A stretch of 64,000 nt of DNA from an uncultured Paracoccaceae bacterium (GTDB lineage: Bacteria > Pseudomonadota > Alphaproteobacteria > Rhodobacterales > Rhodobacteraceae), in assembly GCA_947497065.1 (NCBI GenBank), contig CANMEQ010000006.1:124001-188000 (forward strand), given 5' to 3'. Within the stretch, counting starts at the first letter, position 1, and every line of letters begins with the position of its first letter. Positions 1-64,000 of this stretch are shown here, in pieces. Made by a program: the position numbers and the translations under genes. The notes under the pieces are model-generated. The model was not told where the DNA came from, did no database searches, and worked only from the letters and a program-made list of their open reading frames with translations.

Positions 1-2
1 CG

Positions 3-50
3 CTGACGCCACAGCAGGTACGTGAAATCCTTTCGCAATCGACCCGTTAA
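3..50 (+). CDS. 3' end of an unidentified gene (partial)
   Basis: The first 50 bases are open in one forward frame and end in TAA at 48-50, giving the tail LTPQQVREILSQSTR. This looks like the last helix of a protein whose body lies before the window. It is too short to name. The stop codon falls inside a weak five-base-pair hairpin (CCGTT-AAAA-AACGG, 44-57). The next gene is on the opposite strand, so the two genes converge. Confidence 0.4.
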   Translation: MTPQQVREILSQSTR

Positions 51-67
51 AAAACGGTGTCTAACGC

Positions 68-274
68 TTAGCCGGCTTTCAGATTGCCGGCCATTTTTCG
101 ACCATCGCGACCTTCGATAAGATCAAATTCGATGGGCTGATCGTCGGCCAAACCTGTCATGCCAGATTGTTCAACGGCTGAGACGTGAACAAAAATATCT
201 GAACCTCCGTCTTCAGGCGCAATGAAGCCATAGCCTTTTGTGGTGTTGAACCATTTTACGGTGCCCTTTGGCAT
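68..274 (-). CDS. cspA: Cold-shock domain protein (CspA family)
   Basis: A 68-residue protein that is one cold-shock (OB-fold) domain. Both RNA-binding motifs are visible: KGYGFI (RNP1, about residues 13-18) and DIFVHV (RNP2, about residues 26-31). Proteins of this family bind single-stranded RNA or DNA and melt secondary structure in mRNA. The length is typical. The ATG at 274 is preceded by AAGGAG about seven bases upstream, which fixes the start. It is a single gene, divergent from the ArsC-like gene at 443. Roseobacters usually carry several paralogues, so the exact member (cspA, cspC or other) is not decided. Confidence 0.93.
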   Translation of the reverse strand: MPKGTVKWFNTTKGYGFIAPEDGGSDIFVHVSAVEQSGMTGLADDQPIEFDLIEGRDGRKMAGNLKAG

Positions 275-442
275 GATCAGTCTCCTTCACTTGATATTTT
301 ACCGCACCGATGCCAGATGATTTTAGGTACGGGTCTTGCTGTAGTTAACGTTAGGGCGCGTGACAAAAAGGCAAATTAGAAAAGTGCGATTTTGCGTGAT
401 GTCAGAAAAATATACGCGCGGTTGCTTAATTTGGGGGCGGAA

Positions 443-766
443 TTGAGATTTTTTGGATTAAAAACATGCGACACATGTCGAAAGGCGCTTAAATCATTGG
501 CGGGCTCCGATGTTGAGGTCATTGATGTGCGCGCCGATGGGATATCTGACGCAGACCGTTCTGCGATTATTGCAGCCTTTGGTGACAAAGCGATGAACAC
601 GCGGTCGACAACCTGGCGGGCCCTGTCTGAGGACGAGCGGGCGGCGGGGGCGGATGCGCTGATTGCAGCCCATCCGACGTTGATGAAACGACCGGTGATT
701 GAGAAAGAGGGTGTCTGGTATCAAGGCTGGACGCCGGATGTGAAACGCGCCTTGGGGGTAGAATAA
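443..766 (+). CDS. ArsC/Spx-family (YffB-like) thioredoxin-fold protein
   Basis: A 107-residue protein of the ArsC/Spx/YffB family. It opens with a beta strand and the active-site loop CDTC (a CxxC, unlike the single-Cys CX5R of classical arsenate reductase), followed by DADRSAIIAAF and the family phrase LMKRPVIEKEG. The favoured start is TTG at 443 because GGGGGCGG lies five bases upstream and the protein then begins directly with the RFFGLKTC strand; a longer frame from TTG 392 adds 17 unlikely residues. The stop TAA overlaps the next ATG (TAATG), implying translational coupling. The substrate is unknown; a glutathione-dependent reductase-like role is inference. Confidence 0.8.
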   Translation: MRFFGLKTCDTCRKALKSLAGSDVEVIDVRADGISDADRSAIIAAFGDKAMNTRSTTWRALSEDERAAGADALIAAHPTLMKRPVIEKEGVWYQGWTPDVKRALGVE

Positions 767-1128
767 TGCGAAATGCAGCGGGTGTTTTGGGGCTGATTGC
801 CGGTGTGATGGGGATTTTCGTGGGGCTGTTCGGCTACGGGATGGTGGAACTGTCGAACCGTGTGCCCGATGCGGACTTTAGTCTGTTCGAAAATCCGGCG
901 TTTGTGCAATTTGCCAGCTTTTTCGCGCCACTTTTGTGCATTGCGGGGGGCGCTATGGCGCGGTCACGTGCGTTGTGGGGCGGGATTGCATTGCTGCTGG
1001 GGGCGGCCACGTTTTATGCCGCCTTCGGGTTCAACGTGGGCACGATGTTCCCGATCGGGTTTGCAGGTCTAGGCGGCCTGCTTGCCATTGCAGCAGGCCG
1101 CCCAGATGAAGAGATCTCACATTTTTGA
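766..1128 (+). CDS. Small integral membrane protein, unknown function
   Basis: A 120-residue hydrophobic protein not assigned to a named family. Three to four membrane segments are visible: about residues 5-26, 47-64, 69-84 and 90-108. The loop between the first two is polar and acidic (NRVPDADFSLFENP). It starts one base inside the stop of the ArsC-like gene, so the pair form a two-gene operon. Its 3' end overlaps the convergent DoxX-family gene by 12 bases. Nothing in the sequence points to a substrate. Confidence 0.6.
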   Translation: MRNAAGVLGLIAGVMGIFVGLFGYGMVELSNRVPDADFSLFENPAFVQFASFFAPLLCIAGGAMARSRALWGGIALLLGAATFYAAFGFNVGTMFPIGFAGLGGLLAIAAGRPDEEISHF

Positions 1129-1659
1129 GGCGCGGGTTTTGAGGATGCGGTCCACGGAGAGTGGGCCTGCGCCTTTCAAAACCAGTGTCAACAGAACGAA
1201 CACCCAGAAGGCGCGCTGATCGAGGATTGCGCCGTCTGGTAAACCGTCGAACCACTTGCCCAGTGTTTCGATGTGGGCGATGCCGCCGTGGCCGTAGAGG
1301 TCGGTCAGGGATTGCACGACGACGAAGCCGATCATGCCCAAGGCGGCGAGGCGTGTGAACAGGCCAATCACCAGCAGGAGTGGCAGGATGTATTCCGCCA
1401 ATGTGCCGCTGACGACGACGGCCCAGTGGAACAGGCCCAATTGGCTGGCGTCATAGCCTGCGGCTTCCATGGCTTTGGGGAAGATTTGCGCATAGCCGCC
1501 CAAGCTGGGCGAGAAGGGCGTGCCATCCCATTTGGTGCCCGCTGAATTCCAGAAGTAAAACAGCAAGGTTGCCGCGAAAATGAACCGGGCCAAGGTGGGC
1601 AGGATCGTATCGGCAGAGGCGTTCAGCGAACGGGTGAGGCGGTCGTAAAGTGCGATCAT
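1117..1659 (-). CDS. bufD: DoxX-family membrane protein of a bufferin operon (BufD-like)
   Basis: A 180-residue DoxX-family protein with four membrane segments (about residues 20-36, 74-96, 100-125 and 142-163). It is the last gene of the minus-strand bufA-B-C-D set, 11 bases after the DUF2063 gene. DoxX homologues close the bufferin operons described in Caulobacter, where the membrane protein's own role is not settled. A thiol or redox role is often suggested for the family, but no cysteine motif is visible here. The symbol is given by operon position and family; the membership is clear, the function is inferred. Confidence 0.8.
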   Translation of the reverse strand: MIALYDRLTRSLNASADTILPTLARFIFAATLLFYFWNSAGTKWDGTPFSPSLGGYAQIFPKAMEAAGYDASQLGLFHWAVVVSGTLAEYILPLLLVIGLFTRLAALGMIGFVVVQSLTDLYGHGGIAHIETLGKWFDGLPDGAILDQRAFWVFVLLTLVLKGAGPLSVDRILKTRASKM

Positions 1660-1670
1660 AGGTTTGTCTT

Positions 1671-2417
1671 TCAGGTCTTGAGTGAAATAATGGCGTGACG
1701 CCCGAGTAGAATGCCCAGCAATGGCCCAATGTCAAAGCCAGCGCCGCCGTGGCGCAGGGCCTCGCCGAGGGAGGCGCCTTCGCAAAGGGCGGTGCAGACA
1801 GCGGATTGGGCGGGGGTGAGCGGGTCGACGATAGGGTCGAATTCGGGCCGTGTGACCAGCGCAGGCTGCGCGGTTTGTGCGATTTCGCTGCTTGATGTGT
1901 CGCCATTAGTATTCGCCGCCCAAATGCTGTGAAGCGGGTATTGGGAAGTGACGAGGCGCACGGCGGGTGCGAATGTGAAGGTGACATGGGGCAGGCTGTC
2001 GGGGGCGAGTTGACCGAGCGCATCGGGGGCTACAGGTGTGGCATCAGCCGCGTGATAGCTGTGCCGAATGGCCAGTTCCAAACGAGCGACATCTGCGAGA
2101 TAGGGGACCGATTGCGCAGGTGCGAACCCCGCGAGGAAGTCGGGCATGTCGTCGCCGTAAAACATCATGAGCGGCGATTTTGGCGGATGCGCGCGGAGGT
2201 AAACGCCCGCCATGGCACGGAAAAAATCATCGCCGACCAGTTTGTGGACAACGGGAAAGGCTGTTTCGAGCGCGTCCGTCAGGCTGACGGCCACGTTGTT
2301 GCGGTAGACATCAAACCGTTTGGTGGCCTGTTCGCCGCCGGGATTGTTCAGGCCCGTTGGGGGCGGTGCGGCGGGGTCGAGCAGGGCCTTTCGAAACGCG
2401 GTTTGGGTGGTGATCAT
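1671..2417 (-). CDS. bufC: DUF2063 protein, putative partner of the MNIO enzyme (BufC-like)
   Basis: A 248-residue soluble protein of the DUF2063 (HvfC/BufC) family. The N-terminal half has the family phrase [20 protein letters not shown] (a helical DNA-binding-like fold in structural descriptions of the family), and [18 protein letters not shown] follows. In RiPP systems with DUF692 enzymes this partner binds the precursor or the enzyme and is needed for modification. The start is the ATG at 2417, which overlaps the stop of the upstream bufB gene (ATGA), a typical coupled pair. A longer in-frame extension to 2555 lies entirely within bufB coding sequence and is rejected. A winged-helix-like C-terminal part (about residues 195-248) is hydrophobic and helical. 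Confidence 0.85.
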
Positions 2418-3265
2418 GCGGTCACCATGGCCAGCGCGGCATCGGCGCGTTTGGTTTCTTCGGCGAGGACGGGCCAGTCGGGCACGTCGGTGTCCCATTC
2501 GATGAGAAGGGGGCGGGGGCCGGATTTTGCCAAGGTGTAATCTAAAAGCGCCCAAACGGGATCGACGACTTCGCGGCCATGGCTGTCGATCAACAGAGGC
2601 GCGCCGTGTTCGTCTTCGTCCTCATCGTGGCCGCCGAGGTGGATTTCGCCTACGTGATCAAGGGGATAGGCGTCGATGTAGCCTTGGGGGGAATAGCCGA
2701 GGTTCGTGGCGCTGACGAAGACATTGTTGACGTCGAGCAGCAGGCCGCAGCCGGTGCGGGCCACGATTTCAGCCAGAAAATCGGTTTCGGACATGTCGGA
2801 TTCGGCGAAGGCCAGATAGCTGGAGGGGTTTTCCAACAGCATTTGGCGGCCCAACGTGGATTGGACCTGATCGATATGGTCAGCGACCCGTTTGACGGTC
2901 GCGGCCGTGTAGGGCAGGGGCAACAGGTCGTTCAGGAAGGCACTGTCGTGAGAGGACCAGGCCAGATGTTCGGAAAAGCTGGCAGGTTGAAGCCAGTCAC
3001 ATAAGGTTTTCAGCCGCGCGAGGTGATCCGCGTCGAGGGGGCCTTCGCCACCGATGCTGAGGCCTACGCCGTGGACGGAGAAAGGAAAGCGTTCGGAGAG
3101 GTGGCGCAGTTGCGCGAGGGGGCGGCCGCCCATCCCCATGTAGTTTTCAGCGTGGATTTCCAGCCAGCCCACAGGGCCTGCGTCTGCCATAATATCGTTG
3201 AAATGCTGAGCCTTGTAGCCAACACCCGGCGCGTGGGGCAATTGGGGGGAGGTTGCATCAAACAT
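2414..3265 (-). CDS. bufB: DUF692 multinuclear non-haem iron oxidative enzyme (MNIO; BufB-like)
   Basis: A 283-residue DUF692 protein, the family of MbnB, TglH and BufB, which are TIM-barrel enzymes that use two or three iron ions and oxygen to modify cysteines of a precursor peptide. Candidate metal ligands are in place: His65 (VHGVGLS), Glu99/His100 (SEHLAWS), Glu145 (LLENPSSY), Asp178 and Asn180 (LLLDVNNV), His209 (EIHLGGHD), Asp228/His229 (DSHG) and Glu256 (LIEWDTD). An acidic insert EDEDEH follows the HLGGH motif. AAGGAG sits eight bases before the ATG. The gene is separated from bufA by a 10-bp perfect hairpin and is coupled to bufC by ATGA. The natural substrate is inferred to be the DUF2282 protein just upstream. 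Confidence 0.92.
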
Positions 3266-3289
3266 ATACGGCGCTCCTTAAAACTGCGT

Positions 3290-3315
3290 GCGCCCACCCT
3301 AACATGGGTGGGCGC
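3290..3315 (-). promoter_or_regulatory. Perfect hairpin between bufA1 and bufB (attenuator or mRNA stabiliser)
   Basis: A 10-bp uninterrupted GC-rich stem (GCGCCCACCC with GGGTGGGCGC) closes a six-base loop in the 71-base gap between bufA1 and bufB. No uridine run follows directly; the next bases lead into the bufB ribosome-binding site. The position fits partial termination or protection of the 3' end of the bufA1 message, which would give more precursor than enzyme. Confidence 0.6.
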
Positions 3316-3336
3316 GAAAGTCGTGTCGTATTCAGC

Positions 3337-3639
3337 TTATGCTGGGATGTCGCGGTCGAGCTCTTCGAGGGAGCCCATACGCTCTACGCCATCAGCAGCG
3401 TCTGTGATTGTAGTTGTTTCGCATGTGCCTGCTGGCACCAATGTCCAAGCGTTACCCTGGTAATCAACTGTGGATGTGCCTGCACATGTTGTGCCTGGGC
3501 CAGCTGCACAGTCGTTTTCGCCAGCCAGTGAAACACCGAAACATTTTTCGTTTGCTTGTGCGTGGGCTGTTGTGGACAGGCCAGCGATGGCTGTTGCTAC
3601 GGAAGCGGCGAGAGCGAGTGTTGTTGTTGTCTTAGACAT
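3337..3639 (-). CDS. bufA1: Bufferin precursor, DUF2282 family (RiPP, copper-binding)
   Basis: A 100-residue secreted protein of the DUF2282 family. Residues 1-27 form a Sec signal peptide ending AHA. The mature part has four cysteines, Cys33, Cys44, Cys52 and Cys73, in the family setting [20 protein letters not shown] and VPAGTC. In the Caulobacter bufferins the inner cysteines become thiooxazoles through a DUF692 enzyme and the product binds copper in the periplasm; that is known for the family, not shown here. The acidic tail [12 protein letters not shown] is a candidate enzyme-recognition segment. AGGA lies about nine bases before the ATG. It is the first gene of bufA-B-C-D. The upstream DNA is AT-rich around 3690-3730, but no convincing promoter or sigma-factor site could be placed. 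Confidence 0.9.
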
Positions 3640-3790
3640 ACTACTAATTCCTATGTGTCAGTTGCAGAGTTTTTGCGCCCTGTTCGGCACTGAAATAACT
3701 ATAAACCGGTCTTTTGTTAATTATCTACTCACGCTGACGTGTCTCGCGCGGGCGTTATGATCTGTCAGGGTAGGCTTGACAAAATCCCCA

Positions 3791-3827
3791 ATAAAATAAG
3801 GCCCGCCCGCCAAGGGCAGCCGGGCCT
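3791..3827 (-). terminator. Intrinsic terminator of thrS
   Basis: On the minus strand, GGCCCG and CGGGCC enclose a smaller GC-rich helix and are followed by TTATTTTATT. It lies 25-60 bases after the thrS stop and upstream of bufA1, so it separates the two transcription units. Confidence 0.75.
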
Positions 3828-3851
3828 GTTACACTGCTGCAGTGCAGAATG

Positions 3852-5798
3852 TTACAGAAGATCGGGAGGGGTGGTCGATTTTCCAAGCTCTGCGACGATC
3901 TCTGTCAGAGATGTTACAGAGGTTTTCTTTTCGCCCAAGCGCCGTACGGAGACGGTTTTTTCTTCGACCTCGCGGGCACCACAGGCGAGAATCACGGGGA
4001 CTTTGCCCAGAGAGTGCTCGCGGACCTTGTAGTTGATCTTCTCATTGCGGATGTCCGCCTCTGCGCGCACGCCCACGGCTTTGAGGGCTGCGACGACCTC
4101 GTGGACGTAGTCATCTGCGTCAGAGATGATGGAGGCGACGACGACCTGACGGGGCGCCAGCCAGAACGGCAGTTTGCCGGCGTGTTCTTCGATGAGAATA
4201 CCGATGAAACGCTCAAAAGAGCCCAATGTCGCGCGGTGCAACATGACGGGGCGGTGTTTTTCACCGTCCGCGCCGATGTATGTGGCGTCGAGGCGTTCGG
4301 GCAGGTTGCTGTCGACCTGCAAGGTGCCGCATTGCCAGTCGCGGCCGATCGCGTCTGTCAGGGTGAATTCCAGTTTCGGGCCGTAGAATGCGCCTTCGCC
4401 TTCGAGGATCTCAAAGTCGTGGCCTGCTGCGTTACAGGCATCGCCCAAGGCTTTTTCCATCTGGTCCCAAACCGCGTCAGAGCCGATGCGTTTTTCGGGG
4501 CGGGTGGAGAGTTTGATGGTCCAGTTGTGGAAGCCCAAATCTGCATAGACGGTCGAGAGGAAGTCGATGAAGATTTTGGTTTCTTCGGTGATCTGGTCTT
4601 CGGTGCAGAAGATGTGGCCATCGTCTTGGGTGAAGCCACGCACGCGCATGATGCCGTGCAGTGCGCCGGAGGGTTCGTAGCGGTTGCACGAGCCGAATTC
4701 GGCCATGCGCAACGGCAAATCGCGGTAGGATTTCAGACCTTGGTTGAACACCTGCACGTGGCATGGGCAGTTCATCGGCTTCAGCGCGTTAACCGCTTTT
4801 TCGCGGGCGTGCTCTTCGTCGACTTCGACGATGAACATGTTTTCTTGGTATTTGTCCCAGTGGCCTGAGGCTTCCCAGAGTTTGCGGTCAACGACCTGTG
4901 GTGTGTTCACTTCCACGTAGCCGCCTGCGTCTTGTTTGCGGCGCATGTAGTCTTGCAATGTGGTGTAGACGCGCCAGCCGTTGGGGTGCCAGAAGACCTG
5001 ACCGGGGGCCTCTTCTTGCATGTGGAAGAGATCCATTTCGCGACCCAGTTTGCGGTGGTCACGCTTTTCGGCTTCCTCAAGGAAGTTCATGTAATCGCGC
5101 AGCTTTTCCTTGTTTTGGAAGGCCACGCCGTAGATGCGTTGCAACATCTGGCGGTCGCTGTCGCCGCGCCAGTAGGCGCCTGCGATGGACATGAGTTTCC
5201 AGCTGTCACCGGGCACTTGGCCGGTGTTTTGCAAGTGCGGGCCACGGCACAGATCCTGCCAGTCGCCGTGCCAATACATGCGCAGGTCTTCGTTGCCCGG
5301 AATGCTTTCGATCAGCTCAACCTTATAGGGTTCGCCGCGGTCTTTGTAGTATTGGATCGCGGTGTCGCGTTCCCAGACTTCGGTGCGGACCTCGTCGCGT
5401 TTGTTGATGATTTCTTTCATCTTTTTCTCGATCACGCCCAGATCTTCGGGGGTGAACGGTTCTTTGCGATCAAAATCGTAGTACCAGCCGTTGTTGATCA
5501 CTGGGCCGATGGTCACTTGGGTGTCGGGCCAGATTTCCTGCACGGCGCGGGCCATGATGTGGGCCAGATCGTGCCGGATCAATTCCAGCGCCGGTTCTTC
5601 GTCCTTCATGGTGTTGATGGCGATTTGGGCGTCTTCGGTGATGGGCCATTGCAGGTCGTAGTGGGCGCCGTTGACGGTGGCCGAGATGGCCTTTTTGGCC
5701 AGAGATGTGGCAATGGAGGCGGCGACTTCGGCGGCGGTGATGCCGGCCTCGAATTCGCGGGAATTGCCATCAGGGAAAGTCAGGGAGATTTGGGCCAT
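3852..5798 (-). CDS. thrS: Threonyl-tRNA synthetase
   Basis: A 648-residue class II aminoacyl-tRNA synthetase that charges tRNA-Thr with threonine in the cytoplasm. Order of domains: TGS domain (about 1-61), the second additional domain with the editing motif RHDLAH (His76, His80), then the catalytic core with motif 2 [12 protein letters not shown] and motif 3 in the segment [15 protein letters not shown], and a C-terminal anticodon-binding domain (about 540-640). Full length for the family. It is a single gene with its own terminator, divergent from the tag-like gene; the shared upstream region contains three TACA-N-TGTA palindromes. Confidence 0.98.
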
Positions 5799-5917
5799 GT
5801 GGTCGGCTCCTCGTCGTTTTGGCGCCTACAAAGCGCCCGGTTGCGGGTTATGTGTTTTGGCCTTTTGACCGATGGTAAAACCTGCGTCAAGCCCAGCTTA
5901 TCCTCGTATGATTTGCG

Positions 5918-5955
5918 TACACAGGCTGTACACATGATGTATGTACAGATGTGTA
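5918..5955. promoter_or_regulatory. Three successive TACA-N4/5-TGTA palindromes (operator-like)
   Basis: Inverted repeats TACA-N5-TGTA at 5918-5930 and 5929-5941, and TACA-N4-TGTA at 5944-5955, lie back to back just before the ribosome-binding site of the tag-like gene (GGGAGAG, about 5961) and about 120 bases before thrS. Four GTAC cores occur within 40 bases at spacings of 11, 15 and 10, that is near helical phasing for two of them. This suits a repressor array on the tag side. The regulator is unknown. Confidence 0.5.
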
Positions 5956-5973
5956 CCGCGCGGGAGAGAAACG

Positions 5974-6642
5974 ATGCATCATTTTGACGATATTCTGGCC
6001 ATTGCGGCCAAACGACGAGGCGGTGAGGCGCAGGTTTGGGAGGGGATCGTGCCGCCCAAATCTCGCGATGAGATTGCCGCGATTTCGGACGATGCGTTTT
6101 TGGCTGTTTTCGCCGAAGGTATTTTTCAGACCGGGTTGGCCTGGACCGTGGTGCAAAACAAATGGCCCGGCATTGTCGAGGCGTTTGGCGGATTTGAGGT
6201 GGGGCGGGTCGCGATGATGTCGCCCGAGTGGTTTGATGATTTGGTGGGCGACACGCGGGTTATTCGCAGTGGGGCCAAAATTCGCGCCATTCAAGAGAAT
6301 GCGGTGATGATCCAAGAGGCCGCGCAGGGCGCCGGGTTTGGCCAATTTGTAGCCGACTGGCCGCGCGATGATTTTGCGGGCCTGATGCTGTGGTTGAAGA
6401 AGAACGGGTCGCGTTTGGGCGGATCGGTGGGGGCCTACGGTTTGCGGCGCTTGGGCGTGGACAGTTTTATTTTGTCGCGCGATGTGGTGGCGCGGCTGGT
6501 GGCCGAGGGGGTGATCGACAAAGCGCCGACATCGCAGCGGGCCTTGGGGCAGGTGCAGGCGGCATTCAACACTTGGGTCGCGCAATCGGGGCGCAGCCTG
6601 ACCGAAGTGAGCCGCGTGCTGGCCTATAGTATCGACGGCTGA
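5974..6642 (+). CDS. DNA-3-methyladenine glycosylase I family protein (Tag-like)
   Basis: A 222-residue protein of the Tag/HhH-GPD superfamily, base-excision repair glycosylases that remove alkylated purines. Visible family features are FAEGIFQTGLAWTVVQNKWPGI, in place of the Tag phrase around the lesion pocket, then FDDLVGDTRVIRSGAKIRAIQENA, matching the helical core of the fold. The four zinc-binding residues of classical Tag (Cys and His at the two ends) are not evident, so this is a divergent Tag-like branch common in Rhodobacterales. The ATG at 5974 has GGGAGAG at 5962-5968. The operator-like palindromes upstream hint at regulated expression. Confidence 0.75.
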   Translation: MHHFDDILAIAAKRRGGEAQVWEGIVPPKSRDEIAAISDDAFLAVFAEGIFQTGLAWTVVQNKWPGIVEAFGGFEVGRVAMMSPEWFDDLVGDTRVIRSGAKIRAIQENAVMIQEAAQGAGFGQFVADWPRDDFAGLMLWLKKNGSRLGGSVGAYGLRRLGVDSFILSRDVVARLVAEGVIDKAPTSQRALGQVQAAFNTWVAQSGRSLTEVSRVLAYSIDG

Positions 6643-6742
6643 GCTGGCTGGAGGGAGCGTCGTTGTTGGCGGCGTCGCGATTTGAAAACGGCGCGGGGGC
6701 GCTATGTCATGTCAAATCACTGGAGAGAATGGTGGATTTGTC

Positions 6743-7960
6743 ATGGCGTCGAACATTTTGAAACTGTTGAAATCTGGCTCTGAAGAGGGCGAGGCCGCGA
6801 ATATCAGGCGGCATGTGACGGCGTTGAGTTGCAGCAAATCGGCCGATGGATTGATCAGCCCCAAATTGGTTTTGAGCTGGTTGCTGAGCAATCTTGGGGC
6901 CAGCAGTTTTTGGATCGGGGCGCTGGTGCCGGTGCGAGAGGCGGGAGCGTTGTTGCCGCAATTGTTCACCGCGCCGAAGATCAAGAGCATGGCACGGCGC
7001 AAGTGGGCCTGGGCTGTTGGGTCGTTCGGGCAGGGCGCCTGCGTGTTGGGCATGGTTTTGGTGGCGTTGCTGTTTGAGGACAATGTTGCCGGGGTTTTGA
7101 TTGTGGCGCTGCTGGGCATTCTGGCGCTGTTTCGGTCGATTTGTTCGGTGAGCTACAAAGATGTGCTGGGCAAGACGGTGAAGAAGACCCACCGCGGGCA
7201 GACAACGGGGGCGGCGAATACCGTGTCGTCGGTCGTGGTGGTGATTTTTGCAGGAATTTTGATCATCGGGCCGGATGAGAAGTTTGCGCTGGTGATTGGG
7301 GCGCTGGGATTGGCGGTGGTGCTTTGGGCCTTGGCGGCGATGTTTATGAGCCGGATGGAGGAAGAGGCCTCGGACGTGGGCGAGCGCGAAGCGATCTCTG
7401 CGCCGCTGTCTTTGTTGTGGGAAAACAAGCAGTTGCGGTTGTTTGTGATCGCGCGGGCCTTGCTGGTGGGGACGGCGTTGGCGCCGCCCTACATGGTGAT
7501 TTTGGCGGGGGATGAGGGGTTTTTCTCGCAATTGGGGGCGCTGGTTTTGGCGTCGTCCTTGGGGTCTTTGGTGTCGGCCTATGTGTGGGGCTGGTTGGCG
7601 GATCGTTCTTCGCGGCAGGTGTTGATTTGGTCGGGCGTGGCCGGGGCCGTGTCGCTGGTGTTGGCGCTGATCATTGGCGAAGGCGGCGGCATGGCGGTGG
7701 CGTTGTTTGCGGTGGTGGTGGCCTATCACGGGGTGCGGCAGGGCCGGTCGACGTATTTGGTGGATATGGCGGGCGAGGATGATCGCGCGACGTTTACCGC
7801 GATTTCCAACACGGTGATCGGCGTGTTCCTGCTGGTTGTGGGGGGGATCGCAGCGGGGCTGTCTTCTGTGTCGGTTTATCTTGTCATTGGGGTGTTTGCT
7901 GTGATGTGTCTGGCGGGGGGCGCGGTTGCCCTGAAGTTAGACGAGGTTGAAAATGGCTGA
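6743..7960 (+). CDS. MFS transporter
   Basis: A 405-residue integral membrane protein with about twelve hydrophobic segments, arranged 6+6 with a cytoplasmic loop near residues 185-205 (RMEEEASDVGEREA), consistent with the major facilitator superfamily. The second half carries the loop WGWLADRSSRQVL, a match to the MFS A-motif position. The substrate is not predictable. Start choice: ATG 6743 has GGTGGA six bases upstream; an earlier in-frame start at 6704 has a poorer site. It overlaps the following hydrolase gene by eight bases, so the two are one operon. Confidence 0.8.
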   Translation: MASNILKLLKSGSEEGEAANIRRHVTALSCSKSADGLISPKLVLSWLLSNLGASSFWIGALVPVREAGALLPQLFTAPKIKSMARRKWAWAVGSFGQGACVLGMVLVALLFEDNVAGVLIVALLGILALFRSICSVSYKDVLGKTVKKTHRGQTTGAANTVSSVVVVIFAGILIIGPDEKFALVIGALGLAVVLWALAAMFMSRMEEEASDVGEREAISAPLSLLWENKQLRLFVIARALLVGTALAPPYMVILAGDEGFFSQLGALVLASSLGSLVSAYVWGWLADRSSRQVLIWSGVAGAVSLVLALIIGEGGGMAVALFAVVVAYHGVRQGRSTYLVDMAGEDDRATFTAISNTVIGVFLLVVGGIAAGLSSVSVYLVIGVFAVMCLAGGAVALKLDEVENG

Positions 7961-8690
7961 CACGATCACAACACCACAGGGCCGGACATTGGCCTATCAT
8001 CGGACGCAAGGTGCAGGGCCGACGGTGGTGTTTCTGGGCGGTTTTAAATCGGACATGGAGGGGTCGAAGGCGACCTATCTGGAGGCGTGGGCGCAGCGCA
8101 CGGGGCGCGCGTTTTTGCGGTTTGATTATTCGGGGCATGGGCAGAGCAGTGAGGCGTTTGAGGACGGCTGCATTGGTGATTGGTTTGAAGATGCCTGCGC
8201 GATGCTGGAGATGATTGATGGGCCGCTGGTGTTGGTGGGCTCGTCCATGGGGGGATGGATTTCGTTGCAGGTGGCCCGCGCGATGCCCGAACGGGTTGTC
8301 GGGCTGGTGGGCATTGCGGCGGCCCCTGATTTTACCGAGGACGGGTTTTGGGCCAGTTTTGATGAGGTGATGCGTGCCAAGTTGATGCGGGAGGGGCGTG
8401 TGGCGCTGCCGTCGGAGTATGGCGAGCCGTATATTATCACGAAACGACTGATCGAGGAGGGGCGCGACCGGTTGGTGCTGCGCACGCCTTTGGATTTGCC
8501 GTTTCCCGTGCGGTTTTTGCAAGGCACGAAAGATACATCCGTGACGACGCAGACGGCGCTGCGGTTGCTGGATCATGCGACGAGCCCCGATATGCGGCTG
8601 ACCTTGGTGGATGGGGCGGATCATTCGTTTTCCAGCGAGACGTGTTTGCCCCAGATCGTAGATGCGATTGTGGATGTTTGGGGCGGGTGA
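7953..8690 (+). CDS. Alpha/beta hydrolase (ABHD10-like)
   Basis: A 245-residue alpha/beta hydrolase. The nucleophile elbow is GSSMGG with Ser98; the oxyanion-side strand is VVFLGGFKSDMEGSKA, typical of the bacterial proteins related to mammalian ABHD10 thioesterase/esterase. A catalytic His is present near the C-terminus (DGADHSFSS), with the acid probably in the QGTKDTSV loop. The gene begins inside the 3' end of the MFS gene (eight-base overlap) and is followed by a 92-base gap. A TTG six bases earlier is also open but less likely. The substrate is unknown. Confidence 0.85.
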   Translation: MADTITTPQGRTLAYHRTQGAGPTVVFLGGFKSDMEGSKATYLEAWAQRTGRAFLRFDYSGHGQSSEAFEDGCIGDWFEDACAMLEMIDGPLVLVGSSMGGWISLQVARAMPERVVGLVGIAAAPDFTEDGFWASFDEVMRAKLMREGRVALPSEYGEPYIITKRLIEEGRDRLVLRTPLDLPFPVRFLQGTKDTSVTTQTALRLLDHATSPDMRLTLVDGADHSFSSETCLPQIVDAIVDVWGG

Positions 8691-8782
8691 GGTTTGATCG
8701 TCTGAAAGCGGCGATGATGTCTCGACATTGGCGGCGGGGGCGGGCAACGTCGCCCCTTGCCCGAGCCTTGTGAGGATATGCC

Positions 8783-9562
8783 GTGCTGATTTCGATCCAG
8801 TCTCATTTACACTATGCGGCGCGTCAGCCTTGCGATGCTTTGGTGCAAATTGAAGCGGTGGAGGAGGCCATCCAGCGGTGCCGCGATGTGCAGTTTGATG
8901 TGATTTCGGGGGCTGTGCGATCTGTTGTTGCGGGCGAGGGCGGGATTGGGGACCGCCGGTGGCTGCATGTGGAGGAGATGCTGGAGTGTCGGTACGAGGC
9001 GCTTGTGGAGGTGAGGCGTGCGGCTGTGGATGTGGCGGCGCTGCGCGCGGTGCCTGTTCATGCTGTGCCCAGTGCGGTGACCCCCTATTTGATGCCATCG
9101 CGGTATTGCCATCCTGAGATGTTTAGTGAGGTCGTGCCCCAAATGTTTGGGAGCCTGCAGGGGGGTGCGTTGATTGCGGCGATGTCGCGCTGGATTGGCG
9201 GCCATTTTACCTATGACAACGGGGCCAGCACCGGGGCGACCACGGCGTGGGACAGTTTTTCGGCGCGGGCAGGGGTGTGCCGGGATTATGCCCATGTGTT
9301 GATCACCATGGCGCGGGCCGTGGGCATTCCGGCACGGTTCGTGAGCGCCTATGCCCCCGATGTGACACCGCAAGATTTTCATGCTGTGGCAGAGGTTTAT
9401 TTGGACGACGCGTGGCATTTGGTGGACCCCACGGGCATGTCGCAGGCGCCGGAGACTGTGCGGGTCGGGGTGGGGCGCGACGCGGCGGATGTGTCGTTTC
9501 TGACGTCTTACGGCTGGCTAGAGCTTAAAAAACAGGCAGTGACTGTTGCGCGTGTCGAATAA
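8783..9562 (+). CDS. Transglutaminase-like cysteine peptidase-fold protein (first of two)
   Basis: A 259-residue protein whose C-terminal half is a bacterial transglutaminase-like domain. The triad is complete: Cys166 in ARAGVCRDYAH, His200 in DFHAVAEVY and Asp215 in HLVDPTG. The N-terminal 100 residues form a beta-rich domain of the kind seen in these proteins. It starts with GTG at 8783 (GAGG upstream); no in-frame ATG fits. It lies just before the ATP-grasp/alpha-E/transglutaminase/Anbu genes in the same orientation with a 44-base gap, so it is probably part of that unit. A second homologous domain is encoded at 11996. Hydrolysis or cross-linking of peptide or isopeptide bonds is a family-level inference. 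Confidence 0.85.
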   Translation: MLISIQSHLHYAARQPCDALVQIEAVEEAIQRCRDVQFDVISGAVRSVVAGEGGIGDRRWLHVEEMLECRYEALVEVRRAAVDVAALRAVPVHAVPSAVTPYLMPSRYCHPEMFSEVVPQMFGSLQGGALIAAMSRWIGGHFTYDNGASTGATTAWDSFSARAGVCRDYAHVLITMARAVGIPARFVSAYAPDVTPQDFHAVAEVYLDDAWHLVDPTGMSQAPETVRVGVGRDAADVSFLTSYGWLELKKQAVTVARVE

Positions 9563-9609
9563 GCGATGACGCGCATTGCATGTTCGCGCACAACCTATAG
9601 CGTTGCGTG

Positions 9610-11037
9610 ATGACAACAGAAAAACAGCACTTTGATGAGATGCTTTCGGGGGAGGATAAGGTGCGTGCGCCTTATGCCGAGTACGAAAAGTGGTTTGCAA
9701 ACGAAGACCCTGCGCGGCTTTCCAAAAAATCCAAAGAGGCCGAGGCGTTTTTCAGGCGCACGGGCATCACATTTAATGTGTATGGGCAGGCGGCGGCGCA
9801 GGAGCGGTTGATCCCGTTTGATTTGATCCCGCGGATTATTGCGAACCGCGAGTGGACCAAATTGTCCAAGGGGATCGAGCAGCGGGTGCGGGCGATCAAT
9901 GCGTTTTTGCATGATATTTATCACCGTCAGGAGATTTTGCGCGCGGGCGTGGTGCCGGTTGATCTGATTGCCAAGAACGAGGCGTTCTTGCCGCAGATGA
10001 TGGGCGTTTCGCCACCCGGTGGCGTGTATACCCATATCGTTGGGACCGATATTGTGCGGACCGGTGAGGACGAGTTTTTCGTGCTTGAAGACAATGCGCG
10101 CACGCCGTCGGGTGTGTCGTATATGTTGGAAAACCGGGAGACCATGTTGCACATGTTCCCTGAGCTGTTCAGCCAGATCAAAGTGCAACGGGTCAGCGAC
10201 TATCCGAAGAATTTGCGCCAGTCTTTGGCGGCCTGTGCGCCTAAGGGATGTGCGGGCAAGCCGACGGTGGCGATTTTGACGCCCGGTATTCATAACTCGG
10301 CCTATTTCGAGCATTCGTTTTTGGCGGATCAGATGGGGGTGGAGCTGGTTGAAGGCCATGATCTGATGGTCGTGGACGGGCATATCGCCATGCGCACGAC
10401 CCGTGGGTACAAGGTGATTGATGTTTTGTATCGCCGCGTTGATGACGATTATCTGGACCCGCTGAATTTCAACCCGGACTCGATGTTGGGTGTGCCGGGG
10501 ATCATGGATGTGTACCGCGCGGGCAATATTACCATCGCCAATGCGCCGGGGACGGGGATTGCCGATGATAAGGCGATCTATTCGTATATGCCTGATATCG
10601 TTGAGTTCTACACCGGCGAGAAAGCGATTTTGAAGAACGTGGAAACGCACCGGTGCTCGGAGCCTGATGCGCTGGGCTATGTGTTGGACAACCTTGCGGA
10701 TTTGGTTGTCAAAGAGGTGCATGGCTCTGGCGGCTACGGCATGTTGGTGGGCCCTGCGGCGAGCAAGAAAGAGCTGAGCAGCTTTGCGGCCAAGCTGCGC
10801 AAGAACCCGTCGAATTATATCGCGCAGCCGACGCTATCGCTGTCGACGGTGCCGATTTTCGCCAAGAAAGGCTTGGCGCCGCGTCACGTGGATTTGCGGC
10901 CCTTTGCGCTGGTGTCGCCCAAGGGGATGACCATCACGCCCGGTGGATTGACGCGGGTGGCGCTGAAGGCGGGGTCGCTGGTGGTGAATTCCAGCCAAGG
11001 TGGCGGGACCAAAGACACTTGGGTTTTGGAGGACTAG
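9610..11037 (+). CDS. Circularly permuted ATP-grasp protein of the Anbu operon
   Basis: A 475-residue protein of the circularly permuted ATP-grasp type 2 family (formerly DUF404/DUF407). It has EKWFANEDPARLSKKSKEAE at the start, then GVSYMLENRETM and the family phrase HGSGGYGMLVGPAA (about 370-385), and RHVDLRPFAL near the end, which form the nucleotide and metal site. Such enzymes are thought to form amide bonds at the expense of ATP. GTG 9607 and ATG 9610 are adjacent and both lack a clear ribosome site; the ATG is given. Four bases separate it from the alpha-E gene. This pair is a hallmark of Anbu operons. Confidence 0.92.
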   Translation: MTTEKQHFDEMLSGEDKVRAPYAEYEKWFANEDPARLSKKSKEAEAFFRRTGITFNVYGQAAAQERLIPFDLIPRIIANREWTKLSKGIEQRVRAINAFLHDIYHRQEILRAGVVPVDLIAKNEAFLPQMMGVSPPGGVYTHIVGTDIVRTGEDEFFVLEDNARTPSGVSYMLENRETMLHMFPELFSQIKVQRVSDYPKNLRQSLAACAPKGCAGKPTVAILTPGIHNSAYFEHSFLADQMGVELVEGHDLMVVDGHIAMRTTRGYKVIDVLYRRVDDDYLDPLNFNPDSMLGVPGIMDVYRAGNITIANAPGTGIADDKAIYSYMPDIVEFYTGEKAILKNVETHRCSEPDALGYVLDNLADLVVKEVHGSGGYGMLVGPAASKKELSSFAAKLRKNPSNYIAQPTLSLSTVPIFAKKGLAPRHVDLRPFALVSPKGMTITPGGLTRVALKAGSLVVNSSQGGGTKDTWVLED

Positions 11038-11041
11038 GCGC

Positions 11042-11983
11042 ATGTTGGGAAAAACCGCAGGTGGCCTGTATTGGATGTTCCGGTTTTTGGAACGCAGTGA
11101 AAATACCGCCCGTTTGGTTGAGGCCGGATTTCGGATTGCGTTGACGCGGTCGAATGATCCCGCGTCGGAGTGGAAATCGGTCGTGACGACGGCCGGGGTG
11201 CGCGTGGGGTATGATGCCAGCTACGACAGCTACAAGGCTGAATATGTGGTGGATTATTTGCTGCGCGACACGACGAACCCGTCGAGTGTGATGTCATCGA
11301 TGGAGAATGCGCGCACCAATGCGCGGATGGTGCGCACGGCGCTGACCACGGAAGTGTGGGAGGCGGTGAACGAGAGCTGGATGGTTCTCAAAGAGACGTT
11401 GAAGCGCCCGGTGAAAGAGACAGATTTGCCCGCCGTTTTGGGGGAGATCCGCCGGTATATCGCGCTGGTGCGTGGGGCGTTGCATGGCACGATGTTGCGC
11501 AACGACATTTACGATTTCACGCAGATCGGGATGGCGCTGGAGCGGGCGGATAACACCGCACGGATCATCGATGTGAAGTATTTCACGCTGTTGCCTTCGG
11601 CCAGTTTCGTTGGCTCGGCGCTGGACAATGTACAGTGGGAAACGATTTTGCGGTCGGTTTCGGCGCACCGGTCGTTTCGATGGTTGAACGACGATGACAT
11701 GACGCCTGCGGGTGTGGCCGAATTCTTGACGCTCGACAGTCGGTTTCCGCGGTCATTGCTGTTTTGCACGCGCATTTTGGATGAAAGCCTGGCGTTTTTG
11801 GCGAAGGATTATGGCGAGCGGCATGTGTGCCACGACATGATTGAAGCCCAGCGGGACCGGATGCGGCAGCACACGATTGCGAGTATTTTTGATGAAGGGC
11901 TTCATGAGTTCATTTCCAATTTCATCAAAGATAACAATGCGATCGGGCGACAAATTGAGCAAGATTACCGGTTCATCGGATAG
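11042..11983 (+). CDS. Alpha-E domain protein of the Anbu operon
   Basis: A 313-residue, almost all-helical protein of the alpha-E (DUF403) family. Visible family features include LYWMFRFLERSENTARLVE at the N-terminus and GMALERADNTARIIDVKYF in the middle, two copies of an ER-x-xNTAR motif that recur in the fold and are proposed to bind a ligand. Its job is unknown, but it occurs with permuted ATP-grasp, transglutaminase and Anbu genes and is presumed to work with the ATP-grasp enzyme. The start is ATG 11042, four bases after the previous stop, with GGAGG at the end of the upstream gene. Confidence 0.92.
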   Translation: MLGKTAGGLYWMFRFLERSENTARLVEAGFRIALTRSNDPASEWKSVVTTAGVRVGYDASYDSYKAEYVVDYLLRDTTNPSSVMSSMENARTNARMVRTALTTEVWEAVNESWMVLKETLKRPVKETDLPAVLGEIRRYIALVRGALHGTMLRNDIYDFTQIGMALERADNTARIIDVKYFTLLPSASFVGSALDNVQWETILRSVSAHRSFRWLNDDDMTPAGVAEFLTLDSRFPRSLLFCTRILDESLAFLAKDYGERHVCHDMIEAQRDRMRQHTIASIFDEGLHEFISNFIKDNNAIGRQIEQDYRFIG

Positions 11984-11995
11984 GCGGTTCTGACC

Positions 11996-12790
11996 ATGAG
12001 ATTGAAGATCAAACATACGACCACCTACGATTATGATGCGCCTGTCAGCTATGGGTTGCAGCAGGTGCGGCTGACGCCAGTGTCGGGGCCACAGCAAACG
12101 GTTTTGAACTGGGATGTGACCCTGACGGGGGGCGCGCAGGAGCTGGCCTATTGCGACCAATACGGCAATGAGACGGTTCTGGTGCAGGCCGAGCCGGGTG
12201 TTTCGCAGGTTGTCGTTGATGTGTCTGGCGAGGTGGAAACGCTGTCGTCTGACGGGATTTTCGGGAAAGTTTATGGTTTGGCCCCGCTTTGGCATTTTTG
12301 CCAGAGCACGCCACGGACGACTGCCGGAAAGGGCATTCGCAAACTGGCCAAGGGGCTTGGCGCTGGGGATGTTTTGAGCGATTTGCACGCGCTGTCCGCC
12401 AAGATTTTAGAGGCCGTGCCCTATGGGGAGGCGGATACATTTGCAGGCACCACCGCAGAGGAGGCTTTGGCCGCGGGGGGCGGGGTCTGTCAGGATCATG
12501 CGCAGATTTTCGTTACGGCGGCGCGGTTGGCGGGCATTCCGGCGCGCTATGTCAGCGGATATTTGATGATGAATGACCGTGTGGATCAAGATGCCAGCCA
12601 TGCTTGGGCGGAGGCCCATGTGGACGGTTTGGGCTGGGTCGGGTTTGATGTGTCGAACCGGATTTGCCCGGACGAGCGCTATGTGCGGATCGCCACGGGG
12701 CTGGATTCGCGCGATGCGGCGCCGATTACAGGGGTGCGTCGTGGGGCATCGACAGAAACGATGATTGTATCGTTGCAGGTTCAGCAATAG
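11996..12790 (+). CDS. Transglutaminase-like protein of the Anbu operon (second of two)
   Basis: A 264-residue protein with the N-terminal bacterial transglutaminase-associated beta domain (about 1-90, MRLKIKHTTTYDYDAPVSYG) and a C-terminal transglutaminase-like domain. The triad is Cys165 (GGGVCQDHA), His202 (DASHAWAEAHV) and Asp218 (VGFDVSN). This is the form usually found next to Anbu. It begins 12 bases after the alpha-E gene and ends 45 bases before anbu. Compared with the copy at 8783, it is closer to the standard Anbu-operon member. Confidence 0.92.
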   Translation: MRLKIKHTTTYDYDAPVSYGLQQVRLTPVSGPQQTVLNWDVTLTGGAQELAYCDQYGNETVLVQAEPGVSQVVVDVSGEVETLSSDGIFGKVYGLAPLWHFCQSTPRTTAGKGIRKLAKGLGAGDVLSDLHALSAKILEAVPYGEADTFAGTTAEEALAAGGGVCQDHAQIFVTAARLAGIPARYVSGYLMMNDRVDQDASHAWAEAHVDGLGWVGFDVSNRICPDERYVRIATGLDSRDAAPITGVRRGASTETMIVSLQVQQ

Positions 12791-12835
12791 ATACAGGCGA
12801 AACCGCTCACTTGATCTTCGAACTGGACTAAAAAT

Positions 12836-13588
12836 ATGACTTACTGCGTCGGACTTCGCCTGAACAAAGGGTTGGTCTTTATGTCCGACACCCGCACCAA
12901 TGCTGGCGTCGACAACTTTTCGACCACGCGCAAGATGTTCACCTGGGAAGTGCCGGGCGAGCGGGTTGTGACGCTGATGACAGCGGGCAATTTGGCGACA
13001 ACACAGGCGTTGATCAGTTTGCTGGACGAGCGATCCAAGGTGGTGGCGGAGCGCAATCCGACGATCCTTGAGACGCCCACAATGTTCGAGATTGCGCGGC
13101 TGGTCGGGAGCACCTTGAAGGAGGTCATTCAAGACAGCCGCGAAGATGTGCAGAATGCATCGTCGTCGTTTCGGGCGTCGGTTATTGTGGGCGGCCAGAT
13201 CAAAGGTGGGGCGCCCACGTTTTTCATGATTTACCCCGAGGGGAATTTCATCGAAATCACTGAGGACAATCCGTTTTTCCAGATTGGCGAGACCAAATAC
13301 GGCAAGCCGATTTTGGTGCGCGCCTATGATCCGGATATGTCGTTTGAGGATGCGATCAAGCTGTTGCTGGTGTCGTTTGATTCTACGATCAAGGCGAACC
13401 TTTCTGTTGGGTTGCCGTTGGATTTGCAGATTTATGAGCAAGACAGTTTTGCCGTGATCGAGCCGCCGCGGATTGAGGCGGATAATGCCTATTATCAGGC
13501 GGTGTCATCGGGGTGGGGCGATGCGCTGCGCACGGCGTTGATGCAGCTGCCAAGCTATGACTTGCACACAGGCGAGGCTGACAAATAA
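12836..13588 (+). CDS. anbu: Anbu: ancestral beta-subunit proteasome-like peptidase
   Basis: A 250-residue Ntn-hydrolase of the proteasome-type protease (Anbu) family, proposed ancestor-like relative of the 20S beta subunit and HslV; known Anbu proteins assemble into open rings. After removal of Met1, Thr2 (MTYCVG) would be the N-terminal nucleophile. Downstream features agree: FMSDTRTNAGVDNF (the Asp/Arg of the active site), then RKMFTW with the catalytic-site lysine, and the conserved GNLATTQ loop. No propeptide is present, which is normal for Anbu. It closes the operon begun at 8783 or 9610. The peptide substrate and the link with ATP-grasp activity are not known. Confidence 0.93.
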   Translation: MTYCVGLRLNKGLVFMSDTRTNAGVDNFSTTRKMFTWEVPGERVVTLMTAGNLATTQALISLLDERSKVVAERNPTILETPTMFEIARLVGSTLKEVIQDSREDVQNASSSFRASVIVGGQIKGGAPTFFMIYPEGNFIEITEDNPFFQIGETKYGKPILVRAYDPDMSFEDAIKLLLVSFDSTIKANLSVGLPLDLQIYEQDSFAVIEPPRIEADNAYYQAVSSGWGDALRTALMQLPSYDLHTGEADK

Positions 13589-13713
13589 GGCTGGCTGACG
13601 GGGCACGCTGTGGCCCGAGATTGGCGGTTTTTCGCGGCTTTTCTGATATTATTCCCCCTTTTTTGCTCATTTTAATCGGGCAGAAACCTTTCACATACAA
13701 AAGAGGGATTAGT

Positions 13714-14454
13714 ATGAAACGTGAAATTGCAGAAGTGTTTGGGACATTTGTTTTGGTGTTCTTTGGTGTGGGGTCAGCCGTTTTGGCAGGCGGCGGGATT
13801 GGTGTGGCGGATTCGATTTCCATCACAGGCATCAGTCTGGCGTTCGGTATTTCCGTGGTCGCGATGGCCTATTCGATCGGTCAGGTGTCTGGCGCGCATT
13901 TGAACCCGGCTGTGTCCTTGGCCGCGATGGTTGCGGGCCGGATCGATCAGAAGACATTTATCAGCTATTCGGTCGCTCAGACGATTGGCGGCTTTTTGGC
14001 AGCTTTGGCGATTTTCATCATCGCGAAAAGCAGCTCTGGCGGGTTTGATATTTCGGCCCACGGCATTGGGCAGAACGGCTATGGCAAGGGCTATGGCGGT
14101 GAGTTCAATTTCTTTGGTGCGTTTGTGTTCGAAGTGATCGCGACGATGGTATTCGTTGTGGTGATTTTGGGTGTGACGGAAGAAAAGACCGGCACGCCGC
14201 TGTTTGCCGGTTTGGTGATTGGTTTGACGCTGACGATGATCCACTTGGTGGGCATCACGGTCACGGGTACATCTGTGAACCCGGCGCGGTCTATCGGGCC
14301 TGCGTTGTTTGGCGGCGGTAAGGCCATTGCGCAGCTGTGGTTGTTCCTGACGGCACCGATGCTGGGCGCGTATATCGGGGCGATGTTGCACAAAATGAAG
14401 GTGACATCCCCGCCGGAAAACACCGAAGAGGTGGCATCCGGTCAGGACGCCTAA
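13714..14454 (+). CDS. aqpZ: Aquaporin (AqpZ-like)
   Basis: A 246-residue MIP-family water channel with six membrane segments and two half-helices. Both NPA boxes are intact: HLNPAVSLA (Asn64-Ala66) and SVNPARSIGPA (Asn189-Ala191), with Arg192 of the selectivity filter after the second box. An extra glycine-rich stretch (residues 118-130) sits in the loop before segment four, longer than in E. coli AqpZ. The start ATG 13714 has GAGGGAT upstream. A strong terminator follows at 14482. Water transport is the default; glycerol transport is less likely from the filter. Confidence 0.9.
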   Translation: MKREIAEVFGTFVLVFFGVGSAVLAGGGIGVADSISITGISLAFGISVVAMAYSIGQVSGAHLNPAVSLAAMVAGRIDQKTFISYSVAQTIGGFLAALAIFIIAKSSSGGFDISAHGIGQNGYGKGYGGEFNFFGAFVFEVIATMVFVVVILGVTEEKTGTPLFAGLVIGLTLTMIHLVGITVTGTSVNPARSIGPALFGGGKAIAQLWLFLTAPMLGAYIGAMLHKMKVTSPPENTEEVASGQDA

Positions 14455-14481
14455 GACACCTTTGAGGGTTGAATGAGTTAG

Positions 14482-14510
14482 AAACGGGGGCCTTTGGTCC
14501 CCGTTTTGGT
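14482..14510 (+). terminator. Intrinsic terminator after aqpZ
   Basis: An 11-base-pair stem (AAACGGGGGCC with GGTCCCCGTTT, one G-U pair) with a three-base TTT loop, followed by T-rich sequence. It starts 27 bases after the aqpZ stop. Confidence 0.8.
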
Positions 14511-14601
14511 TTGGGGGGCGGTTTTGTGACCCCACGTTTGGGTTGGGCTGGCCCGGGGATGCTGGCTAAGGTCGGTCAACATATCCTTGGGAGGGGACAT
14601 C

Positions 14602-15945
14602 ATGGCATTATCATTGGGCCAAAAGGCGGGCTGGGGTTTGGCGGACATGGGCGTTGTCGTCTTTGTGGTGGTCAAACAGCTGTTGGTGTTTGCCTATTTG
14701 ACGTCCGTGTTGGGGGTGCCTGTGGGCGTCGCGGGGGCCGCGACCACGGGGGTTTTGGTGTTTGATATGATCACCGACCCGGTGATCGGGTATTTGAGCG
14801 ACCGCACGCGCAGCCGCTGGGGGCGGCGCGCGCCGTGGATGGTGGCGGGCGCTGTGGTGATGGCGGCCGGGATGTACGGGTTGTTTTCCACGCCTGAGGG
14901 GCTGGTAGGTGTGGCGGCTTTGCCTTGGGTTTTGGGGTTCTTTGTGTTGGCGACATTGGGGTTCACGATGGTGTCTATTCCCTATGGCGCCATGGCGGGG
15001 GAGATCACGCAGGACCCAAAGGAACGCTCGGCGATGACGGCGTGGCGGATGGGATTTGCCAGCGTGGGCATTTTGGTGGGCGGCGCGTTGATCCCCGGGA
15101 TCGCGGCGGGGTCGAGCTATGCCCATGCGGCGCTGGTGGCTTCGCCGTTGATTATTGGCGCGATTTGGCTGTCGGTGTTTGCCACGCGGCGCGCGCCACG
15201 GGTGGATGCGCCTTCGACGGTGAGCCCCATGCGGATGGTGGCATTGGTGTTGGGCAACCGCGCGTTCGTGGTTTTGGCGGGCATTTACGGGGTGATGACC
15301 TTGGCGATTGCGGTGATCACGGCGGGGCTGCCGTTTGCGGCGCTCTACCTGATTATGGACACGGGCGACACGCCGCTGTCTGGCGTGGCGCGGGCGCTGA
15401 GCGTGTTGAGTTTGATGTTCGCGGCGTTCACGGTCGGGTCGATTTTGAGCCAAGCGGTCTGGGTTGTGTTGTCTGCTCGGATGGGCAAGCTGGGCGCATT
15501 GGTGCTGGGGCTTGCGTTGTATATCGTGTTGTTGTTCGGGCTTTACGGGGTTTTGCCGTCAGTGAATGTGACCGTGGTGGCGGGCATGTTTGTGTTGGCG
15601 GGGATGACGAATGGGGCGTATCAGCAGATCCCTTGGGCGATGTATCCGGATTTGATGGATGTAACTCGTGCGCGGTCTGGCGAGGCGATTGAGGGCGGGT
15701 TTTCTGCGGTTTGGTTGTTTGGGCAAAAGACGGCGAATGCCTTTGCGCCGCTGATTTTGGGCCTGATTTTAAACGCTTACGGCTGGGTTGAGACGACGCA
15801 GGGGCAGGCGGAGCAGCCGGTTGAGGCGGTGCGGGCTTTGCATTGGGCGGTGACATTGGTGCCGGCGGGTATACTTGGGGCATCGATTGTGCTGTTGTTG
15901 GGGCTCTACCGCCCCTTGATGAAACGAGCGTTGCATGGTGCCTGA
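14602..15945 (+). CDS. GPH-family sugar/cation symporter-like MFS transporter
   Basis: A 447-residue membrane protein with about twelve segments. The loop TDPVIGYLSDRTRSRWGRR after segment two is the signature of the glycoside-pentoside-hexuronide:cation symporters (MelB relatives), which couple sugar uptake to sodium or protons. The specific substrate is not visible and no sugar-catabolic genes adjoin. The start ATG 14602 is preceded by GGGAGGGG. Its 3' end overlaps the hydrolase at 15935 by 11 bases. Confidence 0.85.
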   Translation: MALSLGQKAGWGLADMGVVVFVVVKQLLVFAYLTSVLGVPVGVAGAATTGVLVFDMITDPVIGYLSDRTRSRWGRRAPWMVAGAVVMAAGMYGLFSTPEGLVGVAALPWVLGFFVLATLGFTMVSIPYGAMAGEITQDPKERSAMTAWRMGFASVGILVGGALIPGIAAGSSYAHAALVASPLIIGAIWLSVFATRRAPRVDAPSTVSPMRMVALVLGNRAFVVLAGIYGVMTLAIAVITAGLPFAALYLIMDTGDTPLSGVARALSVLSLMFAAFTVGSILSQAVWVVLSARMGKLGALVLGLALYIVLLFGLYGVLPSVNVTVVAGMFVLAGMTNGAYQQIPWAMYPDLMDVTRARSGEAIEGGFSAVWLFGQKTANAFAPLILGLILNAYGWVETTQGQAEQPVEAVRALHWAVTLVPAGILGASIVLLLGLYRPLMKRALHGA

Positions 15946-16792
15946 ACTCGCAGAACTGGATGATTGGCTGGCCGCCCGCGAGGCGGCTGTGGGGGGCGTG
16001 CGGCCGGGCTGTGCCAAGCAGGTGCTGTGGGCCGGTGGCCCGGAAAAGACCGCTGTGGCTGTGGTCTATGTGCATGGGTTTTCAGCTACGGGGGCGGAGC
16101 TGCGCCCCTTGCCCGATGAGGTGGCCGCAGCGCTGGGGGCGAATGTGTTTTTCACCCGGCTGACCGGGCATGGGCAAGATGGTGCATCCATGGGGCGTGC
16201 GCGTCTGGCGGATTGGGAGGCCGATGTGGACGAGGCGCTGGCCATTGGGCAGACCTTGGGCGACGAGGTGATCGTGATGGGCTGTTCCACGGGCTGCACC
16301 TTGGTCACATCGGCGTTGGCACGCGGGGCCAAGGCGAAAGGCGTAGTACATGTCTCGCCCAATTTCGGGATGCGGGACTGGGGCGCACAGATGTTGTTGC
16401 AGATGCCAGGCGTGCGGCGCTGGGGGCCGTTGGTTGCAGGGAAAGAGCGGTCGTTCGAGCCGATATCGACCGCGCATTCCGCGTTTTGGACGGTGCGATA
16501 TGACACGCAGGCGGTGTTTACGATGGCCGAGGCCGTGCGGGCCGCGATGGGCGGTGACATTGAGGGTATTCAAACCCCTGCGTATTTTGCATTTAGCGAA
16601 ACAGATCAGGTGGTTAGCCCCGCAAAGACGCGGCAGGTTATGGCGCGGTGGGCAGGGCCTGTGCGCGCAGACATTTTGGTGCAGGGGCCTGCGGATGATG
16701 CCATGGGGCATGTGATGGCGGGGGATGTTTTTAGCCCGCAGCAGACCACACCCTTGGCGGGGCGGATCGTGGAATGGGCGAGGTCTCTCTGA
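15935..16792 (+). CDS. Alpha/beta hydrolase (carboxylesterase/monoglyceride-lipase type)
   Basis: A 285-residue alpha/beta hydrolase. The strand-loop VVYVHGFSATGAE gives the oxyanion hole, Ser118 in GCSTG is the nucleophile, an acid is likely in SETDQVVSP, and His lies in DDAMGHVMAG near the end. The cysteine-flanked elbow (GCSTGC) is unusual but found in several Rhodobacterales homologues of this type. It overlaps the GPH transporter by 11 bases, so the two are cotranscribed. ATG 15935 and GTG 15938 are both possible starts. The substrate is unknown. Confidence 0.82.
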   Translation: MVPELAELDDWLAAREAAVGGVRPGCAKQVLWAGGPEKTAVAVVYVHGFSATGAELRPLPDEVAAALGANVFFTRLTGHGQDGASMGRARLADWEADVDEALAIGQTLGDEVIVMGCSTGCTLVTSALARGAKAKGVVHVSPNFGMRDWGAQMLLQMPGVRRWGPLVAGKERSFEPISTAHSAFWTVRYDTQAVFTMAEAVRAAMGGDIEGIQTPAYFAFSETDQVVSPAKTRQVMARWAGPVRADILVQGPADDAMGHVMAGDVFSPQQTTPLAGRIVEWARSL

Positions 16793-16874
16793 TCGGGTGA
16801 ATTGGGGGTTGCGTCTGGGCTGGCGGCATGAACAATCAGCGGCACAGGCAATTCAATTTCATCGAAAGGCAGCA

Positions 16875-17585
16875 ATGTCAGAACCACTTGTCCTTTTACC
16901 GGGTATGATGTGCGATGCGCGGGTTTGGGCCACGCAAATGACCGTCATGAGCTATGAGCGGCCGGTGACGATTGCGCCGGTGTGCGGGGTGGACCGAATT
17001 GAAGAGGCGGCCTCGGAGCTGTTGTCGGCGTTACCTGCAAAGTTTGCGCTGTGCGGGCATGGCATGGGCGGGGCGGTTGCGCTGGAGCTGTTTCGCCGCG
17101 CGCCGGAGCGGGTGATCCGGCTGGCGCTGTTGGGCACGAATCCTTTGTCGGACACGCCGCAGGAGGCGGCGGACCGTGAGCCGCGGATGATTGGTGCGAA
17201 AGCGGGCCGGTTTGAGCGGATGTTGGAAGCAGATATTTTGCCGCGCCATGTGGGCGGTGGCCCGCGTCGCACTGCGGCGATGGCGGAGCTGAACGAGATG
17301 GCGCTGTCGCTGGGGCCGGATATTTTTGCCAAGCAAGAACGCGCGATGCAGCGGCGGCGCGACCAGCAGGGCACCTTGCGGCGGATCACGCAGCCGACCT
17401 TGATTTTGGCGGGGTCCGAGGATCAGATCGTGCCGCCCAAACGACAGGAATTTTTGGCGGAGTTGATCCCCTATGCCAAGTTCACCCAACTGCACGGGGT
17501 AGGGCATATGTCGATGTTGGAGGACCCTGAGGGGGTGACCAGCGCGCTTTATGATTGGATGCGGCAGCCGCTGGTGTTGCGGTAA
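16875..17585 (+). CDS. Alpha/beta hydrolase-fold protein lacking the nucleophilic serine
   Basis: A 236-residue alpha/beta hydrolase-fold protein similar in layout to the small esterase/haloperoxidase-type hydrolases (LLPGMMCDARVW oxyanion loop). The elbow normally GHSMGG reads GHGMGG, with Gly63 at the serine position (codon GGC, one base from AGC). The acid (GSEDQIVPP) and the His (LHGVGHMSML) remain. So the fold is intact but the usual nucleophile is absent; the protein could be inactive, non-hydrolytic, or a recently mutated allele. The start ATG 16875 has AAAGG upstream; longer in-frame starts reach back into the previous gene and are rejected. Confidence 0.8.
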   Translation: MSEPLVLLPGMMCDARVWATQMTVMSYERPVTIAPVCGVDRIEEAASELLSALPAKFALCGHGMGGAVALELFRRAPERVIRLALLGTNPLSDTPQEAADREPRMIGAKAGRFERMLEADILPRHVGGGPRRTAAMAELNEMALSLGPDIFAKQERAMQRRRDQQGTLRRITQPTLILAGSEDQIVPPKRQEFLAELIPYAKFTQLHGVGHMSMLEDPEGVTSALYDWMRQPLVLR

Positions 17586-17640
17586 TCAGCCCGTGGCCCG
17601 CCTCGTGGTGACACGAAGCGGGCGCAGGGTTGTGCGCAGA

Positions 17641-18162
17641 TTATGCGACGTAGGTGCCGCGTGCGGGATAGTCTTTGCCGGTGATGAAATCGACCTTGGA
17701 CAGTAGGCTTGCGAGGTCGGGGCGGGCGAAGGGCATGTTTGAGATATCGGCGAGATACAGGCGCCCGTCGGGGCGGACCCAGAACAGGCCGGGCTCTGCG
17801 AAGTATTCGGCCTCTGCGTCTGTGATGGCTTTGGAGAGCCAGAGATCCCAGTCTTGGGCCTGTTCGATTGTGAGGGAATGGGCCACGGGGATGTTCGCGA
17901 TATCCCAGTCTTTGACGGTTTTTTCGGCAACCTGTTCATCGTTCATGGAGACGGCGACGACCGAGAACCCGGCCTCTTTATAGTCGTCCATGATTTCGGA
18001 GAGGCCTTGCAGGTAGGATTTGCAGACGGGGCAGTGGTAGCCGCGGTAGACCACGATCATGGTGAAGTTTTCTGGGGTTTGGTCCGCAAGGGTGAAGCGG
18101 CCGCCGCCGACGAGGGGCAGATCGAGGGCGGGTACGGCGGTGTCGGGGAGAAGCTTTGGCAT
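17641..18162 (-). CDS. Peroxiredoxin-like (AhpC/TSA) thioredoxin-fold protein
   Basis: A 173-residue protein with the AhpC/TSA fold. The active-site region is YRGYHCPVCKSYL, with Cys44 and Cys47 as a CxxC, the arrangement of the peroxiredoxin-like/redoxin family rather than classical 2-Cys peroxiredoxins. The later FWVRPDGRLYLADISNMPFARPD is typical of this group. Thiol-dependent peroxide or disulfide reduction in the cytoplasm is the family-level inference; there is no signal peptide. The start is ATG 18162 with AAAGGA upstream. It is a single gene convergent with the preceding hydrolase. Confidence 0.82.
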   Translation of the reverse strand: MPKLLPDTAVPALDLPLVGGGRFTLADQTPENFTMIVVYRGYHCPVCKSYLQGLSEIMDDYKEAGFSVVAVSMNDEQVAEKTVKDWDIANIPVAHSLTIEQAQDWDLWLSKAITDAEAEYFAEPGLFWVRPDGRLYLADISNMPFARPDLASLLSKVDFITGKDYPARGTYVA

Positions 18163-18291
18163 GGGAGGTCCTTTGGGCTGCGTTTCGTGTCGGGGGACCA
18201 ACGCAGGCCGAAAGGAGAGGTTCCGCAGGTCTGAGAAAAAGAGCTGCGATACCAGAGGTTTGTGAGTGCCGGTGGGGGCGGCTGATGTGGG

Positions 18292-19584
18292 TCAGCTGGC
18301 CTTTTTGGCGTTTTTGTTTGCGGGTTTCGCCGGCTTGACCGGTTTGGCTGGGGCATCCGCGTTGCTGTCGATGAAATCGAGGACCAACGGGCGGATGTTG
18401 TTGCGCCAGCTTTTGCCTGCGAAGATGCCGTAGTGGCCCGCGCCTGGCTCAAGGTGGGACGCTTTTTTGCTGTCGGGCAGGCCGGTCATCAGGTCGAGGG
18501 CGGCAAGGCATTGGCCGGGAGCCGAGATGTCGTCTTTTTCGCCTTCGACGATTTTCACGGCGACGGTGGTGATTTTACCGATGTCCACCTTGCGGCCTGC
18601 GACGACGAAATCGTTGCGGGCGATGTCGCGGTTTTTGAACACGCGCTCGACGGTGGAGAGGTAGAATTCGGCGGTCATGTCCATCACGGCGAGGTATTCG
18701 TCGTAGAAGGCGTTGTGTTTGTCGTGGTCAGAGGCTTCGCCGCGGGCGACGGCCATGATTTGCTCTTGAAAGGCTTTTGCGTGGGTTTCGCCGTTCATGG
18801 AGATGAAGGACGACAGTTGCAGGAGGCCCGGGTAGACCATGCGGCCGACACCGTCGTATTTGAAGCCGACGCGCTGGATCATGGTCTCTTCGAGCTGGCC
18901 CATGGTGACGGAACGGCCAAAGTCGGTGACTTCGGTGGCGTTGGCTTCGGGGTCGACGGGGCCGCCGATGAGGGTCATGGTGCGAGGCTGGGCGGCGGGG
19001 TCTTCTTCCGCCAGATAGGCGGTTGCGGCCAAGGTCAGCGGGACCGGTTGGCAGACAGCGATGACGTGAATGTCGGCGCCCAGTTCTTTCATGAAATCAA
19101 CGAGGTAGAGGGTGTAATCCTCGACGTCGAATTTGCCGGCGCTGACGGGGATGTCGCGGGCGTTGTGCCAGTCTGTTGTGTAGACTTCGCAGTCGGGCAG
19201 CAGGGACACGATGGTTTTGCGCAGCAAGGTCGCGTAGTGGCCGGACATGGGGGCCACGACCAGCACGCGGCGTTTTTTGGCGGGGCGGCCTGTGACGTTG
19301 AAATGGATCAGATCGCCAAAGGGGCGTTCGAGCACTTTTTCAACTTCGACGAGGTGGTCTTTGCCGTCTTCCGCAGGGATCGAGCCGATGCCCCAATCGG
19401 GTTTGGCGACCATGCGGGCAAAGCTGCGTTCGGTCACTTCGCCCCAGGCGCGCATCATTTCCATGGCGGGATTTGGCCACATCGCAACGCCTGGATAGGA
19501 GGCCATAGCGCGTGCGGTTGCGCCCAACCATTCGTTGGTGTTCCGCATCGTTTCCATCATGTCGTATGTTGCCATGTAGCGCAT
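18292..19584 (-). CDS. phaZ: Intracellular polyhydroxyalkanoate depolymerase
   Basis: A 430-residue enzyme that mobilises intracellular poly(3-hydroxybutyrate). The family motif AVCQPVP contains the likely catalytic Cys178, the residue type known for PhaZ of Cupriavidus. APMSGHYATLLRKT upstream forms the oxyanion region, and the C-terminal EPGAGHYGIFAG carries the catalytic His. The last 25 residues are a Lys/Ala/Pro-rich basic tail (KPVKPAKPANKN), not needed for the fold and reminiscent of DNA- or granule-binding tails. The start ATG 19584 has AAAAGG about nine bases upstream. It diverges from phaC across a 155-base promoter region. Confidence 0.93.
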   Translation of the reverse strand: MRYMATYDMMETMRNTNEWLGATARAMASYPGVAMWPNPAMEMMRAWGEVTERSFARMVAKPDWGIGSIPAEDGKDHLVEVEKVLERPFGDLIHFNVTGRPAKKRRVLVVAPMSGHYATLLRKTIVSLLPDCEVYTTDWHNARDIPVSAGKFDVEDYTLYLVDFMKELGADIHVIAVCQPVPLTLAATAYLAEEDPAAQPRTMTLIGGPVDPEANATEVTDFGRSVTMGQLEETMIQRVGFKYDGVGRMVYPGLLQLSSFISMNGETHAKAFQEQIMAVARGEASDHDKHNAFYDEYLAVMDMTAEFYLSTVERVFKNRDIARNDFVVAGRKVDIGKITTVAVKIVEGEKDDISAPGQCLAALDLMTGLPDSKKASHLEPGAGHYGIFAGKSWRNNIRPLVLDFIDSNADAPAKPVKPAKPANKNAKKAS

Positions 19585-19682
19585 TGAACCGGCCTTTTAT
19601 TCTGGGTGCCGCTGCCCGCTGGGACCAGCTTAAAGCGCGACAGTGTAGCCGCACCCGCAAATCCAGTGTATCATATTGTAGG

Positions 19683-19705
19683 ACATGCAAATGCTGCAGG
19701 TGCAA
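19683..19705. promoter_or_regulatory. TGC-rich site between phaZ and phaC (possible PhaR operator)
   Basis: The stretch just before phaC holds TGC-rich steps including CTGC-AGGT-GCAA at 19694-19705, a degenerate version of CTGC-N3/4-GCAG, the type of site reported for PhaR in Paracoccus and Rhodobacter. It lies 35-57 bases before the phaC start and in the divergent phaZ promoter. Confidence 0.4.
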
Positions 19706-19739
19706 AATACACTTCAATTGCGATTAGGGCAACTGTGAT

Positions 19740-21542
19740 ATGAAATCAGACGGGGCTGACGGGCCAAACCCAAGTGATACAGCGGCGGCCTTGCCCAAGT
19801 TGGAAGAGAATATGGAGCGAATTCAGGAGCTCACCCAGCGCCTGATGACCGCGATGGCGGGAAAGCGGTCTGTGCCGACGGATTTGCAGGGGCCTGCGCC
19901 AGATTTATATGCCAAGGCGGGCGCGGCCTATTGGCAGGATATGATGCAAAATCCGTCCAAGATGATTGAGCAGCAGGTGGGCTATTGGGGCAAGACCCTG
20001 AAACATTTTGTCGATGCGCAGCAGGCGTTGGCGCAAGGCACGCTGTCTGCGCCCGACGATGTAACGCCCACAGATCGCCGGTTTCAGAACCCGCTGTGGC
20101 AGACGCACCCGTATTTTAACTTTCTCAAGCAGCAGTATTTGTTGAACGCCGAAGCCATGGACACGGCCCTGGGCGATATCGAGGGGTTGGAGCCTGCGGA
20201 TCAGCGGCGGTTGGCGTATTTCAGCCGTCAGATCATCGACATGCTGTCGCCGACGAATTTTTTGGCCACGAACCCTGATGCCCTGACCAAGGCGGTGGAG
20301 ACGGAAGGGGAGAGTTTGGTACGCGGTCTGGAGAATATGATCGCGGATCTGGAGGCCAATGACGGAGAGCTGGTCGTGTCGCTGGCCGATAAGGATGCAT
20401 TTACGGTTGGCGAGAATTTGGCGACGACGCCGGGCGAGGTGGTGTTTCGCAACCATTTGTTCGAGCTGATCCAATATGCGCCGAGCACCGAAAAGGTGCA
20501 TGAGCGGCCATTGGTGATTTTCCCGCCGTGGATCAACAAGTTCTATATCCTCGATCTGAAGGCGCAGAATTCCTTGATCAAGTGGATCGTGGATCAGGGG
20601 TTCACGTTGTTTGTGGTGTCTTGGGTGAATGCCGATGCCACCTACCGCGATGTGGGGATGAGCGATTATGTGGAAGACGGATATATAGAGGCGCTGGAGA
20701 CGGTGCGCAGCATTTGCGACGTCGATAAAGTAAACGCGGTCGGCTATTGTATCGCGGGCACGACCCTGTCTTTGACGTTGTCGGTACTGAAACAGCGGGG
20801 GCTGGATTATGTCAATTCGGCGACCTTCTTTACCACGCTGACCGATTTTTCTGATCGGGGCGAAGTGGGCGTGTTTTTGGAGGAAGATTTCGTCGATGGG
20901 ATCGAGGCGGAGGTCCGCGAGGTTGGGTTCCTAGACAGTTTTTATATGAGCCGGACGTTCAGCTATTTGCGGTCAAACGATCTGATTTATCAGCCTGCGA
21001 TCCGCAGTTACATGATGGGCGAGGCGCCGCCTGCGTTTGATTTGCTGTATTGGAACGGGGATGGCACGAACCTGCCCGGGAAGATGGCGATCGAGTATTT
21101 GCGGGGGCTGTGTCAGGAGGACCGGTTCGCGAATGACGGGTTCGAGGTGGCGGGATGTTTGGCACAGATCGCCGATGTTGAGGTGCCGCTGTGCGCGATA
21201 GCCTGCGAGACCGATCACATCGCCGCGTGGAAGTCTTCGTATCGGGGCATCCAGAAAATGGGGTCGCAAGACAAGACGTTTATCCTGTCGGGGTCGGGCC
21301 ATATTGCGGGGATCGTGAATGCGCCTGCCAAGAAGAAATACGGCCATTGGACGAATGAGGATATGAGCCTGTCGCCCGATGCATGGCAGGCGGGATCAAC
21401 GGCCCATGAGGGGTCGTGGTGGCCGATGTGGGGCACATGGTTGGCCAAACACGCGGGCAAAAAGCGTGCTGCACGTGCAGCGGGCAGCGACGCATTTCCC
21501 CCCATTGCACCGGCTCCAGGTACCTATGTTTTGAAAAAATAG
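19740..21542 (+). CDS. phaC: Class I polyhydroxyalkanoate synthase
   Basis: A 600-residue PHA polymerase that builds the polyester from (R)-3-hydroxyacyl-CoA on granule surfaces. An N-terminal domain (about 1-250, with NPLWQTHPYFNFLKQQYLL) precedes the alpha/beta hydrolase core. The lipase-like box reads GYCIAG with nucleophile Cys337 (most class I enzymes have GYC-x-GG, so Ala replaces a Gly). FPPWINKFYILDL is the conserved strand before it, CETDHIAAWKSSYRG carries the Asp, and SGHIAGIVNAP the His. Length is normal. It is followed by phaP and phaR in the same orientation and divergent from phaZ. Confidence 0.97.
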   Translation: MKSDGADGPNPSDTAAALPKLEENMERIQELTQRLMTAMAGKRSVPTDLQGPAPDLYAKAGAAYWQDMMQNPSKMIEQQVGYWGKTLKHFVDAQQALAQGTLSAPDDVTPTDRRFQNPLWQTHPYFNFLKQQYLLNAEAMDTALGDIEGLEPADQRRLAYFSRQIIDMLSPTNFLATNPDALTKAVETEGESLVRGLENMIADLEANDGELVVSLADKDAFTVGENLATTPGEVVFRNHLFELIQYAPSTEKVHERPLVIFPPWINKFYILDLKAQNSLIKWIVDQGFTLFVVSWVNADATYRDVGMSDYVEDGYIEALETVRSICDVDKVNAVGYCIAGTTLSLTLSVLKQRGLDYVNSATFFTTLTDFSDRGEVGVFLEEDFVDGIEAEVREVGFLDSFYMSRTFSYLRSNDLIYQPAIRSYMMGEAPPAFDLLYWNGDGTNLPGKMAIEYLRGLCQEDRFANDGFEVAGCLAQIADVEVPLCAIACETDHIAAWKSSYRGIQKMGSQDKTFILSGSGHIAGIVNAPAKKKYGHWTNEDMSLSPDAWQAGSTAHEGSWWPMWGTWLAKHAGKKRAARAAGSDAFPPIAPAPGTYVLKK

Positions 21543-21647
21543 GCAGTTTTCGGGCCGGATTTTCGGGCTGAATCCCCTTTGTTTCAAAGCGATCACGTAA
21601 AAAATGCCCTATTTTGAGGCACTTGCCTTAGGGTTGTGTTTTTTATG

Positions 21648-21685
21648 CTGCGATGCAGAAAAAACCTTGAAATGCTGCGGTGCGG
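21648..21685. promoter_or_regulatory. Two PhaR-type operators upstream of phaP
   Basis: CTGC-GAT-GCAG at 21648-21658 is an exact CTGC-N3-GCAG, and CTGC-GGT-GCGG at 21675-21685 is one base off. They start 27 bases apart, 67-104 bases before the phaP ATG, where a phaP promoter would lie. A repressor that binds free DNA when no PHA granule titrates it would act here. Confidence 0.65.
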
Positions 21686-21751
21686 CATGCATATTGGTGT
21701 CAGACAAAGAAAAGCCGGTATGGTCCGGCGCAGAAATTAAGGAGCATCCCA

Positions 21752-22201
21752 ATGGCTGCTAAGACACAAGATTTCACCGCCGTAATGAAAGACCTTATGG
21801 GCGCATTCCCTGTGGACACGAAAGCGGTTGAAGACGCATTCAAAACACAGACAACACTGACTGAAAAACTGTCCGGCGTCACAATCGACGCGGCACAGAA
21901 ATCCACTGAGCTCTCCGCGAAATGGGCACAGGATACGCTGGCAAAAATGACAGACCTGTCCAAAGCAAAAACAGAGCCTGCGGATTACGCAAAATCCATG
22001 ACAGATTTCGCATCTGCTTCTGCTGAAGCTGCGGCTGAGCACATGGCCGCTTTCGCTGAGATCGCCAAAAAGGTTCAGACAGAAACACTGGAACTGATGA
22101 TGGCTGCTGGCAAAGACATGGGCGAAGACATGTCCGCCGCTGCGAAAAAAGCGACGACAGAAATGACTGCTGCTGCGAAAAAAGCTGCAACTGCAAAGTA
22201 A
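21752..22201 (+). CDS. phaP: Phasin (PHA granule-associated protein)
   Basis: A 149-residue, almost entirely helical, Ala/Lys/Glu/Thr-rich protein with the phasin character: alternating charged and hydrophobic helix (FTAVMKDLMGAFPVDTKAVEDAFKT), then long amphipathic helices and a Lys/Ala tail. It coats PHA granules and limits their size. The start ATG 21752 follows TAAGGAGC, an excellent ribosome-binding site. Codon choice differs from the neighbours (many C-ending codons, few TTG), consistent with high expression. PhaR-type sites precede it and a strong terminator follows. Confidence 0.93.
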   Translation: MAAKTQDFTAVMKDLMGAFPVDTKAVEDAFKTQTTLTEKLSGVTIDAAQKSTELSAKWAQDTLAKMTDLSKAKTEPADYAKSMTDFASASAEAAAEHMAAFAEIAKKVQTETLELMMAAGKDMGEDMSAAAKKATTEMTAAAKKAATAK

Positions 22202-22251
22202 GATAAAGACACGCTGGCGTCTTCCTCCTCCCTGAGATGCCAACGTAAAAT

Positions 22252-22290
22252 AAGGCATACCGTTCCTCCCGACGGTATGCCTTTTTTATT
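22252..22290 (+). terminator. Intrinsic terminator after phaP
   Basis: A 12-base-pair perfect stem (AAGGCATACCGT with ACGGTATGCCTT) around an eight-base loop, followed by TTTTTTATT. A weaker hairpin (ACGCTGGCGT with ATGCCAACGT) stands just before it. Confidence 0.9.
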
Positions 22291-22306
22291 GGGCACTTTC
22301 TTTTTG

Positions 22307-22317
22307 CTGCGATGCGG
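22307..22317. promoter_or_regulatory. PhaR-type operator upstream of phaR
   Basis: CTGC-GAT-GCGG, one base from the phaP site and embedded in the same run TTTTGCTGCGATGC, lies 41-51 bases before the phaR ATG. It suggests autoregulation of phaR. Confidence 0.55.
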
Positions 22318-22357
22318 CCTAGGCTTCTCTGCAACGCAATAAATTGGAGGGCGATCC

Positions 22358-22903
22358 ATGGCCAAAACGTCTCAGCCGCTGTTGATCAAGCGATATGCAA
22401 GCCGTCGTCTGTATAATACGGAGACGAGTGATTATGTCACTTTGGAGGACATTGCGGTGTTCATTCGTGAGGGGCGTGAGGTGCAGATTGTGGACCTGAA
22501 ATCGGGGGATGATCTGACGCGGCAGTATTTGCTGCAAATCATTGCCGAGCATGAAAGCCGTGGAGAGAGCGTGTTGCCGGTGGATGTTTTGACTGATTTG
22601 GTGCGGTCCTACACCTCGCAGAGCATGTCCGTGGTGCCGCAGTTTTTGGCGCAATCGTTTGAGATGCTGCAGAGCGGTCAATCCAAGATGATGGAAAACA
22701 TGGGGTCGATGAACCCGCTGGCGAAAATGCCGGGGTTTGAGGCGATGCAGGCCCAGCAAGAAGCGTTTATGAAGGCGATGACGGGCGGGATGATGCCCGG
22801 CAGCACCGTGCCACAGCCCAGCTCCAAATCCGAAGAAGGATTGGACGATATCAAGGCCGAGCTGGCCGCGCTTCAAGAGAAGCTTTCAAAGATGACCAAA
22901 TAG
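22358..22903 (+). CDS. phaR: PHA synthesis repressor PhaR
   Basis: A 181-residue regulator. The N-terminal 60 residues are the PHB accumulation regulatory domain (IKRYASRRLYNTETSDYVTL) that binds DNA, followed by a granule-binding region (FLAQSFEMLQSGQSKMMENMG) and a Met-rich linker ending in a short coiled coil (KAELAALQEKLSKM). PhaR represses phaP and itself and is released when it binds nascent granules. GGAGGGCG lies about ten bases before the ATG at 22358. It comes after the phaP terminator and has its own putative operator. Confidence 0.96.
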   Translation: MAKTSQPLLIKRYASRRLYNTETSDYVTLEDIAVFIREGREVQIVDLKSGDDLTRQYLLQIIAEHESRGESVLPVDVLTDLVRSYTSQSMSVVPQFLAQSFEMLQSGQSKMMENMGSMNPLAKMPGFEAMQAQQEAFMKAMTGGMMPGSTVPQPSSKSEEGLDDIKAELAALQEKLSKMTK

Positions 22904-23029
22904 GAAGCAGTTGGCGCGTTTGTGCAAGGCACGGGGCGCGCCTGTTCTGTTTGGGCCTGAAACATCTTGCGCCGGTCTGCGTTTGGGTTTTCAACGAGAG
23001 TGAGCGTAACGCAGCTGAAAGTCGGGACA

Positions 23030-23992
23030 ATGGCGAACACATCTGGCCGGATCACCCTTTGGAATATTGAGGTGTTTGTCGCCACGGCTGAAGAAATGTC
23101 GATTTCGGTGGCGGCCAAGCGGTTGAAAACATCGGCCGCGACGGTGTCGCAGCAGCTGACCTCGCTCGAAGGGGCGATTGGGACGGCGTTGTTGAACCGC
23201 TCGGCGCGGCCCGTGACGATGACACCCGCGGGCGAGATGTTTTTGCGCCGCGCCAACGCCATTTTGAACGAAGCCGAGCAGGCGCGGGCGGAATTGGCGA
23301 TTTCGGACATGAGCCGGTTGATGCGGTTGCGGTTGGGGATGATCGAGGATTTCGATGCCGACGTGACGCCGCGGTTGCTGGAAGAGATGGGCACGGATCT
23401 GCGGTCTTGCCAGTTTTTGTTGGAAACCGGTGCATCCCATCAGCTGGCCAATTTGTTGGAATCGCGCAGCTTGGACATGATCGTGGCCAGTGAAATTGGC
23501 GCGGCGGCAGATTGGATGGAGGTTCATCCGTTGATGGAAGAACCCATCGTGGCAGCGTTGCCCAAAGGGCAGCTGACCGAGGGGGATGTGCAGCGGCAAT
23601 TGCGGCGGCTGCCGTTTGTTCAATACACCACGCGCCATCACATGGGCCGGTTGATTTCAGACCATTTGGCGCGGCAAAATTTGACCTTGGCAGGCCGGTT
23701 TGAGTTGGACAGTTACCACGCGATTATGGCGATGGTGGCCGGCGGCGCTGGCTGGACGATTATGACCCCCTTGGGATGGCGGCGCGCCCACCGGTTCCGC
23801 GAACAGGTGGATTTGGTGCCTTTGCCGTTTGCGCCGCTGACACGCCGCATATCACTGACGGCGCGACGAGGGGTTTTGGGCGAGATGCCCGCCGAAGTGG
23901 CCGCCAAGCTGCGCGGTATTTTGCAAGATCTGATCGTGGAGCCTGCGCTAGAGCAGGCCCCGTGGTTGGAAGATCAGATGAAAATTTTCTAG
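23030..23992 (+). CDS. LysR-family transcriptional regulator
   Basis: A 320-residue LysR-type regulator. The helix-turn-helix is at about 10-70 (VFVATAEEMSISVAAKRLKTSAATVSQQL), followed by a linker helix and a periplasmic-binding-like effector domain (about 95-310). The effector is not predictable. It stands alone, converging tail to tail with the aminotransferase gene at 23989 (four-base overlap), so an ordinary divergent target is absent. The start ATG 23030 follows GTCGGGAC; a longer in-frame extension is unlikely. Confidence 0.9.
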   Translation: MANTSGRITLWNIEVFVATAEEMSISVAAKRLKTSAATVSQQLTSLEGAIGTALLNRSARPVTMTPAGEMFLRRANAILNEAEQARAELAISDMSRLMRLRLGMIEDFDADVTPRLLEEMGTDLRSCQFLLETGASHQLANLLESRSLDMIVASEIGAAADWMEVHPLMEEPIVAALPKGQLTEGDVQRQLRRLPFVQYTTRHHMGRLISDHLARQNLTLAGRFELDSYHAIMAMVAGGAGWTIMTPLGWRRAHRFREQVDLVPLPFAPLTRRISLTARRGVLGEMPAEVAAKLRGILQDLIVEPALEQAPWLEDQMKIF

Positions 23993-25170
23993 GCCGCACA
24001 AGAGGTTGTGACGGATTGCGCGATGTCGAGCAGGAGGTCTGCGATGATATCGCAGTCCTCAATCGTGAGGCGTGCGGGCAGACGCAGATCGCAGGCGCGC
24101 ATCAGCATGGCGCGGGTTTGGGGCAGCTCTGGCGTGTCATCCAAGAATTGCCAGTTCCAGAACGCGCGGGCGTTGTCGCGGCTTTGGCCGAAGATTTGTA
24201 CCTTGAGACCACGGGCGGCGGCGGTCTCGGCGAAGGTCTGTGTTTGGGCGTCGGTGATGCCTACGAGGTTGAACTGGATGGAATCCGGGGCGCGCAGCTC
24301 GCCATGAAGGGGGGCAGGCACATCGAAGATGGGGGCCGTGTTGAGGCGGGCCGCGACGTGATCGTGGTTGCGGCGGCCATCGGCGACGCGGCGCGGCAGC
24401 TCTGCCAGTTGGGGGCGGATGATGGCGGCGGCGAGGTTGGACAGGCGCAGGTTGTAGAGGGGCAGTTGGTTTTGCCACATCTCCATGGCCTGAGCGGGCA
24501 CGGCGTGTTTGATCCATGTGTGTTCATAGGCGCCGGACATGATGATGGCGCGGGCCACGAGATTGGCGTCATCGGTGACCAGAATGCCGCCTTCGCCCGC
24601 GTTGATCATTTTGTAGCTTTGAAAGCTGAAGCAGCCGATGGCGCCCAAGGTGCCGATGTTTTGGCCGTTCCACGTGGTGCCAAGGCTGTGGGCGGCGTCT
24701 TCGACGACGGGGATGTTTTGGGCGCGGCATAGGGCCATGATGGCATCCATATCGGACGTATGGCCGCGCATGTGGCTGATGATCACGGCATCTGCGGTGG
24801 GCAGTTTCGAGATAAAATCATTGATATCAATGCGGTAGTTATCCCCGCATTCAACCAGTACAGGCACGCAATCAGCGTGAACCACCGAAGATGGGACGGC
24901 GGCGAAGGTGAACGCGGGGATTAAAACGCGGGCCCCTTTGGGGAGGGCCAGCGCTTTGAGGGAGAGGAACAAGGCGGCAGAGCAGCTGGAGACCGCGAGG
25001 GCGTATTTCGCGCCCAGCATCTGTGCAAACTCTTGTTCCAGCAAGGACACGGGGGCCTGATCGGGGGCGGTGTAGCGAAACAGATCGGCTGTGCTGAGCA
25101 GGCGTGTGACCTCTGCCAAGGCGGCATCGGGGATGGGTTCGGCTGCGTAAAGATCAGGGAGTGTCGTCAT
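23989..25170 (-). CDS. DegT/DnrJ/EryC1/StrS-family aminotransferase
   Basis: A 393-residue PLP-dependent sugar-aminotransferase-family protein. AVSSCSAALFLSLKALAL is the phosphate-binding loop, VVEDAAHSLG the Asp-containing segment stacking on PLP, and FQSYKMINAGEGG contains the Schiff-base lysine. Family members make amino sugars for surface polysaccharides or antibiotics, or act on other carbonyls. No nucleotide-sugar genes adjoin, so the substrate is open. An inverted repeat, GCTTTTC/GAAAAGC, stands 19 bases upstream of the ATG. Confidence 0.85.
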   Translation of the reverse strand: MTTLPDLYAAEPIPDAALAEVTRLLSTADLFRYTAPDQAPVSLLEQEFAQMLGAKYALAVSSCSAALFLSLKALALPKGARVLIPAFTFAAVPSSVVHADCVPVLVECGDNYRIDINDFISKLPTADAVIISHMRGHTSDMDAIMALCRAQNIPVVEDAAHSLGTTWNGQNIGTLGAIGCFSFQSYKMINAGEGGILVTDDANLVARAIIMSGAYEHTWIKHAVPAQAMEMWQNQLPLYNLRLSNLAAAIIRPQLAELPRRVADGRRNHDHVAARLNTAPIFDVPAPLHGELRAPDSIQFNLVGITDAQTQTFAETAAARGLKVQIFGQSRDNARAFWNWQFLDDTPELPQTRAMLMRACDLRLPARLTIEDCDIIADLLLDIAQSVTTSCAA

Positions 25171-25188
25171 GGAGAATACACCTATTTG

Positions 25189-25217
25189 GCTTTTCCTAAT
25201 TTAGATTTAAGAAAAGC
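25189..25217. promoter_or_regulatory. Inverted repeat before the DegT-type aminotransferase gene
   Basis: GCTTTTC at 25189-25195 and GAAAAGC at 25211-25217 enclose an AT-rich 15-base spacer immediately upstream of the gene start at 25170. The size and place suit an operator overlapping the promoter or 5' leader. It could also form an RNA hairpin. Confidence 0.35.
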
Positions 25218-25275
25218 TAACATGATTTGTGTAATAAATCTATGACATCTTGGTGCAGCCGTTTGAGGTGGCGGA

Positions 25276-26583
25276 TTACAGCCCGAGGCGGTCGCGCAAG
25301 GAATACCATGTCATCGCGGCGGCCAGCAGGGGCGCGCGCAGCAGGGTGCCGCCCGGAAAGGCGGGCGTGGGCAGGGTGGCGAAGACATCGAAGCGCTCGG
25401 CCTGACCGCGCACCGCTTCGGCCATGAGTTTACCGGCAAGGCCCGAATGGGCCACGCCGTGGCCGGAAAAGCCGCCTGCACTGAGGATATTGGGTGCGGT
25501 GCGGGTGATCAGGGGCAGGCGGGTGGGCGTGATGCCCAAAGTGCCGCCCCAGACATACTCGATTTTCACATCTTTGATCTGCGGGAACATGGTTTCCATG
25601 CGGTCCCGCAGGGCGGGTTCGATATTGTTCGGGAAGCCCACGGTATAGTTTTCGCGCCCGCCGAACAGCAGGCGTTTGTCGTCGGAAAGGCGGAAGTAGT
25701 TCACCACGAACTTATCGTCGGCGACGGCGATGTCTTCGGTGAGGATGTCCGCCGCGCGGTCGCCCAGCGGTTCTGTGGCGGCGATAAAGGAATTGAGCGG
25801 CATGGTGCGCGCCGCGACGGTGCGGGCGAGGTTGGGCAGGTAGCCGTTGCCCGCGAGCAGGACGAAGTTTGCGGTCACGCGGCCATTGCCGGTGGCGACG
25901 GTGGCCGGATCGCCTTGATCGATGCGGTGCACTTCGGAGCGTTCAAAAATACGCACGCCCGCGCGTTCGGCTGCTTGGGCCAACCCGAGCACGTAGCGCA
26001 GCGGGTGAATGTGGCCTGCGCCGCGATCCACCAGCCCGCCTGCGTAGTGGGGGGATTTGACGATGGATTGAAAGGCGTCGCGGGTGAGGGGGTGGATGTC
26101 TGTGTAGGCGTAGGTTCGGCGTAGGTATTCGACCTCGTCGCGCAGGTGGCGGGCCTCGACGGCGGAATAGGCACCGTGGGCCACGCCGGGTTTGAAATTG
26201 GCGTAGGGGGCGTGTTGGGCGAGGCGGGATTTGAGGAGGGATTTTGCCTCTTCGGTCATGTCCCACAGGGCGCGGGCCGGGCCGCTGCCCAGTTTGGCAG
26301 AGAGCCACCGTTGGTCTTTGTTAAAGCCGCTGCCCACTTGGCCGCCGTTGCGCCCTGACGCGCCCCAGCCCGCGCGGTGGGCATCGAGGACCACCACATC
26401 CATGCCCGCCTCGGCAAGCTCGAGTGCGGCCATCAGGCCGGTATAGCCCGCGCCCACGATGCAGACATCCGCCGTGATCTGCCCGCGCAGGGCGGGGCGT
26501 TCGGGCGGCAGGGTGGCGGTGGCCGCGTAATAGCTTTTGGGAAAGGTGGCGGGGCGGTCGTTGCGGTAGAGCGCGGAGGGCAT
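25276..26583 (-). CDS. FAD-dependent amine/amino-acid oxidase (PuuB/OrdL-like)
   Basis: A 435-residue flavoprotein of the DAO/glycine oxidase family. The dinucleotide-binding motif is VCIVGAGYTGLMAALELAEAG (about 42-62), followed by GWGASGRNGGQVG, typical of gamma-glutamylputrescine oxidase and related amine oxidases (PuuB/OrdL). It is the last gene of the nine-gene operon, its ATG overlapping the stop of the preceding gene (TAATG). Together with the glutamine-synthetase-like ligases and the amidotransferase it completes a Puu-like set. Oxidation of the gamma-glutamylated amine is the inferred role. The longer frame from 26691 is rejected because it runs over the upstream gene. Confidence 0.85.
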   Translation of the reverse strand: MPSALYRNDRPATFPKSYYAATATLPPERPALRGQITADVCIVGAGYTGLMAALELAEAGMDVVVLDAHRAGWGASGRNGGQVGSGFNKDQRWLSAKLGSGPARALWDMTEEAKSLLKSRLAQHAPYANFKPGVAHGAYSAVEARHLRDEVEYLRRTYAYTDIHPLTRDAFQSIVKSPHYAGGLVDRGAGHIHPLRYVLGLAQAAERAGVRIFERSEVHRIDQGDPATVATGNGRVTANFVLLAGNGYLPNLARTVAARTMPLNSFIAATEPLGDRAADILTEDIAVADDKFVVNYFRLSDDKRLLFGGRENYTVGFPNNIEPALRDRMETMFPQIKDVKIEYVWGGTLGITPTRLPLITRTAPNILSAGGFSGHGVAHSGLAGKLMAEAVRGQAERFDVFATLPTPAFPGGTLLRAPLLAAAMTWYSLRDRLGL

Positions 26584-27671
26584 TACGGGGCCTCGCGCAG
26601 GTCGTAATAGGTCAGCGCGTAGCGTTCTGGGGTTTGTGCGGTTGGGCGGGTCGAGCGGTAGAAGGGGCCGTCGACTTTGAGGAAATAGCAATCCACGCAG
26701 GTGGTTTGCAGGCGCGATGTGACGAAGGTTTCGAACTGATCGTCGACGTTGAATTCCATCAATGTGGCTTGGGTGATGGCATCATAGGCGGCATCTGAGA
26801 GGTGGTCGGTGCCCGAGATAGTGACGGAGATGGGCAGGAAACGGGCGTCGGGGAAGGCGATGGGTTGGCCGCCCGCAGAGACGAATTGGCCGTTGTCTTT
26901 GTCGGCCAGAAACGCGGGGCGGAAGCCTTCGGTGGTGACGGCAGTGATGGTGGCGCCATCGGGCAATTGGGCGTCGATGGCGGTGCGAATTTGCGCATCA
27001 AAGGCGGCGCTGTCGAAGGTGCCCACAGATTGCACCACGGCGGTGGGCAGCGAGATGGTGAGCGCGGGATCGATGGGCGCTGTGGGGAAATCTGCGGCGG
27101 GGCGCAGGTCGAGCAACATGAAGTTTGGATCGGTGGAAATGGCGTCGATGGTGGCCAGATAGGTGTCGTGGTCGCTGAAATTGTCGTGGACGATTTGGTG
27201 CGGCAGGGCCTGTTCCAGGAGCGCCGCATGATCGGGGTCTGTGCTCAGATCGGGGCAGGTGGGGCAGGGCACGGTTGCGATTTGGGTGTCGGCGCGAAAG
27301 ATCTGCACAAGAGGCGTGCTATCGTCTGCGCCGGTTTGGATTTGCGGCAGGAAGGCCGTGTCTTTTGCGGCGCGCAAGGCCGCTTGGTCGCGCAGGATGA
27401 CGGCGGTTTGACCCTGGCCCGCAGCGGGATAGACGACGGTGATCTCGCCTTGGTCAAAGTCGATATCGGCCAGATAATAGAGTTTTTGCGCCTCGGGCAG
27501 GTCCGGTGTTTCCGGCTCAGCTGGGGTCTCGGGGGCCTCGGCTGCTACGGGCTCGACCGGTGCGGTGGCTGTGCGCGGGGCATCCGTCTCAGATCCGCGG
27601 GCCACGTAAAAGGCGCCAAAGGCAACGGCGGCACCGATAAAAAACACAAGAAAACTGGCAATTCTAATCAT
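26583..27671 (-). CDS. Membrane-anchored protein of unknown function in the amine operon
   Basis: A 362-residue protein not recognised. An N-terminal membrane segment (about residues 3-23) is followed by a Pro/Glu/Ala-rich linker (30-60) and a soluble, presumably periplasmic domain. Two CxxC pairs are present, CPTC (136-139) and CVDC (325-328), able to form disulfides or bind metal. A stretch LLDLRPAADFP near 186-196 loosely resembles rhodanese. It is translationally coupled on both sides: its start overlaps the GS stop (ATGA) and its stop overlaps the oxidase start. The coupling implies a role tied to the operon, for example sensing or a periplasmic step. Confidence 0.6.
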   Translation of the reverse strand: MIRIASFLVFFIGAAVAFGAFYVARGSETDAPRTATAPVEPVAAEAPETPAEPETPDLPEAQKLYYLADIDFDQGEITVVYPAAGQGQTAVILRDQAALRAAKDTAFLPQIQTGADDSTPLVQIFRADTQIATVPCPTCPDLSTDPDHAALLEQALPHQIVHDNFSDHDTYLATIDAISTDPNFMLLDLRPAADFPTAPIDPALTISLPTAVVQSVGTFDSAAFDAQIRTAIDAQLPDGATITAVTTEGFRPAFLADKDNGQFVSAGGQPIAFPDARFLPISVTISGTDHLSDAAYDAITQATLMEFNVDDQFETFVTSRLQTTCVDCYFLKVDGPFYRSTRPTAQTPERYALTYYDLREAP

Positions 27672-29020
27672 ACATTCAACAACAGATGTTCACGTTCCCA
27701 TGGGCTGATGTATTGAAGGAATTCTTCATATTCGGCCCGTTTTACAATGGAGTAGACCCGCGCGAAATCAGGGCCTAGCACCTCATGCATTGCCGTGTTT
27801 TCATCGAAAAGGTCAAGGGCCCCCCACAGACCTTGCGGAAGTTCGCTTTCGCCCTCGTAGGCGTCGCCCTCATAAGGCTCATCGGCGCGCAGGCCTTGTT
27901 TGATGCCCAGATAGCCGCAGGCCAGTGAGGCGGCGATGCATAGGTAGGGGTTACAATCCATGCCTGCGATGCGGTTTTCGATGCGGGTGGCTTTGGCGCT
28001 GGAGATGGGAACGCGCAGGCCGGTGGTGCGGTTGTCGCGCGCCCAAGACAGGTTGATGGGGGCGGCGTGATCTTTGACGTAGCGGCGGTAGCTGTTCACG
28101 TAAGGCGCCATAACCGCCACGACCGAAGGCAGGTGGGTTTGCAGCCCGCCGATGAATTGGAAAAAGGCGTCGGTTTCGGTGCCTTGGGCATCGATGAAGA
28201 TGTTGTCGCCCTTGGCATCGAGAACGGAGTGGTGGATGTGCATGGCGCTGCCCGGCTCGCCCTCGATGGGTTTGGCCATGAAAGTGGCGACGCAATTGTG
28301 TTTCAGGGCCGCTTCGCGCAGCAGACGTTTGAAGAAAAACACCTGATCGGCCAGCTCCACCGGGTCGCCGTGGTTGAGGTTGATTTCCAGCTGGCCTGCG
28401 CCGCCTTCTTGGGTGATGCCGTCGATCTCGAACCCTTGGATTTCCGCGTATTCGTAGATGTCGTCGATAACGGGGCCGTAATCGTCCACGGCGGTCATGG
28501 AATAGGCTTGGCGGGCGGCGGCGGGCCGGCCCGAGCGGCCAATCATCGGCTCGATCGGTTTGGTGGGGTCGATGTTGGGCGCGACGAGGAAGAATTCCAT
28601 TTCGGGGGCCACAACGGGCGTCCAGCCTTCGGCTTTGTAGAGGTCCACCACCCGTTTGAGGACATTGCGGGGGCTGAAGGCGATGGGGGTTCCGTCGCGC
28701 CCGAACGCGTCATGGATGACCTGCAAGGTGCCATCGGCGGCCCAGGGGGCGGCGGTGGCGGTGGCGTAGTCGGGCTTGAGGATCATGTCCGGTTCGGTGA
28801 ACCCAGCATCGCCTGCCGCCTCGCCCCAACCGCCTGTGAGGGTTTGAAAAAAGATGGATTCCGGCAGGTGGAATTGGGTTTGCTTGTCCCATTTGGCGGC
28901 GGGCACAGCCTTGCCGCGGGCGACGCCGGGCAGATCGGAGATCATGCATTCCACTTCGTCGAGGCGGTTTTTGTCGAGGTAGTCGCGGGCGGTTTGCGGG
29001 ATTTTGTCGAGCCAGCTCAT
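27668..29020 (-). CDS. Glutamine-synthetase family ligase (gamma-glutamylpolyamine synthetase-like), first
   Basis: A 450-residue protein of the glutamine synthetase superfamily, group III/PuuA-like. Key segments are VAPEMEFFLV (metal Glu), GAGQLEINL, MHIHHSV (with the ATP-site His), SWARDNRTTGLRVP and RIENRIAG. PuuA-type enzymes use ATP to join glutamate to amines such as putrescine. The enzyme lacks the adenylylation-site Tyr loop of true GlnA. It is gene seven of the operon, overlapping the amidotransferase by four bases and the unknown gene by four. The amine is inferred from context, not from residues. Confidence 0.9.
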   Translation of the reverse strand: MSWLDKIPQTARDYLDKNRLDEVECMISDLPGVARGKAVPAAKWDKQTQFHLPESIFFQTLTGGWGEAAGDAGFTEPDMILKPDYATATAAPWAADGTLQVIHDAFGRDGTPIAFSPRNVLKRVVDLYKAEGWTPVVAPEMEFFLVAPNIDPTKPIEPMIGRSGRPAAARQAYSMTAVDDYGPVIDDIYEYAEIQGFEIDGITQEGGAGQLEINLNHGDPVELADQVFFFKRLLREAALKHNCVATFMAKPIEGEPGSAMHIHHSVLDAKGDNIFIDAQGTETDAFFQFIGGLQTHLPSVVAVMAPYVNSYRRYVKDHAAPINLSWARDNRTTGLRVPISSAKATRIENRIAGMDCNPYLCIAASLACGYLGIKQGLRADEPYEGDAYEGESELPQGLWGALDLFDENTAMHEVLGPDFARVYSIVKRAEYEEFLQYISPWEREHLLLNV

Positions 29021-29694
29021 AGGTGTTGCTCCTTAAAGAAGGTGGCAATTTGATGTGCGAGGCGCGTATTGTCGTTTTCTTTGCCCAAATTTGATTTTGC
29101 GCGATCAATCAGATCGGGGGGCACGGTGCCTGCGCGCGCAGCAATCAGGCCGTTGATCATCGGGTCGCCGAATTCGGGGTGGGCCTGCACGGTGAACGCA
29201 CGGGTGCCGTAGACCAGCGCTGCGTTTTCGCAAAAGGCGTTGCCGGCCAGCGGTTGAGCATCGGCGGGGCGGGTGGTGACCTGATCTTGGTGCCAGGCGT
29301 TGAGGGCCACGGTCTCGCCTTGCCAATCGTAGGTTTGGCGGCCAACGGCCCAGCCGCCTTTGAATTTTTCAACGGTGCCGCCCAAGGCCTGCGCGATGAT
29401 CTGGTGGCCGAAGCAGATGCCGACCAGCGGGATCTCTGCGGCGTAGATCTCGCGGATGAGGGTTTGCAGCTGGTGGATCCACGGCAGGTCTTCGTAGGCG
29501 CCGTGTTTGGAGCCGGTGATGAGCCAGCCTGCGCAGTCGTTCGGGCTGCTGGGGAAGGTTCCGTCGACCACCGGATAGGTTTCGAAGGTAAAATCCTGAC
29601 CAGCGAGCAGGCGCATGAAGAAGTCGTTCACATTGCCCAATTCATCACGCACCTCATCCGGGGCGTGGCCTGTTTGCAGAATTCCGATTTTCAT
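29017..29694 (-). CDS. Class I glutamine amidotransferase (PuuD/GMPS-like)
   Basis: A 225-residue class I glutamine amidotransferase. The nucleophile is Cys94 in GICFGHQIIAQALGG, and His with the acid lies in VQAHPEF. Relatives include PuuD, which hydrolyses gamma-glutamyl-GABA, and various stand-alone GMP-synthase-like amidotransferases. In this operon, between two glutamine-synthetase-like genes, gamma-glutamyl hydrolysis is the likeliest role. The start ATG 29694 was chosen over an upstream in-frame start at 29751 because the extra N-terminus has no homology character. It is 64 bases from the upstream GS gene. Confidence 0.85.
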   Translation of the reverse strand: MKIGILQTGHAPDEVRDELGNVNDFFMRLLAGQDFTFETYPVVDGTFPSSPNDCAGWLITGSKHGAYEDLPWIHQLQTLIREIYAAEIPLVGICFGHQIIAQALGGTVEKFKGGWAVGRQTYDWQGETVALNAWHQDQVTTRPADAQPLAGNAFCENAALVYGTRAFTVQAHPEFGDPMINGLIAARAGTVPPDLIDRAKSNLGKENDNTRLAHQIATFFKEQHL

Positions 29695-29758
29695 GAAGCA
29701 CCTGAGGTTCGAGGTTTTCTTTACCCTAGTCCTCTGCGGGGGATCGCACAAGCGGTGC

Positions 29759-31087
29759 TTAAACGGTGTCTAGGTACAAATCGATGCGTTCTTCCGGGGT
29801 GAGTTCGCCGAAGGCGTGGAGCTCCTGACGTTTGGTGGCGACCAGATTGCGGATCAATTCGGCGGGAAAGATGCGCGCGATTTGCGGGTCGGTTTCAAAC
29901 AGGTCGATGGCGGTGCCCCAGTCGCCAGGCAGTTGCGGCAGACCTTGGTCGTAGGCGTTTCCGGCAATGGGGGGCGGTGGGGTTTGGCCGTCTTCGATGC
30001 CGGTGAGGGCCGCGCCGAGGATGGCGGCCAGCATCAGGTAGGGGTTCACATCGCCGCCCGCGACGCGGTGTTCGATCCGGCGGCCTTTGGGGTTGCCGCC
30101 CGGCACGCGGATCGCGGCGGTGCGGTTTTCATAGGCCCAGCAGATCGAGGTGGGCGCATGGGCGTTGGGCACCAGTCGGTCGTAGGAATTGCCGTGCGGG
30201 GCCAAGATCAGGGCGCTGGGTTCTAGGGCTTTCATGCAGCCTGCGATCGCGTGGTGCAGGGTTTCGGTGCCTTCGGGGCCACCATTGTCGAAGATATTGT
30301 TGCCCTGTGCATCAAGGACAGAGAAGTGCACATGCATGCCGTTGCCCGAATATTCGGGATAGGGTTTGGCCATGAACGAGGCCGCAAAGCCGTGTTGGCG
30401 GGCCAGACCGCGCACCAGAAGTTTGAACAGCCATGTGTCGTCGGCGGCTTTCATGGCGCCACCGTGGGACAGGTTGATTTCGAACTGGCCGAGGCCCGCT
30501 TCGGAAATGGCGGTTTCGGCGGGGATGTCCATGGCTTCGGCGGCGTCGTAGAGGGCCGTGAAGAAGTTATCGAAGGCATCGAGCGCACGCAGGGACAGGA
30601 TTTCGGCGCCGGGGCGGCGTTTGCCGGAGCGGGGCGAGGGCACGACGCGCAGGTTTTTGCCGCTGTCATCGACCAGATAGAATTCCAGTTCTGTGCCGCA
30701 GATCGGGGTCAGGCCGCGATCTTTGTAGCGTTTGAGAACAGCGGCGAGCGCGTGGCGGGGATCGCCGTCGAAGGCGCGGCCATCTTCGCGGAACATCCAC
30801 ATGGGCAGCAGCGCCGAAGGGCTGTCGAGCCACGGCATGGGCACAAAGCCACGGTCGGTGGGCAGGCAAATCCCGTCGGGGTCGCCGGCCTCGAACACCA
30901 GCGGTGAGTTGTCGATGTCTTCGCCCCAGATATCGAGGTTGAGGACCGAGAGCGGGAAGCGTGTGCCGTCTTGTTCGATGGTTTGGGCGAAGCGCGCGGG
31001 AATGCGTTTGCCTCGTGCGACGCCGTTCAGATCAGACGCGGCGACGCGGATGGTTTTGATATCGGGGTTATCATGGAGCCATGACAT
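29759..31087 (-). CDS. Glutamine-synthetase family ligase (gamma-glutamylpolyamine synthetase-like), second
   Basis: A 442-residue GS-superfamily protein, a paralogue of the one at 27668. Segments GTELEFYLV, GLGQFEINL, MHVHFSV and CWAYENRTAAIRVPGG with RRIEHRVAGG mark the metal and ATP sites. Many Rhodobacterales amine operons carry two such ligases, perhaps for different amines or as a hetero-oligomer. It lies five bases after the HisM-type permease gene, so it is in the same transcript, and 64 bases before the amidotransferase. The ATG at 31087 is supported by GG-rich spacing; GTG/TTG alternatives were not preferred. Confidence 0.9.
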   Translation of the reverse strand: MSWLHDNPDIKTIRVAASDLNGVARGKRIPARFAQTIEQDGTRFPLSVLNLDIWGEDIDNSPLVFEAGDPDGICLPTDRGFVPMPWLDSPSALLPMWMFREDGRAFDGDPRHALAAVLKRYKDRGLTPICGTELEFYLVDDSGKNLRVVPSPRSGKRRPGAEILSLRALDAFDNFFTALYDAAEAMDIPAETAISEAGLGQFEINLSHGGAMKAADDTWLFKLLVRGLARQHGFAASFMAKPYPEYSGNGMHVHFSVLDAQGNNIFDNGGPEGTETLHHAIAGCMKALEPSALILAPHGNSYDRLVPNAHAPTSICWAYENRTAAIRVPGGNPKGRRIEHRVAGGDVNPYLMLAAILGAALTGIEDGQTPPPPIAGNAYDQGLPQLPGDWGTAIDLFETDPQIARIFPAELIRNLVATKRQELHAFGELTPEERIDLYLDTV

Positions 31088-31092
31088 TTAAA

Positions 31093-31899
31093 TCACCGGA
31101 TGATTTGAGGGCGAAAACGGAATTTTGGTTTGGCGTCTTGAGGGAGGTGGCGGTTCAGGCGTTTGCCGATGCGGCCCATGATCGTGATGATCAGCAGGGT
31201 AAGCAGGATGAAATAGAACGCCAAAATCGGGTAGGGCACGAAAGGATTGAAGGTCTTGTCTGCAAAGAAGCTGGCGTAATAGAGCGCGTCGCCCCGTTGC
31301 TGCCATGCGGGAAAGCCGCTGAAAAACACCAAGGTGGTGGAGTGGAACAAGAAGATGCCTTCGTTGGTGTAGGCGGGCCATGCAAGGCGCAGCATGGTGG
31401 GCCAGATGACACGGCGAAACCGGGACCAGCCAGACAGTCCATAGGCATCGGCGGCCTCGATGTCGCCTTTGGGGATGGATTGCAGCGCGCCGTAGAAAAT
31501 CTCGCCGGTGTAGGCGGAGGTGTTGAGGAACAGCACGATCAAGGCCCCCAGCCACGCCGAGGTGAAGGGATCGAAAAAGGCGTATTGCCCTTTGAGCGAG
31601 AGGAACACGAAGTAGGCGAAGAAGAACTGGATAAACAGGGGCGAGCCGCGGAACAGGAAGATGAACCAAGCGCTGAGTTTCTGGATCACGCGGTTGTTGG
31701 AGGCCTTGCCCACGGCCACGGCGGTGGCCAGGCCGAAGCCCGCGATGAGGGCCACGACGCCGAAATAGATGTTCCAGATCATGCCCGAGCCGATCAGGGT
31801 GAACTGTTGGCACAGGGTGTAGCCTTCGCGTGGCAAGAGACGTTCGCCAAAGCCGATGGAGCGAAAGGCATAGTCCGCGATTGTGTCGAGACATTCCAC
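31093..31899 (-). CDS. ABC transporter permease, polar amino acid type (HisM-like)
   Basis: A 268-residue permease of the HAAT family with five or six membrane segments (first at about 42-62). The cytoplasmic EAA motif, EAADAYGLSGWSRFRRVIWP, docks the ATPase. The start is GTG at 31899, overlapping the stop of the HisQ-type gene by one base (TAGTG). It pairs with the permease at 31899-32735, the binding protein and the ATPase to make an uptake system. The substrate is inferred to be an amine or cationic amino acid from the neighbours. Confidence 0.92.
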   Translation of the reverse strand: MECLDTIADYAFRSIGFGERLLPREGYTLCQQFTLIGSGMIWNIYFGVVALIAGFGLATAVAVGKASNNRVIQKLSAWFIFLFRGSPLFIQFFFAYFVFLSLKGQYAFFDPFTSAWLGALIVLFLNTSAYTGEIFYGALQSIPKGDIEAADAYGLSGWSRFRRVIWPTMLRLAWPAYTNEGIFLFHSTTLVFFSGFPAWQQRGDALYYASFFADKTFNPFVPYPILAFYFILLTLLIITIMGRIGKRLNRHLPQDAKPKFRFRPQIIR

Positions 31900-32735
31900 T
31901 AGAGGGCCGCCTTTCGTTGGGCTTCGCCTGCGGCGGTGGCTTGGCCACGGGTGAGGCGGCGCATCACGCGGTCGAGCACGATTTCAGAGACGCGGGTGAA
32001 GGCGAGGTAGAACACCAGCAGCACCAGAAAATACCACATGCGCCAGTCGCCATGGGGGTAATCGGTGAAGCGTGGCGCTTTGGAGCTGCCCAGCTCGCGC
32101 GCCCAATAGACGATGTCTTCGACGCCCAAAAGGAACAACAGCGGGGTCGCCTTGATCAGGACCATCCACAGGTTGCCAAGGCCCGGCAGGGCGAACACCC
32201 ACATTTGCGGGACCACGATGCGCCAGAAGGTTTGGCGGCGCGTCATGCCGTAGGCTTCGGCCGTTTCCAGCTGTGCCCTGGGGACGGCGCGCATGGCCCC
32301 AAAGATCACATTGGCCGCAAAGGCACCAAAAACAATCGCAAAGGTGAACACGGCGACCATAAAGCCGTAGGATTCGTGGACCCACTGAGGGGCATTCCCG
32401 AGGGGCATTTTCGCCTCTGGGCAGACCAAAAAGTCGTTGCCTTGGCGGATGGCATCGGGCCAGTCAGGGCATTTGGCATAGTGCCGCAAGACCTCGATGC
32501 CTTGGTCTAGTGCGATGACAAAAAACAGAAAAAACGCGATGTCAGGGACGCCGCGCACGATGGCGATATAGGCTTTGCCGATCCATGACAGGGGGGCGAT
32601 GGGGCTGCGTGCCGCCATGGCGCCACCAAACCCGAAGGACAAGGCCAAGGGGGCCGTGATGGCCAGCAGCAACAGCACTGTGCCAAAGGAGACGTAGAAC
32701 CCCATGTGCTTGCCTGTGGTCAGGTAGCAGGCCAT
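31899..32735 (-). CDS. ABC transporter permease, polar amino acid type (HisQ-like)
   Basis: A 278-residue permease with the EAA motif as TAEAYGMTRRQTFWRIVVPQ (about 180-200). The protein is longer than usual in the loop around residues 85-115 (HYAKCPDWPDAIRQGN), which is absent from most HisQ proteins and contains two cysteines. The C-terminus is basic (RRLTRGQATAAG). The gene is separated from the binding-protein gene by 109 bases holding a hairpin, and it overlaps the second permease. Confidence 0.92.
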   Translation of the reverse strand: MACYLTTGKHMGFYVSFGTVLLLLAITAPLALSFGFGGAMAARSPIAPLSWIGKAYIAIVRGVPDIAFFLFFVIALDQGIEVLRHYAKCPDWPDAIRQGNDFLVCPEAKMPLGNAPQWVHESYGFMVAVFTFAIVFGAFAANVIFGAMRAVPRAQLETAEAYGMTRRQTFWRIVVPQMWVFALPGLGNLWMVLIKATPLLFLLGVEDIVYWARELGSSKAPRFTDYPHGDWRMWYFLVLLVFYLAFTRVSEIVLDRVMRRLTRGQATAAGEAQRKAAL

Positions 32736-32808
32736 CCACCGTGCGGTGTTCAGGGTTTCGGGATCTGTGCAAAAACTGAAAATGGGAGAACCTACGCGTT
32801 AGGTTGGG

Positions 32809-32838
32809 TGCGCCCCGCCACGGGAGTGGCAGGGCGCA
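32809..32838 (-). promoter_or_regulatory. Hairpin between the binding-protein gene and the permease genes
   Basis: TGCGCCC/GGGCGCA (7 bp), a one-base bulge on each side, then GCCAC/GTGGC (5 bp) around a four-base loop. It lies in the 109-base gap on the minus-strand transcript. Such structures after the binding-protein gene keep its mRNA more abundant than the permease part. No T-run follows. Confidence 0.6.
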
Positions 32839-32844
32839 GTTTGA

Positions 32845-33573
32845 TTATTCGAAAGTGGTTGCCACTTCCCATTTTTCGATCAACGCGTTCAGGGACCCGT
32901 CTTCTTTCATGGATGTGATCGCCGCGTCGAATGTCTCACGCAGTTCTGTGTCGCTTTCGCGCAGGCCCATGCCAACGCCGCCGCCCAGTGTTTCTGTGCG
33001 CTCGAGCATCACCAGCTCGGATTGGCCTTCGAGGGCGCCCGCGATGAAGCTTGCATCGGCCAGAACCGCGTCAGCTTCGCCGTTGCGCACAGCGGCCAGT
33101 GTTTCTTCTGGTGTTGCGAATTCGACGACTGTCCAGCCTTGGTCGGCGATGAAAGACGCCTGAATTGTGCCGGTTTGCGCAGCGATTACACCGCCTTCAA
33201 CGTCGAGGTCGGCGTCCAATGCGGCGTAGCCGGATGGATCAGCTGGTGTGTAGCCTTGCGTAAAGTCGATGATTTCATCGCGTTCGGCTGTGATGGACAT
33301 GCCGGCGATGATGGTGTCGTAGTTGCCGGACACGAGGTTCGGGATGATGCTGTCCCATTCGTTGGTGACCCATTCGCAGGTCAGCTCGGCGCGGGCGCAC
33401 AGCTCGTCGCCCAGTTCGCGCTCGAACCCGTCCACTTCGCCAGCGTCGTTGAGGAAGTTCCACGGTGCGTATGCGCCTTCGGTGCCCATGCGGACAACAG
33501 AGTGGCCATCGGCCATCGCCATGCCTGCGGTCAACGCGAGGGCAGCGGCGGATGATGCGATCAATGTTTTCAT
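32845..33573 (-). CDS. ABC transporter periplasmic substrate-binding protein (HisJ/ArgT-like)
   Basis: A 242-residue binding protein with a Sec signal peptide of about 21 residues (ending MAMA-DGH). The mature part is a type II periplasmic binding fold with the family phrases VRMGTEGAYAPWNFL, GEVDGFERELGDELC and IAGMSITAERDEIIDFTQ. The two-cysteine pair (about 59 and 65) is like the lysine/arginine/ornithine-binding proteins. In Rhodobacterales similar proteins serve basic amino acids or amines. AGGAGA is five bases before the ATG, and a hairpin stands just upstream. Confidence 0.9.
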   Translation of the reverse strand: MKTLIASSAAALALTAGMAMADGHSVVRMGTEGAYAPWNFLNDAGEVDGFERELGDELCARAELTCEWVTNEWDSIIPNLVSGNYDTIIAGMSITAERDEIIDFTQGYTPADPSGYAALDADLDVEGGVIAAQTGTIQASFIADQGWTVVEFATPEETLAAVRNGEADAVLADASFIAGALEGQSELVMLERTETLGGGVGMGLRESDTELRETFDAAITSMKEDGSLNALIEKWEVATTFE

Positions 33574-33591
33574 GTTTTTATCTCCTGTTGG

Positions 33592-33610
33592 AGCGACTCA
33601 GAGGGTCGCT
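33592..33610 (-). promoter_or_regulatory. Hairpin in the ATPase/binding-protein intergenic leader
   Basis: AGCGACTC and GGGTCGCT form an eight-base-pair stem (one G-U) with a three-base loop, 19 bases before the binding-protein start and next to its AGGAGA ribosome site. It could modulate translation or stability of the segment. Confidence 0.35.
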
Positions 33611-33670
33611 GAACTGTCGGTGAGGATTGACCGTGTGGTCGGGAAAAGCAATGGGGGTCGCGCCGGTCGG

Positions 33671-34453
33671 CTAGACAGGTTGCGTTACGGAAAGAAAGCC
33701 GCGCAACCGCTCTGATTGCGGGTTGCCGAACAGGTCGGCGGGCGGGCCTTGTTCTTCGATCAGGCCTTTGTGCAAGAACACGACGTGATCGGAAATATCA
33801 TGGGCCATTTTCATATCGTGGGTGACGACCAACATGGTGCGGCCTTCGCTGGCGAGGTCTTTGATCACCTTGACGACTTCTTGTTCCAGCTCGGGGTCGA
33901 GGGCGGATGTGGGCTCATCGAACAGCAGGGCTTCGGGTTCCATGCACAACCCCCGTGCGATGGCGGCGCGTTGCTGTTGGCCGCCTGACAATTGCGCCGG
34001 ATAGACATCGCATTTGTCGCCGATGCCAACCTTGTCGAGATAGCGGCGCGCGCTGGCCTCAACCTCGGCCTTGTCGCGTTTGAGAACGGTAACAGGGGCC
34101 TCCATCACGTTTTCAAGGATGGTCATGTGCGACCACAGGTTGAACTGTTGGAACACCATGCTGAGGTTCGTGCGAATTCGGATCATCTGCGCGCGGTCGC
34201 CGGGCTGGCGGTGCGCGCCTGCGCCCTTCCAGATCACCGGTTCGCCGTTGAACAAAATCTCGCCTTGCTGGCTGTCTTCGAGCAGGTTCGCGCAGCGCAG
34301 CAGGGTGGATTTACCCGACCCGGACGAGCCGATCAGGCTGATCACATGGCCTCGGGGGGCTGTGATATCAACGCCTTTGAGGACCTCAAGGTCGCCATAG
34401 GATTTGTGCAGGTTGCGAATTTCGATGACTGGGGTGTTGGGGGTCACAGACAT
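33671..34453 (-). CDS. ABC transporter ATP-binding protein (HisP-like)
   Basis: A 260-residue ATPase of the polar amino acid type. Walker A is GSSGSGKST (42-50), the signature is LSGGQQQRAA, and Walker B with the switch is LLFDEPTSALD. The D-loop and H-switch (VVTHDM) are intact. It is the first gene of the nine-gene operon, with the start at ATG 34453. The upstream in-frame start at 34573 adds 40 residues of atypical sequence and is rejected. A candidate promoter lies at 34481-34508. Confidence 0.95.
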   Translation of the reverse strand: MSVTPNTPVIEIRNLHKSYGDLEVLKGVDITAPRGHVISLIGSSGSGKSTLLRCANLLEDSQQGEILFNGEPVIWKGAGAHRQPGDRAQMIRIRTNLSMVFQQFNLWSHMTILENVMEAPVTVLKRDKAEVEASARRYLDKVGIGDKCDVYPAQLSGGQQQRAAIARGLCMEPEALLFDEPTSALDPELEQEVVKVIKDLASEGRTMLVVTHDMKMAHDISDHVVFLHKGLIEEQGPPADLFGNPQSERLRGFLSVTQPV

Positions 34454-34480
34454 GAGGCCTCGTTTGGTGTGATCGGTCAA

Positions 34481-34508
34481 ATAGGACCTAGAATCACGCT
34501 GAATGCAA
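34481..34508 (-). promoter_or_regulatory. Candidate sigma-70-like promoter for the amine-uptake operon
   Basis: On the minus strand TTGCAT (34503-34508) and TCCTAT (34481-34486) are 16 bases apart, about 28 bases before the ATPase start. The spacing and hexamers are acceptable but not strong. The -35 element lies in the 3' end of the PhnD-like gene. Confidence 0.3.
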
Positions 34509-35246
34509 TGGGCGCTGTGGCGCAGGGGCAAGGGGGATGTCGAAGGCGCGATCGGGGAGCTGTTTGAACCCATGCAGGCCCATGTCGGTTTTCTGCTCTG
34601 GCGAGATGGTGCCGAGGGCCGCTGTGAGGGCTGCGCGCAACGCGTCGGGGTCGTGTTTTGGGGTGGTGACGAAGGTCATCGCGGGGGACAGCCCCGTGCG
34701 CCCGATCACGCGCAGGTCTTTCGCTTTCGGCTCCCACTTGGAAAGCAGGCCCCATGTGACTGCATCAATCGCCGCAAGATCCGGCGCGCCATCGGCCACG
34801 GCCTGCACGCTGTCCACATGGGCGCCGGTGCGCAGGGTGGTGTGAAACGTCAGGCCCTGCTCGGTGACGCGCGCCAAAGGGGCGCCCCAGCCCGATTGCG
34901 ACAGGGCATCGTTGTAGGCAAAGCGGCCAAGGCAGGCGGGCGCAAGGCCGCGATCGGCATCGGCGGCACGCACCACGAAGACAGAATGGTAATAGCCCGC
35001 GGGCGTGTCGGGCAGGGCGTGCGCGCTGTTGGTCAACCGCACCAAACGGTCGCGGTAGGCGGCGCGGTACGGCAGGTTACAAATCTGACCCAACAGCAAA
35101 TCGGGGTGCGCCCAGCTGGCATCATAGGCGATGCCGCGGTCCAGTTTTGCTGGTCCGTAGCCCAGCGTGTCGCGAAATGCGGTGTAGAATGCATCATGGG
35201 CCGCCCTGTTTTCAGGGCGGTCATACATCGGCAGGCTGGCAATCAT
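34494..35246 (-). CDS. PhnD/phosphonate-type periplasmic-binding-like protein, cytoplasmic
   Basis: A 250-residue protein of the phosphate/phosphonate-binding (PhnD-like) superfamily. It begins MIASLPMYDRPENR, then YDASWAHPDLLLGQICNLPYR, and shows the ligand-site phrase LSQSGWGAPLARVTEQG, as in stand-alone PhnD-like proteins. No signal peptide is visible, so it may act inside the cell or be exported by another route. The start is ATG 35246, overlapping the stop of the TerB-like gene (ATGA). It has no adjacent permease, and the substrate is not known. Confidence 0.65.
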   Translation of the reverse strand: MIASLPMYDRPENRAAHDAFYTAFRDTLGYGPAKLDRGIAYDASWAHPDLLLGQICNLPYRAAYRDRLVRLTNSAHALPDTPAGYYHSVFVVRAADADRGLAPACLGRFAYNDALSQSGWGAPLARVTEQGLTFHTTLRTGAHVDSVQAVADGAPDLAAIDAVTWGLLSKWEPKAKDLRVIGRTGLSPAMTFVTTPKHDPDALRAALTAALGTISPEQKTDMGLHGFKQLPDRAFDIPLAPAPQRPLHSA

Positions 35247-35683
35247 GAATTTGGCATGACGCGCAGGCGGGCCTTGTGGCTGTCTTGGTCGGTGACACCC
35301 AACATCGGGGCCACCATGCGCAGCAGCGCATCTTCGGATTTGTCGCGCACGCCGTCGGCCAAAACCACAGACCACAGGGCCTCGATCACGCCTTCGCGGT
35401 CTTCATAGGCCACGGCGTCTTTGATGGCGCGGGTGAAACGGACGGTGTCAGGCGCTTCGGCCTCGGCGACCTCACACTGGCTGCGCAGGGCCTGCGCGGC
35501 GCTCTCGTCCAGCCCGTATCGCGATTGCAGGACGGCATCAATCTGGTGGATTTCGGCGGCCTCATAGGTGCCATCAGCGCGGGCAATGCGCACGAGCAAA
35601 GCACCAAGGGCCACGCGGGCATCGGCATCAGAGAGTTGTTCAGGTTCGGGAGCGGTCAAACGCTTGAAAAGATCAGCAAACAT
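35243..35683 (-). CDS. TerB-like (tellurite resistance/co-chaperone-type) protein, copy 1
   Basis: A 146-residue helical protein of the TerB-like family. The conserved ALGALLVRIARADGTYEAAEIHQID and VVLADGVRDKSEDALLRMV, two Asp/Gly loops, are typical of the seven-helix fold. Function of TerB-type domains in proteobacteria is uncertain (metal or membrane-stress related). The start is ATG 35683; a longer start at 35731 is possible but weak. It lies 68 bases after a paralogue and is coupled to the PhnD-like gene. Confidence 0.75.
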   Translation of the reverse strand: MFADLFKRLTAPEPEQLSDADARVALGALLVRIARADGTYEAAEIHQIDAVLQSRYGLDESAAQALRSQCEVAEAEAPDTVRFTRAIKDAVAYEDREGVIEALWSVVLADGVRDKSEDALLRMVAPMLGVTDQDSHKARLRVMPNS

Positions 35684-35751
35684 GACAGAGGATATAGGGC
35701 CGGTCGGCGCAAAGGCCAAGCGGTTCTGCATGATTGCGCGCGCGGTGGCGT

Positions 35752-36174
35752 TTATGTGCGCAGGGCCGCTGCGTCTTCGGGGGCCATGCCAAAGGTTTCA
35801 GAGGCGATCGCCACAACCTCTTGTTCGGTTTGATGCCGCTGACCATCCGCGTCGGCCACTTTCCACAGAGCGGTCACGAACAGATTCTTTTCCGTTTCAG
35901 ACACAGAATGCCTTAGAATGTCGGCCAGTTCTGCGGTGTCGGGCATGGCTTGCTCAAGCCGTTCACATTCCGCGCGCATCCGTGCAGCTTCGATCGCGTT
36001 GATCACGTAAAGATTGGCAAGCAGGTGATCGATCTCTTCGATCTCTTGAAACAGATAGGCCCCGTCTGCTTTGGCCACACGCACCAAAAGCGCGCCAAGC
36101 GCATGGCGGGCATCAGCTTCCGGTAACGGAGTTTCGGTCTTACTCGTAAGGGCGGCGATAATTCGTTCAAACAT
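35752..36174 (-). CDS. TerB-like protein, copy 2
   Basis: A 140-residue protein with the same ALGALLVRVAKADGAYLFQEIEEID motif and ALWKVADADGQRHQTEQEV as copy 1, so the pair are tandem paralogues. N- and C-termini differ. Sequence between them (about 68 bases) has no obvious promoter. Both belong to one transcript with the PhnD-like gene. The biochemical role is unknown. Confidence 0.75.
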   Translation of the reverse strand: MFERIIAALTSKTETPLPEADARHALGALLVRVAKADGAYLFQEIEEIDHLLANLYVINAIEAARMRAECERLEQAMPDTAELADILRHSVSETEKNLFVTALWKVADADGQRHQTEQEVVAIASETFGMAPEDAAALRT

Positions 36175-36211
36175 AGCCGTATCTTAAGCGCGCGTTTGAA
36201 GAGGGCAAGTG

Positions 36212-36979
36212 TCAAAGTGTCTGAAATTTAGTCGAAAGCTGCGCGAGCATATCATCCAAGCCCCAGGGCGGATTGACCACGAACAGCCCCGAACCGATCA
36301 TGCGGTGGCCGTCACGGGCAGGGGGGAAGGTGACCTCATGGCGCAGCGCGTCAGGAAAGGTGTTGGACAGGGCGCGCACCATCCCCTTGTGGCGGGCATC
36401 GGTCAGAATGGGGTACCATAAAAACAAAATGCCCACGGGCCAGCTTTTCGCGATCTTGGCCAAGTGATTGGGAATGGCGGTGTAATCTTCTTTGATCTCA
36501 TAGGAGGGATCGACGACCATGATGCCCCGTCTGGGGGTCGGCGGGCAGACCGAATAGGCCAGTTTGAACCCATCCCCATTGTGAATATGGGCAGCGGGCA
36601 CAGCGTCTTTCAAAGCGGCATGTTCTTGGGGGTGCAATTCGGCAACGTGCAAAATGTCATCGCCGCGCAACAAGCGAGACGCGATCCAAGGTGAGCCGGG
36701 GTAGGCCGCATCCCCGTGTTCGGCTTTACAGGCCGCAACAACCTCGCCGTAAGGCGTGTTGTCAAACCATGATGAGACCGCTTCGATGCCAACAGCCGCT
36801 TCGCCGGTTTTAACCGCCTCATCTGCGGTCAAATCATACAAGCCCCGGCCGCCATGGGTTTCCAAATAGGTCAGCGGCTTGTCTTTGCGGGTCAGATACT
36901 CAAGCACCCAGGCAAGCGCTGCGTGTTTTTGAACGTCTGCCAAATTGCCGGCGTGAAACAGATGTTGGTACGACAGCAT
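36212..36979 (-). CDS. rlmJ: 23S rRNA (adenine(2030)-N6)-methyltransferase RlmJ
   Basis: A 255-residue SAM-dependent RNA methyltransferase. The opening LSYQHLFHAGNLADVQKHAAL is diagnostic, YLETHGGRGLYDL is the SAM-binding area, and Asp157 lies in the N6-adenine motif DPSYE. It modifies A2030 of 23S rRNA (E. coli numbering). Full length. It is transcribed by itself; the TerB-like genes are downstream in the same orientation. The upstream 142 bases hold the palindrome cluster that ends the pyrG unit. Confidence 0.93.
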   Translation of the reverse strand: MLSYQHLFHAGNLADVQKHAALAWVLEYLTRKDKPLTYLETHGGRGLYDLTADEAVKTGEAAVGIEAVSSWFDNTPYGEVVAACKAEHGDAAYPGSPWIASRLLRGDDILHVAELHPQEHAALKDAVPAAHIHNGDGFKLAYSVCPPTPRRGIMVVDPSYEIKEDYTAIPNHLAKIAKSWPVGILFLWYPILTDARHKGMVRALSNTFPDALRHEVTFPPARDGHRMIGSGLFVVNPPWGLDDMLAQLSTKFQTL

Positions 36980-37034
36980 GGCGTCCTCTTATGTTGTCTC
37001 GTCCGTCTTCCTCTGACCCGAAAACTCCGGGGGA

Positions 37035-37109
37035 GCGCGTCAGCGCGGGGGCAGAGCCCCCCCTTCGCGGCGTAGCCGCGCCGGTCGGATTTGGCGCCGC
37101 CAAATCCGA
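37035..37109. repeat. Cluster of perfect palindromes (REP-like) between rlmJ and pyrG
   Basis: Four short hairpins stand in a row: GCGC-GTCA-GCGC (37035-37046), GGGGGC-AGA-GCCCCC (37047-37061), CGCGGC-GTA-GCCGCG (37066-37080) and TCGGATTTGGC-GCC-GCCAAATCCGA (37085-37109). Three have three-base loops. The block is 13 bases past the pyrG stop, and fits a repetitive extragenic palindrome element that can act as transcript end. No second copy was seen in this window. Confidence 0.65.
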
Positions 37110-37121
37110 GACAAGACGCGC

Positions 37122-38765
37122 TTACACCAAGCGCGATGTTTCCACTGCGGCGCGCACAAAATCCGCGAACAAAGGATGCGGTGCAAAGGGTTTGGATTTC
37201 AGTTCGGGGTGGAACTGAACGCCGATGAACCACGGGTGGTCTTTCCATTCGACAATCTCGGGCAATTTGCCATCAGGCGACATCCCAGAGAACACCAAAC
37301 CAGAGGCTTCCAACTGCTCGCGGTACTTGGTGTCGACCTCGTAGCGGTGGCGGTGACGCTCTTCGATGGCGGTTGTGCCATAGACTTCAGCAACTTTGGA
37401 CCCTTCGACCAAGGTCGCATCGTAAGACCCCAAACGCATGGTGCCGCCTTTGTCATCGTCCGCTTTGCGCTTCACGGCCGTGTTGCCCTGCACCCATTCT
37501 TTCAGGTGGTACACAACCGGCTCGAACCGTTTTTGCCCGGCTTCGTGATCGAATTCTTCGGACCCTGCTTCAGACAAACCGGCCACATTGCGGGCCGCTT
37601 CGATGACGGCCATTTGCATGCCCAGACAGATCCCGAGGTAGGGGATTTTGCGTGTGCGGGCGAATTCGGCGGCTTTGATTTTGCCTTCGGTGCCCCGTTC
37701 GCCAAAGCCACCCGGGACCAGAATGGCGTGGTAGCCTTCGAGGTGGGGGGCCGCATCGCCACGATCGAAGACTTCGGAATCAACCCAAGACACGTTCACG
37801 CGCACGCGGTTGTGCATGCCGCCGTGGGTCAGCGCCTCTTTGATGGATTTGTAGGCGTCTTCAAGCTGGGTGTATTTGCCTACGATGGCAATGTTCACCT
37901 CGCCGTCGGTGTTGTGAATACGGTCTTTCACGTCTTCCCACACAGACAGGTCGGGCTTGGGGGCTGGATTGATGTCGAATGCATCCAGAACCGCCTGATC
38001 AAGGCCCTGTTCGTGGTAGGCCAGCGGGGCTTCGTAGATGGATTTGAGATCGTAGGCCGCGACCACGGATTCTTTGCGCACGTTGCAGAACAGGGCGATT
38101 TTCTCGCGCTCGCGTTCTGGGATCGGCTGTTCAGACCGGCAGACCAAAACATCCGGCGCGATGCCGATGGATTGCAGCTCTTTAACGCTGTGCTGGGTTG
38201 GTTTTGTTTTCAACTCGCCAGAGGCTGCCAAGTAGGGCAGCAGCGTCAGGTGCATGAAAATACATTCGCCGCGGGGTTTGTCGTGGCTGAATTGACGGAT
38301 GGCCTCAAAAAACGGCAGGCCTTCGATGTCGCCCACTGTGCCGCCGATCTCGCAGAGCATGAAATCAACTTCATCATCACCCACATGCAAGAAATCTTTG
38401 ATTTCGTTGGTCACATGGGGGACCACCTGAATGGTTTTGCCCAAATAATCGCCGCGCCGTTCTTTTTCCAAAACGTTGGAATACACGCGACCGGAGGAGA
38501 CTGAGTCGGTCATGCGGGCCGGCACGCCGGTGAACCGCTCGTAGTGGCCAAGGTCCAGATCGGTTTCTGCACCATCATCGGTGACGAAAACTTCGCCGTG
38601 TTCAAACGGAGACATCGTGCCGGGGTCAACGTTGAGGTAGGGGTCCAACTTGCGCAAGCGCACTGAAAATCCGCGTGCCTGCAACAACGAGCCGAGAGCC
38701 GCAGATGCCAACCCTTTGCCCAGCGAAGACACAACACCACCCGTGATAAAAACGTAACGCGCCAT
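37122..38765 (-). CDS. pyrG: CTP synthase
   Basis: A 547-residue enzyme that makes CTP from UTP, ATP and glutamine. The N-terminal synthetase domain ([18 protein letters not shown]-loop) is followed by the C-terminal class I amidotransferase with Cys in [11 protein letters not shown] and His/Glu in [12 protein letters not shown]. Length is typical. It lies downstream of secG in the same orientation, a usual Rhodobacterales neighbourhood, across a 206-base gap. The palindrome block at 37035-37109 follows the stop. Confidence 0.98.
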
Positions 38766-38940
38766 GAGCTTTCGGTAACCCCCGTGAAAGGTCCAATCGG
38801 ACCGTCAAAATTAGTAGAAACACTGCCCGATGCGCTGCACCGGATAGCATGTATCACGGGATTTAAGTCTAACCGGATTCGGCAGTCCGGCGCAACCAAT
38901 CCATCCCGAAAGAGGCGGTAAAACCGCAATATCGTGGTGG

Positions 38941-38959
38941 TGCGGGCCGTTAGCCCGCA
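38941..38959 (-). terminator. Possible terminator hairpin after secG
   Basis: TGCGGGC-CGTTA-GCCCGCA is a seven-base-pair stem 12 bases beyond the secG stop, followed (minus strand) by a second short hairpin GCGGT/ACCGC. No T-run is seen, so it may be a weak or Rho-assisted terminator. Confidence 0.35.
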
Positions 38960-38971
38960 ACAAGTAGTGGT

Positions 38972-39334
38972 TTAGTCGGCGTCTGGAACCAGCGGCGCAT
39001 TGGCCGGTGTGTCAACGGATGGCGGCAATAGGCTGTCGCCCGCGCTCGGTGCATCCGCGCCTTCAGCCGCCGGTGGCAACAGGCCGTCGCCATCAACAAC
39101 AGACGCATCGCTCGCGTCAGAGGCGGCCAGAATGGTCAACGCGATGGAGGTACAGATGAACAAAATCGCCAAACCCCATGTCACTTTGCCAAGGGCTGTG
39201 GAACCCGGGCGGCCGGACTGAGGCCCGCCACCGCCACCAATACCAAGGCCGCCGCCCTCGGACCGCTGCAAAAGCACAACGCCGATCAACGACAGTGCGA
39301 GCAAGAGGTGAACGACGAGAACGATATTTTCCAT
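38972..39334 (-). CDS. secG: Preprotein translocase subunit SecG
   Basis: A 120-residue SecG with two membrane segments (about 2-22 and 52-71) joined by the conserved loop VLLQRSEGGGLGIGGGGG. The C-terminal 40 residues are an acidic Ala/Pro-rich tail (DGLLPPAAEGADAPSAG) that is longer than in E. coli and common in this order. It is part of the SecYEG channel for export of preproteins. It is in the same orientation as pyrG. Confidence 0.93.
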   Translation of the reverse strand: MENIVLVVHLLLALSLIGVVLLQRSEGGGLGIGGGGGPQSGRPGSTALGKVTWGLAILFICTSIALTILAASDASDASVVDGDGLLPPAAEGADAPSAGDSLLPPSVDTPANAPLVPDAD

Positions 39335-39463
39335 GAACCGGACCTTTGGCGATGAGACAGGGGGTATCTAGAAGCGAACGGGGTGTATCGCAACCCCTCA
39401 ATGTCTGGTGACGGGGGATTGCTGTTTGATGGAGAGGTTTTTCAAACGTTTCGCTTGTGTGCG

Positions 39464-39477
39464 AAGGTCCGCTTTGC
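39464..39477. repeat. Left arm of a 14-base inverted repeat
   Basis: AAGGTCCGCTTTGC at 39464-39477 is the exact reverse complement of 41200-41213. The arms bracket the orphan gene 39519-41138. Confidence 0.6.
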
Positions 39478-39518
39478 GGACAAAGCTGGCGTTTATTTTC
39501 TGGAGATCAATGGCTGCC

Positions 39519-41138
39519 TCATGGTGTGAGGTCCGATTGGTACCAATTGAAGCCAGCAGTTATCAGTTCACTAAATTCGCGGGAGCTAAGAGCTGCATAA
39601 GCCATCCTTTCCAAGGCCGTCGCCTCGATTTCTTGGTCTCCTAACCGGGCGCCAATTCTTGTTAATGTACTGTAGATAAGAACAGCATGATCCCCGTCCA
39701 GCTCTTCAGCCTGCAAGAGCGCCGATGCTTCCTCTTGTGCCCAGCGTCGTTGTTCTTCGGCTTCCCCAAAAAAGAGCATCTTTTGGGCATGCTGCGCCCT
39801 AATATAGGCATGCTCTTCGCTGGAAAGGGCATCGCTTGCGGCGTCCAAAAGACGATCAAGGGTTTCGATAGGAATATCCGAGGTCAGCATATTGTTCCAA
39901 GCAAATACGGGATCATCTATGCCATCCATAATCTGAATGGCTGCGTCGCTCTCACCCATCCGTGCCCTTAAATTCGCTATTTCACGTCGAGCCTGTGCAT
40001 CAAGTCCTGAGCTGCCCCAAACGATAGCCCCGCTTACTACACCTATGCCCACGGTCTCGCTATTGTTCGGGGGGAAAAAGCTCTGTGCCCGCTCAAGCCT
40101 ATCCCGAACTTCGCTCTCATCGGCACTTGCTATCATGAGTGCGCGCGCTGCTTTGATATGTGGAAAGACCGGAAAGGCTGATGGAGCCGTATCTGCTTGA
40201 TTGCCCAGCTCACGGGCCAATTTTAATGCAAGTGAGTGCAAGCCAAGACGTGCAGCGCGTACGACGGTGCGTTCCATCCAGTCGAAGTCTGGCCAAGGTT
40301 CTTCTGAAGAAAACTCGGTGAATGCTCTTTCCAGATACTCCGTCGCAAGACTCGGATCTGTTTCAGCCGAAGCGACAGTCAGAAGAATGTTAGGACGACT
40401 TCCACCGGCCTCGCCGTAGAGCCGCAATGCATCCTGTGATCCAATGAGCCGGATAAGGTCTTCGGACGGGTTTATGCGCGGATCGTTTGTTTGTGGCAGC
40501 GCTTCAAGCAGTTGAATTACTTCAGTGCGGTTACCCAAGGCGGTTTGCAGCTCAGCGGCATACATAAGTTGGCTTGTCGGTGGCCGTTCTGGTTCTTCTT
40601 GCGCCATTCTGGCGATCCGCTCAGCTATATCTGAAACGACACCAAGCACCTGGTCATCAGGTATGATCCTGGGGCCAGATCGAACGCTGTATGGGTTACG
40701 GCCAAGTAGATCGAGAGCACTGATCCTTAAGACACCAGGGTCAACGTCAGGCGTTCTCTCTATAGCAGTGTCCAAGTCGATACAATTTCGGATTGCGGCT
40801 GTTATCCGGTGACTCGCCAGTCTGCGATTGACAGTCGCTTCAACGTTTTCCGGTGGTCGTTCTTTTTCACTTACGACACGCAACTCCAAAACGAGAGCAT
40901 CTTCTATACGCCCCATCTGGGCCAGCATTCCAACTTCTCGCATGTATGAAGGCAGGGAGTGGGCTTTTATGGCTAGGTCTACACCCAGATCAGTCAGACA
41001 TTGCGCTGAAGGCTGACTTCTGCAAGCCGAGAAATCTGCGTTTTCAGCGCGGATAGCTGGCGACAATGTGAAAGCGACAAAAACAATCGCTAGCGCTGCA
41101 AGCCCAACGAGGAAATATCGGAAAATGATACGTAACAA
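39519..41138 (-). CDS. Orphan exported or membrane-anchored helical-repeat protein, unknown function
   Basis: A 539-residue protein not recognised. An N-terminal hydrophobic segment (about 8-26, then SPAIRAENA) suggests a signal peptide or anchor. The remainder is rich in helical, TPR/HEAT-like material (AHSLPSYMREVGMLAQMGRIEDALVL; LAARLGLHSLALKLARELG pattern). Four cysteines (39, 47, 118 and none later seen) occur near the start. DNA rows counted by hand in this gene are near 53-55% G+C against about 70% in a row of the Anbu operon, and codon use looks different. It lies alone between secG and DUF6524, bracketed by a 14-base inverted repeat. Confidence 0.55.
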   Translation of the reverse strand: MLRIIFRYFLVGLAALAIVFVAFTLSPAIRAENADFSACRSQPSAQCLTDLGVDLAIKAHSLPSYMREVGMLAQMGRIEDALVLELRVVSEKERPPENVEATVNRRLASHRITAAIRNCIDLDTAIERTPDVDPGVLRISALDLLGRNPYSVRSGPRIIPDDQVLGVVSDIAERIARMAQEEPERPPTSQLMYAAELQTALGNRTEVIQLLEALPQTNDPRINPSEDLIRLIGSQDALRLYGEAGGSRPNILLTVASAETDPSLATEYLERAFTEFSSEEPWPDFDWMERTVVRAARLGLHSLALKLARELGNQADTAPSAFPVFPHIKAARALMIASADESEVRDRLERAQSFFPPNNSETVGIGVVSGAIVWGSSGLDAQARREIANLRARMGESDAAIQIMDGIDDPVFAWNNMLTSDIPIETLDRLLDAASDALSSEEHAYIRAQHAQKMLFFGEAEEQRRWAQEEASALLQAEELDGDHAVLIYSTLTRIGARLGDQEIEATALERMAYAALSSREFSELITAGFNWYQSDLTP

Positions 41139-41490
41139 CTGCGTTTGCCTTCCAACTCAAAGCTATCGATAGTACATGATTGTGCAATATATATGTCCAG
41201 CAAAGCGGACCTTAGCGAATGGTGCAGCATCCGGTAAAATGGGGCTCGAAGCCGACTTTCGCTGCACACACTCAAATCCTTAACAAGCACCACCGCGCGG
41301 TGCGTTAACCGCGCGATACCCACCCTCAAAGCAATACCAGACCCATACCGGAGCAATACTCGTTCCATATTGCGATTTTCCTTCAGAATAAGGCGTTAAT
41401 CTCTGAGTCGTGCATTTAGGGATGGTTGAGCCGACGGGGCATTAACGTTTCGTAGACCGGGCGAGCCTTTCGTCCGGTCTATTCGTCCAC
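41139..41490. other. Gene-free, AT-rich spacer with repeat remnants
   Basis: A 352-base region between the orphan gene and the DUF6524 gene. One 60-base row here counted at about 40% G+C. It holds the right arm of the 14-base inverted repeat (41200-41213) and one copy of a 12-base tandem duplication of the end of DUF6524 (41479-41490). No RNA gene, promoter or coding region is evident. Confidence 0.6.
41200..41213. repeat. Right arm of a 14-base inverted repeat
   Basis: GCAAAGCGGACCTT is the exact reverse complement of the sequence at 39464-39477. Flanking bases also partly match (CGAA versus CTAA side), so the arms may be parts of a degenerate intergenic repeat. Confidence 0.6.
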
Positions 41491-41502
41491 CTATTCGTCC
41501 AC
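41479..41502. repeat. 12-base tandem duplication over the DUF6524 stop codon
   Basis: CTATTCGTCCAC occurs twice in succession (41479-41490 and 41491-41502). On the minus strand this is GTG-GAC-GAA-TAG repeated, so the last three codons and the stop of the DUF6524 gene are duplicated in its 3' flank. Confidence 0.85.
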
Positions 41503-41889
41503 ATCATCCATATCGGCCTGACCGGACAGGCGGCGGCGGACGTGGGACCAGGACAGGCCGATTCCCAAAACCAGTGACATGGCGATGAGGCCGATCCATG
41601 TGTTGGCGGTTTGGTTTTCGAAATTCATCCACCCCAGATCATAGGCCACCCAGAGCATCGCGCCCACCAGACCCAGCACCAGCGCCATGCCGAACACACC
41701 GATCGAGCGCATCGTGGCGCGCATGTAGATGATGTAGCCGATGATCAGGATCAGCCCGCAAAGCACTGCAATAGATAGGTTTTCTTTGCCGTTTTCCATC
41801 GCCCAGGAGGTATAGTTCCATTTGGTCGGGTTATAGGTGGCCGCCAGCAGGAGGAAGGCAAACAGCCAACGCAATACAAAACCGCTCAT
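41491..41889 (-). CDS. DUF6524-like small membrane protein
   Basis: A 132-residue protein with four membrane segments (about 5-20, 38-56, 64-86 and 96-113). It begins MSGFVLRWLFAFLLLAATYNPTKWNY, the opening expected for the DUF6524 family found in Rhodobacterales and relatives; the family assignment is from memory. The C-terminus is basic then acidic (HVRRRLSGQADMDDVDE). The ATG at 41889 is preferred over an upstream start at 41949. No function is known. It diverges from purA across 154 bases. Confidence 0.65.
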   Translation of the reverse strand: MSGFVLRWLFAFLLLAATYNPTKWNYTSWAMENGKENLSIAVLCGLILIIGYIIYMRATMRSIGVFGMALVLGLVGAMLWVAYDLGWMNFENQTANTWIGLIAMSLVLGIGLSWSHVRRRLSGQADMDDVDE

Positions 41890-42043
41890 GATCGTCCTCG
41901 AAGTCTCGTTGTTTTGGGGCAAGATGACGGGGGCGGGGCGATCTGTCAAAGGATTGGTAAAATGTCCGCTTCCCCACAGCCCCGTGATGCCCTAAGAGGG
42001 GCACGGGTTTTTTACACCTTACTCTGACCTTGAGGGGATCAAT

Positions 42044-43339
42044 ATGGCGAATGTGGTTGTTGTCGGTGCGCAATGGGGCGACGAAGGCAAAGGTAAAATC
42101 GTGGACTGGCTGTCGGAACGTGCGGATGTGATCGCGCGCTTTCAAGGTGGGCACAACGCGGGCCACACGCTGGTCATTGAAGGTAAGGTTTACAAACTGC
42201 ATGCGCTGCCATCCGGCGTTGTGCGGGGCGGTAAGCTGTCTGTAATTGGCAACGGCGTTGTGCTGGACCCATGGCACCTGATGAAAGAGATCGCGACGAT
42301 CGAGGCGCAGGGCGTTGAGATCAACCCCGACAACCTGATGATCGCGGAAAACACACCGTTGATCTTGCCTATTCACGGCGAGCTGGACCGTGTGCGCGAG
42401 GAAGCGGCATCGAAGGGCACGAAGATCGGTACGACCGGGCGTGGCATCGGGCCGGCCTATGAAGATAAGGTTGGTCGCCGGTCTATTCGCGTGGCAGATC
42501 TGGCCGATGCGGCGACCTTGGAAGCCCGTGTGGATCGTGCTTTGCAGCACCACAACCCGCTGCGCAAAGGCCTTGGGTTTGACGAGATCGACCGCGATGC
42601 GCTGTTGGCGCAGTTGCAAGAAATCGCGCCGAAGATTTTGCCGTACGCGGCGCCGGTTTGGAAGGTTTTGGCCGAGAAGCGCAAAGCCGGGAAACGGATT
42701 TTGTTCGAAGGGGCGCAAGGCGCCTTGCTGGACATTGATTTCGGCACATACCCGTTTGTGACATCCTCCAACGTGATCGCGGGCCAAGCGGCCACCGGTG
42801 TAGGTCTTGGGCCAACGGCGATTGATTACGTTTTGGGCATCGTCAAAGCCTACACCACCCGCGTGGGTGAGGGGCCGTTCCCGACGGAGCTGGACGATGA
42901 TGATGGCCAGCGGTTGGGTGAACGGGGCCATGAGTTTGGCACGACAACGGGCCGCAAGCGCCGCTGTGGCTGGTTTGACGCAGCCCTGTTGCGCCAGACC
43001 TGTGCGACATCTGGGATTTCCGGTATCTGTCTGACAAAGCTGGATGTTTTGGATGGGTTCGAGACGCTGAAAATCTGTGTGGGGTATGAGCTGGACGGGG
43101 AGCGGTTGGATTATTTGCCGACTGCCGCTGATGCGCAGGCCCGCTGCACGCCGATCTACGAAGAGATGGAAGGTTGGTCTGAAAGCACCGAAGGCGCGCG
43201 GTCTTGGGCGCAGCTTCCGGCGCAAGCGATCAAATATGTGCGGCGCGTGGAAGAGTTGATCGAGTGCCCTGTGGCGCTGGTGTCGACTTCGCCTGAGCGG
43301 GACGACACGATTTTGGTCACCGACCCGTTCGCGGATTAA
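42044..43339 (+). CDS. purA: Adenylosuccinate synthetase
   Basis: A 431-residue enzyme that joins IMP and aspartate with GTP, the first committed step to AMP. The P-loop is GDEGKGK (12-18), followed by the IMP-site phrase HNAGHTL, and later [35 protein letters not shown] and [13 protein letters not shown]. Length and motifs are typical. It is preceded by a GAGGGGATCAAT ribosome region. Four bases after its stop a DUF2842 gene starts, so both are likely cotranscribed and end at the terminator at 43633. Confidence 0.98.
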
Positions 43340-43342
43340 GGC

Positions 43343-43585
43343 ATGGCATCGTCTTCGAAATTGTCGCTGAAAGCGCGCAAACGCTGGTCGCTGGTGATCT
43401 TGTTGGTGGGGTTGCCGGTGTATTTGGTGGCATCGGTGACGGTTTTGAACCTGCTCTATCCAGACCCGTTGGCGCGGCCCCCGATTTGGGTGGAGCTGGC
43501 GATTTACATCGGTTTGGGGATTTTGTGGGCGTTTCCGTTTAAGTTTGTATTCAAAGGGATCGGGCAGGCGGACCCGGACGCCTAA
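43343..43585 (+). CDS. DUF2842 small membrane protein
   Basis: An 80-residue protein with two membrane segments (about 17-37 and 49-70), beginning with a basic stretch SLKARKRW and showing YPDPLARPPIWVELAIYIGLG, the DUF2842 phrase. The ATG at 43343 is four bases after the purA stop. No function is known for the family. It is cotranscribed with purA. Confidence 0.8.
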   Translation: MASSSKLSLKARKRWSLVILLVGLPVYLVASVTVLNLLYPDPLARPPIWVELAIYIGLGILWAFPFKFVFKGIGQADPDA

Positions 43586-43632
43586 TTTGCACCTGCGGGG
43601 CAAAAGGTGCCCATGAATAGAACAAAGAAAAG

Positions 43633-43662
43633 CGGCGTCTGGGGGGACCAGACGCCGTTTTT
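43633..43662. terminator. Bidirectional intrinsic terminator
   Basis: CGGCGTCTGG and CCAGACGCCG form a ten-base-pair perfect stem around a five-base loop. TTTTTGA follows on the plus strand and CTTTTCTTTG on the minus strand, so it can end both the purA/DUF2842 transcript and the convergent transcript of the 816-residue protein. Confidence 0.85.
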
Positions 43663-43680
43663 GATTTTAGAGGGGGCCGT

Positions 43681-46131
43681 TTAGCTGGCGGCGCGTTCAG
43701 GGTTGAACTTGCTGTCATCGGGCACTTGGAAGCGACCGTTGCGGACCTGTGTGATCCGGCCTGTGTTGAGCAGGTCAGCAAAGCTGCGCAAGCCGTCTTC
43801 ACGTTTGAAATCGTCGCTGGCCACGGTGCGCACGCGGCGCAAGATTTGGGGGCGAGAGAATTCATCCGCACCTTCAACGAAGGCAGTGTAGGCGGCGGCT
43901 GCTTCGAGCAGGTCTGGCAGCTCAACAGCGCCCATTTTGTCTGCAAATTCTGCGAAGGACCGGGCGTTTTGGTCTGTGGATTGGGCCGCACCTTTGCTGA
44001 CGCGACGCGGCACCACAGGACCGTCCCGTTTGACGCTGTCTGCGACATCCACACGTTGTGCAGCGACCAGTTTGAGCGGCGCGGGGCGCGGACGTTCGGT
44101 CCGTGCTTTGCCGCGCACAACAGGGCGCGGACGCGGTGTGCCTTCTGGGCGGGTTTCGGTGAGGTCCTGACGGAAGGCGTTTTCAGCATCTTGGCCTGCG
44201 TCATCGTCTTCGCCGATCATGCGCGCGGCTTCTTTGGCTGCAACGGCAGCTTTGAGCTGTGCGATGGCGCTACGACGACGGCTGGCACCGGGTTCTTGCA
44301 TCTGAACATCTGTTTCAGACATGAGACGGTCCAGCGCAGAATCGTCTACGTTTTCCGCTTCGGCCAGAAAACCGTGGGTTTGCGGGGCTTTGTCTGCGTC
44401 AGATGTGTCTTCGGCAGGTGTTTCATCCGCTGTGTTTTCTTCGGCTTCGGTGACTTCCACAGGGTCGTCTTGCGAAGCGATTTCGGTTTCGGCTGCTTCA
44501 GGTTCAGCGGTTTCAGCGTCGGCGATCTCGGGCTCGGGGGCCTCATCTTCTGCCACAGCGTCTGCCACATCTTCATCTGCAGGCGTGTCTTCGACCATCG
44601 CGCCAGCGACCGTGTTTGAGACTGCGCTGAGGATCGAGGACATATCGTCTTCGGCCACATCTTCGGCGGTTTCAGAGGCGGCGTCTTTGGCGATTTCGTT
44701 GAGATCGGCGGCCAGCTCGTCGTCGTCGATCATGTCCAATGTGTCGGCAGGGATGTCTGCGTCTTCAAGGAATTCATCGAGTTCGTCTGCACCGTCGAGC
44801 AACGCGAGGTCTGGGCCGGATTTTAGAGCAGCTTGGGCGATTTTAACGTCGTCTTCTGCTTTCGCTTCGGCCTTTGCGTCTGCCTTGTCTTGGGTGGCTT
44901 TTTCCTGTGCGGCTTTGGCGGCCTCATAGTCGGCGCGTTTCATGCGGACCACACGGGCAACCGGTTTGGCCGGAGCCGCGTCTGTTGCTTCGTTTGCTGC
45001 TTCTTCCGCGTCTGCTGCGGCGCTGTCTTTGCCTGCGTTGCGGGCCATGACCCGTGCGATCATGTCCGGTGCCGGAGTTGGTGCCGGGGTTGGTTCGTCG
45101 GTGGGAGCAGGGGCGGCGTCTTCGGTTTCGACTTCGTCTGCGGCTGCGTCCAGTTCTGAAATTTCGGCTTCGTGTGCGTCGAAATCAGCCACAGGATCTA
45201 CGTGATCTGCAACGTCCGGTGTGTCCATTTCTGGTAAGAACTGTTCGCTGAGATCATCAGAGGCGTCGGTGTTTGTGTCGCCCACAACGGCGCGAATGCG
45301 TTGCAGTTTCGCGGCGATGCTGTCGGCGTCCGGATGGGCCGGTACGGTGGTGTTGATGGAGACGTCAGAGGCTGCGTCTTCCGCTGTGGGGGTGGCGAGC
45401 AGGGCGGAGGGTGCTGTTTCGGCAGCCTCTTGCGTGTCTGCGTCGTCTTTTGCGGATTTGACGTTTGCGGGGGCTGAATTTGCCTCCTCTTTGGAGGGGG
45501 CTTCGTCGGCCTGTGCGTCTGCGTCTTTCTTCGCCTCGGCATCCGCTTTCGCTTTTGCTTCGGTTTCAGCTTTTTCCTCGGCTTCAGCTTTCGCTTCGGC
45601 AGCGGCTTTCGCGTCTTCTTTTGCTTTGCGCGCGGCGTCTTTTTCGGCCTTGGCTTTCGCGCGGGCTTCTTTCTTTGCGAGCTTTTCGGCTTTGCGTGCA
45701 GCACGCTCTTTCGCGCGCTCTTCGGCTTTCGCGTCAGCTTCAGCTTTTTCGCGTGCCTCTTGAGCGGCGGCTTCCTCAGCGGCGGCTTTTTCCTGCGCCT
45801 CTTTGGCAGCAGTCTCAGCCGCATCATCTGCTGCGCTGTCTTCGGCCTCTGATGGGGCACCTGATTGATCGGCCAGCGCCTGGGCACGCAGGACGATTCC
45901 ATCGTCGCTCATGCGGGCGTCAACGCGGCGTGAGATTTCACGCTCGGCGATTTTGGCCAACATCTCGGCGTCGGGTGTGGGGGGTTCTGCCCCGAAGTAC
46001 CGGTCATCGGCGGCCAATCCACGGAAATACTCCGCGATGGCTTTCATCGTGTTGAAGGAATCATCGAATCCCTCCAGCGTGCACGAGAAAGTGCCGTATG
46101 AGACGGTAAGAATCTTACTTGTTCCAACCAT
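43681..46131 (-). CDS. Long Ala/Glu/Lys-rich cytoplasmic protein, unknown function
   Basis: An 816-residue protein of three parts. The N-terminal 75 residues (VSYGTFSCTLEGFDDSFNTMKAIAEYF) look folded. Residues about 100-215 are an Ala/Lys/Glu repeat resembling a TolA-like long helix. Residues about 215-600 are acidic and low complexity (EDTPADEDVADAVAEDEAPE). A C-terminal domain of about 110 residues (SFAEFADKMGAVELPDLLEAAA to the end) has a winged-helix-like helical layout. No membrane segment or signal peptide is visible. The family is conserved only by impression in Rhodobacterales. It is divergent from thiN and convergent with purA/DUF2842. Confidence 0.7.
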   Translation of the reverse strand: MVGTSKILTVSYGTFSCTLEGFDDSFNTMKAIAEYFRGLAADDRYFGAEPPTPDAEMLAKIAEREISRRVDARMSDDGIVLRAQALADQSGAPSEAEDSAADDAAETAAKEAQEKAAAEEAAAQEAREKAEADAKAEERAKERAARKAEKLAKKEARAKAKAEKDAARKAKEDAKAAAEAKAEAEEKAETEAKAKADAEAKKDADAQADEAPSKEEANSAPANVKSAKDDADTQEAAETAPSALLATPTAEDAASDVSINTTVPAHPDADSIAAKLQRIRAVVGDTNTDASDDLSEQFLPEMDTPDVADHVDPVADFDAHEAEISELDAAADEVETEDAAPAPTDEPTPAPTPAPDMIARVMARNAGKDSAAADAEEAANEATDAAPAKPVARVVRMKRADYEAAKAAQEKATQDKADAKAEAKAEDDVKIAQAALKSGPDLALLDGADELDEFLEDADIPADTLDMIDDDELAADLNEIAKDAASETAEDVAEDDMSSILSAVSNTVAGAMVEDTPADEDVADAVAEDEAPEPEIADAETAEPEAAETEIASQDDPVEVTEAEENTADETPAEDTSDADKAPQTHGFLAEAENVDDSALDRLMSETDVQMQEPGASRRRSAIAQLKAAVAAKEAARMIGEDDDAGQDAENAFRQDLTETRPEGTPRPRPVVRGKARTERPRPAPLKLVAAQRVDVADSVKRDGPVVPRRVSKGAAQSTDQNARSFAEFADKMGAVELPDLLEAAAAYTAFVEGADEFSRPQILRRVRTVASDDFKREDGLRSFADLLNTGRITQVRNGRFQVPDDSKFNPERAAS

Positions 46132-46272
46132 GTTTTGCTCGCTTTCTACTCAAACCTTTGGCCACACACTGGGTGGCAATTGGTTCGCAATTGGGAACGA
46201 TACTGCGTTATATTGGGTATTATTTCGTGGCAGATTTGTGGCACGCCAATAAATTAAGGGAAATGAGACGCG

Positions 46273-46956
46273 ATGACGCCAATTGTAGCTGGGGATCAGC
46301 CATTAACCTTAATCGGTGGGGTGCGGCCGGCGTCTGGTGCGCTGGATATGGCCTTAAAATACGGCGAAACCGTGGTCTGTGCCGATGGTGGAGCCGATTG
46401 GGCGCTGTGGGCGGAGCTGGATCCGGTTGCCGTAATTGGCGACCTCGATTCGATCTCACCGTCGACGCGGGCGACCTTTGCCGATGTTGTGCATCCCGTG
46501 TCCGAGCAAGAGAGTACGGATTTCGACAAAGCGTTGCGCCATATTGAGGCGCCTTTGGTGCTGGGGGTTGGGTTCAGCGGCGGGCGCATTGATCATGAGC
46601 TGGGGTCGCTGACCGTTTTGGCGCGCCATGCAGACCGGCGGTGTATTTTGATCGGGGAAGACACGATTACCCTTTTGTGTCCGCCGCAGATCACCTTGGC
46701 GTTAGAGCCGGGGACGGCGGTGTCGTTGTTTCCGCTGGGGCCGGTGGGCTGTGACAGCACGGGGTTGCAGTGGCCCACAAAAGGGTTGCGGTTTGCGCCG
46801 GATGGGCAAATCGGGACGTTGAATAAGGCCACGGGGGCAGTCACGCTACAGCCGGATGCGCCCAAGATGGTGCTTATTCTGCCGCGGTCAGCGTTTGAGG
46901 TTACGGTGCAGGCGATGTTGCAAGGCGGCGCGCGATGGCCTGTTCGCGCAGAATAA
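46273..46956 (+). CDS. thiN: Thiamine diphosphokinase
   Basis: A 227-residue enzyme that makes thiamine diphosphate from thiamine and ATP. CADGGADWAL and AVIGDLDSIS (the DxDS metal motif) and EQESTDFDKAL are the family signature, followed by LGVGFSGGRIDHELG. The C-terminal part holds the thiamine site (TKGLRFAPDGQIGTLNKATG). Length is typical. The 3' end overlaps the convergent EamA gene by 56 bases. It diverges from the 816-residue protein gene over a 141-base AT-richer promoter region. Confidence 0.93.
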   Translation: MTPIVAGDQPLTLIGGVRPASGALDMALKYGETVVCADGGADWALWAELDPVAVIGDLDSISPSTRATFADVVHPVSEQESTDFDKALRHIEAPLVLGVGFSGGRIDHELGSLTVLARHADRRCILIGEDTITLLCPPQITLALEPGTAVSLFPLGPVGCDSTGLQWPTKGLRFAPDGQIGTLNKATGAVTLQPDAPKMVLILPRSAFEVTVQAMLQGGARWPVRAE

Positions 46957-47806
46957 CATAAAGACCTGCGGCGATGGTGATGGCGATGCCGAGGGCCGCG
47001 AGCCCGTTGGGCAGGTCGCGGAATACCAGATAGCCGATGACCGTGCCGATGGGGATTTCCAGATATTGCATGGGCGCGAGGGTGGCTGAGGGGGCGAACC
47101 GCAGGCTCCACGTCATGAGAAGGTGAGAGAGGGTGCCCAGTGTGCCCAAGGTCGCCAGAAGCGCCCAATCCACGCTGGAGACGGGGCTGAGGCTGAACAA
47201 GGGGACATCGCGCAGGGCAAGGAGCGCGAGACCCAGTAGGGGCATCGCCATGAGGCCGGAGAGGCATTGCATGCCGATCGGGTCCACGTCTTTGGCGATT
47301 GTGCGGGTGACCAGCATGAACAGCGCAAAGATCACGGCCACGCCCATGGGCAGCAAGGCGGCCAAGCCCACGGCGATGAAGTTGGGTTGCACGACCAGCA
47401 AGGTGCCTATGAACCCAACAGCGCAGGCCGCCAAACGGTGGGGGCCCACTTCCTCGCCTAAAAACACTTTGCCCAAGAGTAACATGATGAAGGGCATCAC
47501 AAAGGCGATGGCGATGGCATCGGCCAGTGGTAAAAATTGCAGGGAGGCGAACATCAGGGCGACGCCGCAGATGTGCAGGCCCGTGCGCACGCCGGTAAGC
47601 GTGACGAGGCGTTTGCCGCGCGGCAGTGCGTGGCCTGCGAGCCAGACGAAAGGCAGTAACAGGATGGCTTGCAACGAAAATCGCACGAAGACCAAGAACC
47701 CGATGGAGAGATCATCGCCCAACACTTTTGCGGTCGCATCGCTGAGCGGGGCGAGGAGGCAAAAGCCGAACATGAGGAGAATTCCAAGGAGGGGGCGGTC
47801 TTTCAT
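46901..47806 (-). CDS. EamA/DMT-family transporter
   Basis: A 301-residue membrane protein with ten hydrophobic segments in two EamA repeats (DMT superfamily). The first repeat spans about 6-135, the second about 150-290. The family exports or imports amino acids, nucleotide bases or other metabolites; the substrate is not visible. The stop codon side overlaps thiN by 56 bases in antisense, so expression of both could interfere. The ATG at 47806 follows a GGGGCGGTC-containing leader on the minus strand. Confidence 0.9.
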   Translation of the reverse strand: MKDRPLLGILLMFGFCLLAPLSDATAKVLGDDLSIGFLVFVRFSLQAILLLPFVWLAGHALPRGKRLVTLTGVRTGLHICGVALMFASLQFLPLADAIAIAFVMPFIMLLLGKVFLGEEVGPHRLAACAVGFIGTLLVVQPNFIAVGLAALLPMGVAVIFALFMLVTRTIAKDVDPIGMQCLSGLMAMPLLGLALLALRDVPLFSLSPVSSVDWALLATLGTLGTLSHLLMTWSLRFAPSATLAPMQYLEIPIGTVIGYLVFRDLPNGLAALGIAITIAAGLYVILREQAIARRLATSPAP

Positions 47807-47969
47807 AGAGACACGCTAGGCTTGTGTTTACCAGAGGTCCAGACCCAACGGGGGCCTGATGTGGTGGCCGTGATGACGGGAACTTGACTGATGGTGACAA
47901 GTTTTGCCCTACGAGGTGCAAGAGTGCGTGCTATATAGAAGCCAAGCACTGGTTAAAGGCTACGAGCAC

Positions 47970-48893
47970 ATGAAAGCATTGATTCTAGACGCACCGCGCG
48001 CACTGCGGTTGGACGAGGTTCCCGACCCCGTTGCGACGGGGAATACTGTTTTGGTGCGCGTACACGCTGCGGGTGTAAGTGAGTCTGATGTTTGGGGATA
48101 CCAAAATCCAACGGCAGATCCTGTTGATGTGCTGGGCCAAGAGATTGCTGGCACCGTGGTTGGCGGGGATATGGATGGGGTCCGTGTTGTTGTAAACCCG
48201 ATGGTGACTTGCGGTGAATGCGCCGCCTGTCTGTCTGGTCGAACGAATTTGTGCACCGAGCGGCGGATGATGGCGAGCTTGCCACAGTCCAGCGGTCTGG
48301 CGGAATTTGTGGCCGTTCCGCGCAGCAATATTTTGGAGCTTCCATCGGATGTGCCATTTCCGACGGCCTGTTTGATCGAGCCGTTGGCCCGTGGGTGGCA
48401 TGTGTCGCGCATGTCGCGGCGGGCGTTCCCGAGAGGGCGCGTTGGGCTTGTGATCGGGACCTGTGCCGTGGGGCTGGGTGCGAAGCTGGCGTTGCAGGCG
48501 CAGGGGATTGAGAATGTCACCTGTGTTGAGGATAACGCCGAGGTGACGGCTGAGTATGACATTATCATTGATGTTGTGAGCAGTGATGCCTCGCGGGCGT
48601 TGGCCTCTGGCTGTGTGGCGGCGGGCGGTGTGATTGGCCTTGCCGGGCTGGCCTCAGGCGCAGGGGGGCTGGATCTTGGCCGTTTGTCCGCGCGCGAAGT
48701 GACCGTGATGTGCACGACGGCCTATACAAGCCAGGATTTCCACGACACTGCGCAGGCCGTGTTTGACGGTCGATTGGGGCCATTGGATTGGGTGGATGTG
48801 CGGCCCTTGGCTGATGGGCCTGCCGTGTTCGAAGAGCTGGCTGCCGGGCGCGCAAGCGTGCCGCGTGTGGTGCTGACGCCAAGCGTGGCCTAG
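47970..48893 (+). CDS. Short medium-chain alcohol dehydrogenase-like protein, catalytic zinc Cys missing
   Basis: A 307-residue MDR-superfamily protein, shorter than the usual 340-350. The structural-zinc cysteines are complete (CGECAACLSGRTNLC). The catalytic-zinc position normally Cys in G-[IV]-C-x-S-D reads GVSESD with Ser37, so that ligand is lost; the Glu of GQEIAG remains. The nucleotide-binding loop is GTCAVGLGAKLALQ (about 163-176), and the Rossmann domain is compact. It may reduce or oxidise without the usual zinc, act as a quinone-reductase-like enzyme, or be non-catalytic. The start ATG 47970 is preferred over 47904. Confidence 0.75.
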   Translation: MKALILDAPRALRLDEVPDPVATGNTVLVRVHAAGVSESDVWGYQNPTADPVDVLGQEIAGTVVGGDMDGVRVVVNPMVTCGECAACLSGRTNLCTERRMMASLPQSSGLAEFVAVPRSNILELPSDVPFPTACLIEPLARGWHVSRMSRRAFPRGRVGLVIGTCAVGLGAKLALQAQGIENVTCVEDNAEVTAEYDIIIDVVSSDASRALASGCVAAGGVIGLAGLASGAGGLDLGRLSAREVTVMCTTAYTSQDFHDTAQAVFDGRLGPLDWVDVRPLADGPAVFEELAAGRASVPRVVLTPSVA

Positions 48894-48902
48894 GGCCGCG
48901 CC

Positions 48903-50276
48903 CTAGCAATTCGGGATATTCACGGCCAGTCCACCGAGTGCAGTCTCTTTATATTTTTCTGACATGTCGGCCCCTGTTTGACGCATCGTTTCGATCGCGG
49001 CATCGAGGGGGACGAGGTGCGTGCCATCGCCACGCAGGGCGAGGGAGGCGGCGGACACCGCTTTGATTGCCCCAAGCCCATTGCGCTCGATACAGGGGAC
49101 CTGCACCAAACCGCGCACGGGATCGCAGGTCATGCCGAGGTGGTGTTCCAACGCGATTTCGGCTGCATTTTCGATCTGCTGGGGGGAGCCGCCCAACACG
49201 GCACACATGCCTGCGGCGGCCATGGCGGCGGCGCTGCCGACTTCGGCCTGACAGCCCGCTTCGGCGCCGCTGATCGAGGCGTTGTATTTCACCAACCCGC
49301 CAATCGCGGCGGCGGTGAGCAGGAAGTCGGGGATTTTTGAGGGTTGGGCGCTGGGCACATGATCGAGGTAGTACCGCAGGGTGGCGGGCACGACGCCTGC
49401 AGCCCCGTTGGTGGGCGCAGTGACGACTTGGCCGCCCGCCGCGTTTTCCTCGTTCACCGCCATGGCGTAGGCGGACATCCAATCGTTGATCGTGTGAGGG
49501 GCCGTGAGGTTCATGCCCGCTTCGGCCTGCAGGGCGTCGTGGATGGCGCGGGCGCGCCGTTTGACGGAGAGGCCACCGGGCAGGATGCCGTCGGTGGTGA
49601 GGCCACGGTTGATGCAGGTGTTCATGACATCCCAGATGCGCGCCAGCCCCTCATTAAGGCGCGAGGAGGTCACGCGGCTAAGTTCATTTTGACGTTTCAT
49701 GTCAGAAATGCTGAGGCCGGATTTTGACGCCATTTCAACCATTTCCGTCGCGGACTTAAACGGGAATGGTACGGGTGGCCCATCTTGCGTGTCGACGCCA
49801 TTGGCCAGTTCATCAGCCGTGAGGACAAAGCCGCCGCCGATGGAGTAATAGGTGACCTGCGTGAGGATATCGCCCTGCGCGTCGGTGCCTTTGAGGATCA
49901 GACCGTTGGCGTGGCCGGGCAAGGCTGGGCCGTAGTCGAAGGTCAGGTGCTCTTTGGGGGCGAAGTGCAGCGGGGCAAAGCCGTCGGGCTGAACGGTGCC
50001 TTGCGCCGCGATGCGGTCGAATTCTTTGGCGGCTTTGTCTGGGTCGAAGTCATCCGCACGAAAGCCTGCGAGGCCCAGAATGGTGGCGCGGTCGGTTGCG
50101 TGGCCCACGCCGGTGAAGGCAAGTGATCCATGAAGAGAGGCGCGTAAGCCTTTGACTTCGAAGGGTTGTTCGCGAAGGTGATCAAGGAATTTTCCAGCCG
50201 CTACCATGGGTCCGATGGTGTGCGAGGAAGACGGGCCGATGCCCACCTTGAACATGTCAAAGACGCTTAGAAACAT
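48903..50276 (-). CDS. sdaA: L-serine ammonia-lyase (serine deaminase)
   Basis: A 457-residue iron-sulfur L-serine dehydratase (single-chain alpha/beta fused). The N-terminal beta domain has [19 protein letters not shown], and the C-terminal alpha domain carries the cluster-binding cysteines in [23 protein letters not shown] and [10 protein letters not shown]. It converts L-serine to pyruvate and ammonia. Length is normal. It converges with the alcohol dehydrogenase-like gene at 48893. The ATG at 50276 was chosen; another ATG four bases upstream is out of frame. Confidence 0.97.
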
Positions 50277-50514
50277 ACATGATCCCTATCATTGTCCGGT
50301 CAGCTTAACGGTTTACGGGGTGTGTGCAGCCTGGAAAGCGACACAACATATCCGCTTTGCGCGATTGGGCGCGGCGCGCGGTTTGAGCTGTGTGGTGTTC
50401 GGGCGTGGGATGTTCACGTGAAATTAATCGGTGTTTTGAAATACTGCCCCCTCGCGTGTGGGGTTCCGATTGCGTATACACCAAGAAACGCCACCACCGT
50501 GCAGGAGCACATTG

Positions 50515-51300
50515 ATGTCTGAATTGTCCCCCATTGATAAAGCCAAATTCGTGGCCGCCAAACAGGCGATGGCCTATGTTAAGGATGGGATGAAAATCGG
50601 GCTGGGCAGCGGGTCGACCGCGGCGTGGATGGTGAAATGCCTTGGCGAGCATGTCGCCGAACAGGGGCTGAACATCAAAGGCGTGCCGTCATCATCGCGC
50701 ACGGCGGCCTTGGCCCGTGAAGTGGGATTGGACGTTATTTCCTTGGACGAAGCCCGTTGGCTGGACCTGACGATTGACGGGGCGGACGAATTCGATGGGA
50801 ACTTGAATTTGCTGAAAGGCGGTGGCGGGTCTTTGTTGCAAGAAAAGATCGTGGCCACGGCCAGCGATCAGATGATTGTGATCGCGGATGCGTCCAAGGC
50901 GGTGGAAACACTGGGCAGTTTTCCCTTGCCGATCGAAGTTGTGCCGTTCGGGTGGCAGACCACCAAGGTGCTGGTGGAGGAGACGCTGATCGGCATGGAT
51001 GTGCTGGGGCGCAAGGTGTCGCTGCGGATGAATGGCGATGCGCCGTTCTACACCGATGAGGGCAATCACATCTTGGATTTGCACCTCAACCGGATTGGCA
51101 ATGCGCGCCAACTTTCGTTGGTTATCAATCAGATACCGGGCGTTGTTGAGAACGGATTGTTCATTGATATCTGTGATGTCGTGGTGATCGGCTATGGTGA
51201 TGGCCGCGTGGAAGTGCGCGATATCAACCAAGGGTCGATTGATGAAACACGCATCGATTTTGTCGAAACCGAAAACCTGTTTGCGGATCTGTCGGACTAG
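50515..51300 (+). CDS. rpiA: Ribose-5-phosphate isomerase A
   Basis: A 261-residue isomerase of the pentose phosphate pathway. The family features are IGLGSGSTAAWMV, DGADEFD (with the catalytic Asp), LKGGGGSLLQEKI and the Lys/Glu around GNHILDL. The start is ATG 50515, preceded by GCAGGAGC. It stands alone: sdaA lies on the other strand and gor starts 168 bases downstream. An upstream in-frame extension to 50458 reads into untranslated leader and is rejected. Confidence 0.96.
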   Translation: MSELSPIDKAKFVAAKQAMAYVKDGMKIGLGSGSTAAWMVKCLGEHVAEQGLNIKGVPSSSRTAALAREVGLDVISLDEARWLDLTIDGADEFDGNLNLLKGGGGSLLQEKIVATASDQMIVIADASKAVETLGSFPLPIEVVPFGWQTTKVLVEETLIGMDVLGRKVSLRMNGDAPFYTDEGNHILDLHLNRIGNARQLSLVINQIPGVVENGLFIDICDVVVIGYGDGRVEVRDINQGSIDETRIDFVETENLFADLSD

Positions 51301-51468
51301 GGTTTTGCCGGTGCTTAGGGTCGTGAGGCCTGTATTTCGGGCAGGGACATTAGCGGCGGTGGGCAGCCTGCCGCGCGCCTGGTGCGGGTGGTGTTCGGCT
51401 GTGCGCTATGATTTACCCGTTTTCAACATTGGGTCCCCGATGGGACTTGTCTAAACGAAAGGCCCGAA

Positions 51469-52827
51469 ATGTCTGATTTTGATTACGATCTGTTTGTTAT
51501 TGGCGGTGGTTCTGGTGGTGTGAGGGCGGCCCGTGTAGCTGCGGCGACCGGCGCAAAAGTCGGGCTTGCGGAAGAGTTTCGCATGGGCGGCACCTGTGTG
51601 ATCCGCGGCTGTGTGCCCAAGAAATTGATGGTGTTCGCGTCTGAATTTAACGACGCGTTTGCGGATGCGCGCGCCTATGGTTGGGACGTGGGTGATGGCA
51701 CCTTTAACTGGGCGGACCTGCGCAAACCGTTGCATGCGGAGCTGGACCGTTTGGAGGGGATTTACCGCCGTCTGCTGAACAATTCCGAGGTGACAATTCA
51801 CGATGCACGCGCCACGGTGGCGGGCCCCCATGAGGTTGCACTGGCCGGTGGCACGGTCGTTAGCGCGAAGCATATTTTGGTGGCCACCGGCGGGCACCCT
51901 TCGCTTCCGGATATTCCGGGGGCTGAACTGGGAATTACCAGTAACGATATATTCTTGCTCGATGAGATGCCTAAGAAAATTTTGATCAAAGGTGGCGGAT
52001 ATATCGCCAGCGAATTTGCCTGTATTTTGAATGGGCTTGGGGTTGAGGTGACGCAGTTCTACCGCGGCGATCAGATTTTGCGTGGTTTCGATGATGAGGC
52101 GCGCGCGCTTGTGTCTGAGCAGATGGTCGAGAAGGGTGTTGATCTGCGGCTTGGGTCCAATGCGGCATCTTTGAAAAAGGTCGATGGCGGCATTGAGGTG
52201 ACCGGCGTTGATGGCAAAATCGAAGTCTTCGATCAGGTCATGTTCGCCACAGGGCGGCGCCCGAACACCGATGGACTGGGGCTGGAAGCGGCTGGCGTCG
52301 CGTTGGGGCGCGGTGGCGAAGTTGTGGTGGATGACTATAGCCAAACCAATATCCCTAGCATTTATGCGATTGGCGATGTGACGGACCGGGTTCAACTGAC
52401 ACCGGTTGCGATCCGCGAAGGCATGGCGTTTGTCGAGACGGTGTTCAAAGGAAACCCAACAAAGGTGGATCATGAGCTGATCCCGTCGGCGATTTTCACG
52501 CAGCCCGAAATGGGGACGGTTGGCCTCTCGGAAGAGGCGGCGGGTGCGCAAGAACCGGTTGAGGTTTATGCCGCGACGTTCAAACCGATGCAGTCGTCAT
52601 TCGCGGGACGCCCTGATAAGGTGTTGATGAAATTGATCGTCAGCAAAGCCACGCGGGTTGTGCTGGGCTGTCATATCGTAGGGCCACATGCGGGCGAGAT
52701 GATCCAACTGGCGGGGATCGCCGTAAAGATGGGTGCAACGAAAGAGCAATTCGACCAGACCTGCGCGGTGCATCCGACCATGTCCGAAGAGCTGGTGACG
52801 ATGAAGGAACCTGTGCGCACGACTTGA
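51469..52827 (+). CDS. gor: Glutathione-disulfide reductase
   Basis: A 452-residue FAD-dependent disulfide reductase. The redox-active cysteines are Cys43 and Cys48 in GGTCVIRGCVPKK; FAD site GGGSGGVRAA is at 12-21; the NADPH-binding motif lies in GGGYIASEFACIL; the C-terminal His/Glu are in HPTMSEELVT. The KKLMVFASEF segment is the glutathione-reductase form rather than lipoamide dehydrogenase. It regenerates reduced glutathione. It is separated from hflK by 84 bases in the same direction. Confidence 0.95.
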   Translation: MSDFDYDLFVIGGGSGGVRAARVAAATGAKVGLAEEFRMGGTCVIRGCVPKKLMVFASEFNDAFADARAYGWDVGDGTFNWADLRKPLHAELDRLEGIYRRLLNNSEVTIHDARATVAGPHEVALAGGTVVSAKHILVATGGHPSLPDIPGAELGITSNDIFLLDEMPKKILIKGGGYIASEFACILNGLGVEVTQFYRGDQILRGFDDEARALVSEQMVEKGVDLRLGSNAASLKKVDGGIEVTGVDGKIEVFDQVMFATGRRPNTDGLGLEAAGVALGRGGEVVVDDYSQTNIPSIYAIGDVTDRVQLTPVAIREGMAFVETVFKGNPTKVDHELIPSAIFTQPEMGTVGLSEEAAGAQEPVEVYAATFKPMQSSFAGRPDKVLMKLIVSKATRVVLGCHIVGPHAGEMIQLAGIAVKMGATKEQFDQTCAVHPTMSEELVTMKEPVRTT

Positions 52828-52911
52828 TTTTACGTCCGCGACGTACAGGTATAGACTATCGAATGAGACGGGCCCACGGGAGGGCCGTAACAATAAGGGA
52901 AATCAGGCTTA

Positions 52912-54153
52912 ATGGCTGGAAACAATGGCGGCCCCTGGGGGGGCGGAGGCAACAATGGGGGCGATGACGACGACCGTTTTCGTCCCAGTGGTGGGCGCGA
53001 CGATGGACGCGGCAAGGGCAATGACCCGCAAATCCCCGAGTTTGATGAGATCGTCAACAAAACCAAAGACCAGCTGCGCGTCCTGATGGGCGGCGGTGAT
53101 GGAAACGGCCGTATGGGCGGATCCAGCGGTGGGCCAACGGGCCCGGCTGTGTCGCGCGGGATGATTGGTATTGCTGTTCTGGGCGCTGTGGCGCTTTGGG
53201 CGATGTCCAGCTTTTACACGGTGCGTCCGGAAGAGCAGTCGGTTGAGCTGTTTTTGGGCGAATGTAACGAGCCGTGCACAGGCAGTTCTGGTTTGAATTT
53301 CGCGCCTTGGCCGTTCGTGACCTACGAGGTTATTCAGATCACGCAGGAACGTACGATTGATATCGGCGAAGATGCGGTTCCGCAGGAATTGTCGGAAAGC
53401 CCAGCTGTGTTGCGCCAATTGGACGGTGACACAGGGCTGATGCTGACCGGTGACGAGAACATCGTGGATATTGATTTCCAAGTGGTTTGGAACATCAACC
53501 GCGCCGATCAGTATTTGTTTAACCTAGCTGAACCGGAAGAGACGATTGCGGCTGTGGCTGAATCGGTGATGCGCGAAATTATCGCACAATCCGAGCTGGC
53601 AAACCTGAACCAAGATCGTGATTCCATTGAGCAGCGCATGCAAGAGCTGACCCAATCGACGCTGGACAGCTACGACAGTGGCGTGAACATCGTGCGGATC
53701 AATCTGGGTGCAGCAGATCCACCCGCGACGATGGTTGAGGTGACGGATATCGACGGCCAAGAAAGCCGTACATCCCCGCTGGCGGCCTATCGTGACGTTC
53801 AAGATGCCGAGCAGGAACGCATTCAATTGCAGAACCAAGCAGATGCCTATGCGAACCGTGTTACGGCGCAAGCCCGTGGTAACGCTGCGCAAATTCTTGA
53901 AGTTGCCGAAGGGTACCGTGCCCGCGTTGTGAACGAAGCCGAAGGTGAAGCTGCGCGTTTCGTGTCGGTTTTGGAAGAATACGCCAAGGCGCCGGACGTG
54001 ACCCGTCAGCGTTTGTATTTGGAAATGGCCGAGGACGTGTTTGACACGGCCAACATCATTTTGCTGGACGATCAAGCCGGCGGTGACGGTGGCGTTGTGC
54101 CTTACCTTCCACTGGACCAGCTGCGTCCACAAACATCCGGAGGGTCGAACTGA
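52912..54153 (+). CDS. hflK: HflK, modulator of FtsH protease
   Basis: A 413-residue band 7/SPFH protein. A Gly/Asp/Asn-rich N-terminus of about 80 residues (NNGGPWGGGGNNGGDDDDR) precedes one membrane segment (about 83-100), after which the periplasmic SPFH and helical regions follow (WNINRADQYLFNLAEPEETIAAVAESVMREI). HflK and HflC form a complex that surrounds FtsH. The stop overlaps the hflC ATG (TGATG), showing coupling. This is the standard order hflK-hflC. Confidence 0.97.
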   Translation: MAGNNGGPWGGGGNNGGDDDDRFRPSGGRDDGRGKGNDPQIPEFDEIVNKTKDQLRVLMGGGDGNGRMGGSSGGPTGPAVSRGMIGIAVLGAVALWAMSSFYTVRPEEQSVELFLGECNEPCTGSSGLNFAPWPFVTYEVIQITQERTIDIGEDAVPQELSESPAVLRQLDGDTGLMLTGDENIVDIDFQVVWNINRADQYLFNLAEPEETIAAVAESVMREIIAQSELANLNQDRDSIEQRMQELTQSTLDSYDSGVNIVRINLGAADPPATMVEVTDIDGQESRTSPLAAYRDVQDAEQERIQLQNQADAYANRVTAQARGNAAQILEVAEGYRARVVNEAEGEAARFVSVLEEYAKAPDVTRQRLYLEMAEDVFDTANIILLDDQAGGDGGVVPYLPLDQLRPQTSGGSN

Positions 54154-55040
54154 TGAACAAGACCACGTTTATTATTCCCGTGTTGGTGATCGCGATTGCT
54201 GCGATCCTCAGCTCGATCTTCATCGTAGACGAACGTGAAAAGGCGTTGGTGCTGCGGTTTGGGCGTGTGGTTCAAACGGTGGAAGACCCTGGTTTGGCGT
54301 TCCGTATTCCGTTGGTTGATCAGGTGGTATCCTATGATGACCGGATCATTTCCATCGATATGGAAGCGCAAGAAATCATTCCAAATGACGACCGTCGTTT
54401 GAAAGTGGATGCCTTTGCGCGCTACCGGATCACCGATGTGGAACTGTTTCGGCAGGCGACCGGTGCTGGCGGCGATCAAGCGATTGCCGTGGCTGACAAC
54501 CGGTTGGAAACCATCCTGAACGCGGAAACCCGTGCTGTTTTGGGTTCGGTTTCATCGGGCGACATTTTGTCCACCGACCGTGATGCGCTGATGTTGCGTA
54601 TTCGCAATGGGGCCGCCGTCGAAGCGCGGTCGCTTGGGCTGGAGGTGATTGACGTGCGTTTGAAGCGGACTGACTTGCCGTCGCAAAACCTTGAGCGGAC
54701 GTTCCTGCGGATGGTGTCAGAGCGCCAACGTGAGGCCGAGGACGAGCGGGCCCGTGGTCGCGAAGCGGCGCAGCGGATCACAGCGCTTGCGGATCGTACC
54801 GTTGTCGAGCTGGAATCCGAAGCCAACCGTGAAGCGCAGATCACACAAGGTGAAGCGGATGCGGAGCGCAACGCGATTTTCGCAGAAGCCTACGGCCAAG
54901 ATCAGGAATTTTTCCAGTTCTACCGGTCACTTGAGGCCTACCGCGAAGGTTTGACATCCGGCAACGCCCGTTTGGTCATGCAGCCCCCAGAAGGGTTCTT
55001 TGACTATCTGCGGTCGCCGAACGGGTCGTCTGACCAGTGA
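54153..55040 (+). CDS. hflC: HflC, modulator of FtsH protease
   Basis: A 295-residue SPFH protein with an N-terminal membrane segment (about 5-24) and the HflC phrase DEREKALVLRFGRVVQTVEDPGLAFRIPLVDQV. The coiled-coil region (RQREAEDERARGREAAQRI) and the C-terminal EFFQFYRSLEAYREGL follow. It pairs with HflK and is coupled to it; its stop overlaps the start of the DUF2065 gene (GTGA). Confidence 0.97.
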   Translation: MNKTTFIIPVLVIAIAAILSSIFIVDEREKALVLRFGRVVQTVEDPGLAFRIPLVDQVVSYDDRIISIDMEAQEIIPNDDRRLKVDAFARYRITDVELFRQATGAGGDQAIAVADNRLETILNAETRAVLGSVSSGDILSTDRDALMLRIRNGAAVEARSLGLEVIDVRLKRTDLPSQNLERTFLRMVSERQREAEDERARGREAAQRITALADRTVVELESEANREAQITQGEADAERNAIFAEAYGQDQEFFQFYRSLEAYREGLTSGNARLVMQPPEGFFDYLRSPNGSSDQ

Positions 55041-55240
55041 TAGGGATCGCAGTATTGGCTCTTGGGCTGGTATTGATTGTGGAGGGGCTGGTGTACGCAC
55101 TGGCCCCTTGGCTTATTGAAGACCTGCTTGAGGCGTTGCGCCAGTTGCCGATTGAGGCCCGCCGCCTGTTTGGCGTTCTGGCGATGGCGTTGGGTGCAGT
55201 TCTGGTGGCATGCGCCGACATGCTGGGTGTTTTGGGCTAG
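55037..55240 (+). CDS. DUF2065 small membrane protein
   Basis: A 67-residue protein with two membrane segments (about 2-23 and 43-62), the DUF2065 pattern (ALGLVLIVEGLVYALAPWL). It begins with GTG at 55037, overlapping the hflC stop by four bases, so it is translated with hflK/hflC. This position is conserved in many proteobacteria. The function is unknown, possibly an assistant of the HflKC complex. Confidence 0.88.
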   Translation: MIGIAVLALGLVLIVEGLVYALAPWLIEDLLEALRQLPIEARRLFGVLAMALGAVLVACADMLGVLG

Positions 55241-55372
55241 CCGGGGCCTGCAGGTTTCGGGCTGGCGCACGCGGGCAGATGGGCGTTTTCCTGCCACATA
55301 CCTGTTCACAGACGAGTGACGGTTTGGTGTTAGACATTGCACTGACGGATTGCGCCTCTACATTCATACTAC

Positions 55373-55388
55373 GGGGCGAGAACGCCCC
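55373..55388 (+). promoter_or_regulatory. Hairpin in the degP leader
   Basis: GGGGCG-AGAA-CGCCCC, a six-base-pair stem with a four-base loop, 33 bases before the degP start. It may lie in the 5' untranslated region. It could also end the hflKC/DUF2065 transcript, but no T-run follows. Confidence 0.35.
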
Positions 55389-55420
55389 ACCCGTATTGAG
55401 AAACGTGAAGGAGATGCAAC

Positions 55421-56911
55421 GTGAACAAACCTTTGGTGAGACAGCCGCAGGTCGTCGCGGCGGCGCCCACGCAACCGCAGGATCGGCAGACTTGGATCGC
55501 GGCGTTAATGGTTGGTATGGCCTTGGCTGTGGCAACTGTTGTTCCGGCTAAGGCGCAAGAGCGTCCGACCACATTTGCGGATTTGGCCGAATTGGTCAGC
55601 CCGTCTGTGGTCAACATTACAACCAGCACCGTGATCGCGAACAACACGGGGCCGCAGGGTGTGGTACCGGAAGGATCGCCGTTTGAAGATTTCTTCGAAG
55701 ATTTCGGCAACAACGAACAGCGCCGGTCGTCTGCGCTGGGATCCGGTTTCGTGATTTCTGCTGACGGATTTATCGTCACCAATAACCACGTGATCGAAGG
55801 GGCCGACGAGATTGAGATCGAGTTTTTCCCGGGCGAAGGCCAGCCGTCTGAGCTGTTGCCTGCGGAATTGATCGGCACGGACCCGAACACGGATATCGCG
55901 CTTCTGAAAGTTGAATACGACGAGCCGCTGCAATTCGTGGAATTTGGCGACAGCGACGGTGTTGGTGCCCGTGTAGGTGATTGGGTGATGGCCATGGGCA
56001 ACCCGCTGGGGCAGGGCTTTTCTGTGTCTGCGGGCATCGTGTCTGCGCGCAACCGCTCGCTTCAGGGAACCTATGACGATTACATCCAGACGGATGCTGC
56101 GATCAACCGTGGTAACTCCGGTGGGCCATTGTTCAACATGGACGGTGACGTGATTGGTGTGAACACGGCGATTTTGTCGCCCAATGGTGGGTCGATCGGG
56201 ATCGGGTTTGCGATGTCCTCTGCGGTGGTGACCAATGTTGTCGCACAGCTTGAAGAATTCGGTGAAACACGTCGCGGTTGGCTGGGTGTGCGCATTCAGG
56301 ATGTGACCGTGGATATGGTTGATGCCATCGAAGGTTTGGCTGCTGCGCGCGGTGCGATGGTCACGGATGTGCCTGCTGGCCCTGCGGCGGATGCCGGACT
56401 GGAAAGCGGCGATATCATCCTGACATTTGACGGGATCGAGATCGAAGACACGCGCGAACTGGTGCAGATCGTGGGCAACAGCCCCGTCGGTAAAGAGGTG
56501 GCCGTGGCTGCATTGCGCAATGGCGATATGATTGACCTGACCGTTGTGTTGGGCCGCCGTGAAACCGCAGAAGCCGCCGCATTCCCGGCACAGGACGGCG
56601 AAGAAGCCGCACCTGAAACAACCAATATGCTGGGGCTGACCCTGTCCGAAGTGACGCCAGAATTGGCAGAAGCTATGGGCATCGCCGCGGACGCAGGTTT
56701 GGTCATCGTTGACGTCGAGGCGGACAGCGAAGCCGAAGAAAAGGGTCTGGTGTCAGGCGATCTGATCACCGAAGCGGGCCAACAGAAAATCGCAAATATC
56801 GCTGATTTCGAAGCCCGCGTCGAAGAAGCCCAAGAGGCTGGCCGCAAGTCTTTGCTGCTGCTTGTGCGTCGTGATGGTGCACCACGTTTTGTGGCGCTGG
56901 GTCTGGAATAA
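55421..56911 (+). CDS. degP: Do-family periplasmic serine protease DegP/HtrA
   Basis: A 496-residue HtrA-type protease and chaperone. An N-terminal Sec signal (about 24-45, ending AKA-QE) is preceded by a somewhat long n-region (QPQVVAAAPTQPQDRQ). The triad is His123 (TNNHVIEG), Asp158 (NTDIALLK) and Ser233 (RGNSGGPLFN). Two PDZ domains follow (about 270-360 and 395-490). Known to degrade misfolded periplasmic proteins. Positioned after hflKC, as in many alphaproteobacteria, with a gap of 180 bases that may hold its own promoter. A strong terminator follows. Confidence 0.96.
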   Translation: MNKPLVRQPQVVAAAPTQPQDRQTWIAALMVGMALAVATVVPAKAQERPTTFADLAELVSPSVVNITTSTVIANNTGPQGVVPEGSPFEDFFEDFGNNEQRRSSALGSGFVISADGFIVTNNHVIEGADEIEIEFFPGEGQPSELLPAELIGTDPNTDIALLKVEYDEPLQFVEFGDSDGVGARVGDWVMAMGNPLGQGFSVSAGIVSARNRSLQGTYDDYIQTDAAINRGNSGGPLFNMDGDVIGVNTAILSPNGGSIGIGFAMSSAVVTNVVAQLEEFGETRRGWLGVRIQDVTVDMVDAIEGLAAARGAMVTDVPAGPAADAGLESGDIILTFDGIEIEDTRELVQIVGNSPVGKEVAVAALRNGDMIDLTVVLGRRETAEAAAFPAQDGEEAAPETTNMLGLTLSEVTPELAEAMGIAADAGLVIVDVEADSEAEEKGLVSGDLITEAGQQKIANIADFEARVEEAQEAGRKSLLLLVRRDGAPRFVALGLE

Positions 56912-56930
56912 AGGCCATAACAGACTGGTA

Positions 56931-56959
56931 AAAAGGGCGTCCTGCGGGGCGCCCTTTTT
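56931..56959 (+). terminator. Intrinsic terminator after degP
   Basis: AAAAGGGCGTCC and GGGCGCCCTTTT form a 12-base-pair stem (one G-U) with a TGCG loop, followed by T. It starts 20 bases after the degP stop. Confidence 0.88.
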
Positions 56960-57027
56960 CGTTGATTTACCCCTTTCTTTGTTCGGCGAAGTCTGGCCAG
57001 ATAGGCGAAGCAGAAAGGGCGAAAAAC

Positions 57028-57804
57028 ATGCTTGATGAGATTGTAGACCTCGGGACCTATCCGCTGTCGGAAGATGGTTTTGTGGCGCACTGCGCTGCCA
57101 CATTGGATGACGCGGGTGTTCTGGTTTTGCCCGATTTCATTCAACAGGCGGCCTTGACCCACATGCAACACGAGGCGGTAGAGGGGGAGGCGCAAGCGTA
57201 TTTTTGTGCGCAAGATCACTCGGTCTATCTGACGGCGGATAATCCTGACCACCCGGCAGATCACCCTGCGAACCGCAAGGTCGTGTCGTCCAAGGGGTGT
57301 ATTTGTGATGATGCTGTGGGGGCAAATTCGCCGCTGCGGGGGCTATATGACGATCACACGTTCCGCCGTTTTGTTGCGCAGGTCACGGGGCAGGCGGAGT
57401 TGCACCCCTATGCGGATCCGCTGTCGTCGATCAATATTCACTATGCAAAACGGGGCCAAGAACTGGGCTGGCATTTCGACAATTCGTCATTTGCGATCAC
57501 GCTTTTGATCAACAAGCCTGCGGCAGGCAGCCGGTTTGAATATATCAAAGACCTGCGCGACGCGGACGCGGGCGAGATGAACTATGACGGCGTCGCGGAT
57601 CTGTTGGATGGACGGGTGCAGCCGGATGTGTTGGAGATGGAGCCGGGCACGTTAGTTTTGTTTCGGGGCCGCAATTCGATCCACCGTGTGTCGCCCAACG
57701 AAAGTGATGTCACGCGGATGTTGGCGGTTTTGGCTTATAATGACACGCCCGGAGTGGAGCTGTCAGAAAGTGCGCGTATGACGTTTTACGGGCGTTTGAC
57801 CTAG
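57028..57804 (+). CDS. 2-Oxoglutarate/Fe(II)-dependent dioxygenase
   Basis: A 258-residue protein with the double-stranded beta-helix 2-oxoglutarate oxygenase layout. The iron ligands are His149 and Asp151 (GWHFDNSSF) and His219 (SIHRVSP); Arg230 (VTRMLAVLAY) would hold 2-oxoglutarate. Since Asp151 is present it should hydroxylate rather than halogenate, although the frame resembles the HalD/BesD amino-acid enzymes. The substrate is unknown. The start ATG 57028 follows AAAGGGCG. It is a single gene converging with the lipoprotein gene at 57806. Confidence 0.82.
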   Translation: MLDEIVDLGTYPLSEDGFVAHCAATLDDAGVLVLPDFIQQAALTHMQHEAVEGEAQAYFCAQDHSVYLTADNPDHPADHPANRKVVSSKGCICDDAVGANSPLRGLYDDHTFRRFVAQVTGQAELHPYADPLSSINIHYAKRGQELGWHFDNSSFAITLLINKPAAGSRFEYIKDLRDADAGEMNYDGVADLLDGRVQPDVLEMEPGTLVLFRGRNSIHRVSPNESDVTRMLAVLAYNDTPGVELSESARMTFYGRLT

Positions 57805-57805
57805 G

Positions 57806-58360
57806 TCAGCTTGCGTCACGGGGGACGGCGACCAAACCCAGACTGCGCGCGGTTTGCAGGGTGAGGATATCGGTGTGCACGTCGTTCTGCGCGATTTGGT
57901 AGCGGCCAACTGCGGCAGATGTTTTGGCATCAAGTTGGCCGTTGATCGGTCCGTCGTAATAGCCGCGCGCGATCAGCGCACGTTGAACGGAGGCGATGAA
58001 CGGCGGGGTCACGATAACGGCGCAGGGGATCTCGAATTCAACGTCGCGACGTTCGCGCAGAATATCTTGACGGGTGCGCGTGCTGACGGTGGCAGGGGTC
58101 AGAACCTGCCCGTTGGCATCCAGCGTTTCGGGAACGACGATCTGTTCGGTCACAGTTTCGATCAGGGCTGGCGTTGTTGTTTCGGCCAAACAGGTCTCGG
58201 CTGCAGCATCGACGGTGGCCGGATTGGACAGGGGGCCAATGGGATCTACCACGGCACTGCGCGCAGGGGTATCTGCGGCGCGCGTCACATCGGCATCCAT
58301 GCAGCCTGACAGGCCACATACTATCACAGTCGCGCACAGTGCGCGGGTCGGTTTGATCAT
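57806..58360 (-). CDS. Lipoprotein with a peptidoglycan-binding-like C-terminal domain
   Basis: A 184-residue lipoprotein. The signal peptide ends in the lipobox LSGC (Cys20), and residues 21-110 are a Thr/Ala/Glu-rich linker. The C-terminal 70 residues (IASVQRALIARGYYDGPINGQLDAKTSAAVGRYQ) form a peptidoglycan-binding (PG_binding_1) repeat. It is therefore an outer- or inner-membrane lipoprotein contacting the cell wall. The gene converges with the oxygenase gene. Specific role unknown. Confidence 0.85.
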   Translation of the reverse strand: MIKPTRALCATVIVCGLSGCMDADVTRAADTPARSAVVDPIGPLSNPATVDAAAETCLAETTTPALIETVTEQIVVPETLDANGQVLTPATVSTRTRQDILRERRDVEFEIPCAVIVTPPFIASVQRALIARGYYDGPINGQLDAKTSAAVGRYQIAQNDVHTDILTLQTARSLGLVAVPRDAS

Positions 58361-58373
58361 CTGCTCATCCTAA

Positions 58374-58898
<525 letters not shown>

Positions 58899-58899
58899 C

Positions 58900-59643
58900 A
58901 TGGCGCCGCGTCAGCCGATGTGCACGTTGGGACGTTTTGTGCGCGGCGCCGGTTTGGCGGCGTGCATGGGGCTGGCCGGGGCTGCTGCGGCTGAAACGAT
59001 TGTGGGCGCCCAGTATGAGGGCCCCACGTCGCGCTATGCCCATGCCATTTTGGGCGATGCGATTGAGTTCACCACGCTGGTGATCGAGACGGAAGATTGG
59101 GCCCATAAAGTTCGCTACCGGATCGAGCTGCCGGCCGATCATGTGTTCGAGGATCTGTCCCCTCGGTTGTGGGACATCACCGGCGACGGCGCGCCAGAGG
59201 TTGTGGTGATCGAGACCGACATGGCGTTGGGCGGATCCTTGGCCATCTATGATGCAACGGGCAAGATCGCCGAGACCGCGCATATCGGGCGGCGCAACAG
59301 GTGGTTGGCGCCTGTGGCGGCGGCTGATTTGGACGGGGATGGCCGGATTGAAGTGGCCTTTGTGGATCGGCCCCATTTGGCGAAAGTGCTACGTGTGTTT
59401 GAGTGGGATGGGGCCCAATTGGTGCTGGATGCGGAGCTTGGCGGTTTGACGAACCACCGCATTGGCGAAGATTTCATCAGCGGTGGATTGCGCCGCTGTG
59501 GTGCGGGGCCCGAGCTGGTAACAGCTGATGCGGATTGGTCCGATGTCATGGTGACCACGATGGCCGGTGGCACCTTGCACACGCGATCCATTGGCGCGTT
59601 CAGCGTTGAAAATTTGGCGGCTGCGCTGGCGTGCGGGCTTTAG
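58900..59643 (+). CDS. Exported FG-GAP/VCBS-like repeat protein
   Basis: A 247-residue protein with a Sec signal (about 1-31, ending AAAAETI). The mature part has DxDxDG-type calcium-binding loops, WDITGDGAPEVVVIE (about 96-110) and ADLDGDGRIEVAFVD (about 147-161), as in FG-GAP/VCBS beta-propeller repeats. It starts one base after the ferredoxin stop. Only about three to four repeats fit, fewer than a full propeller, so it may need partners. The final four bases overlap cobS on the other strand. Function unknown. Confidence 0.75.
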   Translation: MAPRQPMCTLGRFVRGAGLAACMGLAGAAAAETIVGAQYEGPTSRYAHAILGDAIEFTTLVIETEDWAHKVRYRIELPADHVFEDLSPRLWDITGDGAPEVVVIETDMALGGSLAIYDATGKIAETAHIGRRNRWLAPVAAADLDGDGRIEVAFVDRPHLAKVLRVFEWDGAQLVLDAELGGLTNHRIGEDFISGGLRRCGAGPELVTADADWSDVMVTTMAGGTLHTRSIGAFSVENLAAALACGL

Positions 59644-60410
59644 CACAGCACCGTTAACGTCAAAAGCACCGCGATTTCAGTGAGTTGTTGCGTCGCCCCG
59701 AGAATATCACCGGTTTGCCCCCCGATTTTTGCCTTTGCGATCCACGCGCAGCCCAGAGTGATGAGGGCTGTGACGGCGATCACGATGAGGGCTGAGAACC
59801 CGAGCAAGATCAGGCTGATGACCGCCGCGATGAGGCAGGCTAGGAGCGCGGTTTGTACCGCCGGCCGCCCGACCGATTGGCTCAGCCCAGTGGCCCGCGC
59901 ATTGGGCAGGGCGGCCATCATCGGCACCATGCTGGCGCGGCTGATGACGGCGGCCACAAGGAGCGTTGCCCAAGGGGCTGTGTCCAACAGCACGGTCAGC
60001 GCTTGCCACCGCAGCCCAAGCCCGAGGACCAACGCGATCACACCGTAGGCGCCGATACGGCTGTCTTTCATAATCTCCAACCGGCGCGCTGTGTCCCAGC
60101 CGCCCCACAGCCCATCGGCGCTGTCTGACAGCCCGTCTTCGTGCAGTGCGCCTGTGGTGATGACCAGCGTACCCAAAGTGAGGCCCGCCACCAAAGCCAC
60201 GGGCAGGCCGAGCCACAAAGCGATCTGCGCGACACACCCAGCCAGCATCGCGATCAACGCACCGGCCAGCGGATAGGCCCAAGCCGCTTTCGCCCCGCGC
60301 GCTGTGGCGCGATCTGTGTTCACGCGCACGGGCAGGCGCGACAGCAAACCTACCGCGGCGGGCAGATCTGACAGGGCGATCAGGGCAGATGTGTCGTCAG
60401 GGCGCGTCAT
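59640..60410 (-). CDS. cobS: Adenosylcobinamide-GDP ribazoletransferase (cobalamin synthase)
   Basis: A 256-residue membrane enzyme that joins alpha-ribazole to adenosylcobinamide-GDP late in vitamin B12 synthesis. GLLSRLPV, AAWAYPLAG and HEDGLSDSADGLWGG are the conserved segments, the last with the metal-binding acids. Several membrane segments follow. It diverges from cobT over 74 bases, so the two share a promoter region. The last four bases overlap the FG-GAP-like gene. Confidence 0.95.
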   Translation of the reverse strand: MTRPDDTSALIALSDLPAAVGLLSRLPVRVNTDRATARGAKAAWAYPLAGALIAMLAGCVAQIALWLGLPVALVAGLTLGTLVITTGALHEDGLSDSADGLWGGWDTARRLEIMKDSRIGAYGVIALVLGLGLRWQALTVLLDTAPWATLLVAAVISRASMVPMMAALPNARATGLSQSVGRPAVQTALLACLIAAVISLILLGFSALIVIAVTALITLGCAWIAKAKIGGQTGDILGATQQLTEIAVLLTLTVLC

Positions 60411-60484
60411 CAGGGCGTTTCCGTCTTTTCAATTTGTTCCTATTCGGTAGACAGTGCGTCAACAGATTGCAATGAGGCCGACCC

Positions 60485-61495
60485 ATGACCGCACCTTTCG
60501 CCAACCTTGATGAGTTTCGCGCCGTTTTGGCATCGGCCACAGGCCCCGATATGGAAACCCTGGCCGCCGCCAATGACCGCAACGGCCAGCTGACCAAACC
60601 GCCGGGCGCGTTGGGCCGTTTGGAAGATTTGGCGATTTGGTACGCGGGCTGGGTTGGCACGGCGCAACCGCAGATCACAGCACCACAGGTTTTGATTTTC
60701 GCAGGCAATCACGGAATTTGCGCGCAAGGCGTTTCGGCGTTTCCAGCAGAGGTGACCGCGCAAATGGTCGCCAATTTTGAACACGGCGGTGCGGCGATCA
60801 ATCAGTTGAGCCGTGAATTCGGGGCGGATATGACCGTGCATGCCTTGGATTTGGACATGCCGACACAGGATTTCACACAAAGTGCTGCGATGTCCGAGGC
60901 GGAGGTTGTGCAGGCCCTGTTAACAGGCTGGGGTGCTGTGAACCCCGAGAGTGATCTGGTCGTGACCGGTGAGATGGGCATCGGCAACACCACTTCTGCT
61001 GCGGCGGTTGCGGCGGCTGTCTTGGGCGGGGCTGCCGAAGATTGGGTTGGCCGTGGTACGGGCGTCGATGATGCTGGCTTGGCACGCAAGGTTGATGTTG
61101 TGGCGCGGGGTTTGGCGCTGCACGATGTGGCCGACCCGTTGGAGGCCTTGCGGTGTTTGGGCGGGCGCGAATTGGCAGCCATGGCAGGCGCGATTGCGGC
61201 AGCGCGCCATCACCGTATCCCTGTGATTTTGGATGGGTTTATCTGTTCGGCTGCGGCGGCCTGCCTAGAGAAGGCGGCACCGGGGGCCTTGGACCATGCA
61301 GTGGCCGGGCATCTGAGCGCCGAGGGCGCACATGAGGCGCTGTTGGACGCGCTGGATAAACGCCCGCTTTTGTCACTGGGGCTGCGGCTGGGCGAAGGGT
61401 CCGGTGCAGCACTGGCGATTGGGATTTTGAAAGGCGCGATTGCCTGTCATTCCGGCATGGCGACCTTTGCCGAGGCGGGCGTCGCGGACGGGTGA
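60485..61495 (+). CDS. cobT: Nicotinate-nucleotide-dimethylbenzimidazole phosphoribosyltransferase
   Basis: A 336-residue enzyme that makes alpha-ribazole phosphate from dimethylbenzimidazole and nicotinate mononucleotide for the lower ligand of B12. The conserved segments are [48 protein letters not shown] and [15 protein letters not shown]. The start ATG 60485 lies 74 bases from the divergent cobS start; no B12 riboswitch is recognisable in that gap. A bidirectional terminator follows at 61515. Confidence 0.97.
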
Positions 61496-61514
61496 TCTGG
61501 CGCCTCATGGGATC

Positions 61515-61553
61515 GAAAAAAAGGGCTGCACCACATCGGTGTGGCCCTATTTT
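61515..61553. terminator. Bidirectional terminator between cobT and the antiporter gene
   Basis: GGGCTGCACC (61523-61532) and GGTGTGGCCC (61538-61547) form a ten-base-pair stem (two G-U) with a five-base loop. AAAAAAA precedes and TATTTTGT follows, so it can stop both converging transcripts. The antiporter stop codon lies at the right edge. Confidence 0.8.
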
Positions 61554-63448
61554 GTGCCTGCGTCCGGCGAGCTTTGAGGCGCGTTGTCGGCTGGGGCGCG
61601 GTCTTTTTCATCCAAAGCTTGGCTCAATGCTGCTTCAAGATCGCGGTTTGCGGCTTTCGCCCGATCAATGAAGGCTTTGTTTTTCGAGGTGGACACATTG
61701 GGGTCCCACACCTCTGCAAGGTCTTGCAAAACGCGGCGGTCGTGATGGTAGAAGGCGGTTTCCGCCTCAGACGCTTCAAATTCGCTCAGGCCAAGATTTT
61801 CCAAAACGTATCGGCCCGCGCGTAGCGAGCTGTCGAACATTTCGCGCACGATGTCATTGGCGCCGGCGGCGTAGAGTTCATACACGTGCACCCGGTCGCG
61901 GGCCCGTGCCACGATGTGCAGATCGGGGCGTTGCGCGCGGGCATATTTCACCAAAGTGAGCGCTTCCTTTTTTCCGTCCACGGCGACGACCAGCACCTTT
62001 GCCTCGGCCAGGCCCGCGGCATGCAAAATATCGGGGCGGGTGGGGTCGCCAAAATAGCCTTTGAACCCGAAGGTGCGCATCAGCTGAACGGTCTCCAGAT
62101 TGCTATCCAAAACGACGGTCGAAAACCCCGAACTTTGCACCAAACGGTTCACCACTTGGCCAAACCGGCCAATGCCGGCCACGATGACAGTGCCTTTTTC
62201 CTCGATGTCATCATGGGGCTGGTCGGTTGTGGGCTCCATCCGGTGGGACGTTTTTTCGTAGGCGATGAACAGCAACGGGGTGATCAACATCGATAGGGCG
62301 ACGACCAGCAGCAGTTCCGCTGCCAGCGCGTCGGGAAGGACATTTTGTTGGAGCGAAAAGGAGATCAGCACAAAGCCGAACTCGCCCGCCTGCGCCAAGG
62401 CCAGCGTGAACAGCCACCGCGCGCGGCCGGTGATTTTAAACATCACAGCCAAGGCATATAAAACCGCGCCTTTGATCACGATCACCGCACCGGTGAGCCC
62501 CAAAATGCGGGCAGGTTCCGCCATCAATGTGTCAAAATCAATTCCGGCGCCGACGGTGATGAAGAACAACCCCAGCAGCAAGCCTTTGAACGGTTCAAGG
62601 TCGCTTTCCAGCTCGTGGCGGAATTCGGAGTTCGCCAAAACAACGCCCGCGAGAAATGTGCCGAGGGCCGCAGATAGGCCCACCAGGCCCATCAACGTCG
62701 CGATGGAGACGACGATCAACAGTGCAAAGGCGGTGTACATTTCGCGCAGGCGCGCGTGATGGATGTAGCGGAAAACCGGACGTGTTAGGTAGACGCCCAC
62801 AAGGATGACAGCCGCCACCGCACCAATGGTCACCAACGTGACGCCCCATGCGGGCAGGCCTTCGACCAGCGACAGGCCGTGATGGGCGTCCTCTTCGTGG
62901 ACTGCTAGGGCCAGTGATCCGTCCGGCTGGACAGAAGCCGCTTGTCCCAAGGCCAGCAGTGGCAAGGTCGCCAACATGGGGATCACGGCGATGTCTTGGG
63001 TCAATAGAACCGAGAAAATATTGCGCCCGCCCGTGGTCTGCATCAGGCCTTTTTCGTTCAGCGTTTGAAGCACGATCGCGGTGGACGACAGCGCAAAGAT
63101 CAGCCCGATGGCCAGTGCTGTGGGCCACGCCTGACCCAACATCATGAACAACGCCATGATCAACGCTGTGGTCACCCCAATTTGCAGGCCACCCAACCCG
63201 ATCAGGCGATGCCGCATCCCCCAAAGGGCGCGCGGCTCAAGCTCCAGCCCGATCAGGAACAGCATCATCACGACGCCGAATTCGGCCACATGTTGCAGCT
63301 CGGCGGCTTCGGCACCGATCAAAGGGCCAATGGCGACGCCCGCCAAAAGATACCCCAACACCGACCCCAGCCCCAAACGGGCCGCAAGCGGGACAGCGAC
63401 AACCGCCGCGCCCAACAACAGCGTGGCAAACAACAAGGCGTGTTCCAT
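61547..63448 (-). CDS. CPA2-family cation:proton antiporter with RCK domain (KefB/KefC-like)
   Basis: A 633-residue membrane protein. About residues 1-385 give twelve to thirteen membrane segments of the CPA2 exchanger with LIGLELEPRALWGMRH and LSSTAIVLQTLNEKG. About residues 405-530 form an RCK/TrkA-N nucleotide-binding domain (GTVIVAGIGRFGQVVNRLV). The C-terminal 100 residues include a helical, charged segment. Members exchange potassium for protons and respond to glutathione adducts or nucleotides; the glutathione-binding ancillary subunit is not nearby. The symbol is left blank because KefB and KefC cannot be told apart here. Confidence 0.92.
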   Translation of the reverse strand: MEHALLFATLLLGAAVVAVPLAARLGLGSVLGYLLAGVAIGPLIGAEAAELQHVAEFGVVMMLFLIGLELEPRALWGMRHRLIGLGGLQIGVTTALIMALFMMLGQAWPTALAIGLIFALSSTAIVLQTLNEKGLMQTTGGRNIFSVLLTQDIAVIPMLATLPLLALGQAASVQPDGSLALAVHEEDAHHGLSLVEGLPAWGVTLVTIGAVAAVILVGVYLTRPVFRYIHHARLREMYTAFALLIVVSIATLMGLVGLSAALGTFLAGVVLANSEFRHELESDLEPFKGLLLGLFFITVGAGIDFDTLMAEPARILGLTGAVIVIKGAVLYALAVMFKITGRARWLFTLALAQAGEFGFVLISFSLQQNVLPDALAAELLLVVALSMLITPLLFIAYEKTSHRMEPTTDQPHDDIEEKGTVIVAGIGRFGQVVNRLVQSSGFSTVVLDSNLETVQLMRTFGFKGYFGDPTRPDILHAAGLAEAKVLVVAVDGKKEALTLVKYARAQRPDLHIVARARDRVHVYELYAAGANDIVREMFDSSLRAGRYVLENLGLSEFEASEAETAFYHHDRRVLQDLAEVWDPNVSTSKNKAFIDRAKAANRDLEAALSQALDEKDRAPADNAPQSSPDAGTK

Positions 63449-63493
63449 GACAGGTCTTTCAGATGGGACCGCGAGGGGGCGGTCGGGGCGGGC

Positions 63494-64000
63494 TTAGCCC
63501 GGAACTTCGAGGGTGATAGCGCGACCGCTTTTCGAATAGCTTAACGCGTCTGCGCTGATTGCGGTCACGCGGCCACCGTCCAAACGGTCGCCCACGGTCA
63601 ACCGCAAGAAGCGGCCATTGCCCAGCCGGACCAGCGCGCGCCGGTCACCGGACCCGCCATAAATGCCGATGAGGTTCACGTTGCGCAGGTTGATCGCGTT
63701 TTCCAATGTCGCATTTTGCGCCACCGATCCGCCTGTTGGCCCGCTGGGGGCGACTGTGCGGGGGGCGACAGCGGCCACTTGAGTGGCGGCTTGCTGGGCG
63801 GCGCGTTGCTGGGCCGCTTGGGCGCGGGCCACGATCCGTTCCATGTTGCGCGGGCGGGTGTCGGGGCGCGACGATTGCGCGACGGCCTGCGCTGTTGGGT
63901 TCACGATTGGGTTGGGCCGGTTTGCTGCAGCTTGTACCGCGGCTGCGATTTCGGGTGCGATTTGAAGGCTTTCCGGAGCCGCAGGCTGGGCCGCAACTTC
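63494..64000 (-). CDS. 3' part of a PilP/GspC-like protein (5' end outside the window)
   Basis: The reading frame is open from the window edge (64000) to a stop at 63494, giving 168 residues. An Ala/Gln/Pro-rich linker (AAQQRAAQQAATQVAAVAPRT) precedes a C-terminal domain of about 70 residues (NVNLIGIYGGSGDRRALVRLGNGRFLRLTVGDRLDGGRVTAIS) that resembles the PilP/GspC homology domain, which binds secretin partners in type II and type IV systems. The similarity is by pattern only. An internal GTG at 63904 is not a start. It is followed (minus strand) by the antiporter gene 45 bases on. Confidence 0.55.
   Translation of the reverse strand, partial: EVAAQPAAPESLQIAPEIAAAVQAAANRPNPIVNPTAQAVAQSSRPDTRPRNMERIVARAQAAQQRAAQQAATQVAAVAPRTVAPSGPTGGSVAQNATLENAINLRNVNLIGIYGGSGDRRALVRLGNGRFLRLTVGDRLDGGRVTAISADALSYSKSGRAITLEVPG

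Follow-up and report, generated by a model that had tools for sequence, protein, structure and literature searches.

Four neighbouring minus-strand genes, bufA, bufB, bufC and bufD, occupy positions 1117–3639 of the window (the whole 64-kb stretch of DNA analysed) and encode members of the Buf1 (DUF2282) precursor, BufB-family iron enzyme, DUF2063/RRE partner and DoxX membrane protein families (Table 1). All four proteins score above the cut-offs of their Pfam models, and the reading of the set as a complete Buf1 bufferin operon, with the gene order of Caulobacter CC3254–CC3257, is well supported by the sequence. An earlier note on this DNA had proposed such an operon, and the gene complement, Pfam matches and conserved order bear it out; the features of Buf1 membership found here are a four-cysteine DUF2282 precursor, a signal peptide (by eye), a bufferin-type MNIO and the gene order. 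The system itself is already known, as a recently described, large family, and the operon here is a lineage-specific variant from marine roseobacters, in which the peptide tail, the membrane partner and the upstream switch all have forms of their own. The tight packing claimed for the genes holds for bufB and bufC, where bufC starts at an ATG in a 4-nt overlap with the bufB stop, and for the 11 nt from the end of bufC to bufD, but not for bufA and bufB, which are separated by a 71-nt gap containing a hairpin. An Rfam search of window positions 1–8000 gave no match.

Table 1. Features of the bufferin locus, in window coordinates
Feature	Position	Strand	Basis or remark
bufD, long-form DoxX, 180 aa, two extended loops	1117..1659	-	Pfam; loops placed periplasmic
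bufC, DUF2063 plus RRE-like domain, PME-type 1 partner, 248 aa	1671..2417	-	Pfam, predicted fold
bufB, MNIO (formerly DUF692) bufferin maturase, 283 aa	2414..3265	-	Pfam, NCBIfam, ligand conservation
Stem-loop between bufA and bufB, 10-bp stem, 6-nt loop	3290..3315	-	Stem after bufA in most loci of the class
bufA, Buf1/DUF2282 precursor, 100 aa	3337..3639	-	Cys 33, 44, 52, 73
C-terminal tail of BufA, residues 88–100	3340..3378	-	Conservation among relatives
Putative Sec-type signal peptide of BufA, residues 1–27	3559..3639	-	By eye, AHA before Q28
-10-like hexamer TATAGT	3698..3703	-	38 bp after start of second CACG half-site
Tandem-palindrome promoter box TNACG-N4-CGTGA-N2-CACG-N4-CGTGA-N-TGG, 2 mismatches here	3725..3757	-	Genus alignment, consensus
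Terminator-like hairpin after upstream thrS	3803..3819	-	Separates operon from thrS

Among 181 loci (the window plus relatives, some genomes being represented twice, for example as L056 and L117), 174 retain all four genes and 173 carry them on one strand in the order precursor–MNIO–partner–DoxX. This co-occurrence exceeds chance, and the co-conservation whose absence had been named as a possible refutation is present. Locus L250 has all four genes with the order broken. Since genomes are duplicated among the 181 loci, a non-redundant set of 114 loci under 85% BufB identity was also used. In this bacterial family the operon is ordinary, with DUF2282 in 211 of 295 genomes and the enzyme family in 210 (85 without).

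BufB matches the Pfam family MbnB_TglH_ChrH (3.2e-105) and passes the NCBIfam bufferin-maturase equivalog NF050167 (score 374.8, cut-off 310). The candidate iron ligands remarked on previously are conserved: none of the 114 non-redundant relatives departs from H65, H100, E145, D178, N181, H209, D227, H229, E256 or D258, and 96.5% of them retain H213. BufC matches Pfam DUF2063 over residues 3–94 of its translated part (9.3e-28), and its AF2 model matches TglI and NGO1945 over both halves, the best fold matches being 8hi7/8hci (TglHI); a search by sequence at E 0.001 found no solved structure.

The precursor BufA matches Pfam DUF2282 (9.8e-24; 83.5 bits, cut-off 22.4), with no NCBIfam match and no solved structure found by sequence at E 0.1. 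Alignment of the four cysteines, suggested as a check, finds each 100% conserved across 75 non-redundant loci with long DoxX. Its N-terminal region is conserved among relatives and, by eye, has the features of a signal peptide (Lys3, a hydrophobic stretch and AHA preceding Q28); in bufferins the Sec signal peptide is indicated as the leader in the available parts of PMC12452194 and PMC13419390. The earlier note had all four cysteines oxidised; the Buf1 literature, in the part of PMC12452194 available, instead gives only the central two (44 and 52 here) as modification targets, the first and last forming a disulphide.

Taking these observed genes, families and conservation together with the predicted BufC fold, the promoter box and the hairpin, we consider it highly probable that this is a Buf1 bufferin operon with cytoplasmic maturation, Sec export, periplasmic copper binding, a dedicated activator-driven promoter and a bufA hairpin that raises precursor transcripts. 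By analogy with papers on relatives, from which the chemistry, leader role and copper binding are transferred, BufA would be synthesised with a Sec signal peptide that serves as leader, and in the cytoplasm a BufB–BufC complex (diiron MNIO plus DUF2063/RRE partner) would oxidise Cys 44 and 52 to 5-thiooxazoles. Modified BufA would then be exported through Sec, Cys 33 and 73 would form a disulphide and the thiooxazoles would bind excess periplasmic copper, with BufD as a putative inner-membrane protein. We infer that an activator, not a sigmaF–NrsF pair, would act on the tandem-palindrome box beside the -10 element, and that the hairpin after bufA may increase precursor over enzyme transcripts.

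Comparison with known systems places the operon nearest the Caulobacter vibrioides Buf1 operon (CC3254–CC3257), described in the available part of PMC3511200 with these four families in identical order. It differs in length, the DoxX protein having 180 aa here against 150 aa for CC3257 (PMC3511200) and the precursor 100 aa against a reported 93 aa, and in control, the Caulobacter operon being under sigmaF/NrsF whereas here there is no NrsF match or sigmaF-like site and the tandem-palindrome box and -10 element stand instead. Oxazolin/captophorin operons (HvfABCX, FonABC) likewise combine an MNIO with a PME1 partner, hvf also having a DoxX-like gene, and place a 5-thiooxazole on cysteine, according to the accessible portions of PMC13097082 and PMC13419390. 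Their precursors carry EGKCG repeats, whereas the 100-aa DUF2282 protein here has four single cysteines and no EGKCG motif; BufC and BufD also fall below the cut-offs of the HvfC (43.1, cut-off 142) and HvfX (30.2, cut-off 80) NCBIfam models, whose names come from the oxazolin branch. Methanobactin MbnABC and pearlin TglAHI have the MNIO fold family and partner fold in common with this operon, but their precursors have no Sec signal and undergo other chemistry, as far as the available text of PMC12452194 describes them, while the precursor here has a signal peptide by eye. BufB lies far below the MbnB model cut-off (53.8, cut-off 325), BufC has no MbnC sequence match at E 0.001 and MbnC is not among the listed fold matches of its model, though one may lie beyond the list.

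All 16 genus genomes with the operon have a single copy of the 33-bp box, located before bufA, and none of the 3 lacking the operon has one; in the genome carrying this operon the half-box pattern has a single exact match, at bufA. Allowing 3 mismatches, it is found in 153 of 295 family genomes, by manual reading 133 of the 211 with DUF2282 and 20 of the 84 without. Among the matches listed, those in DUF2282-less genomes have 3 mismatches, save one with 2; several are a single recurring or similar sequence, and the reversed box pattern also matches in some of these genomes. At the same threshold the box is absent from 22 of 72 loci of this operon's class, the consensus itself having been derived from members of the very class used for the count. 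One genome, G063, has the box between bufA and bufB instead of before bufA. As for the -10 element, TAnnnT at offset 37 or 38 gives 30 matches over 49 aligned loci, and 5 promoter-like sites (TATAGT among them) were found in the region before bufA where 1.0 was expected. NrsF, the Caulobacter regulator, has 0 matches in the genome carrying this operon (the Caulobacter control was positive), and was not found in 250 of 295 family genomes. No sigmaF-like site lies in the 260 bp before bufA; such sites occur in 15 of 24 nrsF-linked loci versus 3 of 72 loci of this operon's class. Clustering of recurrent neighbouring ORFs over the 114 loci, a crude analysis in which two clusters are large mixes with shadow ORFs, brought out no clear regulator gene.

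BufD matches Pfam DoxX (7.8e-08); a fold search against the PDB with a threshold of E 0.001 found nothing and is uninformative. Its inserts sit in two loops that the positive-inside pattern, with topology read by eye, would place in the periplasm. The long form coincides with the C-terminal tail of the precursor, a GSLxxLxRDLP-like sequence present in all 75 non-redundant loci with long DoxX, as the suggested conservation check finds. The tail had been put forward as the novelty of this precursor; uniqueness is rejected, since it is family-wide and also turns up at some loci from other families of the Alphaproteobacteria. Six of the 181 loci (L065, L091, L126, L184, L244 and L265) were not given both tail and BufD labels. 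A link between tail and regulator type is likewise rejected, nine nrsF-linked loci being tailed, of which six have a short BufD and three a long one.

What the tail does admits several readings. It had been read as a recognition segment, which would make it a follower peptide that BufC or BufB must bind for the cysteines to be modified. Its mean conservation nearly equals that of the cysteine core (3.24 and 3.57 bits; linker, 2.22), and the available part of PMC12710340 reports finding no specific recognition motif for RREs of the DUF2063 type whose precursors are DUF2282 proteins; yet the signal peptide is the reported leader and 31 of 114 non-redundant loci pair tail-less Buf1 precursors with both BufB and BufC, making a follower role unlikely. 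Rather unlikely, too, is docking of the tail on the extended periplasmic loops of long BufD, which would tether or hand over copper-loaded peptide at the inner membrane. Here the association is exclusive in one direction, long BufD being accompanied solely by tailed precursors (132 of 132 loci; 75 of 75 non-redundant) and 32 of 43 short-BufD loci lacking the tail. The inserts occupy putative periplasmic loops, where the mature peptide should be, and the tail follows BufD rather than regulator type because the three long-BufD nrsF-linked loci are tailed. However, eleven loci combine a tail with short BufD (8 of 114 non-redundant), and common ancestry accounts for much of the pattern. The BufB tree of the 114 loci was built by a quick method, with several long branches and with stars on 13 of 111 inner branches. 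It implies 6 changes for long BufD and 9 for the tail, and no more than 2 independent pairs (phylogenetic contrasts) lie on starred, supported branches. In random pairings the tail shifts in the matching direction in 1.7 of 2 pairs (1.1 of 2 if the tail is used to choose them). The contrasts do not establish significant co-evolution of tail and long BufD, two supported pairs being too few to reach significance.

A further reading gives the tail no partner within the operon and makes it either a structural or protective terminus of the mature peptide or a marker of lineage; this is a substantial possibility, if not a probable one. The GSL part is common to 30 precursors without the remaining tail (by the first tail pattern, which missed L131, one of the 30, so tail counts use a wider pattern), and tail and BufD form both cluster on the BufB tree; against this, G89, L91, R96 and D97 do not vary among 75 loci that span many genera and several families, which goes beyond expectation for a drifting end. 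A purpose other than copper, be it another metal or general envelope stress, seems very unlikely: the available part of PMC3511200 describes a dichromate response for Caulobacter CC3255 and further sigmaF targets, with a cadmium response for CC3255 as well, and further metals are discussed in PMC12452194, but that source, in the part available, reports that Caulobacter Buf1 chelates Cu(I) and Cu(II) and aids growth in excess copper. We can speculate, with little confidence, that a roseobacter-centred class of bufferin operons evolved a two-part periplasmic module, in which the enlarged loops of long BufD would receive the conserved tail and BufD would be a membrane receptor or hand-over station for the copper-loaded peptide. 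In the nrsF-less majority of this class, a regulator that has the operon as its sole strong target would replace sigmaF–NrsF.

The operon offers a handle on the role of DoxX in bufferin operons, the long form occurring solely with tailed precursors in the loci examined, and on bufferin gene switching where NrsF is not found. Our literature searches found no paper on the tail, the long DoxX form or the box. New here are that long DoxX never occurs without the tail (0 of 75; not significant), the once-per-genome box before bufA in the genus, the lack of an NrsF match in the genome and the stem-loop after bufA in related loci. A perfect stem of at least 8 bp follows bufA in 61 of the 72 loci in this operon's class, versus 30 of 342 random windows. 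The hairpin also follows bufA in 19 of 23 nrsF-linked loci and is not special to this class; by summing, the count covers 113 of the 114 non-redundant loci, the missing one being nrsF-linked.

A Pfam search bears out the earlier note's reading of these genes as a complete Buf1 bufferin operon, returning DUF2282 (the precursor BufA), MbnB_TglH_ChrH (the MNIO enzyme BufB, formerly DUF692), DUF2063 (the partner BufC) and DoxX (BufD), every score above cut-off; NCBIfam labels BufB 'MNIO family bufferin maturase', also above cut-off. The bufA–bufB gap is 71 nt, the bufB stop is overlapped by the bufC ATG start, and 11 nt separate bufC from bufD; a terminator-like hairpin stands between the upstream thrS and the operon. 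BufA has cysteines at 33, 44, 52 and 73, and the chemistry proposed for it holds in outline but not in the oxidation of all four, the reported targets being two cysteines.

Features of the bufferin locus and its surroundings (window coordinates)
Feature	Position	Strand	Remark
Four-gene operon	1117–3639	−	preceded by a promoter
Hairpin	3290–3315		between bufA and bufB
Tandem-palindrome box	3725–3757	−	33 bp, before bufA
thrS	3852–5798	−	directly upstream of bufA
Membrane-type protein, 120 aa	766–1128	+	no Pfam match; convergent to bufD
ArsC-family protein	392–766	+	convergent to bufD

In a genus alignment inspected by eye, a thrS-like end and terminator precede the promoter in most relatives; a neighbour resembling the 120-aa protein, again by eye, recurs in 41 of 114 loci.

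The window's genome holds one DUF2282 and one MNIO match; BufB has its closest named relatives in Pseudooctadecabacter and Octadecabacter. The bufferin operon is ordinary in this group: DUF2282 occurs in 16/19 genomes of the genus and 211/295 drawn evenly from the family (MNIO family, 210/295), and a draw from the class gives 135/385. All four genes are present in 174 of 181 loci (window plus relatives), in the same order on one strand in 173. L095 (G007) and L096 (G204) have a tandem pair of bufA before a single bufB, with the tail on both precursors. The MNIO gene seems broken at L075 (G149; two separate matches) and at G100:C45:4536–5327 (internal stop), both in genomes with a DUF2282 match.

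What distinguishes this lineage of an otherwise known operon type is a GSLxxLxRDLP-like precursor tail accompanying a long BufD (180 aa here), together with a putative control box instead of sigmaF control. The claim that the tail is a special recognition segment fails as worded. Across 75 non-redundant long-BufD loci the C-terminal 13 residues average 3.24 bits per column (cysteine core 3.57, linker 2.22, signal peptide 1.92). G89, L91, R96 and D97 are 100% conserved there; R96 is dictated by the tail pattern, and D97 nearly so, yet the pattern filtered nothing out of this count because all 75 loci have the tail. Most precursors without LxRDLP end shortly past GSL. The precursors of L069, L079, L086 and L266 carry additional residues within and beyond the tail. 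Published recognition evidence points away from the tail: preliminary results make the signal peptide part of the recognition sequence (PMC12452194), and HvfA lacking its signal sequence is poorly modified (PMC13419390). Where RREs of the DUF2063 type partner DUF2282 precursors, no specific motif is reported (PMC12710340).

Aligned with the short form, long BufD has two added loop segments, between helices 1/2 and 3/4, which probably lie outside, to judge from positive charges; profile scores fall into two separate groups, one reaching no higher than 112 bits and the other starting at 171. The 175 loci with both labels divide into 132 long with tail, 32 short without, 11 short with and none long without (75, 31, 8 and 0 of the non-redundant 114). 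Docking of the tail on BufD might account for this pairing, but we rank it as a rival rather than a result because the BufB tree offers just two independent contrasts on supported branches, putting significance out of reach; over random pairings the tail agrees in 1.7 of 2 contrasts and runs opposite in none (agreement is 1.1 of 2 when contrasts are chosen from the tail side).

Caulobacter operons of this kind are described as sigmaF-driven, with NrsF restraining sigmaF (PMC3511200). The window's genome, in contrast, yields no NrsF match in a search whose Caulobacter control was positive, and no GTAAC-N-CGAA-like (sigmaF-like) site precedes bufA in the window. NrsF is found in 45/295 family genomes, 40 above cut-off. 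The site precedes bufA in 15/24 nrsF-linked loci (block shuffling gives an expectation of 0.06), 3/72 long-BufD nrsF-less loci (0.27 expected) and 2/14 tail-less nrsF-less loci.

Common to the long-BufD nrsF-less loci are the box consensus, TNACG-N4-CGTGA-N2-CACG-N4-CGTGA-N-TGG, and TAnnnT 37–38 bp past the second CACG; we read the box as a putative activator site near −45 and −60. At 3 mismatches it lies upstream of bufA in 50/72 of these loci and 0/42 of all other classes, counts taken on the loci that yielded it. Both strands of the same 72 loci (1.1 million bases) hold 4 off-site matches, and 30 letter-permuted boxes match nowhere in them. A fairer test, a genome-wide search of the genus sharing a few loci with the derivation set, finds exactly one match in each of 16/16 genomes with DUF2282, always 168–178 bp before the DUF2282 stretch, and none in the 3 genomes without it (completeness 100%, 79% and 88%); the reversed pattern matches nowhere in the genus genomes. 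At G063:C9:6219–6251 the box stands between bufA and bufB rather than before bufA. A single palindrome unit, CACG-N4/5-CGTGA, precedes bufA in 11/24 nrsF-linked loci (0.21 expected), and since it ends 4–15 bp upstream of the sigmaF-like site in the 6 carrying both, one regulator may be common to the nrsF-linked and nrsF-less classes.

The hairpin after bufA (perfect stem of at least 8 bp within 70 nt past the stop) occurs in 61/72 long-BufD nrsF-less loci and 3/18 remaining loci, against 30/342 random windows of the same loci, a loose control because these are mostly coding. It is not lineage-specific, as nrsF-linked loci have it too (19/23). Its sequence varies between loci, and it may keep the precursor transcript in excess.
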